A stretch of 64,000 bases of DNA from positions 118,541-182,540 of the forward strand of contig NZ_JACHIM010000002.1 in NCBI RefSeq assembly GCF_014203215.1. The letters are read 5' to 3'. The notes beneath the pieces were generated by a model. That model had not been told where the DNA came from. It saw only the letters and a list, made by a program, of their open reading frames with translations, and searched no databases. Positions within the stretch are counted from its first letter, which is position 1; each line of letters begins with the position of its first letter. Below, one piece after another: positions 1 through 64,000 of the stretch. Origin of the DNA: Bartonella callosciuri (GTDB lineage: Bacteria; Pseudomonadota; Alphaproteobacteria; Rhizobiales; Rhizobiaceae). The translations under genes and the position numbers were made by a program.

Positions 1-1
1 A

Positions 2-544
2 GATACAAAAACGATTCTTACAAAAGTTCTTGATGATAGTAATCTTGCAGATTTCGAGGAAGATCTTAAAGATGCTGGCATTAAGTTGCCTGATGGTGCA
101 AAGGTCGTAAAGGGTGGTACAGCCTCATATGGCTTTACTTATAAAGAAAAATGGTCTGGTACTACGCGAGTCCGTATTGGTTTTGCAGCTGCTGATCGCA
201 TTCTGCCCTATGTTGCTGGTGGTATTGCTTATGCACAGATGCAAGGTATCTCTACCGTTACAGGAACAATAGCAGTGATAGCACCAGCAGTGGCAGCACC
301 ATATGATGATCCAGATGTAGCAAATAATAAACTAAAAACGGTTTCTGGTACTTTGCTTGATAAAACAACAATGATGATTGGCTACACCCTTGGTGGGGGT
401 ATTGATTATGCAATGACTGATAATGTTCTGGTGCGTGCGGAATACCGTTATTCAGATTTTGGTAAAAAGAAATTCCAAGATGATGGTGCTGAGTTTAACT
501 ACAAGACTAATGATTTCCGTGTTGGTGTAGCCTATAAATTTTAA
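2..544 (+). CDS. Hemin-binding/Omp25-family outer-membrane protein, 5'-truncated by window edge
   Basis: The frame is open from the first bases, so the gene starts upstream and about 180 C-terminal residues are present. It belongs to the Omp25/Omp31 porin-like family that Bartonella uses as hemin-binding surface proteins (Hbp). Visible family marks are YVAGGIAYAQM, GYTLGGGIDYAMTDNV, VRAEYRYSDFGKKKF and the terminal TNDFRVGVAYKF, whose last aromatic residue is the usual beta-barrel assembly signal. It is the first of three related units in the same orientation. The next is a pseudogene and the third carries a long insert. The letter within the hbp family cannot be decided from this fragment. 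Confidence 0.9.
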   Translation, partial: DTKTILTKVLDDSNLADFEEDLKDAGIKLPDGAKVVKGGTASYGFTYKEKWSGTTRVRIGFAAADRILPYVAGGIAYAQMQGISTVTGTIAVIAPAVAAPYDDPDVANNKLKTVSGTLLDKTTMMIGYTLGGGIDYAMTDNVLVRAEYRYSDFGKKKFQDDGAEFNYKTNDFRVGVAYKF

Positions 545-563
545 TATAGAGGCTTAAATTAAG

Positions 564-600
564 GAGAAGTTCCATCCGTGTGGTGGGACCTCACATGTTT
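564..600 (+). terminator. Weak terminator-like hairpin after the first hbp gene
   Basis: About twenty bases after the stop codon, GTTCCATC can pair with GGTGGGAC around a five-base loop, using two or three G-U pairs, and a short T-rich stretch follows. The position matches the stronger hairpins after the two later hbp units, so it is probably a degenerate form of the same terminator. Confidence 0.4.
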
Positions 601-808
601 TTCTGTTGCTATATTATTACATAGCCCATATTCTTATGCATGTGGAATGGTGTTATTCATCGATTTTGGTAAAAGAAAATTCGTAAATTAAAAGTAGAAA
701 TTTAAACTTAATTTCAGTAATTTGAATTTATATAATAATAAATTATAATTATAAACTGTCATGCAAATAAAATTATTAAGAAGCTTAAGCTTCTCAAGAG
801 GGTTTCTG

Positions 809-844
809 TTTTGTGTAATTGTGTCGTTTTTACTACAGATTTTT
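809..844 (+). promoter_or_regulatory. Conserved upstream block of the decayed hbp unit
   Basis: TTTTGTG, a short AAT..GTG spacer, five Ts and CTACAGAT recur almost unchanged at 1751-1784 before the next hbp gene. The block lies about 60 bases before the decayed start. Bartonella hbp promoters are known to share a conserved box linked to Irr-type hemin/iron control. This block may be that element, but that is inference. Nothing else recognisable lies between 601 and 905. Confidence 0.45.
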
Positions 845-905
845 GCCAAGGTGTATAATATTGCATCCTAAAATAAATAGGAGCAAATAAATAGGAGCAA
901 AATTT

Positions 906-1696
906 GTGAAAAATATTTAATGGCAACTGCTGTTATCATTTTGATTGCAGCTTCTGTGGCGTAGCCTGCTGATGTTATTGTTTCGCATGAAGTAACACCA
1001 GCAGTTATAACTGCTTCTACCTTTTCTTGGACAGGTTTTTAGATTGGTGGTCAGATTGGTAGTTTTTTGAGTAAAATTGCCTTGAGTTATAAAAGGATAA
1101 TGACACTTCAATTTATAAAGATCTCTCACCTAAATTTTCAGGTTTGATTGGTGGTCTGTATGCAGGATCCAATTTTTGTCTTGGAAGAAATCTTGTCTTG
1201 GGTGTTGAAACGGATCTGGTTTGGTCTAGAAAAAAATACAGTAGCGCTTGAACAACCTGCAAAACTTGAAGCTGGAAATGCAGGAGCCGGAGTTGAAGAT
1301 GTAGAAGTTGTGAAGCTCTTAGCTGTTTCAGATTCAGTTCAAGGTACTATATTGTAAAAACAAAGCGTTGAATTTAAACAGAACTGGTCTAGTACTACAT
1401 GCGTGCGTATTGGTTTTGCTACTGTTGATCCCATTATGCCTTATGTTTCTGGTAGTGTTGCTTATATGCAGCTAGCGGTCAAGGGTGGAATGCTGGAGAA
1501 AAAAAGAACTCATCTTCTGAAACAGGGACAATGGTTGGTTTCACTATTGATGTTGATTTTGTAATGACTGATAATGTTCTGTTGCGTACAGAATACCGTT
1601 ACTCAGATTTTGGTAGAAAGAAATTTTTTAAAGAAGAAAAAAGAATATAATTTCAAAATCAATGATTTCCGTGTTGGTGTAGCTTACGAATTCTAA
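906..1696 (+). pseudogene. Decayed hemin-binding/Omp25-family protein
   Basis: A complete family member can be followed from signal peptide to C-terminus but only through several lesions. The signal sequence ends in a TAG after ATAVILIAASVA. A second TAG follows TFSWTGF. A TGA occurs after the stretch equivalent to GVETDLVWS. The C-terminal half needs frame changes to read EFKQNW, VRIGFA, TEYRYSDFGRKKF and finally FRVGVAYEF. Both flanking units have the same architecture, so this is a tandem-duplicated copy that has died. Since the protein-level match survives over its whole length, inactivation is probably not ancient. No functional product is expected. Confidence 0.85.
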
Positions 1697-1720
1697 TTTT
1701 GTAAAAAATAGAATTACTAA

Positions 1721-1754
1721 GAGGTTCTGTCTTTGACAGGGCCTCTATTTTTTT
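1721..1754 (+). terminator. Intrinsic terminator of the decayed hbp unit
   Basis: GAGGTTCTGTC pairs with GACAGGGCCTC (11 bp, two G-U pairs) around a three-base loop and is followed by a run of Ts. The T-run leads directly into the conserved upstream block of the next hbp gene, so terminator and promoter are packed together. Confidence 0.75.
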
Positions 1755-1784
1755 GTGAATGTGATATTTTTGCTACAGATATTT
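1751..1784 (+). promoter_or_regulatory. Conserved upstream block of the expanded hbp gene
   Basis: Second copy of the block seen at 809-844 (TTTTGTG, AAT, GTG, five Ts, CTACAGAT). It lies about 50 bases before the chosen start of the gene. Conservation between an intact and a decayed unit points to a promoter or regulator site of the hbp family. Which regulator binds is not visible. Confidence 0.5.
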
Positions 1785-1834
1785 TAAAACAGATTCACTA
1801 TATACAATCCGTTTTGGATATTTGGAGATATTTT

Positions 1835-3421
1835 ATGAATATGAATCGTTTACTAACAACATCTATTTTTGCTCTGATTTCAGCTTCTGCAGTGCAGGCA
1901 GCTGATGTGACTGTTCCTCGCCAACCAGCGCCAGTTGCTTCGTCAGCTTTGGTCGCTCCTAATTTTACATGGACGGGCTTTTACCTTGGTGGTCAGATTG
2001 GTGGTTTTTCAAGTAAAACGGATATGGGTATTATTAGTAAAGATAAAACTGTACCACTGAGTAAAGATTTATCACCTAAACTTTCAGCTTTTGAGAGTGG
2101 TTTTTATACAGGTGCGAATATTGATCTTGGCAATAATTTTGTTTTTGGTATCGATACGGATTTAATCTGGTCTGGACAAAAATACACAAAGACTGTTACT
2201 ATAGGGGCCTCTGATAATGCTGTAGTAGACAATTTAGTAGCAAGATCTCGTAGATCAGCGCGATCATTATCAGGGACTCCATCATCAACAACACTGGCGC
2301 CAACATCACAAAGAACAACACAAACGAATGCAGTAGCGGGACCAAAAGCAGCAAAACCAGCAGCACCAAGGCCAGTACAAGCGAAATCAGTAGTAGGAAG
2401 AACGGTATCAGTAAAAGCGGTAATAAAACAGCCAGAAGTTGCAAGATCAGAGACAGAAACAGCTCCAGTGACAGTTCCAGTAGCGCCAACACAAACGCAA
2501 ACGCCAGCTCCAGCAGCGTCAAGAACTCCAGCGAAGGCAGCGCAAGGTCCAACAGCTCCAGCAGAAAAACCGGTAGCTGCAACAACAGAAACAACAGTAT
2601 CTGCGAAATCAACAACAGGAGAAACAAAAACACCAGCCGTATCACCGGGATTAGGTGAAGGGAGATTATTATTGCTAGGACGATCAAGAACACAAGCAGC
2701 ATCAGAACCAGAATTAGTCCTGGCAAGATCAGGATCTTCATCTGCAGCAGTAACAACACAAAAAGAAGGACTATTACCAGCAGCAAAGCAGACAGTACAC
2801 ACTGTCAACGGGACAGATCGCACAACCTACAGTTATCATGGTCATGGTGCATCTCATGGAGTTGGACATGGTGCTAGTGCTAATCCCCAGGTTACTAATT
2901 CGCGCGCCTCTAATCCGCATGGTGCACAGAATGGAGCTGGGCATGGTACGCAAGGTACACAAGCTGGGGATCAGAACGGTTCCAGTGTATATGGTATAGA
3001 GCAAATAAAAGAGATGGTCTCTGAACTTGGTCTTGAGTATAGTGATAGCGCTGAAACTTTCAGCCATACTTTGAAGCAAAATTGGGCAGGTGCTACACGG
3101 ATGCGTATAGGTTTTGCTTCTGATCGCTTTATGCCTTATGTTGCTGGTGGTATTGCTTATGCGCAGCTCCAAGACACTGTATCCATATCACTTAAGAAAG
3201 AGGATGGAACAGGCCTTTCTTCTAAGAACTTAACCGATGAAACGAAGACAATGGTTGGTTATACTCTTGGTGGTGGAATTGATTTTGCAATGCTCGACAA
3301 TGTCATTGTGCGTGCGGAATATCGTTACTCTGATTTTGGTAAAAAGAAATTTGCAAAGGAAAAACTTGAAATGAAATATAAAACCAATGATTTCCGCGTT
3401 GGTGTCGCTTACAAATTCTAA
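1835..3421 (+). CDS. Hemin-binding/Omp25-family protein with long low-complexity insert
   Basis: Predicted outer-membrane beta-barrel protein of the Hbp family, 528 residues, against roughly 250-300 for typical members. I chose the ATG at 1835, which has GGAG upstream and opens a clean signal peptide ending SASAVQA at residue 22. An earlier in-frame ATG lies inside the preceding terminator. Residues 23 to about 134 and about 386 to 528 are the normal family halves (TWTGFYLGGQIGGFSSK, YVAGGIAYAQLQ, VRAEYRYSDFGKKKF, terminal FRVGVAYKF). Between them lie about 190 residues rich in Ala, Thr, Pro, Ser and Gln, then about 60 residues rich in His, Gly and Asn (YHGHGASHGVGHGAS). The insert sits where a surface loop is expected. 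Its His-rich part could bind heme or metal, which is inference. Codon use there (GCA, ACA, CCA, CAA) differs from the flanks. Confidence 0.88.
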   Translation: MNMNRLLTTSIFALISASAVQAADVTVPRQPAPVASSALVAPNFTWTGFYLGGQIGGFSSKTDMGIISKDKTVPLSKDLSPKLSAFESGFYTGANIDLGNNFVFGIDTDLIWSGQKYTKTVTIGASDNAVVDNLVARSRRSARSLSGTPSSTTLAPTSQRTTQTNAVAGPKAAKPAAPRPVQAKSVVGRTVSVKAVIKQPEVARSETETAPVTVPVAPTQTQTPAPAASRTPAKAAQGPTAPAEKPVAATTETTVSAKSTTGETKTPAVSPGLGEGRLLLLGRSRTQAASEPELVLARSGSSSAAVTTQKEGLLPAAKQTVHTVNGTDRTTYSYHGHGASHGVGHGASANPQVTNSRASNPHGAQNGAGHGTQGTQAGDQNGSSVYGIEQIKEMVSELGLEYSDSAETFSHTLKQNWAGATRMRIGFASDRFMPYVAGGIAYAQLQDTVSISLKKEDGTGLSSKNLTDETKTMVGYTLGGGIDFAMLDNVIVRAEYRYSDFGKKKFAKEKLEMKYKTNDFRVGVAYKF

Positions 3422-3446
3422 TTTGCCTTAAGAATAAGTTGCTAAG

Positions 3447-3479
3447 AGGCTCCACCACTAGTGGAGCCTTTATTTTTTG
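3447..3479 (+). terminator. Intrinsic terminator after the expanded hbp gene
   Basis: AGGCTCCAC and GTGGAGCCT form a perfect 9-bp stem with a five-base loop, followed by TTATTTTTT. It starts 26 bases after the stop codon and separates the hbp array from ileS. Confidence 0.85.
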
Positions 3480-3671
3480 AGAAGATTATTTTTGGGTTTC
3501 CTTTCTTGATAATTTCATGATAAAGCCCATAAAATGTGACAATATATCTTCTTGATCGCTGCTTAATACGAATGAAAAGCTCGGCTTTCCCTATAGATCA
3601 AAAAAACAGAGTTGCAGGGTTCAGGGAAGTTATGCAAAAATGAAATCGTAAAAGTGGACAGGAATTTCACA

Positions 3672-6587
3672 ATGACTGTGAAAAATGAAACAAGAGATTA
3701 TTCGAAAACCCTTTATTTACCACGAACAAATTTTCCTATGCGTGCGGGGTTGCCGCAAAAAGAGCTTGAATTGATGGCGCGGTGGGAAGATATGGGGCTT
3801 TATACGCAGTTGCGCCAACAAGCAAAAGAGCGCCCACTTTATATTCTTCATGATGGTCCACCTTATGCAAATGGCCATATTCACATTGGCCATGCTTTGA
3901 ATAAAGTTCTAAAGGACGTGATTGTTCGTTCATTCCAAATGCGCGGTTTTAACGCAAATTATGTTCCTGGTTGGGATTGTCATGGACTCCCCATTGAATG
4001 GAAGATTGAAGAAAAATATCGTGCGAAAGGGAAAAACAAAGACGATGTACCCCTTCACGAATTTCGTCAAGAGTGCCGTGAATTTGCACAACATTGGATA
4101 ACTGTTCAAAGTGAAGAGTTTAAACGCCTTGGCGTTATCGGAGACTTTAATACTCCTTATACCACAATGGCTTTTCATGCAGAAGCACGCATTGCCAGTG
4201 AGTTGATAAAATTTGTTATGTCTGATCAGATTTACCGTGGTTCAAAACCTGTAATGTGGTCTGTTGTTGAGCGCACGGCTTTGGCTGAGGCAGAGATTGA
4301 ATATCATGATCATGAATCAGAGGTTATTTGGGTCAAGTTTCCAGTTTCTGAAGCAGATTCTAGCGATTTATATGATGCCTATGTCGTGATTTGGACAACA
4401 ACTCCGTGGACAATTCCAGGGAACCGTGCGATTAGTTATTCTTCGCAGATTTCTTACAGTCTTTACGAAGTTGAAAGTGCGGAGAATGATTTTGGTCCTC
4501 AAGTTGGGGAAAAACTTCTTTTTGCTGATGCGTTGGCCATGAGCTGTGCAGAAAAAGCAAAACTTGTTTTGAAACATTTGCGTGTTGTTTCGGCTGATGA
4601 GCTAAAAACGCTTATCCTTTCTCATCCACTTAAAGGTTTAGCTGGAAGTTATCATTATAAGATTGCGCTGCTTGATGGTTCGCACGTAACAGAGAGTGCG
4701 GGTACAGGTTTTGTTCATACCGCACCCAGCCATGGGCGTGAAGATTTTGAAATTTGGAATGCTTATAAGCCTCTATTGGAACAGGCGGGGATTGATACGT
4801 CGATACCATTTCCTGTTGATGATGCTGGTTTTTATACGAAAGATATTCCTGGTTTTGGGCCGGACCGTAAAGGAGGTCCTGCACGCATTATTGATGACAA
4901 TGGGAAGATGGGAGATGCCAATAAAGAGGTTATTGACGCTCTAATTAAAGCGAATCGATTGTTTGCACGCGGTCGTTTAAAGCATTCCTACCCTCATAGT
5001 TGGCGCTCAAAAAGGCCAGTTATTTTTCGTAATACACCACAATGGTTTATTGCAATGGATAAAGATCTTGGTGATGGTTCAACTTTACGTAGCCGAGCTT
5101 TGAAAGCTATTTCTGTGACGCGTTTTGTTCCTTCTTCTGGTCAAAACCGGTTGGCTTCTATGATAGCGGATCGTCCTGATTGGGTCCTTTCTCGTCAGCG
5201 ATCTTGGGGCGTTCCAATTTGTATTTTTGCCAATGAGGATGGTGTTGTTCTTAAAGATGAGCGTGTGAATGAGCGCATTTTGCGAGCTTTTGAAGTAGAA
5301 GGGGCAGATGCCTGGTTTGCTGAGGGAGCACGTGAACGTTTTTTAGGTGAACGTGCGCATGAGCCTTGGGTTCAGGTTCATGATATTCTTGATGTTTGGT
5401 TTGATTCTGGCGCGAGTCATCGTTTTGTATTGGAAGATCGGGCTGATTTACAATGGCCTGCCGATGTTTATTTTGAAGGATCTGATCAACATCGCGGGTG
5501 GTTCCAATCTTCTCTTTTGGAAAGCTGTGGTACGCGCGCTTGTTCTCCTTATAAGACAGTGATCACACACGGTTTTACTCTGGATGAGAATGGCAAGAAA
5601 ATGTCTAAATCTTTGGGGAATACGGTCATTCCTCAAGAGATCATTAAAACATCTGGTGCTGATATTTTTCGTCTCTGGGTGATGACAACTGATTATTGGG
5701 AAGATCAGCGTTTAGGCAAAAACGTTCTTCAAACAAATGTTGATTCTTATCGTAAACTCCGGAATGCTATTCGTTGGATGCTTGGAACTTTAGCGCATGA
5801 TGAAGGAGAAGAAATACCTTATTGTGCACTACCGGATCTTGAAAAATTTATATTGCATCAGCTTTTTGAACTCGATCAATTGATTAATCGATCCTATGAC
5901 GAGTTTGATTTTAAGAAGATTATGCGTGCATTGTTAGACTTTTCGATCATTGAGTTATCGGCATTTTATTTTGATATTCGCAAAGATTCCCTTTATTGTG
6001 ATGCACCTTCATCAAAAAAACGTAAAGCTTCTTTGCAGGTTATTCGTGAGATTTTTGAGCGAATGGTAACGTGGCTTGCTCCAATGTTGCCTTTTACTAT
6101 GGAAGAAGCTTGGTTGGAGCGTTATCCAGAAAGTCATTCGGTACATTTGGAGCAATTCCGCCCTGTGCGAGAAGAATGGCAAAATGAATCTTTAGCGGAA
6201 CGTTGGAAGAAAGTTCGGCAGGTTCGTAAAGTTGTGACAGGTGCTTTAGAGCTTGAACGTGCTGATAAGCGTATTGGATCATCTTTGGAAGCAGCACCTA
6301 TTGTTTTTATTTCTAATCCAGCTTTATTGAAGGCATTAGAAAATTTGGATATGGCGGAAATTTGTATCACCAGTGCTCTAACAATTACACAAGGCATACC
6401 ACCCTCTGATGCTTTTACTCTAAGCGATGTTGAAGGTGTTGGGGTCTATCCGGGGAAGGCATTAGGAAAAAAATGTGCCAGGTCGTGGCGTTATACACAA
6501 GATGTTGGATGCGACCCAGCTTATCCTGATGTATCTGCTCGCGATGCAGCTGCTTTACGAGAGTTACAGATACTCGGAAAGATTTAA
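3672..6587 (+). CDS. ileS: Isoleucyl-tRNA synthetase
   Basis: Charges tRNA-Ile with isoleucine in the cytoplasm and edits misactivated valine. The protein is 971 residues, close to the alphaproteobacterial norm. The class I signature HIGH occurs in [13 protein letters not shown] near the N-terminus, and the second ATP-binding motif reads KKMSKSLGN around residue 650. A typical editing-domain stretch ([13 protein letters not shown]) lies between them. I chose the ATG at 3672 because the protein then starts shortly before [20 protein letters not shown], where relatives start. An in-frame ATG 60 bases upstream adds an unrelated extension. The C-terminus carries KCARSW but not the full set of cysteines of the E. 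coli zinc finger. It is followed by a decayed lipoprotein gene. Confidence 0.96.
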
Positions 6588-6787
6588 AATTTGGAGTCAG
6601 AAGGGAGAAAAATAGGATTTAAAACAGCATTGTAATCATTTTAATTCTTTTTTTTATGCGTATAGTTTTTTGTAGTACAAAGAACTCTCTTTGTTTTGTC
6701 TATATGTGGAGTTGATATCTATAAATCACAAGAATATCAAATCAGCCATATACTGAAAAAAATGAATAAATGATGAGAAGATCTGAC

Positions 6788-7417
6788 ATGAAAATATTTT
6801 AAATCAGCATCTTAGGTTTATACTTTGTTTTAACGGGATGTAGTATATCTGCTCCCACTTATGGTACAGGTAAAGCGGCTTTGTTACAATTTTTTGGAGA
6901 TATTGCCAACATTACTTCGCTAACACCTACAAACAACAAGAGTCAGATTGTTATAAAGCCCCATCCAGAACTCCAAAGCTTGACTCACGCTTAGTTTTAC
7001 CACTACCATCAGAAAGGTGGAGTACATACAAGATAGTTCTATTGTTGGGACAGTAACACTAAAGAAATATTTTTGTGATGGCAGAGTTTCTGTTTTTCCA
7101 AAAAAGTATTTTTAGATAATGACCATTAATAATCTCTCTGGTTTGCAAAGTGTTTCTTGGTTCAGTAAAAAACAGTGACAGGAATATTTCTGCCATCAGA
7201 GAGCACGAGTGGAAAGTGTGCAGTATCGTTGATATTTCACCGAGTTGCTTTTAAGTTATCGTCAACCGGCAAGGATTGTACTTTTTTGTCAACAGAGTAA
7301 GGCGAAGTGCTAAAAAAGCGTCAGAGAAAAAGTGCTTGGAAAGCAGGTGCTGGAAAAAGAGCTGGTAATTTTTTAAAGGGAATTGAATATTGTTTTAAAA
7401 GGGGAGGTTATAGATAA
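6788..7417 (+). pseudogene. Decayed small lipoprotein (Rhizobiales-type)
   Basis: The ATG at 6788 opens a lipoprotein signal that meets TAA at codon five, then continues as ISILGLYFVLTGCSISA with lipobox LTGC and on through PTYGTGKAALLQFFGDIAN. A frame change is needed to read DSRLVLPLPSE. Further breaks occur before YRQPA, and the C-terminal basic tail reads KRAGNFLKGI. The layout (lipobox Cys, PTYGT, DSRLVLPLP, a Tyr-Arg-Pro segment, basic end) resembles a lipoprotein I recall from Brucella and other Rhizobiales. That match is from memory. Several stops and shifts mean no product is expected. It lies in the strand and position of an ileS downstream gene. Confidence 0.6.
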
Positions 7418-7432
7418 GAAGAGGAGTTGTTT

Positions 7433-7879
7433 TTAACGCCGCTTTTGTGCAAAAAAATCTTTAAGAAGTTGAGTAGCTTCTTTTTCTTTAAAACCAGAAT
7501 AAACCTCAGGCCTATGATGACAGATTGGTTGCTGATAGAGGTGTGGGCCGTGTTCGATAGCGCCTCCTTTAGGATCGCTTGTTGCATAGTAGAGACGCCT
7601 AATACGTGCGAATGAAATAGCTGCAGCACACATAGCGCAAGGTTCAAGCGTTACATAAAGGTCGCAATCAGGAAGCCTTTCACTTTGGCTTGTTTCACAA
7701 GCCATACGGATAACACGCATTTCTGCATGTCCTGTAGGATCATATGCGGCTTTTATATAGTTCCCAGCGCGTGCAATGATTGTTTTACCGCGTGTGATAA
7801 CAGCGCCTACCGGGACTTCATCTTTTTTTTTTGCCCATTGGGCTTCTAAGAGGGCTATTTCCATGGGAGTCAACGTCAT
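7433..7879 (-). CDS. tadA: tRNA-specific adenosine deaminase
   Basis: Zinc-dependent deaminase of the CDA fold that converts the wobble adenosine 34 of tRNA-Arg(ACG) to inosine. It is 148 residues, a usual length. The metal and catalytic residues are visible as H51-A-E53 in GHAEMRVIRM and as C81 and C84 in LEPCAMCAAAISFARI. PVGAVI near the N-terminus is also typical. It is transcribed divergently from the neighbouring pseudouridine synthase, with about 270 bases between them. General cytidine or guanine deaminases share the fold, but EPCAMC with HAEM and the length favour TadA. Confidence 0.93.
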   Translation of the reverse strand: MTLTPMEIALLEAQWAKKKDEVPVGAVITRGKTIIARAGNYIKAAYDPTGHAEMRVIRMACETSQSERLPDCDLYVTLEPCAMCAAAISFARIRRLYYATSDPKGGAIEHGPHLYQQPICHHRPEVYSGFKEKEATQLLKDFFAQKRR

Positions 7880-8147
7880 AAAGTTCTTTCTGCAAAAGCG
7901 TAGAGATTCGAAAGGTTTCTCCGTAGAGAAGAGTAATATAAAATGAGTGAGCTATGATCCTTTTATAACAAAGGGGCATCATTTTTAAAATGTTTAAAAC
8001 GAACTTGCAAGTAAACCGATACATTATTGTTGTTAAAGGATAGAAAATGATAAATGATTGTGTTACTCCCTCCCTTTTTAGGATAAGCGGTATGGTACGG
8101 GGCGACGATTTGCTGAACGTACGGGAAGAGATTGGTATAAAAAGCAA

Positions 8148-9551
8148 ATGAATGAAAACAGTGAGAGTGAGCGGATTGCCAAAAGGTTAGCGCGTGCTGG
8201 TGTTGCTTCACGGCGTGATGCTGAAATGATGATTTTTGCAGGTCGTATTGTTGTTAATGGTAAAGTTGTAACGACACCCGCTTTTAATGTTACCCGCTCT
8301 GATGTTATTAAAGTTGATGGCAAACCTTTATCTCCCATAGAACGAACGCGGTTATGGCTTTATCATAAGCCTGTAGGATTTGTCACCACTAACCGTGATC
8401 CTGAAGGTAGATCAACAGTATTCGAAAATTTGCCGAAAGGAATGCCTCGTGTCCTTTCTGTGGGGAGGCTTGATATTAACACAGAAGGGCTTTTGCTATT
8501 AACCAATGATGGTGGTTTAGCACGTGTTTTGGAACTTCCGTTAACGGGGTGGGTGCGCAAATATCGGGTTCGTGCTTATGGAAGAGTAAAACAAAGTACT
8601 CTTGATAGCCTTAAAAATGGTATCGCGGTTAATGGTATTTTCTATGGTTCGATTGAAGCGTCGATTGAACGTGAACAAGGGGCAAATGTATGGCTTTCTG
8701 TGGCTTTGCGTGAAGGAAAAAATCGTGAAATAAAGAACGTTTTAGGTGCATTAGGATTATCGGTTAATCGTTTAATTCGTATATCTTATGGTCCGTTTCA
8801 GCTCTCTGACTTGGAAGAAGGAGCCGTTCGTGAGATAAAGGGTCGGATGCTGCGTGAGCAATTGGGTGAGCGTTTAATTATGCAAGCCAATGCAAATTTT
8901 GATGCTCCTATCCTTAAGCCGTTTTCAAATTCTGCAGTTGTTGCGGAAAAACGAAGCAGTAAAGATTCTTCTGTCACAAATGATAGTTGGGTTTTTTCAA
9001 GTGGGGGAGGCACACAACGCAAACAGCGAGACGGTTCTGCTAAGCACACTCAATCACGATTAGATACAAAATCTGATGAAAAATTTATGTGCAAAGGCCA
9101 GGGTAAGGATGGAGAAGCGGAGCGTTTTTTGCCTCGTTACCGTCGTTCTAATGTTTGGATGGCTCCTGGTGCACGTCCACAAAGTGCGTGTAAGAAGTCT
9201 TCCTATAATGAGAAGTCCCCTCATGAACGTAAAAGTAATTTAGCTGGTCAGAGATCTTTTCATCGAAGCAAGGAAAAGCTATCAGACGTTCAGTTGCGGA
9301 AAGAGAAGGGTGCTCCTTTTGATCAAAAAGGTGGTAAAAAACCTTTTAGTAAAGCGCATGTTTTTGGCAAGAAGGAGTGTTTTTTTAAGAAAGAAGAAAA
9401 GGTTATGAAAGGCAATAATGATGCGCGTTCTTTTGAGAGTAAGCGTAGGGTTAAATCATTTGATGGTGCCATGAAAAAATCTAAAGCGTATCGTGGTGAT
9501 GCGAAAGCAGCGAAGAAATTTGGAGGACCACGTGCGAATCGTCGGCGGTAA
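8148..9551 (+). CDS. rluB: RluB/RsuA-family pseudouridine synthase with long basic C-terminal tail
   Basis: Likely converts a uridine of 23S rRNA to pseudouridine. An S4 RNA-binding domain occupies about residues 9-55 ([17 protein letters not shown]), followed by the RsuA-family catalytic domain with the active aspartate D109 in [17 protein letters not shown]. The catalytic part ends near residue 245. Residues about 250-467 form a Lys/Arg/Ser-rich, probably disordered tail with repeats of charged residues. Such tails are common in Rhizobiales members of this family. The rsmD start lies inside the 3' end of this gene, a coupling usual in this group. Target specificity (RluB, RluE or RluF type) is inferred from family resemblance only. 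Confidence 0.88.
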
Positions 9552-10086
9552 ATTTGCTGGACGTGTGTTGTTTGCGCCTATGGGGCAGTCGATTCGTCCA
9601 ACGAGTGATCGTACACGCGAAAGTCTTTTTAATATTCTTGCTAGCCGAGAAGAACAATTTTGGACCAACAAACGTATTCTTGATCTTTTTTCTGGAACTG
9701 GTGCTTTAGGTATAGAAGCTCTATCACGTGGTGCAAAAGCTGCTGTTTTTGTTGAAAGTTCTGTTGAGGGACGTGGACTGCTGCAAAAAAATATTGAAGC
9801 TTTTGAATTACAGTCTATTGGGCGTATCTTGCGTCGTGATGCAACAAAACTGGGTAATATTGGGACAATGCTTCCATTTGATGTTATTTTTGCGGATCCT
9901 CCCTATGGCTATTCTTTAGGTGAACGTGCTTTTGTGGAGGCGCTAAGGGGAGGGTGGGCAAAAGCTGATACGCTCTTTGTGCTTGAAGAAAAGAAAGATG
10001 CAATTATTCATTTACCTGATGTATTTTGTCTCGATGATGAGCGTTTTTATGGTGAGACAGCAATCCGTCTTTATAAACTACGATGA
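9532..10086 (+). CDS. rsmD: 16S rRNA (guanine(966)-N(2))-methyltransferase
   Basis: S-adenosylmethionine-dependent enzyme that methylates G966 of 16S rRNA during 30S assembly. I chose the GTG at 9532. It has GGAGG five bases upstream, and the protein then begins [11 protein letters not shown], exactly where relatives begin. An in-frame ATG at 9493 would add 13 residues. This gives 184 residues. The SAM-binding motif is [18 protein letters not shown] and the catalytic NPPY-type motif appears as FADPPYG. The start overlaps the pseudouridine-synthase gene by 20 bases, which implies translational coupling of two rRNA-modification genes. Confidence 0.92.
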
Positions 10087-10711
10087 TAGCTTCAGGTTTG
10101 AAAAAGTTCTCATTTTTATCCGATAGGATGAGAGATATTATTTATAGATCTTTTTTCACTGCTCTTTTTATGGAGCGATTGCTTTATGAATCAACAGTCG
10201 TTTCTAAAACCAATCAAAAATGGGGAAAGATTTTATACGACTATTTTTATCACTAACATACAATTTCTTATTTCTACACACGATGCATCTAAAAATATAT
10301 GGCATGGTTTAAATGAGCTTTTCATGATCATTACAATAATTTAATTTTAGGCCAGCAATATAGGCAGTATAGAAAGTGTAACTGCTCTTTCAATGTTGCT
10401 GTATTATCCAAATTTTTGATAATATTATACCAAGTTGCAATCTTTAAAATCGATGATGCGATAACTTTCTATGCTTTTGTAAAAAATATCTACGAAGTGT
10501 AACGATGAAAAAATACATAAAAATATTTTAAAATAAATAAATCTGCAATTTGCTACATCATTGATATAATATCAGCCTAAATTTTATCAGATTCAGTATC
10601 CTCTTTATCATGCAAATTATCTTATACGTTCAAAATAAGGGATAAGTAAGATATAAAATTGCGATTTGCGGGTTCTATTTTAACCTTCTGAGAGGGGAGA
10701 CAGTATGGCTT
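10087..10711. other. Gene-poor gap between rsmD and the transketolase remnant
   Basis: AT-rich DNA with no recognisable gene. A 52-codon frame (10186-10344, ATG to TAA) is open, but it has no convincing ribosome site and no known resemblance, so I do not call it a gene. Near 10691 a purine-rich GAGAGGGGAGA would have served the decayed transketolase start. Confidence 0.5.
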
Positions 10712-11548
10712 ATGCAACCTAATAAAGCAGATATTTACGATGCAATCTAAGCTCTCCGTTTGCGTCTTAAAATACTTGATCTCATTAGAAAAGCAAATTC
10801 CGGTCACACAGCTGGGAGTTTTTTCCGTATTGATTTCATTTATATCTTATACGAATATATTCTTCAACTAAATCCAACGTGTATCCATGATCGCAATCAC
10901 GATCGATATATCCAAAGTAAGGGACATGCGGTCGATGCGTTGCATGTTGCATATTGTATTATCAGAAATGGGATATTTAATCCTCAACTTCTTGATACTT
11001 ATTTAAGCTTTGTGTCAAATTTTATTGGTCATGTCACCAAAAAAGTTCCTGGCATTGAGCAAAGCACAGGTTCTCTTGGTCGTGGCTTGTCTCCCTGTGC
11101 AGGAATGGCTCTTTCTGGACAGCTTAATTCTCAATTCTACCGTGTTTTTGTGCTTCTTTGCGATGGTGAAATGACAGAGTGATTTATCTGGGAGGTTGCA
11201 TTTTTTCGGCGCGCTATAAAATCAGCAATCTCATTGCAGTTGTTGATAGAAATCGGCTCTAAATTATACTGACACAACGGATGTCTTAATGAAAACAGAG
11301 TCCTTGGCAGATAAATTTACAAGTTTTGGCTGGCATGTTGTCGAAATTGATGGTCACGATATAACACAACTGAAAACATCATTAGAATCACTTCCCTCCC
11401 ATAAAGACAAACCAACAGCAATAATTAGGAACACAATAAAGGGGAGTGGAATTTTCACCATGGAAAATGAAATAACCTGCACAATAAAGTTCCAACAGAT
11501 GAGGAATATAATCTTGCTGTCAAGGAAATTGAGTCAAAAATTCAATTA
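10712..11548 (+). pseudogene. Decayed transketolase N-terminal subunit
   Basis: This is the thiamine-diphosphate half of a split (two-subunit) transketolase. From the ATG at 10712 the frame reads into DIYDAI, where a CAA has become TAA. It continues as RLKILDLIRKANSGHTAGS, SKGHAVDALHVAYC and GSLGRGLSPCAGMALSGQ, and reaches the cofactor motif CDGEMTE before a stop. A shifted frame then gives ISNLIAVVDRN and FTSFGWHVVEIDGHDI. At least two nonsense or frameshift lesions are visible. Split transketolases of this kind occur beside sugar-pathway genes. The matching C-terminal subunit follows immediately and is also broken. Confidence 0.82.
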
Positions 11549-12519
11549 ATGGGGAGCATAGCCGTGGATAATCTTCATCACCAGACACAAACTGCCGTGA
11601 AATTTTCAAACCTCGAAATTTTAAATCAGACTCTTATAAAAGTAGCGCAAGATATTGTCGTTTTGACGGCTGATTCACGCCTATCTGGAAAGATTGATCA
11701 ATTTGCAAAGCTCTATCCCGAACGTATCATAGAAGTTGGAATTGCTGAACAAAATTTGGTAGTTATTGCTGCTGGTCTTGCTTTGTGTGGAAAAAAACAT
11801 TTGTTGTTTCGCAGGCTTGTTTTTTAACAATGCGTGCACTTGAACAAATAAAGGTAGATGTTGCTTATTGCAAAAATTCTGTTTGACTGATTGGTATTAA
11901 TACTGGGATTAGCTATGGGCCGCTCGGGGCAACCCATCATGCTATTTCCGATTTTGCTTCGCTTTGCGCTATTCCTAACATACGCATCACATTGCTCCTG
12001 CAGAATAATTAAAGAAACAGAAGCTGCAATTCTATCGACACTAAGTAATTCTAAGCCTGCTTATATACGTTTAGGAAAGCATGCTATTACAAATATTCAT
12101 AGTAATGCTGTAAAAATCGATATCAGTAAAGCTTCTGTTATAAAAAAGGGAAAAGATCTTCTCTTGCTTGCCACTGGTGAGACTGTTCAGATTTGTCTCG
12201 ATGTCATTGAAGAACTCCAAAAATATGAAGTTATACCAACGATTGTTAGTGTACCAACAATTCGATCTTTAGATAATGCATCTGTGCTAGAATTCTGCAA
12301 ATCTCACAGATCTGTTATTGTCTGTGAAGAGCAGAGCATCAATGGAGGGCTTAGAGAAGCAATTGCTAGATTGCTTATGTAACAGAACATTGCGTGTAAA
12401 TTTGTATCGTTAGGAATAGCGAATGATCCGATCTGCAATTGAAGCCAATAGGATGTTTTGGCAAATTATGGAATCAGTCGAGAGAGGGTATAACGAAAAC
12501 TGCTTTAGTGCTGAAATAA
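11549..12519 (+). pseudogene. Decayed transketolase C-terminal subunit
   Basis: This half carries the pyrimidine-binding and C-terminal domains. VVLTADSRLSGKIDQFAKLYPERIIEVGIAEQN is readable (positions 11660-11760) and contains the conserved GIAEQN. A frame change near 11795 is then needed to read VVSQACF and LTMRALEQIKVDVAY, a TGA follows, and YGPLGATHHAISDFASL reads in another frame. The tail KETEAAILSTLSNSKPAYIRLG to VCEEQSINGGLREAIA is in frame, but the last part (NYGISREGITKTAL) again carries stops before ending at 12519. Together with the preceding gene it shows loss of a second transketolase, not of the housekeeping one, which would lie elsewhere. Confidence 0.82.
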
Positions 12520-12691
12520 GAAATAACAGATAAAACATTCAATTGTATCTGAATATGTTCGCACATGAAAAATATCATAAACCATTGAGGAGATGAAAAA
12601 ATAAGAGGCATATAAACATACTAAACCGCGCTTTTCCAGTTTTCAATGAACGAGTAGTTTCTCTTTTCCGAAGAGAGTAAGCGTGCTTTCT

Positions 12692-13843
12692 TCATTGCTC
12701 GAAAGTAGTTGTAGTTGCTAAACTCTCACGTGTGATTTGTTTAATTGCGGGTACACCAGTCAATGTCATAGCGACTCGCATCTCATTCGCAAAAAGATTA
12801 AGGAGGTGTGTCACACCTTTTTCACCCGCTGCTGCAAGCGCATAAACAAAAGCACGACCAATCATAACGGCATCCGCACCTTGTGCTATCATCCGTACAA
12901 CATCAAGGCCAGAACGAACACCAGAATCTGCTAAAATAGTCAAATCACCCTTCACAGCCTCCGCAATTGCTGGCAAAGCTCTTGCAGTTGATAAGACACC
13001 ATCAAGTTGACGCCCTCCATGATTGGAAACGACAATACCATCCGCACCAAATTGTACCGCTTCTCGTGCATCTTGTGGATCAAGAATACCCTTCAAAATC
13101 ATTTTTCCTTTCCAAAAATCTCGAATCCATTGCAGATCACGCCAACCAATTGATGGATCAAAATTTGCACCAAGCCAACCAACATAGTCTTCCAATGAAA
13201 TTTGCTTTTTTAGATAAGTAGAAACATTTCCAAGATCATGGGGACGTCCCATAACACCAACATTCCAAGCCCAATGTGGATGGGTAAAAGCTTGTAAAAT
13301 ACGGCGTAACTTAGCATAAGGTCCAGACATTCCCGAATGCGCATCACGATAACGTGCACCAGGAACCGGCATATCAACTGTAAAGACCAGCGTCCGCACA
13401 CCAGATGCCCAAGATCGCTCTAATGCATCACGCATGAACCCGCGATCTTTGAGAACGTAAAGTTGAAACCAAAATGCACTTCCAACCGCTTTTTGAACTT
13501 CTGCAATGGGGCAAACTGAAACTGAGGATAGGGTAAAGGGAATACCTTTTGCAACGGCTGCACGTGCGGCTTGTACCTCACCACGGTGCGCATACATGCC
13601 AGTTAATCCAACGGGTGCAAGTATAATCGGCAAATCAAGTGTTTGATCAAAAAGCTTGGTTGAAAGATCAACTTTACTCATCTGCCGTAGAATCCTTTGA
13701 CGTAGTGCAAGTGCTTGAAGATCTGTATAATTGCGTCGCATTGTTTCTTCAGCATAAGCCCCGCCATCAATATAATGAAAAAGAAAAGGTGGAAGCCGAC
13801 GTCTTGCCGCTTCGCGATAATCAAGTGTTGAGGAGATAATCAT
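12692..13843 (-). CDS. lldD: FMN-dependent L-lactate dehydrogenase
   Basis: Membrane-associated flavoenzyme that oxidises L-lactate to pyruvate and passes electrons to the respiratory chain. It has 383 residues, matching the LldD family (381 in E. coli). The active-site signature [10 protein letters not shown] supplies the catalytic histidine and the substrate-binding arginine. [16 protein letters not shown] and [20 protein letters not shown] are further FMN-barrel marks, and [20 protein letters not shown] is typical for the family end. Other alpha-hydroxy-acid oxidases share the fold, but length and motifs favour lactate. It stands alone, with about 970 bases of non-coding DNA upstream of its start that would hold its promoter. 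Confidence 0.92.
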
Positions 13844-14813
13844 AACGATACCATGATTCCATAAACGAAAAACTGAAGCACTTTCAAACTAACAAGTCCC
13901 AACCCACGCGTCTCTTCTTAGACGCCCCAATAGAATGCTCCATTCAGTAGATGGAGGCAATTAAGATTACAACATAAAAACATCCATAAGAACAACATTT
14001 TATTGTTCTTATCCAGTTATTGTTCTTATCCAGATTAAGAATCTAACGGTGATAAGTCTTATCAATAACTTACAAATGCATAGGTTGTTAGTATCCAAGA
14101 ATTAAGACATGATAGCCTTGTTATAACAACTGCTCTTTAAGAGACTTTTTGGGTCATCGATTCCAATTTCAAAGCGATATTCTTTCTTCTGAATGATAAA
14201 GATATTTCACATTACAGTCAAAAAAGTTATAGAGCCAACTATTGAGTATAAAACATGAAATCCTCCCTATAAATATGAAAAAGAGCATTAATAGACGAAC
14301 GCAACGTTTCATATGAATCCAGTGCTTTCTTTCGCGGGTTTCGGACTGAGCACAGTTTATAAAAAGTACATTCTTTGATCTATTTAGGGATTTTGAAAGA
14401 ACTTTAAATAAATATGAATACAGATAAATAAAAAAATAGCATATTTGATAAAACTATTTTCTAATCATACTATAAATTGATTATACACAAAGAGCCTGAT
14501 TTATATAAAATTATCAAAATTTTATTTAAATCAAAGATAGGATACATTTAAAAAATTATAGATAATGCTCCATTGGAAAAATTTGTTATTGTTCTTTTCC
14601 TGAAAACTTACTTTTTTACCGTTTAAGGATATTCTTTGTGAAATAAAATACATGATAGCTTTATTTAAAATTTTTAACATGGAGAAAATGTGGCAACCAT
14701 TCATTTTGAGAAACAAACAAATTGACAGTGCACGCCCTCTGCAAAAAACTGAAGCTCTTCCTTTGCTCAAATATGCTTTTTGCAAATATTTTATCAGAGT
14801 TTGTGTTTTCAAA
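13844..14813. other. Long gap upstream of lldD with a short hairpin and a tandem repeat
   Basis: No gene is recognisable on either strand. Two local structures stand out: GCGTCT/AGACGC with a six-base loop near 13909-13926, and a perfect inverted repeat ATAAGAACAA/TTGTTCTTAT at 13986-14012 followed by a tandem repeat. A minus-strand frame at 14531-14812 is open but has no resemblance to known families. Confidence 0.5.
14000..14033. repeat. Tandem 17-bp repeat, two copies
   Basis: TTATTGTTCTTATCCAG occurs twice head to tail at 14000-14016 and 14017-14033. The first copy also forms the right arm of a 10-bp inverted repeat beginning at 13986. It probably arose by slippage. Whether it acts in lldD control is unknown. 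Confidence 0.8.
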
Positions 14814-15902
14814 TCATTTAAAATGCTTAGATAATTTTAATCCCTGCGCTTGATAATGTGATCCAGCATCATGCCCATAAAGTACTAACGGCCGATTAAG
14901 CATATGTTCATATACTAAACGGCCGATAATTTGACCATGCTCCAAAATAAACGGAACTTCATGGCTGCGCACTTCCAAAACCGCTTTTGCTCCATTTCCA
15001 CCTGTCTCTCTATGCCCAAATCCTGGATCAAAAAAACCTGCATAATGCACTCTAAATTCACCAACTAAGGGATCAAAAGGGGTCATTTCAGCTGCGTAAA
15101 GTGGAGGAACATGGACCGTTTCTCGCGAAACTAAAATATAAAACTCATCAGGATCAAGGATCAGTTCCTTTTGACCACGGTCAAAAAGAGGTTCCCAAAA
15201 ATCTAGAACGTGTGCAACAGCACGTTTATCGATATCAATAACACTTGTATGACGTTTACCACGATAGCCTACAAGCCCATTTTTATCTCCCTTCAAATTA
15301 ATAGAAAGTCCAATACCACTTGCACTAATATTAGGCAGATCATCCGATATTAGCAATTCTTTCCTATGTAGAGCATGCAACTCAATTTCATTTAAATAAC
15401 TGTGTCCCTTGCGAAATCGAAGCTGAGATAAACGTGAACCGGTACGTACCAAAATTGGAAATGTCCTTGGACTAATTTCAAGATAAAGTGGACCATGATA
15501 ACCGGCATAAATCTTATCGAATTCCTGAGCATTATCGGTAATCACACGCGTAAAAACATCTAATCGTCCGGTAGAACTTTTAGGATTGGCAACTGCTGAT
15601 AAAATTTCCGGTAAAGCCAAATTTTCCAAAAGAGGAACAATATAAACGCAACCCGTTTCCAAGACTGCTCCGTTGCGCAAATCAAATTCGTGTAACTTTA
15701 ACCGTTCGAGTTTATCTAAAACTTTTATATCTGATCCTGGCATAAAGGAAGCACGTATACGATAAGCTTTCTCTCCTAAACGAAGATCAAGACTTGCCGG
15801 CTGTATTTGGTTTGTATCAAATGGCCAAAGAGCCTTGAGAATGTCATTCTCAATCAAAGTTTTTATATCCCTATCTGCTAAAATACCGCTTATACGCACC
15901 AT
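14814..15902 (-). CDS. dcd: 2'-deoxycytidine 5'-triphosphate deaminase, long alphaproteobacterial form
   Basis: Converts dCTP to dUTP (or directly to dUMP) and so supplies the precursor of dTMP. The protein is 362 residues, about twice the E. coli enzyme, as is usual for the long form in Rhizobiales, which seems to carry two dUTPase-fold halves. Family marks are IQPASLDLRLGEKAYRI near the N-terminus, ANPKSSTGRLDVFTRVITD in the middle and ISPRTFPILVRTGSRLSQLR. It is divergently transcribed from mutL, with about 300 bases between them. The half that carries catalysis cannot be told from sequence reading alone. Confidence 0.87.
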   Translation of the reverse strand: MVRISGILADRDIKTLIENDILKALWPFDTNQIQPASLDLRLGEKAYRIRASFMPGSDIKVLDKLERLKLHEFDLRNGAVLETGCVYIVPLLENLALPEILSAVANPKSSTGRLDVFTRVITDNAQEFDKIYAGYHGPLYLEISPRTFPILVRTGSRLSQLRFRKGHSYLNEIELHALHRKELLISDDLPNISASGIGLSINLKGDKNGLVGYRGKRHTSVIDIDKRAVAHVLDFWEPLFDRGQKELILDPDEFYILVSRETVHVPPLYAAEMTPFDPLVGEFRVHYAGFFDPGFGHRETGGNGAKAVLEVRSHEVPFILEHGQIIGRLVYEHMLNRPLVLYGHDAGSHYQAQGLKLSKHFK

Positions 15903-16200
15903 ATATTTTGCCTTCCATTTTTACTTCATTTCTTTTTGGCTCAAATGATTGATTGGTGCAAGCTATTTGGAGAAATCAAAACTATTCTCCTCTGATTTTT
16001 CCAATCAATTAGCTGCTATAATTCATATGAGAATGATACAAATAATGAACCAGCAATTGGTACAATATTCTTTGAAAATACAGAATAGTTATTTTGAGAA
16101 TAAAACCTTTCCCATATTCTCATTCTTGAATGTTGGATAAATAATGCTATCATAATTGAAAACTTCTATAGAATCCGCAGGAATCTTGTTAGAATTTATT

Positions 16201-18039
16201 ATGATCATACGTCATCTTAGCGAAAATATTATTAATCAAATTGCTGCCGGTGAAGTTATTGAACGGCCAGCAAATGTTGTCAAAGAACTTGTTGAAAATG
16301 CCATTGATGCTGGAGCAACCCGAATCGAAATTGTTATAGCAAACGGTGGAAAAAACTTTATAAAGGTGAGCGATAACGGCTGTGGTATCCCTGCAGATCA
16401 GTTAACATTAGCAGTTTCTCGTCATTGTACCTCAAAAATCACTGATGATGTGCATAATATTTGCTTCCTAGGGTTTAGAGGAGAAGCCTTACCCTCCATT
16501 GGTTCTGTTGCTAAACTTAAACTAACTTCACGAACGCAAGATGCTGATAACGCTACTGAAATTATTGTCACAGCAGGAAAGATTGTCGGACCAAGACCAG
16601 CGGCGGCGAATCCTGGAACGATTGTTGAAGTTCGTGATCTTTTCTTTGTTACTCCAGCACGGCTAAAATTTATGAAAACTGATCGTGCTGAGGCGAATGC
16701 CATTACCGATATGATTAAACGAATTGCTATCGCATTTCCACAGATCCGTTTTTCTCTTTCAGGTCCAGATAGAACTTCTATGGAATTACCTGCTACGGAA
16801 AATAATACCCAAGGACAATTACAACGTATTACCCAAATTATGGGCAAAGAATTTGCTCCTAACAGCATCGTCCTGAATGCTGAACGTGAATCAGTTCGTT
16901 TGACTGGGTTTGCTTGCTTGCCATCGTTCAATCGTAGTAATAGCCTTCATCAATTTGCTTATGTTAATGGACGCCCAGTGCGTGATAAATTTCTCTGGGG
17001 AGCAATTCGAGGAGCCTATGCTGATGTCATGGCGCGGGATCGTTATCCTGTATCCATTCTTTTTATTGATTTACCCCCCGCTGATGTGGACGTTAACGTC
17101 CATCCGACCAAAGCAGATATACGCTTTCGTGATTCAGGGCTCATTCGCGGTTTAATCATTGGAGCAATTCGTGAAGCATTGCATCAAACTGGTGTTCGTC
17201 CTACTTCAACGTGTTCTGAAGCAATTTTGGCCGCATTTCAGACCCAACAGCCATTGAAAACTTTTAAAACCACGAATTCGCTTTCTTCTTACAAGCCACC
17301 ATCCCCTTATTTTGCATCCGCATCAACGATTCATAAACCATTAGATATTACCAGTTCTTTTGGTTTAAAAGAAGATGCTACTTCTCTTATAGAGGGTTTA
17401 GATACACCAAGTAGTGATGCTTATATTCCAAATACAGCACCTTCATCAGAAGAATTATCTTATCCACTAGGAGCTGCTAGAGCACAAATTCATAAGAACT
17501 ACATTATCGCTCAAACTCAAGATAGTTTGGTTATTGTTGATCAGCATGCTGCTCATGAACGATTGGTTTATGAAGCACTTAAGAATGCGCTTTATTCCAA
17601 GCCACTTTCTTCACAATTATTGCTTATCCCTGAAATTGTAGAACTCTCTGAAGAAGATGCAACATGCCTTTTAACGCACAAAGATGCTTTGCAGAAATTT
17701 GGTTTGGGTATAGAACCATTTGGACCTGGAGCAATCGTTGTGCGTGAAACACCCTCAATGTTAGGAGAGGTTAATGTACAATCTCTCATTAAAGATCTTG
17801 CAGATGAAGCTGCTGAATATGACACGACAGACAATTTGAAAGCAATGCTTGATTATGTTGCAGCCACTATGGCCTGTCATAGCTCAATAAGGTCAGGACG
17901 TCTTTTACACCCAGAAGAAATGAATGCACTGTTACGACAAATAGAAGCAACACCTAATACAGGAACGTGTAATCACGGTCGTCCTACTTATATTGAACTC
18001 AAATTGGCTGATATAGAAAGGCTTTTTGGGAGAAAATAA
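16201..18039 (+). CDS. mutL: DNA mismatch repair protein MutL
   Basis: Couples MutS mismatch recognition to strand incision. I chose the ATG at 16201 ([19 protein letters not shown]), where relatives start. An in-frame ATG 45 bases earlier adds unrelated residues. The protein has 612 residues. The N-terminal GHKL ATPase shows [15 protein letters not shown] and [10 protein letters not shown]. The C-terminal dimerisation domain carries the latent endonuclease motif [12 protein letters not shown] (pattern DQHA-x2-E-x4-E), followed by [10 protein letters not shown] and a CNHGRPT site that replaces the common CPHGRP. This predicts a nicking-competent MutL, as in bacteria lacking MutH. Confidence 0.95.
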
Positions 18040-18156
18040 ATTACCATTTACCGTTACGGAAAAAAATATTTTTTAATTTGCTCTCGACTTTATAATGTAC
18101 CTTATGGCACTTTACTTGTATAACCTCTCATAAAAATAGAAAGGGAGTATAAAGCA

Positions 18157-18393
18157 ATGTTTTCCAGTGATGAACGCGAAGCGAAAATTCATTATTCTAA
18201 TAATGGATATAAAATCATACAATATGGAACCTATACCCTTTGTGCCGTCAGCGGACAAAAAATTCCAATCGAGGATTTAAAATATTGGAATCATCACCGC
18301 CAAGAAGCCTATGCTAGTTGTGAAATTTCCTATCATCGCGAACTTGAATGCAATCCGTATCTCAGTCAATTATTAAAAACGCAGAAAAAATGA
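18157..18393 (+). CDS. DUF2093 small conserved protein
   Basis: A 78-residue protein of the alphaproteobacterial DUF2093 family, with no known function. The core AKIHYSNNGYKIIQYGTYTLC, CAVSGQKIPIEDLKYW and RQEAYASCE match the family pattern, in which two cysteines and a YW-x-RQEAYAS block are constant. GGGAG lies about ten bases before the ATG. Its position close to mutL and facing lpxK is the usual Rhizobiales order (lpxK, DUF2093, mutL), which supports the call. It has no signal peptide or membrane segment. Confidence 0.85.
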   Translation: MFSSDEREAKIHYSNNGYKIIQYGTYTLCAVSGQKIPIEDLKYWNHHRQEAYASCEISYHRELECNPYLSQLLKTQKK

Positions 18394-18420
18394 CCCATTG
18401 AAAACTATAAATTCAATTCT

Positions 18421-19440
18421 TTAAAGGAGATATTTGCGCTCTTTAAAACGAGTCGTGACCTTCTCAAGGACTATACGGCAGAAGTCTTTTTGAATAAAAT
18501 CGACTTTAACATCAAATACAATAAGATTTTTTAAGCTTTTTTGTGCACTGCTTGTTTGTATACGTGTATAATCCTTAGCAGTTGTAGCCAGCCATAAATT
18601 TTGAGTTTTAGCTTTTTGTGCAAGATTTTTTAAATCTGTATCACTAAAAAAATAGTGGTCAGGGTAAGAATAAGTTTGCACAACATGACCGGATAGTTCT
18701 TTAATGGATTTAAAAAATTTATCTGGATTGCCAATACCTGCAAATGCCAAAAATGATTTTCTTGCAACTTCATCAGACGCCAATGATTGAAGGTGCGCAT
18801 GATGTAAAGGTTTTTCAGTATGCCTGACAAGGAAAGTAATCTTATCACACTTATCCGAATGACCAATCAATAAAACACTGTCCGTTAAAGAAAGCTGTGT
18901 TTTTAACGATACACGCAAAGGCCCTGCTGGAAAAACAGCTCCATTTCCAAAACCACGCATCGCATCTACAACTAGCAATGCATAATCCATATAAAGACGG
19001 CGGCTTTGAAATCCGTCATCCATTAAAATCAAATTACATCCTTTTTGCTTGAGTCGTTGTGCTGCTGCATAACGATCGGCTGATAGAGCAACAAAAGCAT
19101 GCCGTGCAAGTAAAAGGGCTTCATCTCCAACATCACGCGCATTATCATATTCCTCATTGACAAGATGCACTCCCTTAAATGCTCCACCATAACCACGCGA
19201 TACAACACCAGGCACGAAACCAAGCTCTTTAGCCACTTGAGAAAAAGCAATAACAACAGGCGTTTTACCAGCACCACCACATGTAAAATTGCCAATACAC
19301 AAAACTGGAAGATCAATAACGGGGGGCTGTCTTGCCATACGGCGACGTGAAAAATAACCATATACCCAGGAAACTGGCGTTAACAAAACACGCAAAAAGC
19401 TTCTCTCTTTCCACCAAAAATGTGGCGCGCTAATGGGCAT
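18421..19440 (-). CDS. lpxK: Tetraacyldisaccharide 4'-kinase
   Basis: Phosphorylates the 4' position of the lipid A disaccharide precursor at the inner face of the inner membrane, giving lipid IVA. It has 339 residues, the usual length. A membrane-facing N-terminus ([20 protein letters not shown]) precedes the P-loop [22 protein letters not shown] and [13 protein letters not shown] are characteristic LpxK stretches. Its start overlaps the end of waaA by 11 bases, so the two lipid A core genes are translationally coupled on the minus strand. Confidence 0.95.
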
Positions 19441-20752
19441 ATCTACTCCGATGCTGACTTAAACCTGTTTGTATCACGAGAGGTTGCAAAAATGGATCAA
19501 GAACTTTTAATGTGCGCTCGAGTGCACCTGCCATGTCTGTTGCAACTTCATAGGCTTTATCAACCATTTCTTGTCGTAATGCTTCATTTGTTAAAAGCTT
19601 ATACACTTGAATAGCAAGCTGTTTTGTATCTTGAATCATATAGGCTGCATCACGGGTTAAGAATTGTTCAAACATCTCTTGAAAATTTGAGATATAAGGT
19701 CCTGTCAAAATGGCTGAACCAAGAAAAGCCAATTCTAATGGATTGTGTCCACCATCCCCACACAACGACTTACCAATAAAAGCAACTTTCGATAAACGAA
19801 GAAAAAGCCCCATTTCTCCAACGGTATCTCCCCACAAAACGTCCGTATTTATATCTGGCTTAGCATTGTTGCTTCTGCGAATAAAACGCAAACTCTTATT
19901 GACGCATTTTTTAATGAGATCTTCTACCCGTTCAGGGTGACGGGGAACAATGATTGTTAATAAATCTGGCAAATAATTTTTAAGAATCTTATGAACTTCA
20001 AAAGCAATTTCCTCTTCCCCTTCATGGGTTGAAACAGCTGCCCAAACTGGGCGATTGCCAATAGCACTGCGATAATGTGTAAGCAATATTTGATCTTCAA
20101 CCGGTAAAACATCAGCCTTAAGATTGCCAGAAAATGCAACAGATTTTACCCCAAGCGCATGGTAGTAAGCAACATCTCTTTCATTTTGACCAATAGCCAA
20201 GTCGATATGTTTAAAAATATGTTTGGCAAGAACATACCGTCTTTGCCAAGCTTTAAAAGAACGTTCGGACATATGGGCATTAACTAAAATCTGTGGAATC
20301 TGCATTTTGGCAAGTTCTTTAATACGTAGAGGCCAAATCTCCGATTCACAAATCAATACCAAATCAGGTTTCCAATGACTGATAAAACGACGCACTGCTA
20401 AATTTAAATCCAATGGAGCATATTGATGAATTAACCGATTACCAAACTGCTTTTTCACAAGGGAAGCAGATGTTACAGTGCATGTTGTTAATAATATATG
20501 GATTTCCAATGATAAAATATAATTAATAAGCGGGACAAGGGCAAGCGTTTCTCCAACACTTGCCGCATGCAACCAAATTAATGGACTTTGAGGACGTGTT
20601 TTATGACTTTTACCCAAACGCTCTTTTTGGCGACCACGCTCTTCTTTTCCACGGATAGTGCGAAGAAACAAATAAAAAGGAATAACAGGACGTAAGCAAA
20701 AGCCAATCATCCGATAGATTAAAAGAGCCATATGTGCCTTTAGTTCCATCAT
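19430..20752 (-). CDS. waaA: 3-deoxy-D-manno-octulosonic acid (Kdo) transferase
   Basis: Membrane-bound glycosyltransferase that adds Kdo to lipid IVA from CMP-Kdo. I chose the ATG at 20752 because GAGG lies eight bases before it. The longer start at 20770 places that ribosome site inside the gene. The protein has about 440 residues. Evidence: an N-terminal hydrophobic anchor, [17 protein letters not shown] in the acceptor domain with the conserved Glu, [10 protein letters not shown] in the C-terminal half, and [21 protein letters not shown] as the donor-sugar site. It overlaps lpxK at its 3' end. Confidence 0.94.
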
Positions 20753-21549
20753 GAAAACCACCTCATTCATTTGTTTTGAGACGTTTATCAGCTTTTCCTA
20801 TTAAATGATTCATTACCCCTGTTTATTACATTTGTTTTTTCTATCGAATAGAAAAATATCCTTTGCATTTTAATTCATGAAAAGTGCTTTACTTATGAGA
20901 AGATTGTAGGGAAGTAAAATCGCAATTTTATCCTATATTTTTTAAGAATCTTCTCCTATAAGAATGCATGTACACAAAGTATAATAGGATAGGTAAATAA
21001 TTTAGCTAATAAAACAGTCTTTTTTTATTTTACGCGCTTTATATCTACAATTATAGTATCTTTTGTCAGATTTAAGAACATTTTGAACATTAAAAATTTC
21101 CATACGCATCATTTTATGAACGTGGAATATTTTCTCGTTCTCACGAACTCTACATCAATTTAAGCTCTCACTTTTTTACAAATTAAGCATTGATTTCTAA
21201 ATAAACAAAATGAAAAAATATGACCACAACTTTTTTATTTTGAAAAAGAAGAAAGGATTCTATAATATGCTATCCATGCAAAAAAGTGATAAGAACATAA
21301 ATTATAAATACTCTGTGTTTTCATAAACATTATTTAAAATTTTCAATGATAAATTTATCCAAGAGACGAAATGCGAATAAGCTAGCCACACAGCAAAAAA
21401 CTATACAATTTTTTTTCCAATAAGTATTGTTCTCTGATCAGAAACACTAAAATACACTGCTTTTGTTCTGATTTTTTTATTCATTCTGATATTCAATCTT
21501 TCTGCTCGCGCAAAACTTAAGAAAATGATGATCGGATATTCAAATTCTA
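20753..21549. other. Gap between waaA and the DUF4170 gene
   Basis: About 800 bases of AT-rich DNA without a recognisable gene or remnant. In several Rhizobiales a lysophospholipid acyltransferase-like gene lies here between the DUF4170 gene and waaA. I could not find a trace of it, so its former presence is only inferred from gene order in relatives. Confidence 0.45.
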
Positions 21550-21792
21550 TTATGTATCGCTTGTTTCAGTGTCAAGAAGTCGATGCAAGTCTAGGATGTA
21601 ATAACGTTGTAATGCATTATCTACACTGCTTTGTGCTTTTGCTTGCCATGTCTCTTGAGCTGATTTGTAATCTGGGAAAATACCAACCACATCTAAGTCA
21701 TCAATATTCTTAAATTGATTACTGTTAAGATTTTTTAACTCCCCGCCAAATACAAGATACAAAGATTGTTTTTTTTTGTTGATTTCAGTCAT
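21550..21792 (-). CDS. DUF4170 small conserved protein
   Basis: An 80-residue protein of the alphaproteobacterial DUF4170 family, function unknown. I chose the ATG at 21792, which has GGAGG six bases upstream. An in-frame ATG 12 bases earlier is less well placed. The family pattern is clear: LYLVFGGELKNL, DDLDVVGIFPDYKSAQETW and QAKAQSSVDNALQRYYILDL followed by HRLLD. It follows the inositol-monophosphatase-family gene by 46 bases on the same strand, the order seen in other Rhizobiales, so it is probably in one transcript with pmbA and that gene. Confidence 0.87.
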   Translation of the reverse strand: MTEINKKKQSLYLVFGGELKNLNSNQFKNIDDLDVVGIFPDYKSAQETWQAKAQSSVDNALQRYYILDLHRLLDTETSDT

Positions 21793-21838
21793 ATATGCCT
21801 CCATATCATTAAAAAACGTTAGCCCGATTTTTATGTGA

Positions 21839-22642
21839 TTAAACTAACTTTACTTTACGAACAATATCTAGCATATCTTTACAGCAATTATTTTTACCAG
21901 CAATTAAAAGCCCATACTGATAAGGTACAATCCCGTAAGATATAAAAGATGCATCAAGCGATAGAAAACATCCTCCGCATTCTCGTAAAATAAGATCAGC
22001 CGCAGCAATATCCCACGCATGACAATTGGGACGAACTAGTACGATATCGATCTCATTTTGAGCAGCAAGAACAATACGATACGTAAGGGAGGGAATGTCT
22101 TGGTAAAAACTGACTTTATTACGAAAATCATCCGGCAATTTTTGTGCTAGCGATTTATCAAGTGAGATTTTGTATTTTCTATTAATCTGAGATGCCAAAA
22201 GAGGGAGCTCTGTGCCATTTAATGTTGCTCCTCCACCAGCAACAGCTGCATAAATATCTCCCTGCGCTGGACATTGTACAACACCTACGATAGGATACTT
22301 ATTTTCAATAATAGCAATCGAAATACACCAATAGGTACTGCCAGAAAGAAAACCACGCGTTCCGTCAATAGGGTCAACGACAAAGTAGCGTTCATAAACT
22401 TCTTGTCCCCGATCATCTTTTGTTTCTTCTGAAATCCATCCGTAATTTGGGCGTGCTCCAAGAAGTTTTTCCTTCAAAAAGTGATCAACTGCGAAATCTG
22501 CTTCACTGACAGGTGAATTACCTTCCTTGATCCAGACGTTCAGTGCACTTCCAAAATACCCCATTGCTAAATCTCCTGCTTCTCGACAAACATCAAGCAA
22601 AAGGTTTAAATCAGAAGAATGATGCGTGTTATTTTCCTGCAA
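21839..22642 (-). CDS. Inositol monophosphatase family phosphatase (CysQ-like)
   Basis: Magnesium-dependent phosphatase of the IMPase/bisphosphate-nucleotidase fold, 267 residues. The metal-binding motifs are present: EE in WISEETKDD, DPIDGTRGF (a variant of DPIDGT) and the C-terminal WDIAAADLILRECGG. The short start TTG at 22642 has GAAGGG about seven bases upstream and overlaps the end of pmbA by 14 bases, which suggests translational coupling. The substrate could be 3'-phosphoadenosine 5'-phosphate, a sugar phosphate or inositol phosphate. Sequence reading does not decide. Confidence 0.87.
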   Translation of the reverse strand: MQENNTHHSSDLNLLLDVCREAGDLAMGYFGSALNVWIKEGNSPVSEADFAVDHFLKEKLLGARPNYGWISEETKDDRGQEVYERYFVVDPIDGTRGFLSGSTYWCISIAIIENKYPIVGVVQCPAQGDIYAAVAGGGATLNGTELPLLASQINRKYKISLDKSLAQKLPDDFRNKVSFYQDIPSLTYRIVLAAQNEIDIVLVRPNCHAWDIAAADLILRECGGCFLSLDASFISYGIVPYQYGLLIAGKNNCCKDMLDIVRKVKLV

Positions 22643-23963
22643 GTGTCATCCCTTCAATTAATAATGTTGGAGCTGCTATACCATAACGCCGATCAATATC
22701 GTTTGCAGGTGTTAAATGCGCTAGCATATGGAGTAAGTCAGAACCTAGTGTCACTTCACTTACTGGATAAGCGACTTCGCCATTTTCGATCCAAAAACCA
22801 GAAGCTCCACGACTATACTGCCCCGTAACAAAATCAATGCCATGTCCGAACAGTTCGGTGACATAAAACCCCCTTTGCAAATCTTTTATCATATCACCAG
22901 GTGATATTAAACCCGGCTCAATAGAAAAATTGGTACTGGACGGCTGGACCAATGACGCTGAACGCACACCGTGACCATTGGTTTTAAGTCCTAATTCACG
23001 GGCTGAAGATGATGAAAGAAGCCAGTATTTTAAAATACCATTTTCAATGATATTTAATACTTTCCCCTCTACTCCCTCTCCATCGAAAGGACGAGAAGCA
23101 TTCCCACGCAATCGCAAAGGTTGATCTATCACATTGACATGTGGTTTCATCACCGGTTTTCCTAAGAGATTTTGTAAAAGACTTGTTTTGCGAGCCACAG
23201 ATGCTCCATTCACCATAGATGCGATATGTCCAGCAATTCCGCGAGCCGTACGCGGATTAAAAATAACATCAACCGTTCCTGTAGCAGCACGAACTGATCC
23301 CAAACGTCGAACTGCTCCAACACCTGCATTTTTTCCCACAGTTTCTGCTGCTTCCAAATCAGAAAAATGTAAGGCCGTGGTATAATCATAATCCCGCTCC
23401 ATTGCTGTACCCTCACCAGCAAGTGCACTGCAAGAGCGTGAAAAATAACTGGAACGATAACTCCCACAAAAACCATCGCTGGTTACAAGAACAAATCCGC
23501 TATGGCCGTAAGCTGTTGCGGCTCCACCAGAATTGCTCACTTCTTTAACATCAAGGGCTGCAGCTTCTATTTTTAAGGCATCTTCTGTTAGAAACTGACT
23601 GTGCGGAACAAAATCATCAAAAAGATCGAGATCTTTAGGATTTTTAACCAAAGATTCTTTATCTGCTAAACCTTCAAATAAACTGTCAGGAGAAGCTTTT
23701 GCCATCGCAACAGCGCGTTCTGCAAGTTCTTGCGGATAAGATGCTAAATTAGCAGAAACACTTGCTACTTTTTTGCCGACAAAAACCCTTAATGTAAAAT
23801 CATTGCTCTCTGAAGCTTCTGTCGATTCGACTTTCCCAAAACGAACAGCTACACTGGTAGAATGTGCGCTAACAATAACAGCATCAGCAGCATCTGCTCC
23901 AGAACGCTTTGCCGATTCAACCAATGAAGCAGCTTTATCAATCTGGTTCTTGTCAGTCATCAT
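22629..23963 (-). CDS. pmbA: TldE/PmbA family metalloprotease subunit
   Basis: Partner subunit of the TldD/TldE protease, which in other bacteria degrades unfolded peptides and matures microcins. It has 444 residues, as in E. coli PmbA (450). Visible family marks are VAVRFGKVESTEASESNDF near the N-terminus, TGTVDVIFNPRTARGIAGH in the middle, RGNASRPFDGEGVEG, and the C-terminal GHGIDFVTGQYSRGASGFW with ENGEVAYPV. PmbA subunits lack the HExxxH zinc motif of TldD, and none is seen here. It heads the minus-strand run pmbA, IMPase family, DUF4170. Confidence 0.93.
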   Translation of the reverse strand: MMTDKNQIDKAASLVESAKRSGADAADAVIVSAHSTSVAVRFGKVESTEASESNDFTLRVFVGKKVASVSANLASYPQELAERAVAMAKASPDSLFEGLADKESLVKNPKDLDLFDDFVPHSQFLTEDALKIEAAALDVKEVSNSGGAATAYGHSGFVLVTSDGFCGSYRSSYFSRSCSALAGEGTAMERDYDYTTALHFSDLEAAETVGKNAGVGAVRRLGSVRAATGTVDVIFNPRTARGIAGHIASMVNGASVARKTSLLQNLLGKPVMKPHVNVIDQPLRLRGNASRPFDGEGVEGKVLNIIENGILKYWLLSSSSARELGLKTNGHGVRSASLVQPSSTNFSIEPGLISPGDMIKDLQRGFYVTELFGHGIDFVTGQYSRGASGFWIENGEVAYPVSEVTLGSDLLHMLAHLTPANDIDRRYGIAAPTLLIEGMTLAGK

Positions 23964-24211
23964 GGACTCCCTTAAGTATTAATTCGTTCAGATGGGTAGG
24001 TAATTAACAAGTTTACACAAAATGTAGTTCTCGTATGTTCACCCATAAAAAACTATGCGTCATTAACGCATTCTTTTTCTTTCAATGAATTGAGCAATTT
24101 CTCTTTTAGCTTCTTTTCAAAAAGGTGCAAGATCTTATCAACTTTTTAGGTTTTAATCATTCCAATCTACTTCATGTTATTGTACAAGAAAAATACGTCT
24201 TTATAATCAAA

Positions 24212-24434
24212 TTAATAGATAATCAAATTAATAGAAAATTGTGCGATAACACTTGACTTTAACCTCAAATTTTTAAACGCTTCAAGAATTGAAAGATGTC
24301 TAAAACCATATGCTCCTTGGCCATGAAGTACTAAACCGATTTTTATGTTATCTTCCCTATAGATTCTTACGCAGACATAAGGAAGGTTTTCACTATAATA
24401 TGCCTTCTTGACATTTATAAGCTTTTTCTCCATG
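24212..24434 (-). pseudogene. Possible patatin-like phospholipase remnant
   Basis: On the minus strand, IKIGLVLHGQGAYGFRHLSI followed by LEAFKNLRLKSSVIA resembles the start of RssA-type patatin proteins (GLALGSGGARGFAHIGVL, then VIAGTS). The oxyanion-hole glycines are only partly kept, the GTSxGA serine motif is replaced by QFSIN, and stops follow. The downstream 24000-24211 is AT-rich with no clear continuation. I read this as a decayed N-terminus. The upstream part of the same frame (to 24685) has no resemblance. Confidence is limited because the match is short. Confidence 0.4.
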
Positions 24435-25261
24435 AGCTCAATAATCTTGTCAATGAAACAAACTATAGACAGCGTAAAAGATAACTTTTTTATTATTGGT
24501 TTTATTGCGATTGAGATAAGCAGGCATAAATTTCTTTGACTTTGCATGCACGATATCAGTACAAGCTCTCTTTTTATATCTATTGAAAATAAATTATAAT
24601 TATGACATATTTTTTCGCTGCTAGTGCGTATAAATAATAGCATCTTATCATTTTTATACGCGTAATAAATTGGCTTATTTTTCATTAAACAGAAAAATCT
24701 GATGTACTTCCCCTGTGTTTAACTCTCAACTTAGCTTGAGAGTTAAAGTCTTGATTCAGTTATTCCTACAGAAATCATAATTTATAATTTTTTTAACAAC
24801 TAAAGAGCTTTTTACCAGTAACGAACCATCTCTACGCATAAAAAATCAATCGTTTTTGAAGAAATGCAAACAATAGAGTCAGGTCAATTTTTATAAAGCA
24901 GGTATTGCGCTTATTTTATTACCTCGGACCTTTCAATTTCACCCGCTAAAAGTATTACTAAAGAAGAAATTATTTAGCTTTTTACGCTTTTTATAGAATA
25001 ACAATTAATAGCTACAGCTTTCTTATTTTCAATAAAAAAGCATTTTATCAATTTTTTACGATAAAATAGAATCCAGTGCTTTTTATATAAAAGCTTCAGG
25101 GTACAATCGATTTTACACAATGGTCTCATTAGGTTTAAACAAATAACTCTAAGATGCTTTGTGGGTGTATTGGTTTGTAAAATACCCATGGTTCAAAGAC
25201 TTAATTCTCACGTGGGGTATGATGCCTACATCATTTCTTTTTGAAAAAATATCAATTTTCT
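24435..25261. other. Gene-poor gap with a perfect 12-bp hairpin
   Basis: No gene is recognised on either strand. The only clear structure is the inverted repeat at 24718-24747. The rest is AT-rich with short open frames that show no family resemblance. Confidence 0.5.
24718..24747. repeat. Perfect inverted repeat (12-bp stem, 6-base loop)
   Basis: TTTAACTCTCAA and TTGAGAGTTAAA are exact complements around CTTAGC. No T-run follows on either strand and no intact gene ends nearby. It could be the terminator of a lost gene or an operator-like site. Confidence 0.8.
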
Positions 25262-25727
25262 TTATGAAGAGGTATCATTACGCGATAGTTTTATTTCCAG
25301 TAAGAGATGCCGGCTCATTTCAACTATTGCATCGCGACGGTGTCGCTTAATTTTTGTTCCAATAATCATTCCAAATAAGGGAACAAGTAAGCCAGACAGA
25401 GTTACCGTATGACGAATTTTATTTTTTGAAGAATCAGACTCCGTTGAAGCAATATACTCATGATTAAAACTCATGCGTGTAAAAGGGAGTTTAGCATAAT
25501 CAGAAAACCAAATATTTTTTATAACTTTATCAAGTGTAAAAGTTACTTTTGGTCCTTTTTTAGGTTTCATTTACCCTGTAGCTCCTTCTTTGAAAGCACC
25601 AGGAAGCTTCTACTCACTCAAGTTCGTGGTCCCAACAAGGCCAAGTTGCCGCGTTTTCCCACATAGCCCAAATTTGTTCAGAACTTGCTTCTGTATTAAT
25701 TTCTTCGCTATGTATCCATTTAAACAT
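25262..25727 (-). pseudogene. Decayed SRPBCC (polyketide cyclase/START-like) protein
   Basis: A ligand-binding SRPBCC-fold protein can be followed from an ATG at 25727 with AAGGAG upstream: MFKWIHSEEINTEASSEQIW, then NAATWPCWDHELE, where a Trp codon has become TGA. After a frame change GAFKEGATG leads into a TAA. The remaining frame reads KPKKGPKVTFTLDKVI, then HTVTLSGLLVPLFGMIIGTK and a charged helix, the usual end of the family. Two stops and one shift separate start from end. The C-terminal part from 25570 is still open but unlikely to make a folded product. Confidence 0.7.
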
Positions 25728-25987
25728 GAAAGTTCTCCTTATTTTACAAAAAAATTCCCGTTTCAGTAATTAAATACATAATATTCAGGCTAAAAGAAAT
25801 TTTTAAATTTAAGGCACTTCCTCCTGTTGCAGTTGAGCTCTGAACAGCAGTGTCATTACAAATAGTGAGATGATACCAACACATTATTTTAGACCATGCT
25901 TTAATTAAACAAAGCCCCTCAGTTTCTAAAAGAAATCTTCTTTAGATACTTGATCAAAAATAAGAAATAACCAAAACAGTTGAATAA

Positions 25988-26400
25988 TTAGACATAAGGA
26001 ATCCCCATTGCTTCGCGAATGAGCGTCGCATTGTAAGCTGTCATTTCAAAAAACTCGTTGCGCTAACATTCCTCCCGTGGGGATTGGTTAAAAATTCAAG
26101 ACCTTGACTTCTTTTAAAACAAAAAGTTGTGCTTGTTTATTAAAAATAACATCTTTTCAAAAAGATATGAAATTAGGCGCTTGCTCCACTTGATAAATAT
26201 GGTTACCCTTAAAATAATTGGAACTCTATTGGTTTGAAGAATCTGCCTAATGCCTATTGTGATCGTGGACAGTAAATAAAAGTTTCATCTTCCTTAAACG
26301 TTTTTCGAAGTGGTTCAGCCTTATCATGATAGATTTGAAGAAAGTTGAATTCGGTCGCAAGACATATGTGCTCTCGGGAAATCACTGCTATCCAATGTTT
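25988..26400 (-). pseudogene. Decayed probable EVE-domain protein
   Basis: The minus strand reads HWIAVISREHICLATEF, then QIYHDKAEPLRKTFKEDETF and IYCPRS. This resembles the start of EVE-domain proteins (YWIAVASxEHV, CHGKAAPLKR, GDxIIYYSP). After stops and shifts, KGLEFLTNPHG and SFFEMTAYNATLIREAMGI resemble the family's end (LSFIxNKxxWG, FEIxxxDFxLIxxAM). EVE domains bind modified bases and often sit near defence genes, but no such neighbours are visible here. The call rests on remembered family patterns. Confidence 0.45.
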
Positions 26401-27202
26401 GATTTTATGTTCACTTTTTCATAAAGTAAGCAATATTTTCTCTACTAAGTGCAGTATCTCTTTTAAAGTTATTCGAGAACCAAGGTGGGCTTTCCTCACC
26501 TTTGACTGTATAGGTGAAATTGAGTAAATTAAATCTGTAAACTTCTGATAAGCTGTTAATAATCCTGTCTAGGTAAAAAGAAATTTAACAACAAGAAGTC
26601 ATAACACTTGTCATAAAGTGTCATCCCTCAATGAGAAGATTCCATAAACAGTTATTGAGTAAAAAGTAGGCTTCAGGATTACTAAAAACTCCAAGAAATA
26701 AAACACTCTTCAGTACATTCGTTTTTAAAAAGATGCATTCATCGTTGTTAAACATCTAGCTCACACTACATCTACTACACTTTAAAATATAAAACATAGG
26801 AAGTCTGATGCGAGTATCAAAAATATACGAGGAAATAATTTTATTTGAAGTGATCGTAAATCTTTGATGAAAAGATAAAATTTTAACGATTTTTTCTGCA
26901 GCTTGTGCCAGTGAGCAAATACAACTTATATGTACAGGCAATTTTATGGTATTACGCAATTGAAAATCATGCAATAGTCTGAACGACAGTTTTCAAAATC
27001 CTGTTGACATAATTCTGATGGATACATCACAATTAAAACAAGTTTTTTTGATTTTCTCATTCATAATAATGTGAATTTGCTAACAGTTTTGTATGGTATA
27101 CAGCAGGATTTAATCATATATCAAAAGGTGGATGAGTAGGTAAGTTAAAATAACTAAAGGTGAACAACCTGTCATCTATTTCAACGTATTAAAAACACAA
27201 AA
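26401..27202. other. Gene-poor gap before tRNA-Thr
   Basis: AT-rich sequence with short open frames on both strands (for example 26756-26974 minus) that I do not recognise. It has no hairpin with a T-run and no repeat of note. Confidence 0.5.
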
Positions 27203-27278
27203 TGGTGCCGCATGCCGGATTCGAACCAGCGACCCCATCATTACGAATGATGTGCTCTACCAACTGAGCTAATGCGGC
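27203..27278 (-). tRNA. tRNA-Thr (anticodon CGT)
   Basis: The reverse complement folds as a full cloverleaf of 76 bases including an encoded CCA: acceptor GCCGCAT, D-arm AGCTCAGTTGGTAGAGC, anticodon stem CATCA/TGATG with loop TTCGTAA (anticodon CGT, reading ACG), and T-arm GGTTCGAATCC. The discriminator base is A. Confidence 0.96.
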
Positions 27279-27280
27279 AT

Positions 27281-27585
27281 AGGCTTGTACATTAATTAAA
27301 AAATTCAGTTCGAGCGTAATAACCAAAAATACGCACAAAAGCAAGTATGCATTTTTTTCAGTAATTTATAAGATGCGGTAATTATTGGGATAGGAGGGTG
27401 AAGCGTGAAGATCAGGAGCAGAACAGTATTTTTTGATCTTGATACTATAAAATGCTTTCCAATTTGCAGCCGTGTTCAACGTTGGAAGTTTGGCTGAAAA
27501 GCGCCTTTTTAAGGTGGAAAATGATGACAAGATATCTTTGTAAAGATAAACATATCTGCAGCTTCTATGGAAAGGAGGAAATTTA
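27281..27585. other. Short gap after tRNA-Thr
   Basis: No recognised gene. An open plus-strand frame (27452-27706) has no family resemblance and overlaps the low-confidence basic peptide frame described next. Confidence 0.45.
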
Positions 27586-27759
27586 TTGGGCAAGGATTGG
27601 GGGAATAAAAGATATCATCAACCACGCCGTGAAGATAAGATCCGTGGAATTGGTAGAAAAGTTACTTCTCATTCTTATAGAAATGGGGATAAAAGGGATG
27701 ATTTAATAAAATTAAACACGTTTTTCTATTTAAAATGGAGTAAGAACCATGTCGGATGA
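27586..27759 (+). CDS. Possible short basic peptide upstream of slyX
   Basis: A TTG at 27586 with AAGGAGG eight bases before it opens 57 codons (GKDWGNKRYHQPRREDKIRG, then basic and polar residues), ending 11 bases inside slyX. The N-terminus resembles the Arg-rich leader that precedes the cold-shock domain in some Rhizobiales Csp proteins, but no cold-shock domain follows. It may be a truncated remnant or not a gene at all. Confidence 0.3.
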   Translation: MGKDWGNKRYHQPRREDKIRGIGRKVTSHSYRNGDKRDDLIKLNTFFYLKWSKNHVG

Positions 27760-27955
27760 AAATCGGCTGATAGAACTAGAAACGAAGCTAACTTACCAAG
27801 AAAAGCTTATTGACGAACTTTCTTGCGTGGTCACTGATCAATGGAAAAGTTTAAATGAGATATCTAAAAAATTGGATATCTTAACGAGGCGATTTTCGGA
27901 TTTAGAAGAACAGGGTGTGTTTGAAGCTATTATTCCATCATCTCTTCATCGATAG
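27749..27955 (+). CDS. slyX: SlyX family protein
   Basis: A 68-residue coiled-coil protein of the SlyX family, which has no established biochemical role. The heptad-rich core RLIELETKLTYQEKLIDEL and the C-terminal proline/serine end typical of SlyX are present (IIPSSLHR here). GGAG lies nine bases before the ATG. It stands alone between non-coding stretches. Confidence 0.8.
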   Translation: MSDENRLIELETKLTYQEKLIDELSCVVTDQWKSLNEISKKLDILTRRFSDLEEQGVFEAIIPSSLHR

Positions 27956-28521
27956 GTATGCTGGATACTTTTTTGAAGTTTTCAAATTTCTTCTAGTAAT
28001 TGCTTTTTGGATTTTTTAAAAATATGACGGGCAGTAGGTTTCAATGGTGGGTATTTTTATCACAATTATCGTTGTTTACTGCTCAGTTTTTCCTTGTAGG
28101 CATGTGGTATAGTTTTTATAAGGTTTAGAATTTTCCTCATCATCATTTCAAGAATTTTCAATTATATAAAAATGCTGATATTATTAGAAAGCCTTTTTGA
28201 GGAGATAAAAAAGCAATCATAAAAAGGTTAATTATTTCAATATATTCGAGCTTCTCTGCGCAAATTTTTTATAAGTAGGATGAGAGCTTAAACTGAATAG
28301 CTAATTGCTTTTAATTGATAAAAAATTGATCCCGTAGTCGTTTATAGCAATCATGACTTTAATGTAGATGCTTATAAGACGGTACTTTTAATCTGTTCCT
28401 ATTAATAAAATAGCTTTCCGTTATTTTGGTAAGATAAAGTTTTCTAAAGTGTAACAATTGTATGTATTACAATGGACTTGAGAAGAATCTTTGCAATAGA
28501 AAAATCAAATATATTCTTCTT
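27956..28521. other. Gap between slyX and a small membrane protein
   Basis: AT-rich, with no recognised gene. A 34-codon frame at 28024-28128 (TGSRFQWWVFLSQLSLFTA, then a hydrophobic stretch ending at TAG) would encode a single membrane helix. It lacks a good ribosome site, so I do not call it. Confidence 0.45.
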
Positions 28522-28842
28522 TTAAATATACGATATTTTATGAAAAGGCTTTTGTTTTTCGTGATTCAAGATACAAAATGCTATCGCCAAAGCACCAAAG
28601 ATAGACCATGCTGGCAAATAAGTGAGGGCAATGCAAATGGAGGACAAGAAAGTTGGTATGATATTACGTATAGACTGATTAAGCTCAGAGGTATCTGTTT
28701 GCAAAAGGTTTGCCAATATTTTATTCAGGGGGGTCGTCGTCCAATGTGCCGTGCTCACAGAGTGTACGCTATCAGTGACTAATACTATAATTGTTAGCGT
28801 AACGAAAATGAAAGCAATTAATTTGCGTAGAGGATGGAGCAT
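28522..28842 (-). CDS. Small membrane protein of unknown function
   Basis: I do not recognise a family. The ATG at 28842 has GGAAGA just upstream and opens 106 residues (LHPLRKLIAFIFVTLTIIVL onward). A first hydrophobic helix spans about residues 8-26 and a second about 72-95 (ICIALTYLPAWSIFGALAIA), with a polar loop of about 45 residues between them (SVSTAHWTTTPLNKILANLL). Its two-helix layout and intact frame in a decayed neighbourhood suggest a real gene. It is divergent from the amino-acid permease 180 bases away. Confidence 0.6.
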   Translation of the reverse strand: MLHPLRKLIAFIFVTLTIIVLVTDSVHSVSTAHWTTTPLNKILANLLQTDTSELNQSIRNIIPTFLSSICIALTYLPAWSIFGALAIAFCILNHEKQKPFHKISYI

Positions 28843-29020
28843 ATTTCTTCCCACAATTTTAATGGAACATTTGCATAATGCATAGAAAAACAGGGAGTTG
28901 CATTGTAACCAGAAAATAAATTTACGTTCGTTTTATGTTTTTTTTGAAAAAGATTCATAAAAACAATGTGTATTTTACTGCAATAAAAATTTATGTTGAA
29001 TCCAAAAAAAGTAATGAGGG

Positions 29021-30454
29021 ATGATGTTTAAGGGTAAGAATGATGAATTGAAGCGTAGCCTTCAAAATCGCCATATTCAAATGATTGCTTTGGGTGGTGT
29101 TATCGGAACGGGTCTTTTTTATGGATCAACAGAGGCAATTCAATTGGCTGGCCCTTCAGCTATTTTAGCTTATCTTTTTGGGGGGCTTATTATTTATTTT
29201 ATTATGCGAATGCTTGGTGAAATGTCTGTAGAGGAACCAATTTCAGGTGCTTTTAGTTTTTTTGCCTATAAATATTGGGGAAACCTTGCTGGTTTCATAA
29301 CAGGTTGGAATTATTGGTTTCTTTATATTCTTGTGAGCATGACCGAGCTTACAGTGATTGGATTTTATCTTGATCATTGGATTTTGATTGATCATTGGAA
29401 GGCTTCTTTTATTGTTCTTTTGTTTGTTACATTCATTAATTTATTTAATGTTCGTTTTTACGGAGAATTTGAATTTGGTTGCGCTTTGATCAAAGTTGCT
29501 GCTGTTATTGGTATGATTATTTTGGGGATGTTTCTCATTGTAACTGGAATGAATGATAGCCAAGCGAGTGTTCATCATCTTTGGAAGCATGGCGGTTTTT
29601 TTCCTTATGGAGCGATAGGGGTTATCTTGGCTACTTCTGTAGTGATGTTTTCTTTTGGTGGAACAGAACTTATTGCTATTGCCGCTGGAGAGGCATCTAA
29701 TCCGCAAAAAACAATTCCAACTGCTATTCGTCAAGTTATGTGGAGGATTATAATTTTTTACATTGGTTCTATTAGCGTGATTATGATGATAAGCCCATGG
29801 AATATGATTGGTAAAAATGGTAGTCCTTTTGTCACAATTTTTGAAACTGTAGGAATTCCTGCTGCTGGTCATATTTTAAATTTTGTGGTCATTATGGCTG
29901 CCATTTCGGTTTATAATAGTGGCATTTATTCCAATGGTCGTATGCTTTATAGTTTAGCTATACAAAAAAATGCTCCACATATTTTTAGTAAATTGAGTAT
30001 TGCTCGGGTTCCTTATGTTGCTATCCTTTTTTCATCGATCTGTACTGCGTTGATTATCGTCGTTAATGCTCTTGTTCCTGATAATAGTTTTATGCGGATC
30101 ATGGCTCTTGCAACTGCAGCAGCTGTTATTACTTGGGCTATTATTGTTATTGTTCATTTGAAATTTAGAAAGGCCCATAAGGACAGAAAGGAAACGTTTA
30201 TTTATACGTTTGGCTTGTATCCTTACGCCAACTATTTTTGCCTCTGCTTTCTTGCTTTATTATTTTGCATTATGTTTTTAAGTGGCTTTAGGCAAAATGG
30301 CTTAATGATTCAACTTTTTGATATGATAGGAATAAGGGTATCTTCTCTTGAAATATATATCCCTGTGCAGATGCCTGATATGAGTTTGGCAGTTATGATT
30401 ATTCCTATATGGTGCTTGTTTTTACTCTTGGGCTATAAACTTAAGCGACAGTGA
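29021..30454 (+). CDS. Amino-acid permease, APC superfamily (AAT family)
   Basis: Inner-membrane proton-coupled amino-acid importer, 477 residues, about 12 predicted membrane helices. The family opening is exact: LKRSLQNRHIQMIALGGVIG, then TGLFYGSTEAI. Another AAT-type stretch is MLGEMSVEEPISGAFSFFA, and FGGTELIAIAAGEASNPQKT carries the conserved Glu between helices 6 and 7. Substrate choice (AroP, CycA, ProY or LysP types) is not decided. Two ATGs stand in tandem at the start with GAGGGA upstream. It ends 36 bases before bioM but probably belongs to a separate unit. Confidence 0.9.
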   Translation: MMFKGKNDELKRSLQNRHIQMIALGGVIGTGLFYGSTEAIQLAGPSAILAYLFGGLIIYFIMRMLGEMSVEEPISGAFSFFAYKYWGNLAGFITGWNYWFLYILVSMTELTVIGFYLDHWILIDHWKASFIVLLFVTFINLFNVRFYGEFEFGCALIKVAAVIGMIILGMFLIVTGMNDSQASVHHLWKHGGFFPYGAIGVILATSVVMFSFGGTELIAIAAGEASNPQKTIPTAIRQVMWRIIIFYIGSISVIMMISPWNMIGKNGSPFVTIFETVGIPAAGHILNFVVIMAAISVYNSGIYSNGRMLYSLAIQKNAPHIFSKLSIARVPYVAILFSSICTALIIVVNALVPDNSFMRIMALATAAAVITWAIIVIVHLKFRKAHKDRKETFIYTFGLYPYANYFCLCFLALLFCIMFLSGFRQNGLMIQLFDMIGIRVSSLEIYIPVQMPDMSLAVMIIPIWCLFLLLGYKLKRQ

Positions 30455-30489
30455 TAGAAGAGGTAATATAGAGGGATTGATTAAAACAA

Positions 30490-31173
30490 ATGTTGGGGAT
30501 GATAAAGTTTGATAAAGTGACACAAGTTTTTGGTGATTTGTGCGTTTTGAGGGATATTACTGTACAGCTTACCGAAAGACGAATCGCCATTATTGGTGCG
30601 AATGGTTCTGGAAAAAGTACATTTGTTCGTCTTATCAATGGGCTACAATTACCATCGCATGGTTGTGTAAGCGTTGATGGGCTTGATACAAAGCGTGATG
30701 CAAAAGCAGTAAAGCGTAAAGTAGGATTTGTTTTTCAAAATCCTGATAATCAAATTGTTTTACCATTAGTGGAGGAAGATTTATCTTTTGGTCTAAAAAA
30801 TCTAAAACTTAGTAAAGATGAAATTAAGGAGCGTGTAGATGAAATTTTACAGCGCTATGATCTTCAAAATTTCAGAAATCACGCAGTTCATTTATTAAGT
30901 GGTGGACAAAAACAACTCGTTGCCATTTCCAGTGTCGTAGCAATGAAACCAGACTATATTGTTTTTGATGAGCCAACGACGTTACTTGATTTGCGAAATA
31001 AGCGTCGTGTTACGCAAGTTATAGAGGAATTATCTCAAACGGCGATTGTTGTATCGCATGATTTGCAGTTTCTAGAAAAGTTTGATAGAGTGCTAGTCTT
31101 TGATAAAGGGGAGATAATTATTGATGATATACCTTCTGTTGCGATCAAAGAATATGTAAGAAGAATGTCGTGA
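30490..31173 (+). CDS. bioM: Biotin ECF transporter ATP-binding subunit
   Basis: ATPase that powers the energy-coupling-factor biotin importer. It has 227 residues. Walker A is GANGSGKST, the signature reads [10 protein letters not shown], Walker B is YIVFDEP and the switch histidine lies in VVSHD. A Q-loop is in VFQNPDNQ, typical of the ECF A-subunit. An alternative ATG lies nine bases downstream ([12 protein letters not shown]), closer to where relatives begin. The stop overlaps the bioN start by four bases. The operon bioM-bioN-bioY identifies the substrate as biotin. Confidence 0.92.
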
Positions 31174-31817
31174 TCGGATTATATCTTCCTGAGGATACGT
31201 TTGTTCATAGACTGAGACCAGGGGTTAAGCTTTTATTGCTCACGGTATGTGCAACTATGCTATTGATGGTATCATCAATACCTATTCTGTTACTTTTTTT
31301 GTTGTTTATGGCTTTATTGTATAGAGTTGCTAAGATTCCTTTTAACAATGTATTAAAGCAGCTTAAATCAATAGGCCTGTTTTTAGTCCTTATATTTGTT
31401 TTTCAAGTTTTTTTTAAGAGTTGGATTACAGGTTTTGAAATCATATTGCGTCTTATTTCTCTTGTTTTTTTAGCATCACTTGTGCCTTTAACGACTAAAG
31501 TTTCAGATATGGTGAGTACAATTGAAATGTGGCTTCAACCATTTCGACGTTTTGGTATCAATCCATCAGAATTTAGTATGGTAGTCTCTATGGCAATCAG
31601 ATTTATTCCGGTTGTTAGTGAAAAATTCAATGAAGTACGTGAAGCACAGCGAGCGCGCGGATTTGATACCAACATTTTTGCTCTTGCAATGCCGTTAATT
31701 ATACGAACGATAAGAATGGCTTCAGAGGTTGCTGAAGCACTAGATGCGCGTTCTTATAATAGTGATCCTGATGATAAAATATCTAACGATGATACAACTT
31801 TCATAGTAAAGGAATAA
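31170..31817 (+). CDS. bioN: Biotin ECF transporter transmembrane subunit
   Basis: EcfT-type membrane subunit that links the ATPase to the substrate-binding BioY. It has 215 residues with about five hydrophobic helices. The GTG start at 31170 overlaps the bioM stop. The coupling-helix arginine motifs are visible as [10 protein letters not shown] and, less perfectly, [19 protein letters not shown]-like [14 protein letters not shown] opens the protein. A decayed copy of its 3' end lies at 32946-33061, evidence for a tandem duplication of this locus. Confidence 0.9.
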
Positions 31818-32740
31818 TTCAATGAATACAAAAGATCTCGTCTATATTGCATTATTTGCTGCTATTTATGCAGTTTTAGGCCTTTTCCCTCCTATTCTTC
31901 TTCCTATTTTTCTTGGAATTCCTATTACAGCCCAGTCTATGGGACCGATGTTAGCAGGGTCTATCCTTGGAGCGAAAAGAGGGGCTTTAGCATCGATTCT
32001 TTTCCTTGTACTTGTTGCTATTGGATTGCCACTATTAGCTGGTGGGCATGGAGGCATTGGCGTTTTTTTAGGACCTAGTGCTGGTTATTTAATTGGTTTT
32101 CCAGTTGCTGCATTTTTTATTGGCTTCATGGTTGAGTTATTTTGGCAGCGATTAAATTTTATAATATTATTTGTGATAAATACTGTGGGTGGTATAGGGA
32201 TTGTCTACGCTTTTGGAATACCATGGATGGCATATATTACTCAAATCCCTCTCTTAAAGGCTTTAATGATTTCATCAGGTTTTTTGATTGGCGATTTTCT
32301 GAAAGTATTGATTGCATCTTTTGTAGCACTTACAGTTAAAAAATCCGTTCCTCTCATTTCGTTAAAGGAAAAGACTCGTTCCTAACTTTAAATGAGATTT
32401 TCTATTGCGATACATTTGAAGATAAAAAGGGGAGAAGTGATAACATGAGTTTCTTATTTCATTTTTTGCGCTTTAATGAAAGAGAATATGCAGGATAAAA
32501 GAAGTTTATTGTATGTCATCTAATTGATCATCTCAAAAGACAGTACAATACGATCCCTTGATAAGCTGCGAAGCCTATTTATGCTTTATTGGGGATGATA
32601 TTATTGCTGAAAATTTAGATGATGTGTTGAACGGAAATCGTGCAAATCGTTCTTTTTTTGTGAGAAGATTTGTAGGCTTTTTGTCGAAAGGGGAAAGTAA
32701 TGATTGGCGCTCTGGTAGTATTTTTATTTATAGTTTTTAA
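31701..32740 (+). repeat. Tandem duplication unit 1 (bioN end, bioY, downstream remnant)
   Basis: This unit recurs about 1.24 kb further on (32946-33957). It holds the bioN 3' end, bioY copy 1 and a decayed downstream frame that begins near 32488. Identity is perfect only across 31919-32283 and falls on both sides. Confidence 0.8.
31822..32385 (+). CDS. bioY: Biotin-binding S-component BioY, copy 1
   Basis: Integral membrane protein that captures biotin and docks with BioMN. It has 187 residues and about six membrane helices (LVYIALFAAIYAVLGLFPPI, LLAGGHGGIGVFLGPSAGYL, LIGFPVAAFFIGFMVELF). It begins four bases after the bioN stop, so all three genes form one operon. Residues 33-154 are identical in protein and DNA to copy 2, while both ends differ. 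The C-terminus ends SLKEKTRS. Confidence 0.93.
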   Translation: MNTKDLVYIALFAAIYAVLGLFPPILLPIFLGIPITAQSMGPMLAGSILGAKRGALASILFLVLVAIGLPLLAGGHGGIGVFLGPSAGYLIGFPVAAFFIGFMVELFWQRLNFIILFVINTVGGIGIVYAFGIPWMAYITQIPLLKALMISSGFLIGDFLKVLIASFVALTVKKSVPLISLKEKTRS

Positions 32741-32945
32741 TTTTATTTAGATTTTTTAAATAATTATTTATTATATACACAACAAAATGGGATGTAACAT
32801 TGTTTATTTCAAGAATATTATTTTAATTTTTATAGTTATATTACTTATAATATCTATACATAAAATAAATTTGTGGTAAAATTATTACTTATATTTTAAA
32901 ATAATAGAAATAAATATATCAATATAAGATATTGTTTTGTTATTT
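32386..32945. other. Gap between the two bioY copies with a decayed frame
   Basis: From 32488 a frame (ATG CAG GAT AAA AGA AGT) meets TAA after 11 codons. A shifted frame at 32558-32740 reads CFIGDDIIAENLDDVLNGNR, then FFVRRFVGFLSKGESNDWRS. The same stretch, more decayed, follows bioY copy 2. I do not recognise the family. The remaining bases to 32945 are extremely AT-rich. Confidence 0.6.
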
Positions 32946-33061
32946 GCACTATGCATAAGAATGGCATCAGAAGTGGCTAAGGGATTGGAGCTACGCTCTT
33001 ATAGGCTGATATTGTTGTTAAACTATCTGATGATAAAAAAACACCTATAATGAAAGAATAA
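32946..33061 (+). pseudogene. Decayed 3' fragment of bioN
   Basis: RMASEVAKGLELRSY matches the end of the intact bioN ([16 protein letters not shown]), and the last bases GAAAGAATAATTCAATG equal the bioN-bioY junction. It is only the final forty or so codons, placed four bases before bioY copy 2. It marks the left border of the duplicated unit. Confidence 0.8.
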
Positions 33062-33065
33062 TTCA

Positions 33066-33620
33066 ATGAATACAAAAGATCTCGTCTATATTGCATTATT
33101 TGCTACTATTTATGCGGTTTTAGGCCTTTTTCCTCCTATTCTCCTTCCTTTTTTTCTTGGGGTTCCTATTACAGCCCAGTCTATGGGACCGATGTTAGCA
33201 GGGTCTATCCTTGGAGCGAAAAGAGGGGCTTTAGCATCGATTCTTTTCCTTGTACTTGTTGCTATTGGATTGCCACTATTAGCTGGTGGGCATGGAGGCA
33301 TTGGCGTTTTTTTAGGACCTAGTGCTGGTTATTTAATTGGTTTTCCAGTTGCTGCATTTTTTATTGGCTTCATGGTTGAGTTATTTTGGCAGCGATTAAA
33401 TTTTATAATATTATTTGTGATAAATACTGTGGGTGGTATAGGGATTGTCTACGCTTTTGGAATACCATGGATGGCATATATTACTCAAATCCCTCTCTTA
33501 AAGGCTTTAATGATTTCATCAGGTTTTATGGTTGGCGGCTTTGTCAAAGCGTTGATTGCATCTTTTGTAGCACTCGTGATTAAAAAAACAATTCCCCTTA
33601 TTGTGCTCAAAAAAGGATAG
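33066..33620 (+). CDS. bioY: Biotin-binding S-component BioY, copy 2
   Basis: Second intact BioY, 184 residues. It keeps the start context ATTCAATGAATACAAAAG of copy 1. Differences cluster in the first 30 residues (FATIYAVLG, FFLGVPITAQ against FAAIYAVLG, IFLGIPITAQ) and after residue 154 (GFMVGGFVKALIASF against GFLIGDFLKVLIASF, end IVLKKG against SLKEKTRS). The middle is identical. Since no intact bioMN precedes it, it would use the BioMN of the first copy. It could also work alone, as solitary BioY proteins are known to. Confidence 0.9.
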   Translation: MNTKDLVYIALFATIYAVLGLFPPILLPFFLGVPITAQSMGPMLAGSILGAKRGALASILFLVLVAIGLPLLAGGHGGIGVFLGPSAGYLIGFPVAAFFIGFMVELFWQRLNFIILFVINTVGGIGIVYAFGIPWMAYITQIPLLKALMISSGFMVGGFVKALIASFVALVIKKTIPLIVLKKG

Positions 33621-34143
33621 TTTTTTGCTTTGAATGAGGGGTTTATATAGTGATATACTTAGAGAAAAATGATAAAATTCTCTATCTTGTTTTTTTGCAT
33701 TTTAATTGAGAGCAAATATGTAAGATAAAAGAAGCTTATTATATGTTATCTAAGCGATCATCTCAAAAATAAGTAATATACAATTTGTATCTCTTCTTAT
33801 TAAGAGATATTAAAAGAACAACATTATCATTGAAAATTTAGGTGACGTTTTGAAAACAAGTCGTGGAGCTTATTAGTTTTATATAAGAAAATTTTCATGA
33901 TTTTTTTCGAAAAAATGGAGTAAAAACTAAAACTCTGGTCATATTTTTATTTAAATCCTAGGAATGATTGATTTATATGCGAATGTATAGGGTATAATAT
34001 ATTTCAATATCTGTATTATAATAAATTATAAAATATTTTTTTATTATTGTAATTATGTCATTTCTAATATATAAATACATATTAATACTTATATTAAATC
34101 CATTTTAAATTATTTAATAATCTAAATTTGTAAAATTAAAGCC
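33621..34143. other. Gap after bioY copy 2 with a decayed duplicate frame
   Basis: From 33718, ATG TAA GAT AAA AGA AGC matches the sequence at 32488 and continues with scattered matches (IIENLGDVLKTSR) through several stops. This is the second, more decayed copy of the unknown downstream gene. Beyond 33960 only AT-rich DNA remains. Confidence 0.55.
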
Positions 34144-34449
34144 ATGAATGTAAGATATTTTTTTGCTGTATTCGCTATTATTTTATTTATTTCTTCTGAT
34201 GTGAAAGCATCAGATCGTATTATTATTCAAGAAAAGACACATTTTATTACATCTCTTACTGTTTATAAGATAAGTTTATTTCATAGTAAAAAGGTTAGTC
34301 CTTTATTGAATAAAGTTTTTCTACCTGCTCATCCAGGTAATCATGCTGTACTTTGGAAAAGTTTAACGTCATTTTGGGGGAGAGTGGGGGTTGTGTACGC
34401 TAAGTTATGGCGATATTTATGTGCATCCATATTTTTTATATTCAAGTAA
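34144..34449 (+). CDS. Short secreted protein or remnant, unknown
   Basis: An ATG at 34144 opens 101 residues beginning with a clear signal peptide (NVRYFFAVFAIILFISSDVKA, cleavage after residue 22) and then SDRIIIQEKTHFITSLTVYK and a hydrophobic end. I recognise no family. The flanking DNA to 35390 is full of stops, so this may be the surviving N-terminus of a longer decayed secreted protein. There is no strong ribosome site. Confidence 0.35.
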   Translation: MNVRYFFAVFAIILFISSDVKASDRIIIQEKTHFITSLTVYKISLFHSKKVSPLLNKVFLPAHPGNHAVLWKSLTSFWGRVGVVYAKLWRYLCASIFFIFK

Positions 34450-35390
34450 GGATAGAAGAGTATAGTATTCTTTGTTTTAGTTTTTGCATTAAAAATATGA
34501 AAAATATGCTTTAGGGAATGCTCAAATCTTTTTGAGAGAGGAACTTTAGGATGCCTATCAAGGTAAAAAGTTGGGGATGTGCACAGTATGTATACATGAA
34601 TTTATGTGTTATAATCTGGTGCATTAAACAATGCTTTGCAGGCATAAGTGATTACAGGTTTGCAAGTAGAAGTGGTTACAGGTGAGATCACTAAGCTTTT
34701 CTAATAGTTCAGAATAATTTTGCTGATCTGGCAAAAAAAAATAGAATGGCTCATTTGTTCAAAAAAATATTTTTTATTTTGCACAAATTGGTTCTGGTGA
34801 TTTTCTTTTTGTAAGAGTAACACGTTTTTATTGTTGCAATGCTGTTCTATTTAACAAAAAGACTAAAAATATTTCAACTTTTCTAAAAAAGATCAGTTAC
34901 TTTCAATCCAGAAGAGCTTTTAAAAAAAATGAAGTGGGTTAAGCAAAATCACTTTATATAAATTAAAATTTTTTATGGGAACGTGTTGTTGATTTTTATA
35001 TCTTTATGATGCTTCAGAGAATTTATTTATTTAGATCTTCTGTGTTTTTTCAAGGGTGATTACTCTTCTTCGAGTGCAGATGATATTCATCAATATAATG
35101 CGTATGCGCAAAGTGATCCACAAGGCAGTTTGTGTTAGATTTTAACGATTATGATGTGATATGAGAGATCTTAAAATATTTTTATTTTTTAGCAACCAAA
35201 AAAGTTTGGAGGTCTGGTACAACTAAAAATGGCTTAAAAAGAAGTTTTGATTCAAAATATGACGTTTAGGTGAATTGCTATGTGTTACGGCATAACGGAT
35301 CCAAAACCATAATTTCCGCAAAAATTATTAAAAATCTCGTTCCATAGTAGACATTATATAACACATAATGGAGCTTTTATTATAGGTACA
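34450..35390. other. Decayed DNA upstream of the MazE remnant
   Basis: No intact gene. Stretches such as KVWRSGTTKNGLKRSFDSKY near 35200-35260 and AQIGSGDFLFVRVTRFY near 34780-34830 look like former coding sequence interrupted by stops, but I cannot assign a family. Confidence 0.4.
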
Positions 35391-35594
35391 ATGCACGTCA
35401 ATGAACGCGTTAAAAAATATCGCAATGTACAAAGAAAAGTGGGATTGCGCTTAATGCAAATTTGGGGGCTAGCTACACATCAGCTGAACTTTGCAGAAGA
35501 GTGCCATTGCCAGTGTCGCTTAGTAGCAAAATGGATAAAGCTGAAACATCTATGCAATTGTTTATGGATTAATCTTTAATGGTTATAATAGTTT
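35391..35594 (+). pseudogene. Decayed MazE/DUF3018-type antitoxin
   Basis: From the ATG at 35391, HVNERVKKYRNVQRKVGLRL, then QIWGLATHQLNFAEECHCQC and RLVAK follow the DUF3018 antitoxin pattern (RVRKxRxxLRxAGLRPIQIW, FAEECRRQ). After LVAK the frame shifts. The proper end reads MDKAETSMQLFMD in another frame and then TAA. The start region is still open, so a truncated peptide of 62 codons is possible. The decayed toxin follows directly, the normal antitoxin-toxin order. Confidence 0.75.
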
Positions 35595-35603
35595 GACAGA
35601 ATA

Positions 35604-35925
35604 ATGTGTGGATCTCTCGTAACAACTAGCTATGCAGGATGAGTTTGGTAAACCAAACCAGCATTGATAATTCAGGCTAATCATTTGAGTGAGCATACAA
35701 TCGTAACGGTTTTACCAATTACATGTACACTTGTTATGGTGTTATTATTCCCCATTCCTCTTCAGCCAGATAGCAAAAATAGTTTAAAAAGCCTTCGCAA
35801 GTAATGGCTGATAAGATTATAACGGTAAGGTGTGATAAAGTAAGTACAAGTTTTAACTCTATTCATGCAGATAAAATGATAAAGATTGAACGTTGTTTGG
35901 TTGTTTTTTAGGGATAGTAAAATGA
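35604..35925 (+). pseudogene. Decayed MazF/PemK-family toxin
   Basis: Starting at the ATG of 35604, CGSLVTTSYAG meets TGA. Across later frames EFGKPKPALIIQANHLSEHT, IVTVLPITCTLV, LQPDSKNSL, KPSQVMADKIITVRCDKV and IERCLVVF, then LGIVK, follow the MazF mRNA-interferase family from the FGKPRPA-x-VIQ core to its usual end. At least three lesions make a product impossible. With the antitoxin also broken, the module is dead. Confidence 0.82.
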
Positions 35926-35992
35926 AAACGAATGTCTTTTCCTTTTGGATAGGAATATACTTTTACCAATTATAGCCATAAAGGAAATAAAA

Positions 35993-36260
35993 ATGGAAAT
36001 CACCAAATTTAATACAAGTGAATATTTCAAAACATTTGAGACTCAAAAATTCTTTTACAAGATGCTCTTGAAAGAAAAGATAGCAAGTATCTTGCACATG
36101 TTCTTGGCGTAATAGCTAAAAACCAAGAAACGAAAAAAATTGCTTAAAACTCAGGGCTATCAAGAGATTCTCTCTATCGTTTTTTAAGTGATAAAGGTGA
36201 TCCACGGCTTTCTATTTTTCTTAGTGTTTTTTGAGTGCTTTAGATTTTTAAATCAGTTTA
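35993..36260 (+). pseudogene. Decayed HigA-like addiction-module antidote protein
   Basis: From ATG 35993 the sequence reads EITKFNTSEYFKT, then after a frame change FLQDALERKDSKYLAHVLGV, IAKNQETKKIA, TAA, and NSGLSRDSLYRFLSDKGDPR with LSIFLSVL. This follows the HTH antidote family seen in HigA-like or COG3636 modules (KFDxAxYL, FLxxAxExGD, GLSRESLYKALSxxGNPxLxTLLKVL). No partner toxin was found upstream. Confidence 0.75.
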
Positions 36261-36513
36261 ACACATAGCTCAAATAATTATAAAGAACGAACAGAGTTAG
36301 AAAAGGCATCTCAACTCCCTTACCATTTTAAGAACGGGAAGGGGGATTTGTCGTCACTTAAACTTAAGCAGTTTTTATGGTCTTTTTTGCAGACTGAACT
36401 GCATTTATGATTGAAGCCATAATTTATAGAGTGAGAGCGTTTGCTAAACTTCCTTCTTTATCATAATGATTTTTTAATTTTTTGAGAACCATTACTTCAA
36501 ATGCACATAGATG
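36261..36513. other. Gap between antidote remnant and lysis remnants
   Basis: No intact gene. On the minus strand near 36480-36513, HLK, stop, WFSKN repeats the last residues of the small membrane protein at 38989-39207 (HLKQWFSKN). This lysis-cassette copy therefore once had that gene too and has lost nearly all of it. Confidence 0.6.
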
Positions 36514-36729
36514 TTATTTGGTTTTTTGTTCACGTTTCCACCCACATAGACGCTCACCTTGTTCGTTATGCTTTAGAATATCTCTCGCCAAATTTGGGCT
36601 AATCACATTGATATCTTGCCGATTCAAATAAATTGGCAGTCACCCAACACAAGAAGTTCGTTCATTCATTGCGCATCCAGTCAGAAAGTTTAGCACGCAC
36701 ATCAGCATCACTTTTCTTGTTAATTTCAT
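36514..36729 (-). pseudogene. Decayed o-spanin-like phage lipoprotein
   Basis: ATG 36729 opens KLTRKVMLMCVLNFLTGCAM, a lipoprotein signal with lipobox LTGC, then NERTSCVG and a TGA that replaces a Trp codon. Reading through gives LPIYLNRQDINVISPNLARD and ILKHNEQGERLCGWKREQ. The first 68 bases overlap, out of frame, the coiled-coil end of the lysozyme frame. That nested layout is typical for Rz/Rz1 spanin pairs. A second copy of this C-terminus lies at 38848-38995 on the other strand. Confidence 0.65.
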
Positions 36730-37546
36730 TTTCTATCTCTAATCGTGTTTTAGCTGTCTTTAAAACCTTCTCTGTTTATTTTTGCTACTCAATTTTTTTC
36801 CCAAGGAAAAAAGCTCTCATTAAAGCCACAAAAAAAGCTGCTAAGACTGTTACTGTTATCATGAAATATTTTTTATCCATAAAATCATAGACGATGCTTC
36901 TGAAAGCGTTTAGCAATATACACCAAGCTGTACAAGCAGCCAAAACCATAATGCCTGCTAAAGCCCATTGAACAGGACCATTGCCTGCGAAGAGTTCTCC
37001 AAGTCCCGAAAAAGAACCAATGATTGGTGCAAGAGCTTCTAATTTACAAATACCCGTTACACCTTGTGATTCTACTGTTTGGTAATTTGGAGATACATAA
37101 GTACTTTGAGCCCATAACTCTGCTTCGGCTGCTCGACGATTAACAAGACCTTTGTGACGCTTTCCTCCTACTTTTGTCCATTTATGCAATTCAATAGGTA
37201 CAGCTTCATAATTCCCTTCATTAAGTTTTTTAGGAGTGTAGAGCGACGAAAAGCTTCTGTTCCAACATTATAAGAAAAGGAAACAAGCGCGATAAATTGT
37301 TCATCAGTTAAAGGAACGGTAACAGTTTTTTCAACAACGCTTTCAAATTGTTTCAAGTCTTGACAAAGAATCTTTTTCGACTCCTTTTCTGTAATCTGCA
37401 TGTCTTTGTGGACATGAGGAGCCCCAGCGGCGCTTGGTGTGTCCATAACCAATGGTCCATATACCGCCAGAATCCTCGTAGGCTCGTAACTTCAATCCCT
37501 CCCACCGCTTAATCAAGACAAGCTCTTCTTTTGATATTCTTCGTAT
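36662..37546 (-). pseudogene. Decayed phage GH24 lysozyme with membrane and coiled-coil C-terminus
   Basis: The minus strand reads ISKEELVLIKRWEGLKLRAY and EDSGGIWTIGYGHT, the GH24 endolysin active site (catalytic E in WEG, then D and T). After one frame change it continues CQDLKQFESVVEKTVTVPLT, DEQFIALVSFSYNVG, and after a single missing A in a run of As, KLNEGNYEAVPIELHKWTK and GGKRHKGLVNRRAAEAELW. Two hydrophobic helices follow (WALAGIMVLAACTAWCILL and FMITVTVLAAFFVALM). Past two nonsense codons (TAG and TAA, each one base from Gln) the same frame gives EKVLKTAKTRLEIENEINKK and SDADVRAKLSDWMRNE. This may be an endolysin joined to an i-spanin-like tail. Confidence 0.72.
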
Positions 37547-37907
37547 TACTTTTATCCTATAAAAAAGCCTGATACAAAGCAGGACATAAATAAAAATTAA
37601 AAAACACCCTCGCCCATTCTAAAGAGTGGGACAACAAAGTGGTTGAGTAGAGCTAAAACACCCCTACAGTAAAGTTTGTTAAAATCTATACCGCTTTTTC
37701 ATTAGAAAAAAGATTAGATTAATTACTATTTACTCTGTAACAATCAGTTTTTTCTCTGCTTAAAAGACGATGATTTCCAATAAATCCAATCTCAAATACC
37801 TATTGTTTAAAGGAGAAATCATTCTTCAATAACACATCAAAAAATATGAAAAGCAGCTAAAAAGCTGTATACATTTTACAGCTCTCAAGGATAATTTTTA
37901 CTCCATG
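37547..37907. other. Short gap with a minor hairpin
   Basis: No recognised gene. CCCATTC/GAGTGGG with a four-base loop at about 37615-37632 is a weak hairpin without a T-run. Confidence 0.45.
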
Positions 37908-38416
37908 TCAGATAAATGGAAATTCACAGGTTACACCAATAGAGAGACCATTGATTTTGTAGCTAATCTCAGTTTTTTTCTTTGCAAACTTTTTTAACAA
38001 AAAACTGAGTAATAATACTCCGTGCACACAGCAATATTACCGATTATCGTAAAGTTAACACCAATGCAAAAGGTATAATCAACCATCATCTTCCCATTAT
38101 CCTCTTTACCAGATTACATTCACATCTTCACCAACATTCGAAATAAAATCATTTCCAACGTTGATATTAAAAATTATACAAAAACCACCTCTAAATTATA
38201 AAGGTTTAGGTAACAAATTTTTATCAACTCATCTCCATCTTCCAGCACTAACACTTTTAGTGTCATCGAACGCAATCTTACTTGAAAAAATTTATCTTTC
38301 TAGAAAAGTAAAAATCTACCCAAGGAACAAGTAAGGATTACAATACCTATTGCTTACAATACAGGAGCTGTTGTAAAAGCGAAAACAAATATTAGAGTTA
38401 AACATTTTGTACTCAT
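37908..38416 (-). pseudogene. Decayed Omp25/Hbp-family outer-membrane protein
   Basis: On the minus strand an ATG at 38416 opens a signal-like STKCLTLIFVFAFTTAPVL, followed by TAA. Frame changes lead to FSSKIAFDDTKSVSAGR, FNINVGNDFISNVGEDVNVI, MMVDYTFCIGVNFTIIGNIA, TEYYYSVF and KKFAKKKTEISYKINGLSIG with VTCEF at the end. These line up with GFSSK, ANIDLGNNFVFGIDTDLIW, MVGYTLGGGIDFAMLDNVIV, AEYRYSDFG and KKKFAKEKLEMKYKTNDFRV of the hbp gene at 1835-3421. It is a distant, heavily decayed relative, 35 kb away from the array. Confidence 0.75.
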
Positions 38417-38847
38417 AAAGTACTTTATAATCCACATTCAAAACACATAACGTTTTATACATGTCTTAATTGAAAAATCTACAATTAACAATTAATTTGA
38501 TTATTCGTTATTTTTCTCTTTAATCGCCGCAAAAAATAAATTCATTAAGAAGTCTAAGTAAAATTCTTTATAAACCAATATATAAAATAAAAAAACTTAA
38601 TGGATATTTTCTATTCATCTTTTATGATATTTTTTTATGATATTTTTTTCAATTAAAACAATTATTTTGTCGGGAAGTAAATAATATATATGCCAATGAT
38701 AATTTCAAAATAGTAATATCACTTATAAATAATATATACCGTAATGGTATTTAAAGGACGACAGTTTTGTTTATCTATCTTCTTAATTCATATAGATGAC
38801 ACCTTCACTTTCATCGTATGATGCATCAGGTGGAGTGTTTGATCAAT
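38417..38847. other. AT-rich gap
   Basis: No gene recognised. It consists of long AT-rich stretches, including a short direct repeat TATGATATTTTTT near 38625-38650. Confidence 0.45.
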
Positions 38848-38995
38848 GGTATAGTCTTTTTGTCTGGTATTGTGTTTACAACTTGCCCAATTTATTTGGA
38901 TAGGCAAGATTTATTGTCATCAGTTCGAACTTAGCAAGAGAGATCTTAAAACATAATACGCAACGTGAACGCTTGTGTGGGTGTAAACATGGTTA
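38848..38995 (+). pseudogene. Decayed o-spanin-like phage lipoprotein, second copy
   Basis: FLSGIVFTTCPIYLDRQDLL, then after a one-base shift SSNLAREILKHNTQRERLCG and CKHG, stop. This matches the copy at 36514-36729 (PIYLNRQDINVISPNLARD, ILKHNEQGERLCGW). The signal peptide start is lost. The stop overlaps the start of the next small membrane protein, so the two were adjacent genes of one cassette. Confidence 0.65.
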
Positions 38996-39207
38996 GAAAA
39001 AAAACGAAAAAACATACCGAGCTTACAGAAGCAGAAAAAGAAATGCTGCAAGAAACGATCATAACCGACCAAAATGTGAAAATGATGTCTTGTTTTATGA
39101 AATGGGGTACATTATTTATCTTTTTGCTTATCCTTGATTTTGCCCGTCTCATGGATGCGATAGACAATATCTTTGCCCATTTAAAACAGTGGTTCTCAAA
39201 GAATTAG
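38989..39207 (+). CDS. Small single-helix membrane protein of a lysis cassette
   Basis: A 72-residue protein: a charged N-terminus (VRKKTKKHTELTEAEKEML), one hydrophobic helix at about residues 38-55 (WGTLFIFLLILDFARLM) and a short amphipathic end (HLKQWFSKN). The family is not recognised. It starts inside the end of the decayed o-spanin. The inverted cassette at 36.5 kb keeps only a scrap of its last codons. A holin-like or other phage role is inferred from position only. The frame is intact, but the neighbourhood is decayed. Confidence 0.5.
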   Translation: MVRKKTKKHTELTEAEKEMLQETIITDQNVKMMSCFMKWGTLFIFLLILDFARLMDAIDNIFAHLKQWFSKN

Positions 39208-39332
39208 TTTCTCCATATCTCTCTCAAAATTGCTAAAATGCCCCGAAAAGAAGCCCTGATTCGTAATAACTGGGAGAAATAGTTTTTTCAAATATGCTAG
39301 AATAAGAATGAAATAATTATAGGATTTTTTAG

Positions 39333-39738
39333 ATGCTCACACCCTCTGGTAAAACATTATGCAAGCTTCGTATTGATCACTCAGAACGTATTTTAGATAT
39401 GGCTAAGAATTAGTTAGCTATATCTGTACTATTTTTATCTTCTGTAGAGATTGGCAAAAAGCCTGTTCCAGTTGGCATGGAAGAAAAGATCATAAAAGTC
39501 TATGCTTTAGATCAAGAGACTGCAGCTAATTTAAGAAAAGAAGCTGATGCTTCTCGCGAAAATTCTTACAATAAAACCTTCTGATCCATTGAGTTGTGAG
39601 ATTGTTGGCATGTTTGTCAGAACGTTGAAGTGTTTTTCATACCAAAATTTAGCAGAATTCAAACAATTATTAGAGAAAGTTGGCAAAAAAAGCGCGCTTT
39701 GTCGAGGTATATTTAAAAATCTTATTCCCTCACTTTAA
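39333..39738 (+). pseudogene. Decayed XRE-family (HTH) regulator
   Basis: ATG 39333 reads LTPSGKTLCKLRIDHSERIL, DMAKN, TAG, then LAISVLFLSSVEIGKKPVPV, the helix-turn-helix core of XRE antitoxin-type regulators (LRxxRxxxxxxMAKxLxISxxFLSAVExGKKxVP). EKIIKVYALDQETAANLRKE follows. After a frame change IKPSDPLSCEIVGMFVRTLK and the leucine-rich end run to 39738. One nonsense codon and one frameshift are visible. In Bartonella such genes usually sit beside a toxin or in prophage remnants. Confidence 0.75.
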
Positions 39739-39804
39739 TTTATGCATCCCTCACCTTAAAAAAGATTAATAAAAACAAAAAATTATGCGCAATGAAAAAG
39801 AGAA

Positions 39805-39880
<76 letters not shown>

Positions 39881-40280
39881 ACGTTTCACAAAACATGTGA
39901 AACGTGTGCGGTTATAACATTAAAATTTTCTCTGTCCAGTCATCAAAAGAAAAATAATTGATTTTTTATAATTTTATCTCCGTAGTCTAGGCAATTATAA
40001 TTACTCTTTTCATAAAATAAACTTGATAGCTATACCACGATACGTTACGGTATTTTTATCAAGAAATTGTCTTATCGTGGAGATGATTTGGGTGAAGCCT
40101 TTTAAAAGACCAAAATCTAGAATCGTGATTGAGAGGGACTTTTAAAAGGTTGTGCGTATTTTAAGCTATGAAATAAATAGAAAACATTTTTGATTTTGTC
40201 TTACAAAGACTATTGGCACAGTCTTTATAAGAATCTGTTTTTCTTTAAAGAAAGGCAAGCCATTTAAAAGGGGAGAAATA
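39881..40280. other. Gap between tRNA-Phe and serC
   Basis: No gene is recognised. It should hold the serC promoter. AAAGGGGAGA lies about ten bases before the serC ATG. Confidence 0.5.
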
Positions 40281-41438
40281 ATGTTACGAAAACCAAATTA
40301 TCGTCCAAATAATTCTAATTTTTCTTCGGGTCCTTGTAGCAAAAGACCTGGTTGGACTCCGGAAGTGCTTAAAAATGCATTAGTTGGACGTTCTCATCGG
40401 TCTAGAGAAGCAGAATTAAGACTTGCTGAAGTTGTTAATTTAACTCGTGAGATTCTTGAAGTGCCTTCCGATTATCGTATAGGGATTGTGCCTGCTTCAG
40501 ATACCGGTGCTGTTGAAATGTCTTTATGGTCTTTATTAGGTGAGCGTGGTGTCGATATGGCGGCATGGGAAAGTTTTGGATCGGGGTGGATTGCCGATGT
40601 TGTTGAGCAATTAAAACTTTCTGATGTGCGTCGTTTTGAAGCACCTTATGGTGAACTGCCAGATCTAACACAAATTGATTTTGATCGTGATGTTGTTTTT
40701 ACGTGGAATGGGACAACTTCTGGTGTACGAGTCCCAAATGCAGATTTCATTCCAAAGAGGCGAGCAGGACTGACAATTTGTGATGCAACATCAGCAGCTT
40801 TTGCACAAAATCTTGATTTTTCAAAATTAGATGTTGTTACTTTTTCATGGCAAAAAGTTTTAGGAGGTGAGGCAGCCCATGGTATGTTGATTTTAAGTCC
40901 TCGTGCTGTTGAGCGGCTTGAAAGTTATGTTCCGGTTTGGCCCATTCCACAAATTTTCTGTATGACACAAAATGGAAAGTTGAATGAACGTATTTTTAAG
41001 GGGGTAACAATCAATACACCCTCTCTGCTTTGTGTTGAAGATTTTCTTGATGGCTTAAAGTGGGCAAAGTCGCAGGGTGGTTTGCAGGCATTAATGGCGC
41101 GCGTTGAGAAAAACTTTTCTGTACTTGATGCTTTTATTCGTAAAACACCATGGTTAGAATATTTGGCAAAAGATCCTCAGGTGCGTTCTAATACATCTAT
41201 TTGTTTAAAGATTGTGGATCCAGTTATTACTGCTTTGGATATTGAAAAGCGAACATCTTTTATAAAAGCGGTAGTGAATCGTCTTGATGAGGAAGGTGTC
41301 GCTTATGATATTGGTTCGTATCGAGATGCTCCTCCAGGACTTCGGATTTGGACCGGTATAACAATTGAGGCTTCCGACCTTGAAATTTTAACAGAATGGC
41401 TTGAATGGGCATTTCAGGTTGAAAAAACTCGGCTTTAA
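40281..41438 (+). CDS. serC: Phosphoserine aminotransferase
   Basis: PLP enzyme that makes 3-phosphoserine from 3-phosphohydroxypyruvate and glutamate. It has 385 residues, the longer alphaproteobacterial form. [13 protein letters not shown] opens the fold. The PLP lysine lies in [29 protein letters not shown] and [16 protein letters not shown] are further marks, and [14 protein letters not shown] ends the small domain. AAAGGGGAG stands before the ATG. In many Rhizobiales serA follows directly. Here a 400-base gap leads straight to purA. Confidence 0.93.
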
Positions 41439-41835
41439 GGTACTATTAACAATTTTTATAACGCAGCTAAGAGAAGTTGAGGGAATGTGAGAGATTATAA
41501 GAATTTTCCATATTCTTGTATTAGACAAACGGTCTTCAAATAGCGCATAGATCACAAAAATTACGAAGCTAGTCTAAACAATTTTTCAGATGTTGGTGAA
41601 GACAGAAAATAAAAGCGCTAAGTTTTTTTACTTTTTACAGAAAAATGACCGATCGAGAATGAAGATATATTTTATATCCTAATATTGCTTTTATTATCAA
41701 GAATATAAAAATTTAATCGCTTGAAGATTGGGAGAAAGCTGAAATGAAGAGTCGCACTTGCTCTAAGGTTTCGTTATAAAGAAGCATTTGTTTTTAAATG
41801 CTGGTTTTATTTGACCAAACACGACGGAGAAAGTT
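41439..41835. other. Gap between serC and purA
   Basis: No gene or recognisable serA remnant. The sequence just before purA includes a plausible Shine-Dalgarno (GGAGAAAG). Confidence 0.5.
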
Positions 41836-43125
41836 ATGGCCAATGTAGTAGTTGTTGGTACACAATGGGGCGATGAAGGTAAAGGTAAAATTGTAGATTG
41901 GTTGTCTGAGCGGGCAGATATTGTTGTAAGATATCAGGGTGGCCATAATGCCGGTCATACATTGGTTGTTGAGGGAGCCAGTTATAAATTATCACTTTTA
42001 CCGTCTGGTTTAGTTCGTGGGAAGTTATCAATTATTGGTAATGGTGTTGTCGTTGATCCCCATCATTTTGTAATAGAATTAAAGAAACTGCGTGATCAAG
42101 GTGTGAAAATTACACCGAAAATTTTACGTATTGCTGAAAATGCTCCCTTGATTCTTTCTTTGCATCGCGATCTTGATGCAATTCGAGAAAGCAGTTTATC
42201 AGGTTTAAAAATTGGGACGACAAAGCGTGGTATTGGTCCGGCTTATGAAGATAAAGTGGGGCGTCGTGCTATCCGTGTGATGGATTTAGCCGAAACTGAT
42301 ACGCTTATGGCTAAGATCGAACGACTTTTAGTACATCATAATGCTTTACGGCGTGGGATGGGTGTTACAGAGATTGATTCTCAAGCGCTTTATGATGAGT
42401 TGATGCAAGTGGCGGATGAAATTCTACCCTTTATGGATTGTACGTGGCGTCTTTTAGATGAAAGTTATAGGATGGGAAAGCACATTCTTTTTGAAGGTGC
42501 GCAAGGTGCTTTATTAGATAATGATTTTGGGACTTATCCTTATGTTACATCATCAAACACAGTTGCTGGCCAGGCATGTACTGGTTCAGGTATGGGGCCT
42601 AGATCAATTCACTATGTTTTGGGCATTGCGAAAGCTTATACAACACGAGTTGGAGAAGGGCCATTCCCAACAGAGCAGATAAATGATATTGGCGAATTTA
42701 TTGGAATGCGTGGCAAAGAATTTGGGGTTGTGACTGGTCGAAAACGTCGATGTGGTTGGTTTGATGCTGTCTTAGTACGTCAGATGGTAGCCATTTGCGG
42801 TGTTCAGGGTATAGCATTGACAAAGCTTGATGTTTTGGATGGTTTGGATGAAATTAAAATTTGTATTGGGTATGAGCTTGATGGGAAAAGAATTGATTAT
42901 TTACCCTCTTCTATGGGAGCACAAGCCCGTGTGAAACCCATTTATGAGACATTGGAAGGTTGGAATGAAGCTACAGCGCACGCATTGAGCTGGGAAGATT
43001 TACCGGTGCAGGCTATCAAATATATAGGCTATATTGAAGAACTGATTGGCACACAGGTGGCTTTATTATCTACTAGCCCTGAGCGTGAAGATACAATTCT
43101 TATTACTGATCCTTTTGCAAATTAA
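41836..43125 (+). CDS. purA: Adenylosuccinate synthetase
   Basis: GTP-dependent enzyme joining IMP and aspartate, the first committed step to AMP. It has 429 residues, a standard length. The GTP-binding loop is [12 protein letters not shown] near the N-terminus and the IMP-binding QGGHNAGHT follows. [33 protein letters not shown] and [14 protein letters not shown] are signature stretches. The start ATG has GGAGAAAG upstream. It is most likely transcribed from its own promoter. Confidence 0.96.
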
Positions 43126-43162
43126 TTATTATTTTGAAGTTTCCGTATAAGCATTCAGTTCG

Positions 43163-43188
43163 TCTCTTCGTGTTTTTCTACGAAGAGA
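43163..43188 (+). terminator. Hairpin after purA
   Basis: TCTCTTCGT pairs exactly with ACGAAGAGA around an eight-base loop, starting 37 bases after the purA stop. No T-run follows, so it may be a weak terminator or an RNA-stability hairpin. Confidence 0.4.
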
Positions 43189-43368
43189 GACTTAAAAGCG
43201 AGTGAGAGCAAGGTGCACAAAATAACATTGTTTATTTTTCATATTCATTTTAAACTATTACAATAGTTATACCAAGATAAAATGACAATTAATTTAGCAG
43301 GCTAAAATAAAGGCATTTTTGGCCTTACGGCTGGGATTTTTCTCAGCTTGAGAAAGATTATAGAGGAT

Positions 43369-44796
43369 ATGGTAGATTTCGTTGGAATCTTAAAAAAGGC
43401 AATCAATGCGCAGAATAGTACCACATCGCAAATGCGTAAACGGATTTATAGACGAGCTATCGAAACACTAGAACATCAGTTTGTAGTAGCGACAGTATCA
43501 CAAGCAATGGCAGATGAGCAAAGGAAGGTTTTACAAAATGCTATTGCAACTGTTGAAGAAGAATATTTAGCGATTGAAAAGAAGTTGCTTTCTTCAGTTA
43601 TTGGGTGGAGCCCTACAGCTATAACTGAAGATGACAGGTCCACACAAAGTTCTATCTCGCAACAAGGTAATATATTTTTAGGACGTGAAATAGAAAAAAA
43701 ACAGGGTTCTATTACAAGTCCAAAGGACAGCAAGGCGTTTGATGAGTCTTATGTATCAGGGATGCCAGATGCAGAGCTTGTCAATATGGAAGCTTATTTG
43801 GCTTCTCAGAATGTTGACGACAGTGTGTTAAAAGTAGCTTCTTTAGAAGCTTCTTCGCAAAGGGATAATCCGCACATTGTTTCGTATATTTTTTCTCAAG
43901 CCGCACGTCGTGCTAATCGGTCGTCGATGCAAAGGCGTATTGTGATAGGTTCTGCTGTTGTTGCCAGCTTTGTCATCTTAACTTTTAGTATTTGTTTTGT
44001 TGGTGGACGTATATTTGTATCAAATGATCATCAGTTTCCGGGCGAAAGTCTTCAATTGTCTCATACGTTACCAAAGGCACTTTCGATTCACCGAAAGTTA
44101 ACGAAACGTTTATTAGAGGATGGGAGTGAAATTGATGTCGGTTTAGATCAAATGGTAAATTCTTCAAATGAAGAAGGAACTTCAAAAGCTGTTGTTAGCA
44201 ATTTGCAGTCAATTGAACAGTCAGGCGAAGCTATATTTTATCAAGCGCGGACAAACTATGATGCAGAAAAAGTGGCTACGGGGAGTGCTCGTTGGACGCT
44301 TATAAAGGAATCTCCTGCGAAAGGAGCTCCAGAAGAGTCGGCTATACAAGGTGATATAACAATTCCGGATGAAGGGTTATCATTACGGTTAATTTTACGT
44401 CGTAATACCGATCTGTCTTTTTCTGCTGCCTATATTATGGATCTTATTTTTATTCTTTCTGATAAATTTTCAGGGAAAGCTATAAGCAATGTTCAAGCAT
44501 TAACTTTTAAAGCAAGTGAACACTCCATTGGACAGACTTTAGCAAGAACCGTTGCAGAAAAGATTAACGATGATTTTTTTCTTATTGCATTGAGCGGCAA
44601 TCCCCAAATTCTTGACCGCAATTTACAATTAATGAGAGAGTTGGATTGGATGCGTTTAGTGTTAACGGATAAAAATGGACGTATAAACGAATTAACTTTT
44701 ACAAAAGGTCCAACAGGTGAATCTATTTTTAATCAAGTTATTGGGCAATGGCTTGCACCATCAGATAAACTAACAGTTCTTGGTCAGAAAAAATAA
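43369..44796 (+). CDS. Conserved Rhizobiales membrane protein, unknown function
   Basis: A 475-residue protein found in Rhizobiales between purA and rpoH. No function is established. I chose the ATG at 43369 (VDFVGILKKAINAQN), where I expect relatives to start. An upstream in-frame TTG would add seven residues. The N-terminal part to about residue 185 is soluble and charged, and a single membrane helix spans about 190-215 (IVIGSAVVASFVILTFSICF). The remainder, about 260 residues, would be periplasmic, with a beta-rich end (DITIPDEGLSLRLILRRN). It converges on rpoH. Confidence 0.75.
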   Translation: MVDFVGILKKAINAQNSTTSQMRKRIYRRAIETLEHQFVVATVSQAMADEQRKVLQNAIATVEEEYLAIEKKLLSSVIGWSPTAITEDDRSTQSSISQQGNIFLGREIEKKQGSITSPKDSKAFDESYVSGMPDAELVNMEAYLASQNVDDSVLKVASLEASSQRDNPHIVSYIFSQAARRANRSSMQRRIVIGSAVVASFVILTFSICFVGGRIFVSNDHQFPGESLQLSHTLPKALSIHRKLTKRLLEDGSEIDVGLDQMVNSSNEEGTSKAVVSNLQSIEQSGEAIFYQARTNYDAEKVATGSARWTLIKESPAKGAPEESAIQGDITIPDEGLSLRLILRRNTDLSFSAAYIMDLIFILSDKFSGKAISNVQALTFKASEHSIGQTLARTVAEKINDDFFLIALSGNPQILDRNLQLMRELDWMRLVLTDKNGRINELTFTKGPTGESIFNQVIGQWLAPSDKLTVLGQKK

Positions 44797-44952
44797 AGCA
44801 TCGAGGCTGATAATATAAAAGATTGTAAAGAGAACTTCAACCGTTAAAAAGTTTTTGTAGATTGATTTAAAAGTATAGAGCCAATACATATTCGCTTTTC
44901 TTTACTTTAAAAGTGCGCATGCAATTGGCTTTACACTTAAGTTTTTCAAGCA

Positions 44953-45837
44953 CTATACTTTAATTTGGGATAGAGCAGACGCTTTGATAGAATTTTGTAC
45001 TTTTTCAAAAGCACGCATTTCAATTTGCCTTACACGCTCCCGACTGATATTAAATTCGCTTGAAAGCTCCTCTAGCGTCAGTGGGTTATCACTTAAACGA
45101 CGTGCTTTGAATATACGCTTTTCACGCTCATTCAGATTATCCATGGCGTTTATAAGCATAGAACGGCGGTTTTCCAATTCACTTTGCTCGATCAAAGTTT
45201 GTTCCTGATTGTCCGATTCATCTACCAACCAATCTTGCCATTCACTACTTTCACCTGTTTTTGTGCGAAGAGACGCATTGAGTGAGGTATCACCCCCAAG
45301 TCGTCGGTTCATTGAGACGACTTCATCTTCTGTGACATTCAAACTTGTAGCAATTTCTTTTACTTGTTCTACATTAAGATCACCATTATCAAGTGCTTGA
45401 AGTCTATTTTTTACCTTACGGAGATTGAAAAATAGGCGCTTTTGATTGGCTGTTGTTCCTATTTTCACTAAACTCCAAGACCGCAATACATATTCTTGAA
45501 TTGATGCTTTAATCCACCATATGGCGTAGGTTGCAAGACGAAAACCACGTTCTGGCTCGAAACGCTTGACAGCCTGCATAAGCCCTACATTGCCTTCTGA
45601 AATGACTTCCCCAATGGGTAGTCCGTAGCCCCGATATCCCATTGCGATTTTAGCTACGAGGCGCAAGTGACTGGTTACCAATTTATGCGCAGCTTTTAGA
45701 TCATTATGTTTACGATAACGTTGAGCCAGCATATATTCTTCCTTTGGCTCAAGCATTGGAAAACGACGAATTTCTTCTAGGTAACGATTCAATCCCCCGT
45801 CACCTGTAATCACTGATAGCATATTCATATGGGCCAT
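44953..45837 (-). CDS. rpoH: RNA polymerase sigma factor RpoH (sigma-32)
   Basis: Heat-shock sigma factor that directs chaperone and protease transcription. It has 294 residues. Region 2 reads LPIGEVISEGNVGLMQAVKR and FRLATYAIWWIKASIQEYVL. The RpoH box appears as NQKRLFFNLRKVKN, which distinguishes it from other group 3 factors. Region 4 is LTLEELSSEFNISRERVRQI. AAGGAGGGTGC stands a few bases before the ATG. The ATG four codons in (NMLSVITGDGG) is an alternative. Confidence 0.94.
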   Translation of the reverse strand: MAHMNMLSVITGDGGLNRYLEEIRRFPMLEPKEEYMLAQRYRKHNDLKAAHKLVTSHLRLVAKIAMGYRGYGLPIGEVISEGNVGLMQAVKRFEPERGFRLATYAIWWIKASIQEYVLRSWSLVKIGTTANQKRLFFNLRKVKNRLQALDNGDLNVEQVKEIATSLNVTEDEVVSMNRRLGGDTSLNASLRTKTGESSEWQDWLVDESDNQEQTLIEQSELENRRSMLINAMDNLNEREKRIFKARRLSDNPLTLEELSSEFNISRERVRQIEMRAFEKVQNSIKASALSQIKV

Positions 45838-45985
45838 ATAGCACCCTCCTTTTGCATGAATTCCCTGATAAGGCGAATTCCATTTCTAGATAATATAAAC
45901 ATCTCTCTAATTTTATCCTAGCATAATTTTTAATTTTTTTCAAAAAGAGATATTTTATTGTGAAATCTTGAAAAGGCTAAAAGTT

Positions 45986-46990
45986 TCAATTTATTTTTTT
46001 TAAATGTTTGATGAGTTCAGCCATGTCTTGAGGAAGTGGTGAGGAAAAAGACATAACTTTATCTGTGGCAGGGTGTTCAAAAGTCAGACTTATTGCATGG
46101 AGTGCATGTCGGTTGAATTGGTCGATTCCATTTTTAATAATAGGATTAAGCGTGTTTGATTTTGTTTTAAAGGCATTGCCATAAACAGTATCACCTATGA
46201 GCGGATGGCCTATATGTGCCATATGAACACGGATTTGGTGCGTACGTCCAGTTTCCAAACGACATTCCAGAAGGCTAGCAACAGGTGTGGGATTTGCATG
46301 AAGTCTGTATTTTTCTAGGAGAGAAAAATGTGTAACAGCATGGCGAGCATGAGGATGGCTGTTCTGGACAACAGCTTGTTTTGTTCGGTTATTGGGAGAA
46401 CGGCTAAGGGATGCATCAATTGTCCAAACATTACGGCTAGGAGCTCCCCAAATTAAGGCGTGATAACGTCGATCTAATGCACGGGTACGTCCATGGTCAG
46501 AAAATTGGGCACTGAGGCTTTGATGAGCAAGGTCATTTTTAGCGACTACCATGACTCCACTTGTATTTTTATCGAGACGATGGACAATGCCTGGACGTTT
46601 AACACCGCCAATACCAGATAAACTATTACCGCAATGATGGATAAGGGCGTTCACTAATGTTCCTGTCCAATTGCCATTGCCGGGGTGAACAACAAGACCA
46701 GCTGGTTTATTGATAACAATAACATAATCATCTTCAAAGAGAATATCCAATGCAATGTCTTCACCGCTAGGCTCTGCATCACGAAGGACAGGCATTGTTA
46801 ATTCGATGATTTGGTTGGGTTTTAATTTCGTTTTTGGCTCTCTTATGGGATGACCATCAACTTTAAGATGGCCTTCACGAATGAGTGCTTGCAGACGTGA
46901 ACGTGACAGTGCATTGCGGTATTGTTGAGCAAGCCACTGATCAAGTCTTTGTCCAAGAGCACTTTCATCCGTTATTTGCTGTGTTACCAT
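45986..46990 (-). CDS. rluD: RluD-family 23S rRNA pseudouridine synthase
   Basis: Converts uridines of 23S rRNA helix 69 to pseudouridine if it is a true RluD. It has 334 residues. An S4 domain opens the protein (RLDQWLAQQYRNALSRSRLQ). The catalytic domain shows VINKPAGLVVHPG and the active aspartate in VHRLDKNTSGVMVVAK, followed by LECRLETGRTHQIRVHMAHI and HPLIGDTVYG. RluC shares these motifs. The full-length S4 domain and neighbour rpoH favour RluD, as in other Rhizobiales. Confidence 0.88.
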   Translation of the reverse strand: MVTQQITDESALGQRLDQWLAQQYRNALSRSRLQALIREGHLKVDGHPIREPKTKLKPNQIIELTMPVLRDAEPSGEDIALDILFEDDYVIVINKPAGLVVHPGNGNWTGTLVNALIHHCGNSLSGIGGVKRPGIVHRLDKNTSGVMVVAKNDLAHQSLSAQFSDHGRTRALDRRYHALIWGAPSRNVWTIDASLSRSPNNRTKQAVVQNSHPHARHAVTHFSLLEKYRLHANPTPVASLLECRLETGRTHQIRVHMAHIGHPLIGDTVYGNAFKTKSNTLNPIIKNGIDQFNRHALHAISLTFEHPATDKVMSFSSPLPQDMAELIKHLKKIN

Positions 46991-47021
46991 AAGATTCCTA
47001 TTAAACTTTTATAAGGCCCTT

Positions 47022-48452
47022 TTACCAGTATGAAATTGCTTTGGTATCAAGAAATTCTTTAATTCCCCAGTGACCGCCTTCACGGGCTCGTCCAGAAAGT
47101 TTGACACCTCCAAAATAACTTCCACCGGGTAATCCATGTCCATTAACTTCTACCATACCAGACCGCACTTGCGCAGCGATACGACGACATTTATTACGAT
47201 CTTGTGATTGTATATAGTTTGTAAGACCATATTCGGTGTCATTGGCTAAGGTTACGGCTTCATCTTCTGTTGTAAAGGGAAGAATCGAGAGGACTGGACC
47301 AAAGATTTCTTCTCGAAAAATACGCATACTTGGTTTTACATTGGCAAAGACTGTTGGGCGTACATAGTAACCGCGCTCCATTCCCATTGGTAAACCAGTT
47401 CCACCCGTGACAAGAGTTGCACCTTCATCAATTCCGGATTGGATAAGATCTTGAATTTTGTCGTATTGTTGTTTTGAAACTACTGGGCCAATATGATTTC
47501 CTGGTTGGTAGTTTGGGCCTACTTTTGTTTTTTCGGCAATATCTTTAGCTATTTTGATAGCTTCGTTATAGATGGTTTTTTCCACAAGCATACGTGTTGG
47601 TGCATTACAGCTTTGTCCACTATTATAAAAGCAGTGTCGTACACCACGTTGAACAGCGTCTGTATCGGCATCAGCAAAAATGATGTTCGCTCCTTTGCCC
47701 CCAAGTTCCAAACAGATCCGCTTTAAAGTGTCGCTGGCATTTTTAGAAATGTCTTTTCCTGCTCTGGTTGATCCGGTGAAGCTAATCATGTCGAGATCTG
47801 GATGAGCAGAGAGGTAAGAACCAACATTAGCACCATCTCCGTTGATTAAATTAAAAACGCCAGCTGGGAGGGCGGCTTCATCTAAAATTTCAGCAAAGAG
47901 CATGGCAGAAAGAGGCGCAATTTCAGAGGGTTTTAGCACCATAGTGCAGCCAGCCAAGAGAGCAGGAATAACTTTAAGCGTTACTTGGTTCATGGGCCAA
48001 TTCCATGGAGTAATCAATCCTACGACACCGATAGGGTCATAATGAAGAATCGCTTGTTCATTTCCTTCTATTAAAACCTTTTGAAAGGAAAACTCTTTGT
48101 AAGCTTTAATAAAGTTGCGAATATGAGAACTGCCGGTTGCAGTTTGTGCATTGAGTGCCATATCAATAGGTGCTCCCATTTCCATTGAAATGGTTTTTGC
48201 CATATCACTTGAGCGTTTTTCATAGATTTCTGAAATTTTTTCAACGAAGCCAAGACGTTCACTAGGCGTGGTTGTTTTCCAGGTTTGAAAAGCTGTTTTG
48301 GCAGCGTTAATTGCTTTATCTGCGTCTTTTGTGTTGCCAAGGCTAATAACAGCACAAGCCTCTTCTGTTGATGGATCGATGACGTGTAGATCATAAGGAG
48401 TGCTTGGGTCGTCCCATATACCATTGATATAAAATTTCCGCTTATTAAACAT
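47022..48452 (-). CDS. Aldehyde dehydrogenase family protein
   Basis: NAD(P)-dependent aldehyde dehydrogenase, 476 residues. The catalytic cysteine lies in YNSGQSCNAPTRM, the general-base glutamate in LELGGKGANIIF, and the cofactor-binding stretch in PWNWPMNQVTLKVIPALLAG and FTGSTRAGKDI. EIFGPVLSILPF is also typical. The substrate is not visible. Possible roles include gamma-glutamyl-aminobutyraldehyde oxidation, since puuA- and puuB-like genes lie 8 kb away, but that is speculation. It stands alone. Confidence 0.9.
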   Translation of the reverse strand: MFNKRKFYINGIWDDPSTPYDLHVIDPSTEEACAVISLGNTKDADKAINAAKTAFQTWKTTTPSERLGFVEKISEIYEKRSSDMAKTISMEMGAPIDMALNAQTATGSSHIRNFIKAYKEFSFQKVLIEGNEQAILHYDPIGVVGLITPWNWPMNQVTLKVIPALLAGCTMVLKPSEIAPLSAMLFAEILDEAALPAGVFNLINGDGANVGSYLSAHPDLDMISFTGSTRAGKDISKNASDTLKRICLELGGKGANIIFADADTDAVQRGVRHCFYNSGQSCNAPTRMLVEKTIYNEAIKIAKDIAEKTKVGPNYQPGNHIGPVVSKQQYDKIQDLIQSGIDEGATLVTGGTGLPMGMERGYYVRPTVFANVKPSMRIFREEIFGPVLSILPFTTEDEAVTLANDTEYGLTNYIQSQDRNKCRRIAAQVRSGMVEVNGHGLPGGSYFGGVKLSGRAREGGHWGIKEFLDTKAISYW

Positions 48453-48918
48453 GATTTGCTTCCTATTTTTTAAATTTTTGTATGATTAAATTTCATCCTA
48501 TTAGATCCTTTTTACAAAACAATAACAAGGGTAAGCTTAATAAAAGAAAGAGAAACGAGCTTATTTTATAACAATTAGGCTGGAGAGTTAAAAGAGCACT
48601 TCTTATACTAATTGCTTGTATTATTTATACTAATAATTTTTATGAAATGCGAAAGACAGAGAATAATCGGCAGTTTTTCTGTAATTTTTTATCATAGAGT
48701 TCTTTGTCATAAAAAATTGAGGACAACTGTATGAAACTATGAATTTTACAGTTTATTCAATATTTTTGGAGAAAATTTCATTGAGAAGAATTACAGCATT
48801 ATTTTTTTGTTAAAAAATGACAATCAGCAAAAGGTTATTAACCTTCATACTATAGCCTTTATGCATTCTTTTTGAAAAAGTAATTGTTCTCGTTGCCATA
48901 AATAAGTTGTTGGATATC
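48453..48918. other. Gap between the aldehyde dehydrogenase and ftsK
   Basis: AT-rich, no gene recognised. It should hold the promoters of the two divergent neighbours. No clear Shine-Dalgarno precedes ftsK. Confidence 0.5.
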
Positions 48919-51471
48919 ATGCATAATTCGAAAACAAAATCTATTTCTTCCTCTTCTTTTTCTGATAAAAGTACACAAAGTGCATCAGAAGGAAATTCGT
49001 CTGCCAAAATTGCTGAGATATTTCCTTATCCGGAAGTGTGGAAAAAGGCATTCACCCTTGGACAAAACGTACGTTTTACGCGAACACCAGAAGTTGAAAT
49101 TTTGCGTCGTCGTATAGAAACAGACCCAGTTTTTGCGAAACAGTTTAAATTCTTTAAAGAGAAAGAGCGTGAAAATCTTATACATCTTGTAAACTGTAAT
49201 AAAAACACAAAAAATTCCTCCTTACCAACAAAAAGGGTCATTAATTCTCAATCGATAGAAAATAAAACGTCAGTCTGTCATACAACAGTCTTGAAGGAAT
49301 TGCCACGGCAAACTGGTTGTCAGCCGCTTGAGGATGATCCAGGAGAGCATAAATTACAGCTAGAAAATGTGGCGCAAAAAACAAGGCCTATTTTGCATCT
49401 TTCTGATGATATATTTTTTGAGTGTGGGTCCTTTATATTAGAACAGGTTAATACTAAAATTTCAAGAGAGGATAGAACATCAATTGATTGCAGGTGTAAT
49501 AAAATTATACCGAGTACAGCTTCTACCTTTGATGAGTCCATTACTACTCTTTACCGTGTTCTTGAGTATCGCTTTCCACAATTTTACGATTCCATTACAT
49601 CAGAATCGTCAACAGAGAAGGTTCCAGATGTTGAGAAAACGTCTAATTTAATGCATGCAAAGAATGATACTATTAAAGAAGCTCAAAAATGTCATTCTAA
49701 GCCCGTTGTAGAAGATTCTACTGATACGTTGTTACGCGATAGAGGAGCTACAGGGGTAGGAGTTGCTGTAGAAACCAAGAATACCAACAATATTGCCGGT
49801 TGTGTAACAGAAGAAATCAAAAAACATTCAAAGGGTTTCTCTGTAATGGAACCGAAAGGCAAAACATTGCGATCTGCTAGCATGTCGTTAGGTAGTGATA
49901 ATTCTGCTTTTACGTCAAATGTTCAATCTCTTGATTATGAGAACTATGAATTTCCTCCGATCAGTTTATTGCAAGAACCTGTTTTTCATGAAGGCACGAT
50001 GATTCCACAAGAAACATTAGAGCGTGGTGCTGGACTTTTGGAAAATGTTTTGGAAGATTTTGGCATTAAGGGTGAAATTATCCATGTTCATCCAGGTCCA
50101 GTGGTAACAATGTACGAATTTGAGCCTGCAGCAGGAGTAAAATCATCGCGGGTCATCAATCTTTCCGATGATATTGCTCGTTCTATGTCTGCTATTTCTA
50201 CACGCGTTGCTGTAATTCCTGGACGCAATGTTATTGGGATTGAGCTGCCAAATGCGGTTCGTGAAACCGTTTATTTGAGGGAATTAGTTCAAACAAGTTC
50301 TTTTCGTGAAAGCCAATTTAAACTAGCTCTTGCTTTGGGGAAGGGGATTAATGGTAAACCTGTCATTGCAGAATTAGCAAAAATGCCTCATTTATTGGTT
50401 GCGGGGACAACAGGGTCGGGTAAATCGGTTGCGATTAATACCATGATTTTATCGATTCTTTATCGAATGACACCACAGCAGTGTCGTTTGATCATGGTTG
50501 ACCCTAAAATGTTAGAACTCTCTGTTTATGATGGTATTCCACACCTTTTAACGCCGGTAGTGACGGATCCTAAAAAAGCGGTAACAGCTTTAAAGTGGGC
50601 GGTTCGTGAAATGGAAGAGCGTTACCGCAAAATGGCTAAGTTAGGCGTACGTAATATTGATGGTTTTAATGCACGCGTTGCACTTGCAGCACAAAAAGGT
50701 GAAACAATCATGTGTACTGTACAGTCGGGTTTTGATAAGGAAAGTGGAGAAATGCTTTATCATGAAGAAGCAATGGATCTAACGCAGCTTCCTTATATTG
50801 TTGTGATTGTTGATGAGATGGCTGATCTCATGATGGTGGCAGGTAAAGAAATTGAAAATGCTATTCAGCGTTTAGCACAAATGGCACGTGCAGCAGGTAT
50901 CCATCTTATTATGGCTACACAGCGTCCTTCTGTTGATGTCATCACTGGTACGATTAAAGCAAATTTTCCTACCCGTATTTCTTTTCAGGTAACATCGAAA
51001 ATAGACAGTCGTACAATTTTGGGAGAACAAGGTGCTGAAACACTTTTGGGCCAGGGAGATATGCTTCATATGATGGGTGGTGGGCGCATCGTACGTGTTC
51101 ATGGGCCTTTTGTTTCTGACGAAGAAGTTGAAGCCATTGTTGCACATCTTAAAATGCAGGGAAAACCTGATTATTTAGCAACGATAACGGCTAGTGAAGG
51201 CGATAACAAAGGGGATGAATCTGCTGATTCAGTTTCTGGAGTTTCTACGGAAGAAAATCTTGGTGAGGATGGTGAGGAACTTTATCTGCAGGCTGTAAAA
51301 ATTGTTATGCGTGATAAAAAATGTTCAACATCTTATATTCAGCGTCGGCTTGCAATCGGTTATAATAAAGCAGCTTCTCTTGTTGAGCGCATGGAAGAAA
51401 AAGGCGTTGTTGGGGCCGCTAATCACGTTGGAAAACGTGAAATTTTAATAAGTGAGTCCAATCATAAATAA
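48919..51471 (+). CDS. ftsK: FtsK/SpoIIIE-type DNA translocase without membrane domain
   Basis: Hexameric ATPase that pumps chromosome DNA at division and activates XerCD. It has 850 residues from the ATG at 48919. An upstream in-frame TTG at 48907 would add four. Residues 1 to about 360 are polar and lack the four membrane helices of classical FtsK. An FtsK alpha/beta core follows: [18 protein letters not shown], Walker [10 protein letters not shown] near residue 498, Walker [14 protein letters not shown] near 630, and [20 protein letters not shown]. The C-terminal gamma winged helix is at about 785-850 ([20 protein letters not shown]). Rhizobiales often have a second, membrane-free FtsK like this one, so the symbol names the family rather than the essential copy. 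Confidence 0.88.
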
Positions 51472-51648
51472 AATAATTTTAAAAATGCATAACAATCATT
51501 ATTAGTGCTTATTTTATTATAAGGACTGTTGTTATATCGTGCTTATTTTTTACTTTAAAATATTAAATGGGGAATGATAAAACAGAAGTGATATTTTTTA
51601 TTAAGGCTGCTGATATGTAGTGTAGAGTGATACAAAGAAGGGTTGCAG

Positions 51649-53931
51649 ATGTCTTTGACATTTTTAGATTATCTGGAATGTAAAGAAATTAAACAAACCT
51701 TTATGCAAGGAAAAATAGCTTTTGTTCTTTCCTCTGATTGTAGAAATGTTCTTTGGTCAAATGGTGCCGCTGCGTATTTTTTTGGTTTTTCTTCTGTCAA
51801 GGCTATGATGGAAGAAAGATCTTTTTGTGACCAAGTGGAGCATTACAAGATATTGACGGATGTGCGATCTGCAAGTGCTGTCGCATTGAATGGTTTAAAG
51901 CGTAGCGCTGAATTTTCTATAGTTTCTGTTGATATTATGAGGTTTGGTAAAGCGTTTTTGTTAGAATCTTTTTTGGAAGAAGAGATTTCTCTTATAGCTG
52001 GTTTGGATGACACAACAATTTCTTCTGCAGTAATCGATGAACATGGGACAGTGTTAGAGGCTTCCTCTCATTTTTCTTTTGTTGATGAAACGGTTAAAAT
52101 TTTACTACAGACGATTGATAGTGAGACGCCAGTCAAAACTATTTTACCCATAGCAGGTGTTTGTACACAAGTTGGTATTATTCGCTTGAAGGTAAAGCCG
52201 GCAAGTTTTTTGGTTTTATATGTGTCATTAAAATCGGAGGAGTTACAGAGTGAACAACAACCTTTTCGTTTTATGCCAGAACTTTTACCACGACGTTTTA
52301 CTTGGAAAATGGATAAAAATGGTCGATTTTGTGATGTTTCAAAAGAGTTATCTGAAACTGTCGGTCCCCTATCTTCTTCTATTTTAGGATCTGATTTTTG
52401 TGAAATTGCCAATCAATTTAATGATGAGCGATATCAAGTACTTAGCAGTTTTATTGCAAAGGCTAGATCTTGGAGCAAACAGACTGTTCAATGGCCTGTT
52501 GATGATTGTTTAAAGTGGCTTGATGTTGAATTATCTGCTGTGCCAATTTTTGATTCCAAACAGCGGCTTAAGGGATTTCGAGGCTTTGGTATTTTGAAGA
52601 TACAGGAAAAAGGACGAGAGGAAAAAGATGAAAGTCTGTATACAAAAACATCAAGTCTTTCAGAGAGTGAACGTTCAGCTTTTCGTGAGATCGCAGAACG
52701 ATTGCGTAGAGGGTTGGATTCATCTGTAGGATGTGAGCATTTGATTAAAGAAACTGCAGTTCTTTTGCCGAGTGCACAGATATTGCCGACAAATGCTATA
52801 GAACAAACTCCCATAAAAGAACCAGCAGTTGTTCTATCATTGTTGGATACAGTGCCTGATGGTGTTTTTTGGTTGGATGAACAGGGGTTAATTCAATCGG
52901 TTAGCAGTGCTGCTCTAGCGTTAACGGGTTATGAAATAAATGAATTATTGGCACGACCATTATCGTCATTATTTACTTTACAGAGTCAATTTTTGGTTGA
53001 AAAATATTTTAAGTCGATCCGTATGAAAGAAAAAAATCAGGTTTTTAATCATGGTGAGACAGCTGAGTTAGTGACGAAAAGTCGTAAAAATATAATAGTC
53101 TCTATGACGATTGTATCTTTAGCACGGCAAGACGATTATACTGTTATTGTTATATTGCATGCCATGACAGGAACAGTTTTACCAGCAGATAAAAAAGCAG
53201 AAGAGAACAAAACAATTGGAGTTGTTCATGAAATGCGGACACCTTTGAATACTCTCATTGGTTTTGCAGAAATTATGAGAGATGGCCGTTTTGGTCCGAT
53301 AGACAATGAACGTTATCGTGGGTATTTATGCGATATTATCTCATCTGGAAAACATATATTATCACTGGTTAATCAATTACTAGAATGCTCGAAAGCAAAT
53401 TATTTGAGCTCAAATAATCAGATCACCCCTCCTCTTATAGCTGAAGCATTTGATGTGATCGCTTGTTTGCGTGCGAGTATGGCTTTTCTTGAAACACAGG
53501 CTAATCATAATGGTATTACCATGCGCGTTGTTGCTCCGGCTCATGTGCCATTTATTGGTGTGTCACAACAGATTTTTCGGCAAATTATATGGAATCTTCT
53601 TTCCAATGCTATTCGTTTTACGCCATCAGGCGGGCAAATTATTGTTCATGTTGCTTATGGAAAAAAAGAGCGCGTAAAGATTTCAGTAAGTGATAACGGT
53701 ATAGGGATGAGCGATGAAGAAATCGTACAAGCACTCCAACCTTATGGTCAAGTAAAGCGCAAAGATGGACGATCTGGTGATAGCGCGTTTGTTGGAACTG
53801 GTTTAGGACTCCCAATGTGCAAGGCAATGGTAGAAGAAGGAGGGGGCCAGTTTTTATTATTTTCAAAACCCAATCATGGAACAACTGTGGACATGTTTTT
53901 TCCTGTGTTCCATGAGGCAAACCACACATAA
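51649..53931 (+). CDS. pdhS: PdhS-like cell-cycle sensor histidine kinase
   Basis: Soluble histidine kinase of 760 residues that resembles Brucella PdhS, a kinase tied to cell polarity and the DivK/CtrA network. The start ATG 51649 has GAAGGG upstream. The N-terminal PdhS-like block reads IKQTFMQGKIAFVLSSDCRN, then VLWSNGAAAYFFGF. PAS-like segments lie at about 225-320 and 397-505. The dimerisation domain has the phospho-acceptor His near 527 in VVHEMRTPLNTLIGFAEIM. The ATPase domain shows NLLSNAIRFTPSGG, VSDNGIGM and GTGLGLPMCKAMVEEGGG. It is shorter than Brucella PdhS (about 1035) and lacks membrane helices. Its stop is 2 bases from the mscL stop on the other strand. Confidence 0.82.
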   Translation: MSLTFLDYLECKEIKQTFMQGKIAFVLSSDCRNVLWSNGAAAYFFGFSSVKAMMEERSFCDQVEHYKILTDVRSASAVALNGLKRSAEFSIVSVDIMRFGKAFLLESFLEEEISLIAGLDDTTISSAVIDEHGTVLEASSHFSFVDETVKILLQTIDSETPVKTILPIAGVCTQVGIIRLKVKPASFLVLYVSLKSEELQSEQQPFRFMPELLPRRFTWKMDKNGRFCDVSKELSETVGPLSSSILGSDFCEIANQFNDERYQVLSSFIAKARSWSKQTVQWPVDDCLKWLDVELSAVPIFDSKQRLKGFRGFGILKIQEKGREEKDESLYTKTSSLSESERSAFREIAERLRRGLDSSVGCEHLIKETAVLLPSAQILPTNAIEQTPIKEPAVVLSLLDTVPDGVFWLDEQGLIQSVSSAALALTGYEINELLARPLSSLFTLQSQFLVEKYFKSIRMKEKNQVFNHGETAELVTKSRKNIIVSMTIVSLARQDDYTVIVILHAMTGTVLPADKKAEENKTIGVVHEMRTPLNTLIGFAEIMRDGRFGPIDNERYRGYLCDIISSGKHILSLVNQLLECSKANYLSSNNQITPPLIAEAFDVIACLRASMAFLETQANHNGITMRVVAPAHVPFIGVSQQIFRQIIWNLLSNAIRFTPSGGQIIVHVAYGKKERVKISVSDNGIGMSDEEIVQALQPYGQVKRKDGRSGDSAFVGTGLGLPMCKAMVEEGGGQFLLFSKPNHGTTVDMFFPVFHEANHT

Positions 53932-53933
53932 AT

Positions 53934-54344
53934 TCATTTCTTAGCCAAAAGATCTCTGATTTCTGACAAAAGTTGTTCTTCTAGAGACATCTTTGTGGTG
54001 CTTTTCTCTTCTTCTTGTTTGCGGCGCACTTTATTCATAGCTTTAACAAAGAGAAAAAGAACCCAAGCAATAATGAGAAAATTGATAAGTAAAGTGATAA
54101 AGTTACCATAGCTAATGGTTGCTCCAGCTGCTTTAGCAGCACTCAATGTAGCTTGTTTTTCACCTGCAAGCTGAATAAACATGTTAGAAAAGTCGATCCC
54201 ACCTGTGATAAGTCCAATGATTGGCATAAAAATATCATTGACAATTGAATTGACCAATCCACCAAAAGCTCCGCCTATAATCACACCGATAGCGAGGTCA
54301 ATCATATTCCCTTTTAGGGCAAATTCTTTGAATTCTTTAAGCAT
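53934..54344 (-). CDS. mscL: Large-conductance mechanosensitive channel
   Basis: Inner-membrane homopentamer that releases solutes on osmotic downshock. I chose the ATG at 54344, with AAGGGGAAAA upstream. An in-frame start 18 bases earlier adds six residues. It has 136 residues, the usual length. The amphipathic N-terminus and first helix read [20 protein letters not shown] and [20 protein letters not shown]. The second helix is [18 protein letters not shown], and a charged C-terminal bundle follows. It converges on the kinase gene. Confidence 0.95.
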
Positions 54345-54927
54345 TGCATTTTCCCCTTTCATATAGGCAATATCCTGTAATTTTAATTACCGCTTTTAAT
54401 AAAAAAGGAAAGGGCGATTTTTATTTTCTTGGTAGGTGTTATATTACAAAGCCTAGAATTCTTTTCCAAGAGTGTTAAGGCATATTAAAAAGTCTAACGA
54501 AGGGCTCTCTTTGATTTAAGACAGGAGTATCTCATAGAATTCAGAATGATAGAAAGCTTTTTGAGAAAAATAGGAAACCATGCTTAATTTATAAAATTTT
54601 TATGACAACATATTGAAAAAAAATTATTTTACCAAACATTTGTTGCTCTTGTTTGCAAATGATTGCAATTTTTACTGTTTGAACAATTGCGAAAAGGTAG
54701 AGAATTTTTTTCAAGAACGAAAGTTTTTTTCTGTACAGTCGTGTGTAAACATAAACGTGAATGGCGATCATTTTATGAACTTTCTTGTAGTTCTATTATG
54801 AGCTTTCTTGTAGTAGGTAGGGGGGCGTTCTTATTTGGATGATGAGTTATCTTTATTGGCAGTCTTTTATGTTAAAAGATTTACTTGAAATGTAGGGGAT
54901 TCATTTTATGTGTTTGGAGAAGGATTG
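54345..54927. other. Gap between mscL and pyrD
   Basis: AT-rich, with no recognised gene on either strand. A short direct repeat CTTTCTTGTAGT occurs twice around 54780-54815. The right end holds the pyrD ribosome site. Confidence 0.5.
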
Positions 54928-56016
54928 ATGAGTTTCTTTCGTTGTATCGGCCGTTCTGCTTTCTTTATGTTAGACCCAGAACATGCGCACCGTTTAGCGA
55001 TTATAGGGCTGAAAAGTGGATTGAATAGTTGTCAAAAGATTGTTGATAAACGTTTGTGTGTGACTGTTGCAGGCCTTGAGTTTGAAAATTTTGTTGGTCT
55101 TGCTGCCGGTTTTGATAAAAATGCAGAGGTTGTCGATGCTGTTTTTCGTTTAGGTTTTGGTTTTACTGAAATTGGTACAGTAACACCAAAACCTCAGGCT
55201 GGAAACCCTAAACCACGACTTTTTCGCTTACAAAAAGATGAAGCGATTATTAATAGAATGGGTTTTAATAATGATGGACATAAAATTGTTTATAACAGAA
55301 TTCGTGCATGTAAACGGTCTGGTATTCTAGGAATTAATCTTGGTGCCAATAAGGATACAGTCAATAAAATTGACGATTATACTGCTGGTATTGCTTATTT
55401 TTATGATATTGCTCATTATTTTACAGTTAATATTTCTTCCCCTAATACGCCAGGTTTGCGTAATTTACAGGCACGTGACAGTTTACATCTTTTGATGAAT
55501 GAGATTTCGCGAGTACGAAGTGAGCAAAAGAAAAAGCATGGATTCTCTGTTCCTATTTTTTTAAAAATTGCTCCGGATTTATCGGAAAAGGAACTGGATG
55601 ATATTGCTGAGGAAATGAAGTTTTCCAATTTTGATGGTCTCATTGTTTCTAATACCACTCTTTCACGTCGAGATCTTACGGATAATTTGCTGAGCAGTGA
55701 GGAAGGGGGGCTTTCTGGACGCCCACTCTTTGAGCGTTCAACGATTGTGCTTGCAAAGATGCGTCAAAAATTGGGTAAGGAGATTGCAATTATCGGTGTT
55801 GGTGGCGTGCGGGATGCACAAACAGCTTTGGAAAAAGTGAAAGCTGGTGCAGATTTAATCCAACTTTATAGTGGGATGGTTTATGAGGGCCCCGATCTTG
55901 CTACAGTCATTCTGAAAGAGATTTTGCAGTTTATGCAGCAAGATGGTATTGATACCATCAAGGCTTATCGTGACCATCGTGTTGACTATTGGGCAAAACG
56001 TGCGTTTCCTTTGTGA
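54928..56016 (+). CDS. pyrD: Dihydroorotate dehydrogenase (quinone), class 2
   Basis: Membrane-associated flavoenzyme that oxidises dihydroorotate to orotate in pyrimidine synthesis. I chose the ATG at 54928, with GGAGAAGG just upstream. A GTG 18 bases earlier is in frame. It has 362 residues. The class 2 N-terminal helix ([20 protein letters not shown]) is present. [18 protein letters not shown] and [20 protein letters not shown] are diagnostic. The catalytic serine region reads [14 protein letters not shown], and [20 protein letters not shown] ends the FMN site. Confidence 0.95.
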
Positions 56017-56152
56017 TAAAATGATTTTTTCTTGATAAAAATTGCGGGATTTTTTTAAGGGGGCTTGCAAATTCTTCTGATCTTCCTTATGTCACACAAA
56101 CAGAAAATAAGTGTTTACAAAAGAGTAGACAGTTATGATATATTGACTTTAT

Positions 56153-56229
56153 GCGGTTGTAGCTCAGTTGGTTAGAGCGCTGGTTTGTGGCACCAGAGGT
56201 CGTAGGTTCAAATCCCACCAACCGTACCA
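56153..56229 (+). tRNA. tRNA-His (anticodon GTG)
   Basis: A 77-base cloverleaf with encoded CCA: acceptor GCGGTTG paired with CAACCGT (first pair G-U), D-arm AGCTCAGTTGGTTAGAGC, anticodon stem CTGGT/ACCAG with loop TTGTGGC (anticodon GTG), and T-arm AGGTTCAAATCCC. The base before the acceptor is T and the discriminator is A, so the usual extra G at position -1 and C73 are both absent, as known for alphaproteobacterial tRNA-His. Confidence 0.95.
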
Positions 56230-56432
56230 GTTTTCTCACTCTAATTTGATATGATAAGCAGTTTGTGGTAATTGTAAGGTCTCTTTTACCTTGATGGAAG
56301 TTGTAACATTTTTTTAAAAAATCAGTTGATAAAGTTTTTCGTGACGTTCATGTATGGGATGATATCCTAACCAGCGGGACTTGATTGTTTTTTTAAGTTG
56401 GTATGTTATGGTTGTAAAAAAATGGTAAACAA

Positions 56433-57836
56433 ATGAAAAACAAAAGTTCTAGGCCTGTTTCTGGTTTTCTCAAAAATTTACGTGGCGTAAACAATTGGGA
56501 GCAAGTTTCGCAGTGGCTTGCTTTCCGTAATGTAGAAGATATTGAATGTATTACGCCTGATCAAGCGGGGGTTCCGCGTGGCAAGATGATGCTTTCTAAA
56601 AAATTTACTTCCGAAGCATCGTTAGCATTACCTTCAGCTGTTTTTGTGGCAACAATTTCAGGAGATTATCCTGAAGATGGTCATGGTTTTGAATATCCAA
56701 AAACAGATGGAGATCTACGGCTTGAGCCTGATCTTTCTACGTTAAGTATTGTGCCATGGGAAGATGCTCCTACTGCACAAGTGATTTGCGATCTTGTCTA
56801 TCAAAATGGGCAAGTTGTAGATTATACACCACGGAATGTTCTGCGAACAGTGATTGATTTTTATACGCAAATGAATCTAAAGCCAGTTGTTTCACCAGAA
56901 ATTGAGTTTTATTTGGTACAAAAAAATCCTGATCCTGATTATCCTTTAGTTCCTCCAGTTGGTCGTTCTGGACGTTCAATTGGTGGAGGACAGGGCTATT
57001 CAATTGCCGGTGTGAATGAATTTGATGAGTTCATTGATGATATTTATCATTTTTCGGAAGCACAAGGGTTGGAGATTGATACGCTCATTCATGAGGAAGG
57101 GGCTGGCCAGTTTGAAATTAATTTGCGTCATGGTGATCCGATAGAATTAGCTGATCAAGTTTTTATGTTTAAACGAACAATTCGTGAAGCGGCACTTAAA
57201 CATAATATGTATGCAACTTTTATGGCTAAGCCTATTCAAGGGCAGCCGGGTTCTGCTATGCATATTCACCAATCGATTGTTGATAAGAAAACGGGTTCTA
57301 ATATTTTTACAGAAAAGGATGGCAGAGAAAGTGCTTGTTTTCGCCACTTTATAGGGGGATTACAAAGACATATGCCTGGAGTTCTTGTGATGCTTGCCCC
57401 TTATGTGAATTCTTATAGGCGCCTTATGCCAGATCTTTCAGCACCTGTTAATTTGCGATGGGGGTATGATAATCGTACCACAGCGTTTCGTGTGCCCCGT
57501 TCTGCTCCGCAGGGACGGCGCGTTGAGAATAGGCTTCCTTCGTCAGATGCGAACCCTTATTTAGCACTTGCTGCTTCTTTGGCTTGTGGCCTTATCGGTC
57601 TACAGCAAAAGCTTGAACCGGATGAGCCGGCAACAAAAACTGTCAATGCTGACAATATTGAATTACCTCGTGGATTGATTGAGGCGGTTAATTTGTTTGA
57701 GCAAGATACAGAGATACGTGCTATTCTAGGAGATGTGTTTGTAAGTACTTATGCTGCTATCAAACGACAAGAGTTTGAGACTTTTATGGAAGTGATTAGT
57801 CCATGGGAGCGTGAATATCTTCTGCTTAATGTTTAA
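56433..57836 (+). CDS. puuA: Glutamine synthetase family protein, probable gamma-glutamylputrescine synthetase
   Basis: ATP-dependent ligase of the glutamine-synthetase fold, 467 residues. The active-site stretches are present: SPEIEFYLVQ, EEGAGQFEINLRHGD, GSAMHIHQSIVDKK, NSYRRLMPDLSAPVNLRWGY and RVENRLPSSDANPYL. The adenylylation-site tyrosine loop of GlnA is absent. The next gene, 11 bases on, is a PuuB-like oxidase. That pair is the first half of the Puu putrescine route, so the substrate is probably putrescine or another amine. The symbol rests on this context. Confidence 0.75.
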   Translation: MKNKSSRPVSGFLKNLRGVNNWEQVSQWLAFRNVEDIECITPDQAGVPRGKMMLSKKFTSEASLALPSAVFVATISGDYPEDGHGFEYPKTDGDLRLEPDLSTLSIVPWEDAPTAQVICDLVYQNGQVVDYTPRNVLRTVIDFYTQMNLKPVVSPEIEFYLVQKNPDPDYPLVPPVGRSGRSIGGGQGYSIAGVNEFDEFIDDIYHFSEAQGLEIDTLIHEEGAGQFEINLRHGDPIELADQVFMFKRTIREAALKHNMYATFMAKPIQGQPGSAMHIHQSIVDKKTGSNIFTEKDGRESACFRHFIGGLQRHMPGVLVMLAPYVNSYRRLMPDLSAPVNLRWGYDNRTTAFRVPRSAPQGRRVENRLPSSDANPYLALAASLACGLIGLQQKLEPDEPATKTVNADNIELPRGLIEAVNLFEQDTEIRAILGDVFVSTYAAIKRQEFETFMEVISPWEREYLLLNV

Positions 57837-57847
57837 GTTTTATCGCG

Positions 57848-59131
57848 ATGATTGATTATAATCGAATTTCTCCAGGAATTTCATGGTATGAAGATACTTT
57901 AAAAGAGCGCCCCTCTTATCCATTTTTAGACGAACAAATACAGTGCGATGTGGTTATTATTGGAGGCGGATTTACCGGGCTTTCAGCTGCTTATCATTTA
58001 GCTAAGGCTGGAGTGAGTGTTGTTTTGTTTGACGCTTCACGTTTTGGCGATGGTGCTTCGGGGCGCAATGGTGGCCAGTTAGGAACAGGTCATCGACAAT
58101 GGGTAGAAACTTTAGAGAAACAGTATGGTTTTGAGCGAAGTAAAGCGCTGTTTGATTTAGCAGAGGAAGCTAAAAGGGATGTTTTGTCTTGGTGTGCTAT
58201 GCCTGATTGTCAGTGCGACTTTATGGCAGGGCAACTTTCTGTGATTCATAAAAAACGTAGGCTTGTAGCTTATCAACAACATGTTGAAACGATGCAGCGT
58301 TATGGTTATCATGGTCTTACTTTTATGGACAAGGATGAAACAGCTAACCGGCTTGGATCATCTTTTTATTATGGTGGTATCCATGATGCCGACACGGGTC
58401 ATATAAATCCCTTGAAGCTAATTGTTTGGTTGGCAAAAAAAGCAAAAAATGTTGGTGCTCAGCTTTATGAAAAAACACAAGTCACTGCTGTAGAGCGCGG
58501 TGGTCGCTATTGGAGAGTGATAACAGAACAAGGAAATATAAAGACTGAGCATGTTTTATTGGCAACCAATGCCTATAAACTTGGGCTTCAGCGTTTTGTT
58601 GAAAAAAATATTTTTTCTATCCGCTCTTATATTGGAGCAACGGAGCCGTTACCAAAGCATACTCCCATCCTTATGGGAAATGAAGCGGTGGATGATTCTC
58701 GTTTTATGGTTCGCTATTTTCGTAAAAGCATTGATAATCGTTTATTATTTGGTGGAGTAGAAAGTTACGATAATCAGTATCCTATAAATTTAGACGAACG
58801 TATACGACGGCAGATGACGGAGATTTATCCTCATCTACAATCTATAAATCTCACTCATTATTGGGGGGCAACGGTCGCTATCACTGTTGAACGCATGCCT
58901 TATGTTCGTCAACTTCTACCAGGTATAACTTATTGTGGTGGTTATTCAGGGCATGGAGTGATGCTTGCACCTTTTATGGGAAAATTATACGCTGAATGGC
59001 TGATGGGGAAGCGTGAGCGCTTTGCGTATTTTCAGGATTTAAAGATTTCATCCTTTCCGGGTGGAAGAGTTTTACGTTCCTCACTTGTATTTTTAGCAAT
59101 GCATTGGTTTTCTTTTATGGATCGTTTTTAA
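57848..59131 (+). CDS. puuB: FAD-dependent oxidoreductase, probable gamma-glutamylputrescine oxidase
   Basis: DAO-family flavoprotein of 427 residues. The FAD-binding Rossmann motif is VVIIGGGFTGLSAAYHLAKA, followed by FGDGASGRNGGQLGTGHRQW, a stretch usual in PuuB. VERMPYVRQLLPGITYCGG and YSGHGVMLAPFMGKLYAEW end the substrate domain. It starts 11 bases after the puuA-like gene and is probably co-transcribed. In the Puu route it would oxidise gamma-glutamylputrescine to the aldehyde. The PuuC and PuuD steps are not adjacent, so other amine or sarcosine-type substrates remain possible. Confidence 0.75.
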   Translation: MIDYNRISPGISWYEDTLKERPSYPFLDEQIQCDVVIIGGGFTGLSAAYHLAKAGVSVVLFDASRFGDGASGRNGGQLGTGHRQWVETLEKQYGFERSKALFDLAEEAKRDVLSWCAMPDCQCDFMAGQLSVIHKKRRLVAYQQHVETMQRYGYHGLTFMDKDETANRLGSSFYYGGIHDADTGHINPLKLIVWLAKKAKNVGAQLYEKTQVTAVERGGRYWRVITEQGNIKTEHVLLATNAYKLGLQRFVEKNIFSIRSYIGATEPLPKHTPILMGNEAVDDSRFMVRYFRKSIDNRLLFGGVESYDNQYPINLDERIRRQMTEIYPHLQSINLTHYWGATVAITVERMPYVRQLLPGITYCGGYSGHGVMLAPFMGKLYAEWLMGKRERFAYFQDLKISSFPGGRVLRSSLVFLAMHWFSFMDRF

Positions 59132-59252
59132 TGGAACATTGTTTGAAATGAAGAAAATTAATGGCTTATTTAGTATCTATCTGGCTTTAATGATTGGGAG
59201 TTCTATAAATTAATTTTAGCTTTCATAATCGAATGGGAAAATAAACAGGTTC

Positions 59253-60728
59253 ATGGTGCATAAAATTATTCCAGTCTCTCCCTTTGATTGTATTGTTTTT
59301 GGTGGTAATGGTGATTTGGCATCACGCAAACTTTTCCCTGCTCTGTATCATTGTCAGTGTGTTGGGCAATTTAGTGAGCCAACGCGTATCATTGGGGTCT
59401 CACGTTCTTTCTGGAGTCATGAAGAGTATCAAAATTTTGTCCGCACTTTTTTAGAGAAATATGTTCATCCAAAAGACCTCAACCAAATTGAACTCAATCG
59501 TTTTCTTGCACGCTTAACTTGTGTTTCTGTTGATGTTACCTCAAACCGAGGGTGGCAAGATCTTGCTTTCCTACTGTCAAAAGATCCAGCCGATATTCGG
59601 GCTTTTTATTTAGCGGTTGGTTCACCACTTTTTGGTGATGTCGTGAGGAGATTAAAGCAAAATGATTTGGTGACGCGACAAACACGGATTATCATTGAAA
59701 AACCTATTGGCCGTGATGTAAAAACAGCAGTTGAACTCAATGATATATTTGCAGCAGAATTTCATGAAGATCAAATTTTTCGCATTGATCATTATCTTGG
59801 CAAGGAAACTGTTCAGAATTTGATGGCATTGCGGTTTGTTAATACGCTTTATGAGCCATTATGGAATTCCAACTATATTGATCATGTTCAGATAACGATT
59901 GCTGAATCACTTGGATTGGAAGGGCGTGCAGAATATTATGAGAGTACAGGTGCGTTGCGTGATATGGTACAAAACCATATGCTGCAATTGCTCTGTTTGG
60001 TTGCTATGGAAATACCATTTACTAATAAAGCAAATGCTGTGCGCGATGAAAAACTGAAAGTTTTACATTCTTTAATGCCTCTTGATATTCATAATATCAA
60101 GCAACATACTGTGCGTGGGCAGTATCTTTCTGGTCTATTGAATGGTGTTTCTGTAGGATCTTATCTTGATGATCTGGGTAAAAAGGTCAGTAAGAGTGAA
60201 ACATTTGTGGCGTTGAAAGTTAAGATTGATAATTGGCGTTGGGCGGATACCCCTTTTTATTTACGAACCGGTAAACGGATGTCTATGCGGATGTCTGAAA
60301 TAGTTGTCGTTTTTAAACCCATTCCCCATAATATTTTTGATACCGAGTCAGATGAAATTTTTTCTAATCGGCTTATTATTCGTCTCCAACCTGATGAGGG
60401 TGTAAAACAATGGTTGATGATTAAGGATCCAGGTCCTGGTGATATGCGATTTCGTCATATTCCATTGGATATGAGTTTTGCGTCTGCGTTTTCTGGGCGT
60501 AATCCTGATGCTTATGAACGCTTGCTGATGGACGTTATTCGTGGAAATCAAACACTATTTATGCGTCGTGATGAAGTTGAGGCTGCTTGGCGTTGGATTG
60601 ATCCGATTCTTGAGGGGTGGAAAACAATAAAGCAGCCTGTTCATGGCTATAGTGCTGGTTCATGGGGCCCATCTGCTTCGACACTTTTGATGGAACGTGA
60701 TGGGCGTATATGGAACAACTTAATTTAG
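59253..60728 (+). CDS. zwf: Glucose-6-phosphate 1-dehydrogenase
   Basis: Oxidises glucose 6-phosphate to 6-phosphogluconolactone with NADP, feeding the oxidative pentose phosphate route. It has 491 residues. The nucleotide fold begins IVFGGNGDLASRKLFPALYH. The active-site stretch RIDHYLGKETVQNLMALRF carries the catalytic histidine. VRGQYLSG and FYLRTGKRMSMRMSEIVVVF follow. It is the first gene of zwf-pgl-edd, a usual Rhizobiales operon. pgl begins 10 bases after its stop. Confidence 0.95.
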   Translation: MVHKIIPVSPFDCIVFGGNGDLASRKLFPALYHCQCVGQFSEPTRIIGVSRSFWSHEEYQNFVRTFLEKYVHPKDLNQIELNRFLARLTCVSVDVTSNRGWQDLAFLLSKDPADIRAFYLAVGSPLFGDVVRRLKQNDLVTRQTRIIIEKPIGRDVKTAVELNDIFAAEFHEDQIFRIDHYLGKETVQNLMALRFVNTLYEPLWNSNYIDHVQITIAESLGLEGRAEYYESTGALRDMVQNHMLQLLCLVAMEIPFTNKANAVRDEKLKVLHSLMPLDIHNIKQHTVRGQYLSGLLNGVSVGSYLDDLGKKVSKSETFVALKVKIDNWRWADTPFYLRTGKRMSMRMSEIVVVFKPIPHNIFDTESDEIFSNRLIIRLQPDEGVKQWLMIKDPGPGDMRFRHIPLDMSFASAFSGRNPDAYERLLMDVIRGNQTLFMRRDEVEAAWRWIDPILEGWKTIKQPVHGYSAGSWGPSASTLLMERDGRIWNNLI

Positions 60729-60738
60729 AGCAATAAAT

Positions 60739-61476
60739 ATGCATGGAATGAATATTGATCGTTTAAATTTTGAAACACCTGCAATCTTAGCTTTAGCATT
60801 AGCTGATCGCGTTGCAGCGGAACTTAGTGTGTCTGTTCTTGAACGTAAAAGAGCAACTTTAGCAGTTTCTGGTGGGAAAACACCAGAACTGTTTTTTCAT
60901 TATTTATCAAAAGCTGATATTGATTGGCAAAATATTATTATTACTTTGGTTGATGAACGTTTTGTACCCACTCATCATGAGCGTTCAAATGAATATATGG
61001 TACGGTGTCATTTATTACAAAACTTTGCTGCTAAAGCGCGTTTTGTAGGACTTTATCATAAAGCAGTTACTGCTGAGCTTGCTGCTTTTTCAGCAGCTAG
61101 TCGTATCAATACTTTGCCTAAACCTTTTGATGTTACTGTTTTAGGAATGGGGACTGATGGACATACAGCCTCCTTTTTTCCTGATGCTGATCGTTTGAAG
61201 CAAGCGCTTGATCTTCAAACGCAAGCCCTTGTTTTACCACTTCATGCAAAAAGTGCTTTGGAGCCAAGACTCTCGCTGACTTTGCCAGTCATAATACAAT
61301 CTCGTTGCATTGTTCTCCATTTTGAAGGTACTCAGAAACGTGATTGTTTTGAAACAGCTTGTCAAGATGGGTCTGAAATAGAAATGCCTATTAGAGCAGT
61401 TTTGCGTCATGTTCATCATCTTGTTCAGGTTTATTGGTCACCGGATGAAAATGAAATAAGCAAAGTGGAAATATAA
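60739..61476 (+). CDS. pgl: 6-phosphogluconolactonase
   Basis: Hydrolyses 6-phosphogluconolactone to 6-phosphogluconate. It has 245 residues, NagB-like fold. ATLAVSGGKTPELFFHYL, VDERFVPTHHERSNEYM and VTVLGMGTDGHTASFFPDAD are the family signatures. An alternative ATG lies nine bases after the first. It sits 10 bases after zwf and 66 bases before the broken edd, in one operon. Confidence 0.94.
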   Translation: MHGMNIDRLNFETPAILALALADRVAAELSVSVLERKRATLAVSGGKTPELFFHYLSKADIDWQNIIITLVDERFVPTHHERSNEYMVRCHLLQNFAAKARFVGLYHKAVTAELAAFSAASRINTLPKPFDVTVLGMGTDGHTASFFPDADRLKQALDLQTQALVLPLHAKSALEPRLSLTLPVIIQSRCIVLHFEGTQKRDCFETACQDGSEIEMPIRAVLRHVHHLVQVYWSPDENEISKVEI

Positions 61477-61542
61477 TACCGATGTAAATGATACAAAATC
61501 TCTTTAACGAATGATGAGATACGTAAATGCAAGGGGGAATAT

Positions 61543-63342
61543 ATGGCACTTTTTAAAATAATTGCTAAGGTTACACGAAGGATTTATGAACGTTCTCTCC
61601 CGACGCGAGAAATTTATTTAGATCGGATTGCTAAGGCACAGGTAAATCGTCCCAAGCGAAGTTTTTTAGGATGTGCCAATCAGGCTCATGGGTTTGCGGC
61701 TTGTAGCCCAATAAACAAAGAGCGTTTAAAGCATAATATCGTTGGGAATATTGGTATTATTACTGCGTATAATGATATACTTTCAGCACATCACCCTTTT
61801 GAATCTTTTCCTCACTTAATTAAAGAGGCTGCTCGTGTGGCGGGTGGTGTTGCACAAGTGACCAGTGGTGTACCTGCAATGTGTTATGGTGCAACACAAG
61901 GGTATGCTGGGATGAAGCTTTCTCTTTTTTCACGTGATGTGATTGCAATGGCGACGGTTATAGGCTTATCACATGATATATTTGATTGCTGCACTGTCTC
62001 TTGGGGTTTGTGATAAAATCGTACCTGGTTTAGTGATTGGGGCCCTAATATTTGGTCACTTACCAGGTATTTTTGTTCCTGCGGGTCCCATGACAAGTGG
62101 TCAAGATAATGATGAAAAAATGAAGATACGCCAGCTGTACGCTGAAAATAAGATAGATCGCCAAACATTGCTAGAATCAGAAGTACGTTCTTATCATGGG
62201 CCAGGAACCTGTACATTTTATGGAACTACTAACTCAAATCAGATGATATTGGAGATGATGAGGCTACATATGCCTGGAGCCTCTTTCATGAATGCGAGTA
62301 TGCCATTACGAACAAAGGAAGCCACTCAGCGTGTACTTGAAATGACAGCTCTTAGTGATGATTATAGACCACTTGGTATGATCATTGATGAGCACTCTTT
62401 CGTGAATGCTATTGTAGGATTAGATGCAACAGGAGGATATACTAATCATGCGATTCATTTGATTGCTATGGCTGCTGTTTGTGGTATTCGGTTGACATGG
62501 CATGATATTGCAGAAATTTCACCAGTTGTACCTCTTTTAGTACGGATTTATCCTAACGGTTTGGCTGCTATGAATCATCTTCATGCAGCTGGTGGTATGG
62601 GCTTTGTTATTCGTGAGCTCATTGAGGTAGGTTTAGTGCGTGAAGATGTTTGTCCAGTTTTTTGTACCGATCTCAATGCTTATGCAACTGAAGTAAAGCT
62701 TTACGCTGATGGTTGTGTGGTCCGTGAGCCAGCTCTCAATAAAAGTGGTAACCATAAAATATTGCAGGGCGGAAAAAACCGTTTCAAGTTGATGGTGGTA
62801 TTTGTGTTTTGTCGGGAAATTTGGGCACAGCTATTATTAAAGTTTCATCTGTTAAGTTTGAGTATTGGCGGATTGAAGCTCTAGTTCTTGTTTTTAATGA
62901 TCAAAAGGAATCGCAGGAATCTTTCAAAGTTGGAGCATTGAATGATAAAAATTTTATCGCTGTCATTTGTTACCAAGGACCAAAAGCTAATGGTATGCCA
63001 GAGTTGCATAAGTTAACAACTATTTTAAGTGTTTTACAAGATCGAGGTCAAAAGGTCGTGTTGGTAACGGACGGTCGTATGTCAAGTGTATCAGGAAAAA
63101 TTCCTGCTGCAATCCACGTGACACCAGAGGCTTTGGATAATGGTCCCATTGCGCGTTTACAAGATGGTGATATCGTTTGCCTTGATGCTCATGTGGGTAA
63201 ATTAACTATTTTGGAAGACTTGTCAAAATTTAACGCACGAATGATCATTTCTCCTGACTTTTCAAAGAATGAATATGGCGTCGGGCGGGAGCTCTTTCAT
63301 GTTTTTCACCAATCCGTTAGTTTTGCAGATATTTGCAGATAA
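61543..63342 (+). pseudogene. edd: Broken phosphogluconate dehydratase
   Basis: Edd makes 2-keto-3-deoxy-6-phosphogluconate, the first step of the Entner-Doudoroff branch. The coding sequence is nearly whole but split over three frames. The first runs to HDIFD near 61985, where an extra T (GATTGCTGCA for GATGCTGCA) shifts the frame, and the old frame stops at once. The second (SLGVCDKIVPGLVIGALIFG, SYHGPGTCTFYGTTNSNQM with an iron-sulfur cysteine) runs to LQGG near 62770. A second shift is needed to read KPFQVDGGICVLSGNLG and GTAIIKVSSVKFEYWRIEA. The last part (GPKANGMPELHKL, TDGRMSS) ends at 63342. High residual identity suggests recent loss. Confidence 0.9.
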
Positions 63343-63424
63343 GAGGGCATCTATTCTGTGAGTATGAGGAAAGTGCGAAAAGAATGAAAGTGATATTCAT
63401 TGCAATAAATATGAGTAAAACTTC

Positions 63425-64000
63425 TTAGAATTTTGGCACGGGTAAATTATGTGCTCGAGCGGCTGCTTTGAGCGTATTAACCATCAGCATAGCAATTGTC
63501 ATCGGTCCAACTCCTCCCGGAACAGGGGTGATTGCTCTAGCTTTTCCTTTTATTTCTTCAAAATCAACATCACCGACAAGACGCGTCTTTCCCGCACCTT
63601 TTTCTGGAGCTGTAATGCGGTTAATACCAACATCAATAACCACGACACTATTTTTAACCCAGTCTTTTTTAATCATTTTTGGGTGGCCTACAGCTGCTAC
63701 TAAAATATCGGCGCTACGACATACGTCATCAAGATCACGGGTCCGGCTGTGCGCTATCGTCACAGTAGCATTGGCTGCTGTTAAAAGGGCTGCCATAGGT
63801 TTGCCGACAATATTAGAGCGTCCAACAACAACGGCATCAAGACCAGATAAATCTCGTCCACATTGTTGTTCAATCATCATCATGGCACCAGCTGGTGTAC
63901 AGGGAATGATAGCATCTTCAAGGTTGCCAGCTGCCAATTTTCCTACATTGATATAGTGAAAGCCATCCACATCTTTTTGGAAAGCAACGGCTTGTGTTAT
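63425..64000 (-). CDS. folD: Bifunctional methylenetetrahydrofolate dehydrogenase/cyclohydrolase, 5' part outside window
   Basis: Interconverts methylene-, methenyl- and formyl-tetrahydrofolate with NADP. The frame is open to the right edge ([20 protein letters not shown]), so the N-terminal catalytic part lies outside the window and about 190 residues are visible. [17 protein letters not shown] is the NADP-binding signature, [20 protein letters not shown] and [20 protein letters not shown] follow, and [20 protein letters not shown], then [15 protein letters not shown], close the protein. It converges on the edd remnant. Confidence 0.94.

Follow-up and report, generated by a model that had tools for sequence, protein, structure and literature searches.

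Gene conversion and concerted evolution of type IV secretion genes in Bartonella were reportedly described by Nystedt in 2008; like the events proposed below, they would represent exchange between repeats within one Bartonella genome. The red and green opsins of primates are a paralogue pair that is homogenised except at functional sites, and the bioY pair analysed here resembles them in an apparent exchange over most of the gene with one difference kept. BioY of entry 4DVE shares with this locus the family PF02632, the fold (TM 0.84 for the predicted model of copy A) and the adjoining bioM and bioN. A 44-bp conversion is mentioned in a report on Bartonella experimental evolution (PMC11466379). 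Our search of the literature on Bartonella bioY and gene conversion returned, among the matches listed, no title or abstract opening on bioY duplication or conversion. The mechanism proposed here is of an already known kind.

The duplicated bioY locus and its identical tract

In the open reading frame list of the 64-kb window (the whole stretch of DNA that was analysed), bioM, bioN, bioY-A and bioY-B were consecutive genes, all on the + strand. bioM (30490..31173), the ATPase of the biotin ECF transporter, matched PF00005 at 95 bits; its best NCBIfam match was an ECF ATPase (226 bits, below the cut-off of 315), and the gene was present in 53 of 54 fetched relatives. The intact copy of bioN (31170..31817), the T component, matched PF02361 (CbiQ) at 80 bits. 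It was followed by bioY copy A (31822..32385, 187 aa), which matched 4dve_A with an E value of 3.1e-22, and bioY copy B (33066..33620, 184 aa). The two copies matched PF02632 at 119 and 116 bits, respectively, against a curated cut-off of 25, and an NCBIfam search gave no match for either. The predicted model of copy A had a mean pLDDT of 87. Codon 158 was GAT (Asp) in copy A (32293..32295, + strand) and GGC (Gly) in copy B (33537..33539, + strand).

Alignment of the surrounding DNA revealed a first duplication unit at 31710..32952 (+ strand), comprising the 3' end of bioN, bioY-A and 567 nt of 3' flank, that abutted the second unit directly. At the junction lay a decayed remnant of the bioN 3' end (32955..33055, + strand), 33% different from 31710-31811. 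On the other side, the flank copy 3' of bioY-A (32386..32952, + strand; D1) was 29% different from the 3' flank of copy B (33621..34178, + strand; D2), so that divergence between the units was alike on both sides. Alignment and tree placed D2 as homologous to the flank of the single-copy species, with 80% identity to the downstream flank of genome G070 over 664 aligned nt. Because the flanks on both sides of the bioY copies are homologous, the locus represents an old duplication in tandem, with a unit of about 1.24 kb that comprises the bioN 3' end, bioY and the downstream flank.

Between these decayed parts, 31919..32283 in copy A (gene nt 98-462, last codon 154) and 33163..33527 in copy B (both + strand) showed no difference over exactly 365 nt, with 1244 nt between corresponding positions. 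The first 97 gene nt before the tract contained 7 differences between the copies, and gene nt 463-552 after it contained 27 in 90. The chance that 34 differences scattered over 552 nt would all miss the 365 was about 1e-17. Overall, the locus was a mosaic, with 0/365 differences in the tract versus 12-33% in the flanking parts; a further 49 nt without differences (31812-31860) ran from the last bases of bioN into the first of bioY. The 3' end of bioY-A was 12-18% different from its counterpart in five related species with a single bioY, and that of bioY-B was at least 24% different from every other row and formed a long branch. The preliminary description had reported both the 365-bp identity and the diverged bioY ends, and base alignment reproduced them exactly. 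It had also placed different decayed sequence beside the two units and had both ends drifting alike; the flanks proved to be homologous, and the 3' end of copy B had diverged further than that of copy A.

The recA gene was present in the genome with a score above its cut-off. A search of the genome for bioB gave no match above the curated cut-off (best 33.6 bits vs 225), which fits a dependence on biotin uptake. Some BioY proteins are described as transporting without the module (PMC11109136), so either bioY-A or bioY-B might work alone.

Searches for other elements gave little. An Rfam search of 30400-34500 yielded no match at the gathering score, and scanning 31700-34200 for promoters and terminators gave numbers close to chance (19 promoter-like sites vs 14.4 expected, sd 3.7; one terminator-like site vs 1.2 expected). 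No plasmid match was found by a search in 'near' mode. Downstream of copy B, 34144-36000 held short open frames only, and the frame from 34144 was apparently cut short; in 30 of 54 relatives, sequence downstream of bioY matched the DNA at its start with a score exceeding that of shuffles by at least 6. Elsewhere in the window, three diverged direct repeats (359-474, 1510-1625 and 3236-3351; 65% and 80% to the first) resembled, by eye, the 3' ends of tandem outer-membrane protein genes, the middle one apparently broken.

Probable exchange between bioY copies in other Bartonella

The comparison set contained one genome per species, 71 Bartonella genomes including this one. A bioY match was present in 70 of them; 19 had two full-length copies, and G068 had a degraded first and an intact second copy. 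The codon alignment contained 74 rows from 55 genomes (both copies from 19, the only copy from 35 and, from G068, the intact second copy), omitting 13 deep-branching genomes (43-50% identical), G030 and G046 with partial genes, and G062 without a match; the 13 deep-branching genomes were still scored at residue 158.

We applied a run-length permutation test to the 19 pairs (Bonferroni limit 0.0026). At all polymorphic sites it was passed by seven pairs, namely this genome (G000; P = 0.0002), G020, G026, G027, G031, G039 and G066, and at third positions alone by five (G000, G020, G026, G031 and G039). Among 342 cross-genome A-B control pairs (400 shuffles each, minimum P 0.0025), 3 passed at 0.0026 for all sites and 1 for third positions, and 25 and 21, respectively, passed at 0.05. 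Third-position runs reached 148 in G026, 119 in G000 and 80 in G039, versus 27 in the longest cross-genome pair. One cross-genome pair had a run as long as that of G020 (27), and two (27 and 26) had longer runs than G066 (25), which makes the weaker tracts less secure than the ones in G000, G026 and G039. Tract positions varied, covering gene nt 98-462 in G000, 1-450 in G026 (450 nt) and 289-542 in G039 (254 nt).

In the between-species tree, the two centres of G000 grouped together. Centres grouped by locus in 14 of the 19 two-copy genomes (14 of the 18 pairs other than G000), so homogenisation is patchy, as are the exceptions. Among the 23 genomes that a tree placed near B. tribocorum and B. 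grahamii, the A and B centres were separate in 14 of 15 full-length pairs, the exception being G027, whose copy A fell with B; the pair in this group is thus old and mostly unhomogenised. We then read 24 diagnostic sites whose A or B letter was shared by 11 or more of the 14 members of the respective set. Copy B of G039 changed from B letters to A letters across its 3' part, and copy A of G027 carried B letters in its middle. Among the single-copy genes of the group, five of seven started as A-type and continued as B-type: the switch was clean in G019, nearly clean in G055, interrupted by one odd site in G016 and G024, and less clean in G034. The other two were mostly A (G033) and B except for the start codon and one or two sites (G017). 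Such switched genes are the expected product of a crossover between the repeats, which would have joined the two copies into one. Based on the mosaic pairs and the switched single genes, conversion and crossover both seem to occur in Bartonella bioY pairs.

Several further observations concern the same rows. The first bioY of G068 was degraded, and its intact second copy began with A-type letters. In the present window both copies start with ATG; copy A started with ATG and copy B with GTG in 14 of the 19 two-copy genomes, and the GTG start might lower translation of copy B. Gly41, found in 59 of 59 outgroup rows, was replaced by Ala in 17 of 74 rows; these were the second bioY of 14 two-copy genomes and of G068, together with the lone bioY genes of G017 and G034.

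Origin of the identical centre

The mosaic is very probably the product of an old tandem duplication followed by gene conversion of the centre. The duplication event took in the bioN 3' end, bioY and the downstream flank, about 1.24 kb in all; the flanks then decayed to about 30% difference, and one copy would later have overwritten at least 365 bp of the other. RecA-type homologous recombination between the direct repeats is the likely route, given the mosaic identity and the presence of recA. Copy A may be the likelier donor, as the branch lengths faintly suggest (centre 0.10, tail A 0.05, tail B 0.27). The same exchange seems to recur in other Bartonella, sometimes apparently with a crossover that deletes the spacer and leaves a single A/B fusion gene. 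With one genome per species in the comparison set, the conversion event in G000 rests on a single draft genome.

The copies would also stay alike if the centre were strongly constrained in its DNA or protein and nothing were exchanged, and the centre did have a lower pN/pS than the last part among copy pairs (0.20 vs 0.41). We rejected constraint as the origin of the identical centre, and give it next to no weight, on the silent sites: at fourfold positions of the centre, bioY-A and bioY-B differed at 0 of 62, while bioY differed from the relatives at 13/54 (G070), 20/53 (G029), 24/56 (G065), 24/52 (G021) and 16/50 (G001), or 24-46%, for which constraint cannot account. An artefact of assembly or polishing, in which truly different centres were homogenised in the consensus, is barely likely. 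The genome is in 36 contigs and 365 bp is longer than short reads; against this, two direct repeats should allow only one linear path using each flank once, which would keep the order safe, genuinely different centres should have been distinguished, and the single-contig genomes G026 and G039 have runs of 450 and 254 nt. Slightly less improbable, though still a small chance, is that the duplication was recent and that diverged DNA of another species was then imported into one copy's 3' end and into the flanks, a gene transfer agent being one conceivable vehicle.

The trees of the flanks bear on this import. The AU test rejected D1 and D2 as sisters (P = 7.05e-5, 12 rows); D1 was placed near other lineages, and D2 was nearest to the downstream flank of G070. 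The bioN remnant was weakly rejected as sister to the intact bioN end (AU P = 0.0425). Imported inner flanks would yield the same trees as an old duplication. Against import, decay was about equal on both sides of the tract, and the inner flanks had no close relative: D1 aligned locally to 19 downstream stretches, drawn from 16 of 54 fetched relatives, at 68-78% identity, and the best matches of the remnant were 83% in local alignment and 79% over 109 columns. The remnant may also belong beside its own group, since its placement next to the 12 rows holding the intact end was not rejected (AU P = 0.451), and a single old duplication is the simpler account. A further test had rejected the remnant inside the seven-species bioN group (AU P = 0.006); we set it aside as confounded, because the seven intact bioN ends of that group are hardly one clade (AU P = 0.0623), and the reading of a conversion does not depend on this value.

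Duplication with later conversion, the order of events that the preliminary description had put forward, is thus supported by the decayed homologous flanks, the sharp borders, the fourfold sites and the separate placement of D1 and D2; the base-by-base and silent-site comparison it had called for gave the counts listed above. From the placement of D1, D2 and the remnant, the duplication seems to predate the split from G070. Counting against this age, sisterhood of A and B was not rejected for the 90-nt 3' gene tails (AU P = 0.29), and the 5' and 3' gene trees had too few columns to resolve most forks. The left breakpoint within bioN was similar here and in the tribocorum/grahamii group, and all 13 remnants used fell in one clade with a support of only 52, which suggests a common origin of the two duplications that we do not claim. 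That tree used 12 of the 17 remnants available from other genomes of this kind, omitting the poorly aligned G025, G049, G050, G052 and G054, and was built without G026, G028 and the 13 distant genomes.

The last helix, residue 158 and comparison with known systems

The model of copy A places the last helix at residues 155-175, just beyond the end of the G000 tract at codon 154. Residue 158 lies in this helix and is aligned with D173 of 4dve_A, as Lys161 is with K176; we take these two positions of the chain to be the ligand residues D164 and K167 of the published numbering. Copy A has Asp158 and Lys161, and copy B has Gly158 and Lys161. The proposal that conversion kept the biotin-binding core homogenised is therefore not supported, as Asp158 and Lys161 are outside the tract and copy B has lost the Asp.

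Within genomes, the synonymous difference between copies A and B rose from 0.25 (codons 1-32) and 0.30 (codons 33-149) to 0.44 (codons 150-184), and it was nearly flat among the 35 single copies (0.44, 0.48 and 0.49 for the same blocks). This climb at the 3' end indicates that conversion, as judged from silent sites, seldom extends into the last helix.

Asp was found at residue 158 in 59 of 59 outgroup rows, consisting of 45 loci from other genera, the 13 deep-branching Bartonella genomes and L134 (Bartonella sp. G70; Asp158), which should have been excluded. In the 74 Bartonella rows the residue was Asp in 43, Gly in 27 and Ala in 4 (Gly/Ala 31/74), and Lys161 was invariant (74/74). Among the 28 sites at least 98% identical in the outgroup, residue 158 ranked first with at least 10 changes on the tree of codons 1-154 (runner-up 6), a count that may be inflated because the tree was built from recombining genes; for the 35 single-copy genomes, at least 4 changes were required on the bioM+bioN tree. 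It was also the residue most often differing between copies. Exactly one copy carried Asp158 in 18 of 19 pairs (copy A 17 times, copy B once, in G026); the remaining pair, G039, had Asp158 in both copies, and its tract spans the residue. The same D/G split is seen in G026, where the order is reversed, and in G028; both duplications look like separate events, since that of G026 has a longer bioN piece and that of G028 is a larger unit with a full-length bioN. The Gly type stood alone in 12 of the 35 single-copy genomes; together with the double Asp of G039, this indicates that neither type is indispensable, as far as these gene sets can tell.

In the sequence of events proposed above, the last helix would rarely be converted, so that as a rule one copy keeps Asp158 and the other Gly or Ala. 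We infer that selection maintains this split by removing conversions that would erase it, so that one BioMN would be served by two S components, one of D-type and one of G/A-type. In the last part, pN/pS was 0.34 for single copies and 0.41 for copy pairs; no value exceeded 1, which counts against selection, and the low similarity of the 3' ends could by itself restrict recombination there. As a tentative reading, to which we give somewhat less than an even chance, Bartonella may repeatedly form BioY pairs of Asp158 and Gly/Ala158 that differ in affinity or in ligand (biotin versus a precursor or bound form), with conversion unifying the scaffold and selection halting the tracts before the last helix.

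The two-copy state in 20 of 71 genomes provides a natural series for following, at single-base resolution, the exchange of sequence within the same tandem gene pair. It highlights a residue that is invariant in the outgroup and repeatedly lost from one of two copies, and it makes testable, in vitamin uptake, whether paralogues can be homogenised yet remain functionally distinct. Compared with the type IV secretion genes of Bartonella, the exchange here involves a vitamin-transporter pair; fusion deletions apparently arise as by-products, and one helix is mostly spared. Unlike the BioY of 4DVE, two tandem copies accompany one bioMN, one of them without the Asp158 that is universal in the 59 outgroup rows. 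In contrast to the opsins, selection on the retained site is here a proposal.
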